Shown here piece by piece: positions 1 through 13,987 of a DNA stretch of 13,987 nt (positions within the stretch are counted from its first letter, which is position 1; every line of letters starts with the position of its first letter). This DNA comes from Desulfobacula sp. (GTDB taxonomy: Bacteria; Desulfobacterota; Desulfobacteria; Desulfobacterales; Desulfobacteraceae), in the NCBI GenBank assembly GCA_029940235.1, contig JAOZRI010000027.1:1-13987 (forward strand). The letters run 5' to 3'. The notes beneath the pieces were generated by a model that was not told the origin of the DNA, made no database searches, and worked only from the letters and a program-made list of their open reading frames with translations. The translations under genes and the position numbers were made by a program.

Positions 1-3000
1 CTTGAAGCCATGCAGCAGCTTCAGACACAAACTGCCCATGCCCATGAAAAATTCCTTGAAACCCAGACCCAGGCAAGCAAAACCCTGGCAAATATGTTGG
101 AACAGACCCGTAATTTTGCCTTTCATACACCCCTGCCCCAGAGCCAAAAGCAACAACACTGTTCAGTATCTGACATGGATGTACAAGAGATGGAACCAGC
201 TTTGCAAAACAGTATCAAAAGCAATATTACACAAACTGGCCTTACAGATTTTGAAACAAGAAAAATTCAACCTGAAACTGCTCCAGCTTCTCCAATTAAC
301 CAACAGGCTCAGTCAATGGCTGAAAAATCATCTATTGAAGCATCACAAATCCAGGAATCTTTACCTGTAGAACTGCCTGGAAACAAAAATATAGATTCTC
401 AAACCGAGCAGATCCTCTTTGAAATAGTAAGCACTTTAACAGGTTTTCCCGTTGATATGCTGGAATCTGACATGGACATTGAATCTGATCTTGGCATTGA
501 TTCCATTAAAAAAGTAGAAATTATTTCTGAACTTGAAAAGCAGATACCTTCATGTGAGGGTTTGACCACTGAAAACATCGGTTCTGTAAAAACTTTGCAG
601 GATATTTGTGATGCTATATCTGAAACTGGTACTGATACTACCATTACAGATAGTAGTATCTCCACTCTAAATACCTCAGACACGTTTACAACTGATACCA
701 GTACAGCAGGCTCTGCAACAGATAAAATTAATTCATCTCACAACAATAGTTCAAAACAGGATACAGAATCATATCAAGCTGTTTCAACAGTGCTTATAAA
801 TACCATTAGTGAATTAACAGGTTTTCCTGTTGACATGCTCGAACCTTCAATGGATCTTGAATCTGATCTTGGCATTGATTCCATTAAACGGGTGGAAATT
901 CTTTCAAAACTTGAACAGGAGTTAGACCATATTGAAACCATCTCTTCCGAAGGTATTGCAAATTTTAAAACCATTGAAGAGATCATCACATATCTGATTG
1001 GGACAGAAAAACAGAATGTAACTGAACAAAAAAAAACTTCTGATTCCAACTTCTCTTCAAAAAAAACAGACGATAGCCCTGTAAAACGTCTGAATTCTGA
1101 CAGCTCAACGCCTGGGCCTGACCATTTAACATCCAAAAAGGTAAAACCTGATGGTTTATCAGCATCTGATGCCTTAACCGCAGGAAAAAAACTGACAAGA
1201 CAGGTTGTTAAATTAAAACAATATCCCACAAATCAAATCAGGTTTTATAATGGTTCCAGGATAGAACTGCCTGCTGATAAAAAAGTTTATATTACAAAAG
1301 ACAGGTCAAATATTGCCAATGAATTTAAAACCCAATTTGAAAAATCAGGTATTAAAACTGAGCTGATTGATATAAGTAACAAAGGCAATATTCCCCAACT
1401 GCCCGATGCAGCAGGGCTTGTCATTGTGCCAGATTCCTTTGCACAAAAAGATCATGACAGAGCCATGGATTTTATAAAATCAGCATTTTTACTGGTGAAA
1501 AAAAATGCCCGATATCTCATGGAATCGGGTAAAAATAAGGGTGCTTTTTTATCAGGTGTTTCATTTCTTGGTGGAGACTTTGCCTTTTCAGACCAGCCTT
1601 CAGACCAGCCTTTAAATAGGGCTTTTAATTGTGATCCTGTGTATGGTGGACTTGCAGGACTTATAAAGACTGCCAGCATTGAATTTAAAGATGTTTTATG
1701 CAGGGCACTGGATATGCCTGACTCCATCGAACAATGTATAAAAAATGCAGAAGCTGCAGTATCTTTAATGATGACCCATGGCTCCGTTGAGATGGGCCTG
1801 GATGGTGACAATTGCAATATCCCTTCTTTAATAAATCAAGAAATCCCTGACCCTGGCGAGCCTTCATTGAATACTGATGATGTCATCGTTATTACCGGTG
1901 GTGCAAAGGGAGTTACTGCTGCATGTGCCGTTGAACTTGCAAAGCAGTATTCTCCTGCGATTATGCTCATAGGACGAACAGCTGTACCCTCTTTTGAACC
2001 TGAATGGGCAGAGGGTATTCAAGATCCTGGGCTCTTAAAAAAAGCCATACTGACCAATGAGTTTAAAGATCAAAAACCAAAACCTGCTGATCTACAGAAA
2101 ATCTATAAAAACATCATCTCCAATAGAGAAATAGAACAAAACATCCAATTAATGAGAGATCATGGATCAAAAGTTAAATATTTTTCTGCAGACATAAGAG
2201 ATAACAAAGAGATTGATAGTATTTTTCAAACCATACGAAAAGAATTCAAACATATTACTGCAATTATTCATGGTGCAGGAGTCCTTAAAGATAAATTCAT
2301 AGTTGATAAAAGCAGAGACCAGTTTAATCTTGTTCTCGAAACAAAGGTAGAGGGGCTTGATTCACTATTGCCAGCTTTGCAAAAAGACAAGCTTAAATAT
2401 TTTGTCTTCTTCTCCTCCATTGCTGCAAGAATGGGCAACCAGGGACAATGTGATTATGCAATTGCAAATGAAATATTGAATAAAACTGCTCAAAAACTAT
2501 CAATTACAAACCCTGATACTCAATTTTTGTCTATCAACTGGGGGCCGTGGGAAGGCGGCATGGTTGATGCATCTTTAAAAAAAGAATTTAAAAAAAGAGG
2601 TGTTGAACTTATTCCCCTGGAACAGGGCGCAAAACAACTGCTTAAAGAGATGGGAAACCAACAAAACAGCAACCGGGAGATTGTTATTGGAACTCCCCTT
2701 CTTGAAAAGAGAAACACAAAAAAGACAAAACTTTCAAAGGCAATGACGCTGTCCATGGGAACAGATTCAGCCCCTGTTTTAAATTCCCATAAAATAGCCA
2801 GAGAGCCTGTTGTACCTTTTGCATTATTAATGGATCTTCATGCCCATGCAGCAGGAAAAAATAATCCCGGACTTGTGTTTGCCGGAATGGATGATATGCG
2901 CCTTTTAAAGGGTATAAAACCAGGTAAGTCTCAAGTTTCCATGGATATTAACCTGGGAAAATGCCTGCCTGATAAAAACGGGTATAAAACTAAGAGTACT

Positions 3001-4797
3001 ATCTGCTCAACTAATGAAAAGGATCAACTCTTTACCCATTCAAGCTGCAGTGTTCTATTGAAAGAGAGACTGCCTGCCCCGCCGGTTTTGTCTAAAGCTG
3101 CTTTCATGGACCTAAAACCATATTCGCTTACCCCGGACCAGGCTTATGATGAAATTCTATTCCATGGAAAAGCTTTGCAATGCATACAATCCATTGATGG
3201 ATATTCAAAAAAAGGTATTGGTATTACAACAAGTTTATCTCCTGATCCAGATCAGTTGTTGAAAAAACCATATTCTGTAAAATGGGCCATTGAACCTGTG
3301 ATGCTTGATGCAGCTTTCCAAACAGCCATACTCTGGTCATACAAGCGAATGGGACAGGTTTGCCTGCCTGGCTATATTGCTAATTTCAGGATTTATTCAT
3401 CTTTTAAGAATTTAAAGGGAAATATTAAAATTCTATTTACTGTCAACGAAGAGAGTAAAACAAAAATAAAAGGCTATTTCACCTTTCTTGATGAAAACAG
3501 TAAAGTTGTGGCAAGTATAACCGGATTCGAAGCTGTCACGGATTTATCTTTAAATGATAAATTTAAGACAAAACCTCTTTTTGACAAAAAATCCATTCTT
3601 GCCTTTGCCAAGGGAGATCCCTCCAAAGCCTTTGGAGAAAAGTATAAAATATTTGATAAAGAGCGCCAGATTGCACGTCTTCCAAGACCACCCTACTTTT
3701 TCATGGACAGGATTATCAAGGCAGATCACCCCCAATGGCAAATGAAACCAGGCAACTGGATTGAAGCCCAATATGATATTCCGGAAAACGAATGGTATTT
3801 TAATGCCAATGGAACCAATACCATTCCCTTTTGTATCCTCCTTGAAATCGCACTCCAACCCTGTGGATGGCTTGCTGCATATGCTGGTTCTGCCCTTGAA
3901 AGTGATGAAAGACTCTATTTCAGGAATCTTGGGGGTAAGGCCACTTTGATTCAGTCATTGACCCGGCACAGTGGCACAATTACTATTAGAACCCGCATGA
4001 GCGATGTTTCCAAAGCCGGAGGCATGATCATCCAGAACTTTGATCTGCAATTATTAAATAACAATAAAATTGTTTATCAGGGGAAAACCAATTTTGGCTT
4101 TTTCAGTAAACAGGCTCTTTCAAATCAAATTGGAATCAGCAAGAGCAAATTTGCTGATTATCTATTACCCAAAAAAGATTTTAATAACTCAAAAAGCTTT
4201 AATTTTAAGAATCGAGCTCCCTTGACTCCAAACGATGAAAACCGTGATATAAATCCAGGCAGCAATGACGGAATGCCATCTAAAGCACTGCGCATGATAG
4301 ATACTATTGAAGTTTTAAATTTTGACGCAGGACTTTATGACAAAGGATATATCAAAGCCACAAAAAAAGTTGACCCGTCTGAGTGGTTTTTTAATGCTCA
4401 TTTTTACCAAGACCCTGTTTGTCCGGGTTCTCTTGGTGTTGAATCTTTTCTTCAGATGATTAGACTTTTTCTTTTGGAAAAATTTAATCTTACAGGGAAT
4501 AAAGCAGAAGAATATGAGGTACAATTGTCTTCTGGAAACAGCCATGAATGGATTTACAGAGGACAGATTATTCCTAAAAACAAAAAAATTACTATCCATG
4601 CCCATATCAAATCTGTAAACAAGGATTTATCTGTTGTTGCTGACGGGGCACTCACAGTGGATGGTATATGTATTTATGAGATGAAAAACTTTGGTATGAC
4701 CTTAATTAAAAAATACATAGGTAATAAGACTCTCAAGAAAAGCCAGGTTTCAGAAAATCAAGAAATTGATTTATTATTAAAGGATACAGATATCTGA
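1..4797 (+). CDS. pfaA: PUFA/polyketide-type lipid synthase, PfaA-like, 5' partial (ACP-ACP-KR-DH-FabA-like DH x2)
   Basis: The frame is open from base 1 with no RBS at the first ATG (10), so this is the C-terminal part of a larger gene. Numbering from that ATG: a Gln/Ala-rich helical linker like the one after the MAT domain of PfaA (1-45); two ACPs with LGIDSIK motifs, phosphopantetheine serines S165 and S291; a Ser/Thr-rich inter-ACP linker; a ketoreductase with TGGAKGV at 629-635 and catalytic S803, Y816, N820; a polyketide-type dehydratase with H927 (HxxxxxxxxP) and D1100/Q1104 (DxxxQ); then two FabA-like hotdog domains. The second has an intact active site (H1464, DPVCPGSLG, E1478); the first has N1267 where histidine is expected. 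In known Pfa systems the FabA-like pair sits on PfaC, so this polypeptide looks like a PfaA-PfaC fusion. It should act in the cytosol in iterative synthesis of a long-chain, possibly unsaturated, acyl product; which product is unknown. KS, MAT, ER and CLF are not visible. The 3' end overlaps the convergent gene by 21 bp. Confidence 0.9.
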   Translation, partial: LEAMQQLQTQTAHAHEKFLETQTQASKTLANMLEQTRNFAFHTPLPQSQKQQHCSVSDMDVQEMEPALQNSIKSNITQTGLTDFETRKIQPETAPASPINQQAQSMAEKSSIEASQIQESLPVELPGNKNIDSQTEQILFEIVSTLTGFPVDMLESDMDIESDLGIDSIKKVEIISELEKQIPSCEGLTTENIGSVKTLQDICDAISETGTDTTITDSSISTLNTSDTFTTDTSTAGSATDKINSSHNNSSKQDTESYQAVSTVLINTISELTGFPVDMLEPSMDLESDLGIDSIKRVEILSKLEQELDHIETISSEGIANFKTIEEIITYLIGTEKQNVTEQKKTSDSNFSSKKTDDSPVKRLNSDSSTPGPDHLTSKKVKPDGLSASDALTAGKKLTRQVVKLKQYPTNQIRFYNGSRIELPADKKVYITKDRSNIANEFKTQFEKSGIKTELIDISNKGNIPQLPDAAGLVIVPDSFAQKDHDRAMDFIKSAFLLVKKNARYLMESGKNKGAFLSGVSFLGGDFAFSDQPSDQPLNRAFNCDPVYGGLAGLIKTASIEFKDVLCRALDMPDSIEQCIKNAEAAVSLMMTHGSVEMGLDGDNCNIPSLINQEIPDPGEPSLNTDDVIVITGGAKGVTAACAVELAKQYSPAIMLIGRTAVPSFEPEWAEGIQDPGLLKKAILTNEFKDQKPKPADLQKIYKNIISNREIEQNIQLMRDHGSKVKYFSADIRDNKEIDSIFQTIRKEFKHITAIIHGAGVLKDKFIVDKSRDQFNLVLETKVEGLDSLLPALQKDKLKYFVFFSSIAARMGNQGQCDYAIANEILNKTAQKLSITNPDTQFLSINWGPWEGGMVDASLKKEFKKRGVELIPLEQGAKQLLKEMGNQQNSNREIVIGTPLLEKRNTKKTKLSKAMTLSMGTDSAPVLNSHKIAREPVVPFALLMDLHAHAAGKNNPGLVFAGMDDMRLLKGIKPGKSQVSMDINLGKCLPDKNGYKTKSTICSTNEKDQLFTHSSCSVLLKERLPAPPVLSKAAFMDLKPYSLTPDQAYDEILFHGKALQCIQSIDGYSKKGIGITTSLSPDPDQLLKKPYSVKWAIEPVMLDAAFQTAILWSYKRMGQVCLPGYIANFRIYSSFKNLKGNIKILFTVNEESKTKIKGYFTFLDENSKVVASITGFEAVTDLSLNDKFKTKPLFDKKSILAFAKGDPSKAFGEKYKIFDKERQIARLPRPPYFFMDRIIKADHPQWQMKPGNWIEAQYDIPENEWYFNANGTNTIPFCILLEIALQPCGWLAAYAGSALESDERLYFRNLGGKATLIQSLTRHSGTITIRTRMSDVSKAGGMIIQNFDLQLLNNNKIVYQGKTNFGFFSKQALSNQIGISKSKFADYLLPKKDFNNSKSFNFKNRAPLTPNDENRDINPGSNDGMPSKALRMIDTIEVLNFDAGLYDKGYIKATKKVDPSEWFFNAHFYQDPVCPGSLGVESFLQMIRLFLLEKFNLTGNKAEEYEVQLSSGNSHEWIYRGQIIPKNKKITIHAHIKSVNKDLSVVADGALTVDGICIYEMKNFGMTLIKKYIGNKTLKKSQVSENQEIDLLLKDTDI
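481..888 (+). repeat. Exact 30-bp direct repeat at the two ACP active sites (481-510 and 859-888)
   Basis: The 30 bases coding for ESDLGIDSIK are identical at 481-510 and 859-888, an offset of 378 bp or 126 codons. A second identical block (TTAACAGGTTTTCC) occurs at 436-449 and 814-827 with the same offset. The flanking ACP codons and the inter-ACP linker have diverged. This shows tandem duplication of the ACP module, with either recent gene conversion or strong constraint around the phosphopantetheine serine. Confidence 0.85.
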
Positions 4798-5340
4798 ATC
4801 ACAGGGGCAGGCATCATCCACTTCACAGGCATAAATAATTCTTGATGCCTGGTCAAACATCTTCTTTGTAATGGGCTTAAATAGAAAAAAGGGCATATCG
4901 TTTTGTACACTTTTTTTATCAGGTAAATTTTTTAACCCGGCTGCAATGACTTTTCCTGAATTTCCATCAAGAATCTCAGCATCTTCCCCATTGGTGATAA
5001 CAGCAATGGGTATCTGGTAAGGTTTAATGATCCGAGACAGGCCAATGGTTGAAAGTCGTCTGGTAACAAGAGATCCTGGTGAATATTTAATGAGTGCAAC
5101 AATCTTTTTTTGAAACCTGATTAAAAAATCAACTTTGATGGAAGCCTTTCTTTCACCTGCCAGAATCTCAAGATCAACACTGTTTAAAATATCTGTTTTT
5201 TTAAACCCGCCATTGAGAACAAGTTGTTTTGCAATTTTTTGCAGGTATCTTTCATCAAGTGTATCACTTATAACAGCACTTGTTAAAAAACATTTAAGTT
5301 TTCCAAGAACCAGATGATGGGGATTTGATTGTTTTTCCAT
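4777..5340 (-). CDS. HsdR N-terminal-like (HSDR_N_2 type) domain protein, likely non-catalytic
   Basis: 187 aa, last gene of the minus-strand operon, starting 30 bp after the ASKHA gene stop. The fold signature resembles the stand-alone proteins annotated in Desulfobacterota as 'type I restriction enzyme HsdR N-terminal domain': an alpha-helical N-terminus, a beta-meander with D71, a strand ending L83-I84-K85-Y, then SPGSLVTRR, IPIAVITNGEDAEIL and GKVIAAGL. In active PD-(D/E)xK nucleases the strand reads E-x-K; here the acidic residue is Leu, so nuclease activity is doubtful. The C-terminus is Cys-rich (CEVDDACPCDSDIC), which could bind metal. No HsdM, HsdS or helicase domain is nearby, so restriction is not implied. 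The RBS is weak and translation may depend on upstream coupling. Its stop lies inside the 3' end of the convergent synthase gene (21-bp overlap). The family call is from memory of conserved sequence; the function is unknown. Confidence 0.72.
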   Translation of the reverse strand: MEKQSNPHHLVLGKLKCFLTSAVISDTLDERYLQKIAKQLVLNGGFKKTDILNSVDLEILAGERKASIKVDFLIRFQKKIVALIKYSPGSLVTRRLSTIGLSRIIKPYQIPIAVITNGEDAEILDGNSGKVIAAGLKNLPDKKSVQNDMPFFLFKPITKKMFDQASRIIYACEVDDACPCDSDICIL

Positions 5341-5370
5341 TTATAATTTTATCAGAACTGTCAATGGCAG

Positions 5371-6945
5371 TTAGCCTATATTTAATAACCTTTTATCTGC
5401 TTCAATTTTATTTTGCAGTGAAGGGAACCTGGAAATATCTGTGTGGGGATAAAATTTTGCCCCGGAAAACATATTCATGAATTCCTGGTTCACATTGAGT
5501 TCAATATAGGTTATGGATTTTCTAATTTCCACTACTCTTTCAAAAGCATCAGGGTTTGTGAGCAAAACCTTTGCTCCTCCAAGGCTGCTGTTTCCAAGGA
5601 CTTCAAATGTATCTAAAGGAATATCAGGAAGCATTCCAATGGATATTGCAGATCCTGGATTGATAAAAGAGCCAAATGTTCCTGCAACATAAAATTTGTG
5701 CAAATCTTTGAACGTCAAACCAGCAGTATTACATACAATTACTTCCAGTATGGTAAACATGGCAGCTTTTGAACTTGTCAAAGAATTTAAGTCCACCTGG
5801 CTTAAACAGATTGGTTCACCTGTAGCTGACTGATTTTCATCAACAAGGGTAAAACTCATTATTCCGTCCTGCTCAAACAACTGTTCTTTACATATCGCTT
5901 TAGAAAATTTTCCTCTTATATCAATGCGTTTTGATAAAAACAGGCCTGCTGCAAGATCAATCATTCCCGATCCGCAGATACCAATGGGTTTTTTCCCATC
6001 AATGGTGTGAATTTTTAAATCATTTGTTTCAGGATCAATCCAGACCTTGTCAATGACTCCTGGTTTTGCTGTCATACCCATTTTACTGACTCCACCTTCA
6101 AGTGCAGGTCCAGCAGCTCCTGCACAGGCAATGAGAAAATCCCGGCTTCCCACAACAATTTCTGCATTGGTTCCCACATCAACCATAAGGCAGATGTCTT
6201 CTTTTTGATCAAGATTGGAAAACAAAATACCTGCTATGAGATCACCGCCAAAATAGGAACCAATATTTGGGAATAAAAATGCCACACCGTTTTGATTGAT
6301 ATCAAGGTTTAAACTATCTGCTGCCAGTGTATCAGGAATATTCACGCATGGGATATAGGGTTCTTTGATAATTTCAAAGGATTCAATGCCGAGAAACAGA
6401 TGGGTCATGGCAGTATTACCTGCAGCAGTGACAAGATAGATATCTTTTGTCTGCACTCCATGTTCTTTACACAGTTTTGACATATTCCAATTCACTGCAT
6501 CAATCACAAGGCGGTTGAGTTCAGCAAGTCCTTCATCGTGATTTGAATAATGAATTCTTGTAAGGATATCAGGTCCTATGACAGCCTGGGGGTTATCAAA
6601 ACCTTGTTCTCCTATCTCCTGCCCTGTTTCAAGATCAATTAAGGAGATGACAATTCTAGTGGATCCGATATCAATAGCTGCACCGAGAACAGATATATCC
6701 AATAGTGTATCAAGTAACTCTAGAACTATCCAGGAAGACTGGGTTTTAAAAAGAACTGCCTTTGCTTTAAAATTCCATGATCTTAAATTTGAAGGCAGTT
6801 TTTTAAGTATATGCAGAGGGATAGAAATTTTATCTGCACATAACTCTTTTTTAAGGCTTTGTTCTAATCTCCCTGCATCTGCTGTATTGTCTGACAAACT
6901 TGGCCGGTCAATTTCAATGGTACGGACAAAACCTTTTGCCTGCAT
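5371..6945 (-). CDS. RACo-like ASKHA ATPase lacking the ferredoxin domain (corrinoid activation family paralogue)
   Basis: 524 aa. It aligns along its whole length to the upstream gene product minus that protein's first ~118 residues, so the [2Fe-2S] domain is absent. Residues 1-85 match the linker/middle region (IPLHILKKLP... resembling NLSLIRKIP...). The ASKHA core begins at AIDIGSTR (D92), followed by TAAGNTAM, SYFGGDLIAG, MVDVGTNAEIVVG, GAAGPALEGG, GICGSGMIDL and VAGTFGSFINPGSAISIG, all matching positions conserved in RACo and related activators of corrinoid proteins. The family uses ATP to drive uphill reduction of inactive Co(II) to Co(I). Without its own Fe-S domain this copy may partner the upstream full-length protein, or be regulatory. 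Its ATG shares the last A of the upstream TAA (TAATG, 6943-6947), which predicts translational coupling. The corrinoid target is not encoded in the window. Confidence 0.85.
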   Translation of the reverse strand: MQAKGFVRTIEIDRPSLSDNTADAGRLEQSLKKELCADKISIPLHILKKLPSNLRSWNFKAKAVLFKTQSSWIVLELLDTLLDISVLGAAIDIGSTRIVISLIDLETGQEIGEQGFDNPQAVIGPDILTRIHYSNHDEGLAELNRLVIDAVNWNMSKLCKEHGVQTKDIYLVTAAGNTAMTHLFLGIESFEIIKEPYIPCVNIPDTLAADSLNLDINQNGVAFLFPNIGSYFGGDLIAGILFSNLDQKEDICLMVDVGTNAEIVVGSRDFLIACAGAAGPALEGGVSKMGMTAKPGVIDKVWIDPETNDLKIHTIDGKKPIGICGSGMIDLAAGLFLSKRIDIRGKFSKAICKEQLFEQDGIMSFTLVDENQSATGEPICLSQVDLNSLTSSKAAMFTILEVIVCNTAGLTFKDLHKFYVAGTFGSFINPGSAISIGMLPDIPLDTFEVLGNSSLGGAKVLLTNPDAFERVVEIRKSITYIELNVNQEFMNMFSGAKFYPHTDISRFPSLQNKIEADKRLLNIG

Positions 6946-8882
6946 TATTTATGCAGTCTTTCAAGGCGTTCCTTTACCTTTGGAAAATAGTTAAGTTCAG
7001 TATGGGGTAAGAACAGTGCTCCCATATAGTGATCCATATAAGAAGTAGTTGAAGCAAGTTCAAAGTTGGTCATCATATTAACAACCTTTGCCACATCACG
7101 GCGAAGCGCATTGGTCAGGGAATTGATCTTGCAACCAAGAAGAGAACCATTGCCAAGATAGGTAACTTTTTCAGGATCAATCTCAGGTAAAAGCCCAATA
7201 GTAATTGCACTTTCAAGGTCAACATAACTACCGAATCCACCGGCAAGAATAATTCTTTCAATATCAGTAATTTTAAGTCCTATCTCTTCAAGCAGGGTTA
7301 AAGCAGCACTGTACATGGCACCTTTTGCCCTGATAAGATTATCAATATCAGGCTCTGTAATGGCAATATCCCTGTCTATGCCATTATCTTTTTCATATAC
7401 AAGGACATATTCCCATATTTCATCTGTTACACGGATTCTTGGAGTATCAAGGGTTCGATCAAACTTGCCACGGGAATCAATAACACCTGTTTCTAAAAGC
7501 TTTGCCACAAGGGTAATTAAACCAGACCCGCAGATACCTTTTGCCTTTTTATTTCCAACGGTTATGATCATGGGTTCCAGGGTCTCAGGGTTGATCGCAA
7601 AATCTTCAATTGCTCCCTTTGCTGCTCTCATGCCAAACTTTACCCCTCCACCTTCAAATGCAGGACCTGCAGAAGCTGCCGTACAGACCATCCAGTCCTT
7701 ATGACCAATAACGATTTCAGCATTGGTTCCAATATCCATATAGAGTGTGAGTTCTTTAGATCTGTATAGACCCGAAGCCATGACTCCTGCAATAATATCT
7801 CCGCCGACATAAGAAGAGACTCCAGGATACATCAATGCTATGGTATGATCGGCAAGAGCTATTCCAATATCAGATGCATGAAAAGGTGGATAGACAATAC
7901 AGGCGGGTACATAAGGATCCCTGCGGATATATCTTGGATCGATTTTAAGCAGCAGCTGTGTCATTGTGGAATTACCGGCAAGGGTAATGGTTGTTACTTC
8001 ATCTTTTCCTATTTTTGCCTTTTTAATAATTCTTTTAAGAATTTTATTTATGGTATCAAGAATTTTTTCCTGCAAGACTTCAAGGCCATCACCTTTTTCT
8101 GTAAACATAATTCTTGAAATAACATCTTCTCCATAGCTGATCTGGCTGTTGAATTCACCATGTTCAGCAAGAATTTCTCCAGTGTGCAAATCAAGTACCT
8201 GACCAAAAACAGTGGTAGTTCCTATATCAACTGCAATGGCAAAATTTCTGTCGCTGGTATCAAAAGGCTCAATATTTACTATCTCATTTTTACCATCTTT
8301 TCTTACTGGTCGTACAATGGTTGCTGTAACCTTGAACTCACCTTCTCTGATAATATAAGGTATTTTCCTGATCAAACTCAAGTTCATGGTCAAGCGGTGT
8401 TCATCATGTTCATGGCGAAGATTATTGATAATTCTTGCAACATCTGCCTGGTTATCGTCTGCAGTTGCCTGGTCAAGTTCAAGATATATTTTTTCCACCG
8501 GCGGGATAAAAAGCCCATCTTCTCTTAATTCATCAATATTGGAATACATCACTTTTGCAGTATGTCTTGCTCCTGCCCGTACATTCAATCGGCTGGTATC
8601 AACTTCTGATTCAACAGGAATTCTTACTTTCAAGTCAGATGTTATTTCAGAAAGACAGGCAAGCCTGTACCCTTTTGAATAATCTTCATCACTTAACTGC
8701 TCTGAAGTACCGCCTTTTACACTGCCTTCTTCAAGCAATACTCTGCATTTCCCACACACTCCACTTCCCCCGCAAGAGGCATTAATATGAACACCTGCTT
8801 CCATGGCAGCTCGGATAAGGCTTTCGTTTTCTTCAACTTCAACTTTTACATTATATGGTAAAAATTCTATGGAATATGTCAT
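6945..8882 (-). CDS. RACo-like corrinoid-protein reductive activase, [2Fe-2S] ferredoxin plus ASKHA ATPase
   Basis: 645 aa from the chosen start at 8882, where AAGGA lies 7 nt upstream and the protein begins MTYSIEFLPY, the normal start of the ferredoxin fold. An extended start at 8963 would add 27 residues that look unlike the family and has a badly spaced Shine-Dalgarno. Domains: plant-type [2Fe-2S] ferredoxin with C37, C43, C46 and C76; a linker/middle region (~100-210); an ASKHA domain opening with AVDIGTTT (D219) and continuing through MDIGTNAEIVIG (D383), SAGPAFEGGGVKFGM, GICGSGLI and LAGGFGSYVDLESAITIGLLP. This is the architecture of RACo and of methyltransferase corrinoid activases: the Fe-S cluster donates an electron and ATP hydrolysis drives Co(II) to Co(I) in a corrinoid protein. 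It is first in a three-gene operon, followed with a 1-nt overlap by a paralogue lacking the ferredoxin domain. No CODH/ACS or methyltransferase gene is in view, so the partner is unknown. Confidence 0.9.
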   Translation of the reverse strand: MTYSIEFLPYNVKVEVEENESLIRAAMEAGVHINASCGGSGVCGKCRVLLEEGSVKGGTSEQLSDEDYSKGYRLACLSEITSDLKVRIPVESEVDTSRLNVRAGARHTAKVMYSNIDELREDGLFIPPVEKIYLELDQATADDNQADVARIINNLRHEHDEHRLTMNLSLIRKIPYIIREGEFKVTATIVRPVRKDGKNEIVNIEPFDTSDRNFAIAVDIGTTTVFGQVLDLHTGEILAEHGEFNSQISYGEDVISRIMFTEKGDGLEVLQEKILDTINKILKRIIKKAKIGKDEVTTITLAGNSTMTQLLLKIDPRYIRRDPYVPACIVYPPFHASDIGIALADHTIALMYPGVSSYVGGDIIAGVMASGLYRSKELTLYMDIGTNAEIVIGHKDWMVCTAASAGPAFEGGGVKFGMRAAKGAIEDFAINPETLEPMIITVGNKKAKGICGSGLITLVAKLLETGVIDSRGKFDRTLDTPRIRVTDEIWEYVLVYEKDNGIDRDIAITEPDIDNLIRAKGAMYSAALTLLEEIGLKITDIERIILAGGFGSYVDLESAITIGLLPEIDPEKVTYLGNGSLLGCKINSLTNALRRDVAKVVNMMTNFELASTTSYMDHYMGALFLPHTELNYFPKVKERLERLHK

Positions 8883-8889
8883 TATTGCA

Positions 8890-8894
8890 TCCTT
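8890..8894 (-). promoter_or_regulatory. RBS deciding the start of the ferredoxin-ASKHA gene
   Basis: On the minus strand AAGGA sits 7 nt before the ATG at 8882. This supports that start over the upstream in-frame ATG at 8963, whose nearest purine-rich motif (AGGAGG, 8979-8984) is 15 nt away and buried in a predicted hairpin. Confidence 0.7.
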
Positions 8895-8965
8895 CTTTAT
8901 TGCACATTTATATAAAAAGTACTGCCTGCTAAAGATCAGCTTACCTCTTTTGCTTTCTGCCATTC

Positions 8966-9000
8966 AGGGTACGTGTGACCTCCTGGTTACGCTTTACCCT
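8966..9000 (+). other. Long imperfect hairpin, about 14 bp
   Basis: AGGGTA (8966-8971) pairs with TACCCT (8995-9000). Inside it GTGTGACC (8973-8980) pairs with GGTTACGC (8985-8992) around a TCCT loop, leaving a 1x2 internal loop. Two of the pairs are G-U in a plus-strand transcript but become A-C mismatches on the minus strand, so the RNA form is stronger if read rightwards. No T-run follows, so it is not an intrinsic terminator. It could be an operator, a structured RNA or a dispersed palindromic element. Confidence 0.55.
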
Positions 9001-9018
9001 TAGGTTATTATGGGTAAA
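8993..9018. repeat. 7-bp perfect inverted repeat overlapping the hairpin arm
   Basis: TTTACCC (8993-8999) and GGGTAAA (9012-9018) are perfect complements with a 12-nt spacer. The left arm is shared with the TACCCT arm of the adjacent hairpin, so the two structures exclude each other in a single transcript. Confidence 0.55.
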
Positions 9019-9042
9019 CACAGGCAAAAAACCAGGTCTGTC

Positions 9043-9073
9043 TATATAGCAGTCATACAAAAATTTTAGTCAA
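9043..9073 (-). promoter_or_regulatory. Candidate sigma-70 promoter for the ASKHA operon
   Basis: Read on the minus strand, TTGACT (9073-9068) is followed after 19 nt by TATATA (9048-9043), with TGC directly before it as an extended -10. The spacer is longer than the ideal 17, so this is tentative. Transcription from here would give a leader of about 150 nt containing both inverted repeats. The -10 lies within the palindrome CTATATAG (9042-9049). Confidence 0.3.
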
Positions 9074-9240
9074 AATTTTCAAGCAATCAGGAGTATAAAC
9101 TTTCTCGAACCTGTTTGGCAAGTTTTACAAAATTTTTGTTGAAATTTTTTATTTTCAAATTAGATTGAAATTTTCTAATCTTTATGAAATTATAAAATAT
9201 TAGATATTAAAAAGCTTAGCCTATATATTTAGAGATCAAA

Positions 9241-9245
9241 AGGAG
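9241..9245 (+). promoter_or_regulatory. RBS of the FAD dehydrogenase gene
   Basis: AGGAG, part of AAAAGGAGA, lies 7 nt upstream of the ATG at 9253 and fixes the start of the dehydrogenase gene. Confidence 0.75.
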
Positions 9246-9252
9246 ATGCCCA

Positions 9253-10716
9253 ATGAAAAAAAATGATAAAAGCAATTTACCAATGAGAACAATTGATAAA
9301 AGTGTTTTAGAGGGTATTGTAGGTAAAGACAATATTAAAACTGATCCTTCCGACCTCTATATTTACGGAACAGATTCATCTGTACATCATGCCATGCCAT
9401 GGGCTGTGGTCAAGCCAAGGACAACTGCACATGTTCAGGGAATCATGAAATATGCTAATAAAAATCTCATCCCCGTTATAGCAAGGGGTGGTGGTTCTGG
9501 AATGTGCGGACAGACTGTCCCAATTCATGGAGGGATCATCCTTGATATGAAATCAATGAATAAGATCCTTGAAATCAACCTTGAAGATGTTTACTGCCGG
9601 GTTGAACCAGGGGTTGTGGACGATGATCTTAACCTTGCATTGGAACAATATGGTGTTTTTTATCCGCCAACGCCGGCTTCCTCCCGCATTGCCACCATTG
9701 GCGGTGAAATAGCCAATAATGCCAGTGGTGTGAGATCTGTAAAATATGGAGCAACAAGGGATGCTGTCCTTGGTATGAAAGTTGTCCTGCCCAATGGAGA
9801 CCTTGTCAGTCTTGGAGCGCACACCAGGGTTGAAGCATCGGGTTACCAGCTTCATAAACTCATGGTTGGCTCTGAAGGTACACTTGGTATTGTTGTGGAA
9901 GCAACATTGAGTTTTGTTCCCATCCCGGAATTTAGATGCATGGGAGTTGCCAATTTTGATGTTCTTGAAGATGCAGGCAAAGCTATTGGTTCCATTATGG
10001 CATCGGGAGCCACCCCTTCCATGCTGGAACTGGTTGATGATGTAGCAATAAAAGCTGTCAACAAAACCATGGATCTTGGACTTAAAGAAGTTGCAGCAGC
10101 TCTTATATTTGAGGCCGACGGCATGGTCAAAGAAGCTGTTGATTATGAGATCAATAAAATGAAAAAAATATGTGAAAAGCATAATGGTAAAGATATTCAC
10201 GCAAGTTATGATCCAGCTGAAAGGGCAAAAATATTCATGGGAAGAAAAAAACTTTTTCCAGCTCTTTCCAAATATGACGACGACCTTGCAAGCACAGCTC
10301 TTGCCGATGATATGGCAGTTCCCTATTCAAAAATGGCTGAAATGGCAGCAAAAATTCATGAAATAGCAGATAAAAACAATATTGTTATGACAGCTTATGG
10401 CCATTGCGGTTCAGGATGTATGCATACTAAAATACTCATGGATACAAAAAGAAAAGACCAATGGGCTTCAGCAAAAAAAGCAATATCTCAGGTTTATGAA
10501 TATGTCAGATCTGTGAATGGGACAACAAGTGCCGAGCATGGCATAGGGATTTCCAAGGCAGAATCATTCAAGGTTGAAAAAGCAGATTCATTAAATCTTT
10601 TAATCACCATTAAAAAAGCCCTTGACCCCAATAATATTTTAAATCCTGGCAAGCTCATGCAGGCACCTGAAAACTGGGTAACTGCAACTAATTTGAGATA
10701 TGCAGTAAATAATTAG
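9253..10716 (+). CDS. FAD-binding D-2-hydroxyacid (probably D-lactate) dehydrogenase, GlcD/Dld family
   Basis: 487 aa, the normal length for the GlcD family. The N-terminal PCMH-type FAD domain has RGGGSG (78-83) followed by ILDMKSMNKI, and the second FAD stretch ATIGGEIANNASG with KYGATRD (147-171). The C-terminal FAD-oxidase cap has GHCGSGCMH (H384, H391), matching the family GHxGDGNxH motif with Ser and Cys at the usual Asp and Asn positions; then SAEHGIG (E428, H429) and DPNNILNPGK. The family oxidises D-lactate, glycolate or D-2-hydroxyglutarate to the 2-oxoacid with FAD. The next gene, 49 bp downstream, is an Fe-S electron carrier, as expected of a GlcD-GlcF or LldEFG-like pair, and larA lies further down, which favours lactate. 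There is no signal peptide or membrane segment, so it is cytosolic or peripheral. The substrate is inferred from context; the family is certain. Confidence 0.92.
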   Translation: MKKNDKSNLPMRTIDKSVLEGIVGKDNIKTDPSDLYIYGTDSSVHHAMPWAVVKPRTTAHVQGIMKYANKNLIPVIARGGGSGMCGQTVPIHGGIILDMKSMNKILEINLEDVYCRVEPGVVDDDLNLALEQYGVFYPPTPASSRIATIGGEIANNASGVRSVKYGATRDAVLGMKVVLPNGDLVSLGAHTRVEASGYQLHKLMVGSEGTLGIVVEATLSFVPIPEFRCMGVANFDVLEDAGKAIGSIMASGATPSMLELVDDVAIKAVNKTMDLGLKEVAAALIFEADGMVKEAVDYEINKMKKICEKHNGKDIHASYDPAERAKIFMGRKKLFPALSKYDDDLASTALADDMAVPYSKMAEMAAKIHEIADKNNIVMTAYGHCGSGCMHTKILMDTKRKDQWASAKKAISQVYEYVRSVNGTTSAEHGIGISKAESFKVEKADSLNLLITIKKALDPNNILNPGKLMQAPENWVTATNLRYAVNN

Positions 10717-10765
10717 GTTTTGGTATAATTAAATTAGCATTATTAGATTAAGAGGTTAATTCTCC

Positions 10766-11731
10766 ATGAAAACTAAAACAGTGAAAACTAAAACAAAAAA
10801 ATTCAAACATCTTGGAAAATGGCAGGACACTCTGGCAAACTGTATCAGATGTGGATATTGTTTTGAACATTGCCCGATGTTCCACCATACAGGCTGGGAA
10901 TCTGATGCACCAAGAGCAAAAATAGTTACAGCTTTCGGACTTTTGACAGGAGAAGTTGAGCCATCATACTCTGCCATTGATAAAATGTTCTCATGCTTTT
11001 ATTGCTTGAGATGCGAAGCTGCATGCTCTTCAGGTGTTGCTTTAACTAAAGTTTTTACAGATGCCAGAAAAGACCTTGTTGAAATGGATCTACAAGAGGG
11101 TCCTGGCACAACATCCACAACAACTCTTCAATGTGCCCGCTGCCTTGTCTGCATAGAAGAGTGCCCCCATGAAGCAAGGTTTTACGATGGAAAAAATATT
11201 GCCACTGACCCGTCAAAATGTCAATCATGCGGTATCTGTGTTGAAGTCTGCCCAGCAGGCGCTGCCACAATTGAAAAAAGTTTTGGAACCAGCAGAAACG
11301 ATCTAACAAAAAGAGCTTCTATATTTCTCCAGAACCATGAATCTGCAAAAGCAATTGTTTTTGCCTGTAACTGGTCATATTACCCAGGGCTCCAGGCTTC
11401 AGTACTGCCAGACTCAGAAACTTCCGGCAACGACTATGAAATCCTTGTGAACATGTGCGGGGGACGTCTTGAAGCACAATTATTAATGGCACCTTTTCTT
11501 AATAATGCCTGGGGTGTCATGGCGGCCTGCTGCCCTGATGATGAATGCGAGCATAAGGGATACCTGAATGCAAAAAAACAGATTGAAAAACTTCGCAAGA
11601 CATTTAAAAACATTGATATTGATCCAGAAAGAATCCAGCTTGTTCAGATCCCGGCTGGAAACAAAACACTGTTCCAGGCTGAGATTGATACTTTTATTGA
11701 AAAGCTTAATAAGATGGGACCGATACGATAA
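10766..11731 (+). CDS. Fe-S electron-transfer subunit: four [4Fe-4S] motifs fused to an MvhD/FlpD-like domain
   Basis: 321 aa. Four complete CxxCxxCxxxC motifs lie at residues 26-36, 77-87, 123-133 and 152-162, so up to four [4Fe-4S] clusters can be bound. Residues ~195-318 form an MvhD/FlpD (hydrogenase delta subunit) domain: FACNW (C201), MCGGR (C231), AACCPDDEC (C255, C256, C261), HKGYLNAKKQIEKL and the family-like ending FIEKLNKMGP. The usual CNWC reads CNWS here. The CCG domains typical of GlcF and HdrD are absent; the MvhD-like domain occupies that place. Next to the FAD dehydrogenase it should take electrons from reduced flavin and relay them. In methanogens and sulfate reducers MvhD/FlpD docks onto HdrA, so the acceptor may be an HdrA-like flavoprotein elsewhere. 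The Lys/Thr-rich start (KTKTVKTKTKK) is basic and not a signal peptide. Co-transcription with the upstream gene is likely. Confidence 0.88.
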   Translation: MKTKTVKTKTKKFKHLGKWQDTLANCIRCGYCFEHCPMFHHTGWESDAPRAKIVTAFGLLTGEVEPSYSAIDKMFSCFYCLRCEAACSSGVALTKVFTDARKDLVEMDLQEGPGTTSTTTLQCARCLVCIEECPHEARFYDGKNIATDPSKCQSCGICVEVCPAGAATIEKSFGTSRNDLTKRASIFLQNHESAKAIVFACNWSYYPGLQASVLPDSETSGNDYEILVNMCGGRLEAQLLMAPFLNNAWGVMAACCPDDECEHKGYLNAKKQIEKLRKTFKNIDIDPERIQLVQIPAGNKTLFQAEIDTFIEKLNKMGPIR

Positions 11732-11768
11732 AATAATTAAAAGTGAAAAATGCATAGTAAATAATTAA

Positions 11769-11807
11769 GGAAGAGACCATTCATTTAAATTAAAACGGTT
11801 TTCTTCC
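11769..11807 (+). other. Intercistronic stem-loop before larA
   Basis: GGAAGAGACC (11769-11778) pairs with GGTTTTCTTCC (11797-11807): about 10 bp with one G-U pair and one bulged T, and an 18-nt AT-rich loop. No T-run follows, so it is not a classical terminator. It could stabilise or process the upstream dehydrogenase mRNA, or be an operator next to the larA promoter. Confidence 0.4.
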
Positions 11808-11811
11808 GCAA

Positions 11812-11841
11812 TTGTCAATTATTAATTATTCAGTTTCTAAT
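11812..11841 (+). promoter_or_regulatory. Candidate sigma-70 promoter for larA-thioesterase
   Basis: TTGTCA (11812-11817) and TCTAAT (11836-11841) are separated by 18 bp; each matches 5 of 6 consensus bases. The start site would fall near 11848, about 34 nt before the larA ATG. This suggests larA can be transcribed separately from the dehydrogenase pair, in keeping with the 150-bp gap. Confidence 0.45.
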
Positions 11842-11881
11842 CTTTAGGTTAGTTATTCATAATGAAAAAAGGAATTTCTTG

Positions 11882-13123
11882 ATGAAAATAGATGTACCCT
11901 ATGATAAAAACGGCTCCATGTCAGCCGTTATAGACGATGATATAGATGTAAATTTCCTTGAAGCCAATTATGTCAAAATTGGTGACGAGGATAAAAATAT
12001 TCAGGCTGCCATAAATTCTCCCATAAACAGCAAAAGTTTTAAAGAATTTCTAAGTGATGCAAAAAAGGTTCTTGTGATTGTCAATGATGCCACAAGGCCC
12101 ACTCCAACAAAAAAAATCCTTGAATTTATCTTTGATGACTTAAGAAAGACCAATTTTAATTTTATCATTGCAACAGGTGCCCACAGGGGACCATCCGAGG
12201 AAGAATACCTCCAGATTTTTGGCTCTTTTTATGAACAAGTAAAAGACCAAATTATAGTTCATGATGCCAGGGCTGACAAAGATATGGTCTATCTTGGAGA
12301 CTCTTCCAATGGAACACAGATGTATGTAAATAAAGCAGGAGTAGAAGCTGATAAAATAATAATAATATCTTCTGTGGAGCCCCACTATTTTGCCGGATAT
12401 ACAGGTGGAAGAAAATCCTTTCTGCCGGGGATTGCAGGATATAAAACAATAGAGCAGAACCATAAGCTTGCCCTTGTTCCAGAGGCAAAATCTCTGGCCC
12501 TTGAAGGAAACCCTGTTCATGAAGATATGATGGATGCCATTAAAACCGTAAAGCAGGAAATCTTTTCCATCATGACGGTTCTTGATAAAAACCACAAAGT
12601 CTATGCCACCTGCTGCGGTCACATCAATGATTCATTCCATGCTGCCATTGATCAGGCAAATGAGGTATTTGCAGCGCCCTTAAAAGAGAAAGCAGATATT
12701 GTTGTATCAATTGTAAAATTCCCCCAGGATATTGACCTCTACCAGGCTCAAAAGGGCATTGACAATGCAAAGCTTGCCCTGAAAAAAGAGGGTATCATGA
12801 TTCTTGTTGCAAAATGCAGGTGTGGTATTGGTGGAAAAGCCTTTGCTGATCTTCTTGGTTCAAGTGATACTCCTAAAGCTGCTCTTGATACCATTGAAAA
12901 AGGATATGTCCTTGGGTATCACAAGGCTGCAAAAATGGCTGAAATAGGGCTATGGGCACAAATGTGGGCTGTCACAGATGTGGAACCTGATGTTATTTCA
13001 AAACTTTTCATCAAACCTTTCAGTGATCTTCAGACAGCCATTGATCAGGCAATAAAAGAGAAAGGCAAAGATGCAAGTGTTTTGTTTTTAATGGATGGCG
13101 GACTTATAGTGCCCCAGGTTTAG
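11882..13123 (+). CDS. larA: LarA-family nickel-pincer 2-hydroxyacid (lactate) racemase
   Basis: 413 aa from ATG 11882; AAGGA at 11869-11873 is 8 nt upstream. A TTG one codon earlier is possible but less well placed. The residues that hold and use the nickel-pincer nucleotide in Lactobacillus LarA are recognisable: DATRPTP (D69, R72), GAHR (H101), PHYFAGYTGGRK (H168 and K178, the lysine that binds the pincer), NH (H194) and QAQK (Q288, K291). The 10-residue H168-K178 spacing equals that of LarA. The enzyme interconverts L- and D-lactate by hydride transfer through a Ni pincer cofactor. The cofactor-making larB, larC and larE are not in the window and must be elsewhere if it is active. LarA homologues also racemise or epimerise other 2-hydroxyacids, so lactate is inferred from the adjacent D-2-hydroxyacid dehydrogenase. 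Its role would be to feed L-lactate into a D-specific oxidase. It is cytosolic. Confidence 0.87.
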   Translation: MKIDVPYDKNGSMSAVIDDDIDVNFLEANYVKIGDEDKNIQAAINSPINSKSFKEFLSDAKKVLVIVNDATRPTPTKKILEFIFDDLRKTNFNFIIATGAHRGPSEEEYLQIFGSFYEQVKDQIIVHDARADKDMVYLGDSSNGTQMYVNKAGVEADKIIIISSVEPHYFAGYTGGRKSFLPGIAGYKTIEQNHKLALVPEAKSLALEGNPVHEDMMDAIKTVKQEIFSIMTVLDKNHKVYATCCGHINDSFHAAIDQANEVFAAPLKEKADIVVSIVKFPQDIDLYQAQKGIDNAKLALKKEGIMILVAKCRCGIGGKAFADLLGSSDTPKAALDTIEKGYVLGYHKAAKMAEIGLWAQMWAVTDVEPDVISKLFIKPFSDLQTAIDQAIKEKGKDASVLFLMDGGLIVPQV

Positions 13124-13201
13124 ACTTGAGGTGTGAGAGATGAAGTGGAAAAACTTGTCACCAGTTTAACCTCTTCTATCAAATAAATTTAAAGGAATAA
13201 A

Positions 13202-13627
13202 ATGGAAAATATCTGGAAAAAAGATCTCAATCTTGAAGAACTTACACAATTTACACAAAATTCAATTGTTGGACATCTTGGAATTATTTATACAAAAAGA
13301 AACACTAATTCTTTAATTGCCACCATGCCGGTTGACCAACGAACTATTCAACCTCTTGGCATACTCCATGGTGGAGCTTCGGTTGTTCTGGCTGAAACAC
13401 TCGGCAGTACGGCATCGTATATGACAGTGGAAGATCCGGTATACACTGTTGGTCTAGAGGTAAATGCCAATCATGTTAAAAGCGTAACTGAAGGTATTGT
13501 AACTGGAACAGCCAAGCCTATTCATCTTGGGAATACCACCCAGGTGTGGGATATAATGATAAAAAATGAAAAAGGTCAATTAACCTGTATGTCCAGGCTG
13601 ACCATGGCAGTCTTAAAAACCAAATAA
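13202..13627 (+). CDS. YdiI/MenI-like hotdog acyl-CoA thioesterase
   Basis: 141 aa, a complete single hotdog domain. It closely resembles E. coli YdiI (MenI, 1,4-dihydroxy-2-naphthoyl-CoA thioesterase) throughout: ATMPVDQRTIQPLGILHGGASVVLAE, VGLEVNANHVKS, KPIHLGNTTQVWDI and a C-terminal SRLTMAVL. The expected active-site residues are H56 and E65 in HGGASVVLAET. AAGGA lies 5 nt before the ATG. It is 78 bp downstream of larA and may be co-transcribed with it. MenI would serve menaquinone synthesis, which suits an anaerobe using menaquinone, but relatives (EntH/PaaI group) act on other aryl- or acyl-CoA substrates, and no men gene is nearby. Family assignment is firm, substrate is not. The stop codon sits 2 bp from the end of the convergent htrA remnant. 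Confidence 0.88.
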   Translation: MENIWKKDLNLEELTQFTQNSIVGHLGIIYTKRNTNSLIATMPVDQRTIQPLGILHGGASVVLAETLGSTASYMTVEDPVYTVGLEVNANHVKSVTEGIVTGTAKPIHLGNTTQVWDIMIKNEKGQLTCMSRLTMAVLKTK

Positions 13628-13629
13628 AT

Positions 13630-13987
13630 TTAAACATTAAACCCTTTACACTGGATGTCATAGCAAATTTTTATAATAACGTCACCCCGTTTTATACCTG
13701 CTTTTTGAGCGGGGCTGGCCTCCACGACATCAGAGACAAGAACGCCTCTTGTCTGATTCAATTCCCATTGTAACAGTGTGGTCAAGGCCAAAAGGATTTC
13801 CCATGGCAAGCACGATTTCTCCGAGACGAAGCTTTGCTGAATCCCCTATTGGTATGGGTTCTATCCCTTTAAGCTTGCCTTTCAGTTTTAGTACGGCCAC
13901 ATCACTTTTAGGGTCAGTTCCAACAATTTTGGCATGAAATTCATGTACGATCTCAGCGTTAAAATATTCATTGTTATCACCCTTTCA
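13630..13987 (-). pseudogene. Decayed HtrA/DegP (S1C) serine protease remnant with PDZ fragment, running off the window
   Basis: Reading leftward from 13984, one frame gives [17 protein letters not shown] (the region of the catalytic Asp), then [20 protein letters not shown] and LDHTVTMGI, all strongly HtrA-like, and then hits a stop near 13736. At about 13750-13760 the similarity jumps to another frame: [19 protein letters not shown] and IKRGDVII, the start of an HtrA PDZ domain, ending at a TAA (13630-13632) after only about 40 residues. The whole segment between, which should hold GNSGG with the catalytic Ser, is missing, and the rest of the PDZ domain is gone. The spot where N-x-H-V should carry the catalytic His reads NNEYF, the following segment is too short, and TGA occurs in the same frame at 13987-13985. 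A functional protease is very unlikely. The remainder lies beyond the window edge. Confidence 0.8.

Follow-up and report, generated by a model that had tools for sequence, protein, structure and literature searches.

The window analysed here, the whole stretch of 13,987 nt read on the forward strand, derives from Desulfobacula sp. (GCA_029940235.1, contig JAOZRI010000027.1). Three open reading frames, encoding a GlcD-type flavoprotein, an Fe–S protein and a LarA-type racemase, were confirmed at the positions given in the first-pass annotation, which had been made from the DNA alone. The features are as follows.

9253..10716, + strand: GlcD-type FAD dehydrogenase, 487 aa, proposed D-malate dehydrogenase (PF01565 and PF02913; catalytic residues and pocket Lys)
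10766..11731, + strand: Fe–S protein, 321 aa, with a GlcF-like head, two further 4Fe–4S clusters and an FlpD/MvhD tail (PF02662, HdrA2 and GlcF profiles, MvhD fold)
11354..11719, + strand: FlpD/MvhD domain within the Fe–S protein (PF02662 in the genome search, 95.5 bits)
11879..13123, + strand: LarA-family nickel-pincer racemase, 414 aa, proposed malate racemase (PF09861 and PF21113; LarAH6 the best NCBIfam model; GxHK and AQK)

The GlcD start codon (ATG 9253) has AGGAGA ahead of it, and for LarA an upstream AAGGA favours ATG 11882 over TTG 11879. A neighbourhood survey of GlcD and MvhD-fusion pairs, as suggested in the first-pass annotation, placed GlcD immediately upstream of the Fe–S gene in all 77 relative loci with room for it and LarA as the next gene downstream in 68 of 78; the gene order is therefore not due to chance. 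No description of this three-gene unit was found in print in the open-licence literature searched. A thioesterase (13202–13627) was considered as a fourth member and rejected, as no match to it lay beside the unit in the relative loci listed. Two AcsV/RACo-like activases (5371–8963, − strand) adjoin the unit in divergent orientation at 32 of the 80 loci and are absent beside the unit in loci L078–L104, and were therefore treated as neighbours rather than members.

For the Fe–S protein, the predicted FlpD/MvhD-like C-terminus was recovered as a PF02662 match over residues 197–318 (93.1 bits, cut-off 22.3, E = 1.7e-26), and several 4Fe–4S families also matched in the profile search. All four CxxCxxCxxxC motifs were located (C26/29/32/36, C77/80/83/87, C123/126/129/133 and C152/155/158/162); when 19 sequences, one of them from the window, were aligned, no variation was seen at these 16 Cys or at C201, C231, C256 and C261 in the FlpD portion. 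The CCG domains of GlcF and HdrD had been said to be missing, and no PF02754 match was indeed seen in this protein at E ≤ 1. The GlcF N-terminus profile matched residues 6–110 (46 bits), the score falling short of the curated GlcF cut-off. The HdrA2 C-terminus profile matched residues 108–320 (99.7 bits); this match covers only the C-terminal positions 564–774 of the 777 in the model, the FAD-binding core of HdrA/HdrA2 being absent from the protein. An AlphaFold2 model was mediocre (mean pLDDT 67.5), its N-terminal half too weak for that part to be placed. When the model was searched against the PDB, four matches were returned at E ≤ 0.001, each of them the MvhD-type chain of an Hdr complex (5odh_D, 5odc_D, 8rvu_F and 7bkb_F).

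The GlcD-type protein is matched by both PF01565 and PF02913. Aligned to mouse LDHD, it keeps the Arg, the two metal-binding His, the Glu and the catalytic His of an FAD/metal D-2-hydroxyacid dehydrogenase. The GlcD model TIGR00387 gave 391.4 bits, below its cut-off of 567.9, and relatives include LctD (7qh2_C, 251 bits) and mouse LDHD (197 bits). In their side-chain pocket, all 67 readable sequences out of 69 module GlcDs have a Lys, which is lacking in the 18 GlcD paralogues inspected out of 28 identified across 11 genomes; the same position is Ile in mouse D-lactate dehydrogenase and Asn in human D-2-HG/D-malate dehydrogenase. By hand alignment through mouse LDHD, this Lys takes the position of Asn443 of human D-2-HGDH, whose Lys401 has no Lys counterpart, and the Lys401 and Asn443 pair associated there with the distal carboxylate is thus not found in module GlcDs.

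The complete pincer-binding set attributed to LarA in the first-pass annotation held up; catalytic and pincer-binding residues are present (D70, R73, H102, H169, K179, H195 and K292), with the pincer-binding R73, K179 and H195 and the catalytic H102, H169 and K292 of the NPN-dependent LarA superfamily (residue roles as given in the available text of PMC7583248). A check for larB/C/E had also been proposed, and its LarC part was borne out by a homologue found in the organism's own MAG by genome search. LarAH6 malate racemase (NF052593) was the best model at 376.2 bits (cut-off 500), against 289.9 bits for lactate racemase LarA (NF033504; cut-off 460); LarAH6 likewise scored best for all nine module LarAs scanned, none of which reached a curated LarA cut-off. 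Every readable module LarA, the window's included, has Q ahead of the catalytic Lys (66 of 66) and the GxHK motif containing the malate-racemase Lys (65 of 65). In the available text of PMC7583248, Mar2 K351 and Q293 are set against W358 and V297 of lactate racemase. Where the lactate-type pocket has F175, F176, V297 and W358, module LarAs have Y, F, Q and K, one match in four, and so do not carry that pocket. From the malate-type pocket (Y172, K173, Q293 and K351), Y, Q and K are present alongside GxHK, and K173 is replaced by Phe.

Neighbouring genes were compared within 9.5 kb at 80 loci. Malic enzyme was found at 8, aconitase at 4, OadA/PycB-type at 5 and MmdA-type at 6, with no member of the malic enzyme, aconitase, OadA or MmdA clusters in 69 of the 80. 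Where neighbours are informative, they are genes of C4-acid and one-carbon metabolism. Malic enzyme lies 6.0–9.1 kb from the unit in seven genomes, which were picked by eye, and no C4-acid gene is among the immediate neighbours in the window.

The unit is present in 67 of 78 genomes of the family and the Fe–S gene in 40 of 42 good ones. Mqo was found in none of the 78, and PF02866 (MDH/LDH) is kept in 29. PF02866, PF02615 and PF06039 are all absent from 26 of the 42 good genomes, 25 of which carry the Fe–S gene. Across a sample of the class, PF02866 occurs in 7 of 26 carriers versus 119 of 129 non-carriers, the carriers all belonging to one family; inside the family, the anticorrelation between unit and MDH is not significant (p = 0.50, with two non-carriers only). 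Malate therefore has another exit in malic enzyme, which was found in 66 of the 78 family genomes and in every one of the 26 good genomes that lack all three dehydrogenase families.

Judged by signature residues, neighbouring genes and distribution, the substrate of the unit is probably malate rather than lactate. On balance, we favour a scheme in which LarA would invert L-malate, GlcD would oxidize D-malate and electrons would leave through FlpD to HdrA, the unit as a whole interconverting L-malate and oxaloacetate without an NAD- or quinone-dependent malate dehydrogenase. The nickel-pincer LarA is predicted to interconvert L- and D-malate, and the GlcD flavoprotein to turn D-malate into oxaloacetate, with the pocket Lys possibly holding the second carboxylate. 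Electrons would then pass from FAD along the four [4Fe–4S] clusters to the FlpD domain, an anatomy seen in the protein, and FlpD may dock onto an HdrA-type flavoprotein as MvhD does. Counting against malate are the one lactate-like LarA pocket residue, the LarA scores below cut-off and malic enzyme as an alternative exit.

It is doubtful, though compatible with the malate scheme in other hosts, that the unit runs in reverse to feed a reductive C4 branch, from oxaloacetate through D-malate to L-malate at the expense of low-potential electrons. At one Dehalococcoidia locus (L099), the unit has OadA/PycB-type, MmdA-type, fumarase, FrdA-like and HdrB/HdrC-like genes around it, and the C4 branch of Desulfotignum phosphitoxidans is thought to run reductively according to the available text of PMC4046663. 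Desulfobacter, however, oxidizes acetate via the citric acid cycle (available passages of PMC2702500 and PMC7699770), which needs the oxidative direction.

Lactate, the substrate named in the first-pass annotation and the one considered first here, was down-weighted by residues, neighbourhood and distribution. Such a module, with GlcD oxidizing D-lactate, LarA interconverting the lactate isomers and FlpD handing electrons to HdrA, now appears unlikely. LarA does match the lactate racemase model and has the Phe of that enzyme at one of four pocket positions, and GlcD is kin to LctD and mouse LDHD; yet the LarAs carry GxHK and AQK/SQK with the LarAH6 model ahead, GlcD has its unit-specific pocket Lys, the informative neighbours include C4-acid genes, no lactate permease or LutABC was seen among the part of the neighbour clusters scanned and the unit is near-universal in a family that includes acetate specialists. 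Desulfotignum phosphitoxidans is unable to use lactate according to the available text of PMC4046663; the unit was found in other Desulfotignum genomes.

HdrA is most likely the partner on which the FlpD tail would dock. From the first-pass annotation, the FlpD domain, the lack of CCG domains and HdrA as likeliest partner stood, and lactate did not. The hdrA-like genes it had asked for are present in the MAG on contigs C490 and C390; no HdrA gene is adjacent to the unit in the window. The window's protein is the sole PF02662 match in its own 78.7%-complete assembly, which neither supports nor refutes wiring to HdrA. Since the malate/oxaloacetate couple, at about −170 mV, hardly reduces NAD+, HdrA most likely confurcates: it would combine malate electrons with reduced ferredoxin to form NAD(P)H, like LctBCD with lactate and Etf, or in archaeal clusters with MvhAG-type genes the product may be H2 instead. 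Transfer to ETF or to a membrane CCG protein, with FlpD a mere relay, is judged improbable. LctD works with Etf, and at 17 of the 80 loci an ETF-alpha-type gene lies about 4 kb off, while at 10 a CCG/4Fe–4S protein gene is among the neighbours; but the ETF-alpha-type gene is on the opposite strand, both sets are confined to Desulfobacteraceae among the loci listed, the four top FlpD structure matches are chains of Hdr complexes, and Hdr or Mvh genes, near the GlcD/Fe–S pair in 12 of 80 loci, adjoin it in Thermoplasmatota and Dehalococcoidia.

Least probable as substrate is some other 2-hydroxyacid of dicarboxylic or polar type (tartrate, 2-hydroxyglutarate or citramalate): malate racemases show side activity on tartrate (available text of PMC11770544) and enzymes related to D-2-HGDH accept D-2-hydroxyglutarate as well as D-malate, but hydroxyglutarate racemases have an NQT rather than GHK motif (available text of PMC7583248), and malate is the acid suggested by the neighbouring genes for malic enzyme, aconitase, OadA and fumarase.

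With malate as substrate, the unit probably takes over the role of malate dehydrogenase in many Desulfobacteraceae. A unit-type GlcD is on record under D. postgatei. A 1983 study of malate oxidation in extracts of this species reportedly described quinone- or dye-linked activity. In the available text of PMC12137691, the 1983 D. postgatei paper is cited for an NAD-linked malate dehydrogenase assay, which would count against the malate scheme for that species. We tentatively propose a variant of the citric acid cycle, with fumarase giving L-malate, a nickel-pincer racemase giving D-malate and a flavin/Fe–S/FlpD dehydrogenase delivering electrons to HdrA confurcation. In many Desulfobacteraceae, among them Desulfobacter, this route may have taken the place of both NAD-malate dehydrogenase and Mqo.

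If this is true, sulfate reducers of a widespread family carry out the textbook step from L-malate to oxaloacetate by other chemistry, their malate electrons are routed into Hdr-type energy coupling and a core cycle step depends on the nickel-pincer cofactor. One group of nickel-pincer racemases would gain a physiological role, there would be an explanation for acetate oxidizers that yielded no match to any malate dehydrogenase family, and the source names ‘glycolate oxidase’ and ‘hydrogenase iron-sulfur subunit’ would need correcting.

Among known systems, LctBCD uses lactate and ferredoxin electrons together to reduce NAD+. Its LctD is a GlcD-type flavoprotein like that of the unit, with Tyr in place of the pocket Lys, and LctBCD uses EtfAB whereas the unit has an FlpD-ending Fe–S protein and a racemase. 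By profile and fold, the FlpD tail is the same domain as the MvhD/FlpD that links hydrogenase or formate dehydrogenase to Hdr in known complexes (5odc, 7bkb and 8rvu), but in the unit it is fused to four 4Fe–4S clusters and has a 2-hydroxyacid dehydrogenase as its partner. GlcD/GlcF glycolate oxidase and archaeal GlcD–HdrD pairs likewise have a flavoprotein adjoining an Fe–S protein; the Fe–S partners in GlcF/HdrD pairs end in CCG domains, in contrast to the FlpD end here. The glcD–hdrD pairs are described in the available text of PMC6474303. The malate racemases LarAH5/Mar1 and LarAH6/Mar2 share the best model, GxHK and the Q signature with the unit's LarA, which differs from them in scoring below the model cut-off, in having Phe for Mar2 Lys173 and in its association with a dehydrogenase pair. 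The unit would carry out the same net step from malate to oxaloacetate as malate:quinone oxidoreductase and NAD-malate dehydrogenase, but those are unrelated proteins, and the unit would work via D-malate.

The observation in the first-pass annotation of a GlcD-type gene, an Fe-S protein gene with an FlpD/MvhD tail and a LarA-type gene was confirmed, all three ORFs being present at the positions given there. The features of the window are as follows.

10–4797, plus strand: large KR/ACP/FabA-like protein, from domain matches
4777–5340, minus strand: small HSDR_N_2 protein (31.6 bits)
5371–8963, minus strand: overlapping pair of AcsV/RACo-like corrinoid activases, with no Fer2 domain in the second
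9253–10716, plus strand: GlcD-type dehydrogenase
10766–11731, plus strand: 321-aa Fe-S protein
11879–13123, plus strand: LarA-type protein
13202–13627, plus strand: EntH/MenI-type hotdog thioesterase, directly 3' of LarA

The first protein resembles part of a polyunsaturated fatty acid synthase of the PfaC type. No terminator-like sites were found on the plus strand from 8500 to the window end. A profile search placed the FlpD domain (PF02662) at residues 197–318 of the 321-aa protein (93.1 bits) and matched 4Fe-4S families, with no match to CCG (PF02754). Against NCBIfam, residues 6–110 resembled the GlcF N terminus (46.2 bits) and residues 108–320 the HdrA2 C terminus (99.7 bits), both far under the full-length cut-offs; by sequence the protein looks like a fusion of a GlcF-like head with a ferredoxin–FlpD tail of HdrA2 type. 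Its predicted structure was of only fair quality (pLDDT 67.5), and all four PDB matches of this model at E ≤ 0.001 were MvhD-type chains.

When the Fe-S protein was used as query, a protein search returned 287 homologues with E ≤ 1e-20 (the best 120 listed), and a genome-contig scan gave 133 stretches encoding it; the 80 best loci were retained for comparison. Desulfobacteraceae predominate among these 80, followed by Acidobacteria, Spirochaetia, Syntrophorhabdaceae, Dehalococcoidia, Thermoplasmatota and one Woesearchaeota. Within this set GlcD lies immediately upstream of the Fe-S gene in all 77 loci with room for it, and LarA immediately downstream in 68/78; the ten exceptions comprise seven loci from archaea plus L081, L084 and L089, and in L089 a LarA-like ORF stands at another place of the locus. 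The Fe-S gene occurred in 67/78 sampled genomes of the family, and in 40 of the 42 with ≥90% completeness and ≤5% contamination, so that the unit looks like core metabolism of Desulfobacteraceae. In three loci (L055, L057 and L058) LarA is just 52–53% identical to that of the window, versus 76% for GlcD, and has SQK rather than AQK; there seems to be a second LarA lineage behind the same GlcD–FlpD pair.

Lactate, the substrate first proposed, is replaced here by malate, with moderate confidence. The LarAH6 malate racemase model ranked top in NCBIfam for the LarA of the window (376.2 bits) and for 8/8 further module LarAs (368–429 bits), with the lactate racemase model second or third; none of the scanned proteins reached a curated cut-off. 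According to PMC7583248, lactate racemase has F175, F176, V297 and W358 at the substrate, the counterparts in the malate racemase Mar2 are Y172, K173, Q293 and K351, and a GHK motif marks the malate groups. At these four positions module LarAs show Y, F, Q and K, with three malate-like positions and one lactate-like; HYF and Q were each found in 66/66, including the window, and GxHK in all 65 that were readable, one of the 66 being truncated.

Aligned to mouse LDHD, module GlcD keeps the catalytic Arg, two metal His, Glu and His. The side-chain pocket holds Ile407 in mouse LDHD, which is inactive on D-malate, and Asn443 at the same place in human D-2-HGDH, which is active on D-malate. Lys stands there in all 67 readable of 69 module GlcDs, including that of the window, and by motif in 119/120 close homologues, the remaining one having no motif match. 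Eleven genomes held 40 GlcD places (12 unit-type and 28 paralogues), of which 30 were compared: Lys was seen in 12/12 unit-type sequences, and Met, Asn, Leu or Thr in all 18 paralogues compared. Counting against malate, the counterpart of D-2-HGDH Lys401 is not Lys in a hand alignment. According to PMC4046663, lactate cannot be used by Desulfotignum phosphitoxidans; survey genus g14 looks like Desulfotignum, since the unit of genome G026 sits at the contig place of L044, and the Fe-S gene is present in g14 genome G041.

Profile searches of the 78 family genomes found PF02866 (MDH/LDH) in 29, PF02615 (Ldh_2) in 11 (10 above cut-off) and Mqo (PF06039) in none. All three were absent from 26 of the 42 good genomes, 25 of which have the Fe-S gene; a malic enzyme match in 26/26 means that another malate exit is available. 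Of 155 genomes sampled from the class, all ≥90% complete save that of the window, 26 carry the Fe-S gene; PF02866 occurred in 7/26 carriers (two by weak partial matches only) versus 119/129 non-carriers (Fisher p 7e-12), a single evolutionary contrast because all carriers belong to one family. Inside the family the same test is empty (p 0.50), and outside it PF02866 was found in 6/21 carrier genomes of unrated completeness, with no background rate to compare. Desulfobacter oxidizes acetate via a modified citric acid cycle, as stated in PMC2702500 and PMC7699770, and the protein records include a unit-type GlcD under the name Desulfobacter postgatei (P0239). Survey genus g8 looks like Desulfobacter, since PF02866 in genome G022 has the same place as in a D. 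vibrioformis genome; six g8 genomes of one to three contigs each (G016, G033, G038, G047, G055 and G066) lack PF02866, PF02615 and PF06039. In PMC12137691 a 1983 paper on D. postgatei is cited for an assay of NAD-linked malate dehydrogenase, possibly a point against the malate reading in that species.

Neighbors within 9.5 kb were counted in the best 80 loci from ORF clusters named after scanned representatives; a subset of clusters was scanned, and other members were assigned through clustering alone. Malic enzyme lies near the unit in eight loci (L025, L026, L028, L034, L064, L069, L070 and L083), aconitase in four, OadA/PycB type in five and MmdA type in six; 11/80 have malic, aconitase, OadA or MmdA genes and 69/80 none of these. 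In seven genomes picked by eye, malic enzyme is 6.0–9.1 kb from the unit. PFOR was counted in 3/80 loci, MetF type in 10/80 and MetV type, the methylenetetrahydrofolate reductase partner, in 13/80 (L080–L084, L086, L088, L063, L064 and L067–L070). The MetV-type genes would place another donor, of about −200 mV, beside an FlpD protein. An activase of the AcsV/RACo-like cluster is on the opposite strand to the unit in 32/80 loci; among the rows of relative loci, no thioesterase of the window type turned up next to the unit.

The proposed wiring from FlpD to HdrA gains support from other genomes, and docking itself is argued by analogy. HdrA homologues were found in the MAG of the window on contigs C490 (a tandem HdrA-like ORF after HdrC-/HdrB-like ORFs, cut by the contig end) and C390 (after NuoE/NuoF-like ORFs), where the names HdrB/C and NuoE/F, like those of MetF/MetV close by, come from a reading of the translations; a genome profile search found no PF02662 elsewhere in the MAG. 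The pair in Thermoplasmatota locus L093 stands amid an HdrA-like protein, HdrC/HdrB-like ORFs and MvhG-/MvhA-type hydrogenase genes; also there are a protease for maturation, two more HdrA-like ORFs and two FlpD proteins that stand free. Dehalococcoidia locus L099 has HdrC- and HdrB-like genes downstream, and also fumarase alpha and beta and an FrdA-like protein. Hdr or Mvh genes are nearby in 12/80 loci, counting the opposite-strand FlpD/HdrA-like proteins of L063, L067 and L068. Judging from known complexes and textbook potentials, the Fe-S protein would dock on HdrA and its electrons would be confurcated.

Two further arrangements were seen. The Thermoplasmatota cluster of L093, with its hydrogenase, HdrA-like and free FlpD proteins, is seen also in L096 and L101; it further holds a Fer4_22 protein and a DHODB-type flavoprotein around the pair and lacks LarA. 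On the minus strand of L063, a 512-aa second kind of FlpD fusion (12360–13898) stands beside a 381-aa HdrA-like flavoprotein (13895–15040), adjoining MetF/MetV-type genes, and such clusters also occur in L067 and L068.

A search of literature outside subscription titles, in which passages of some of the papers listed were consulted, found no description of the GlcD–FlpD–LarA unit or of a D-malate route in sulfate reducers. Malate racemases are already known, and LarA homologues had earlier been observed to have COG0277 and COG0247 oxidoreductases nearby, both in PMC7583248; GlcD–HdrD pairs have already been described in archaea (PMC6474303).
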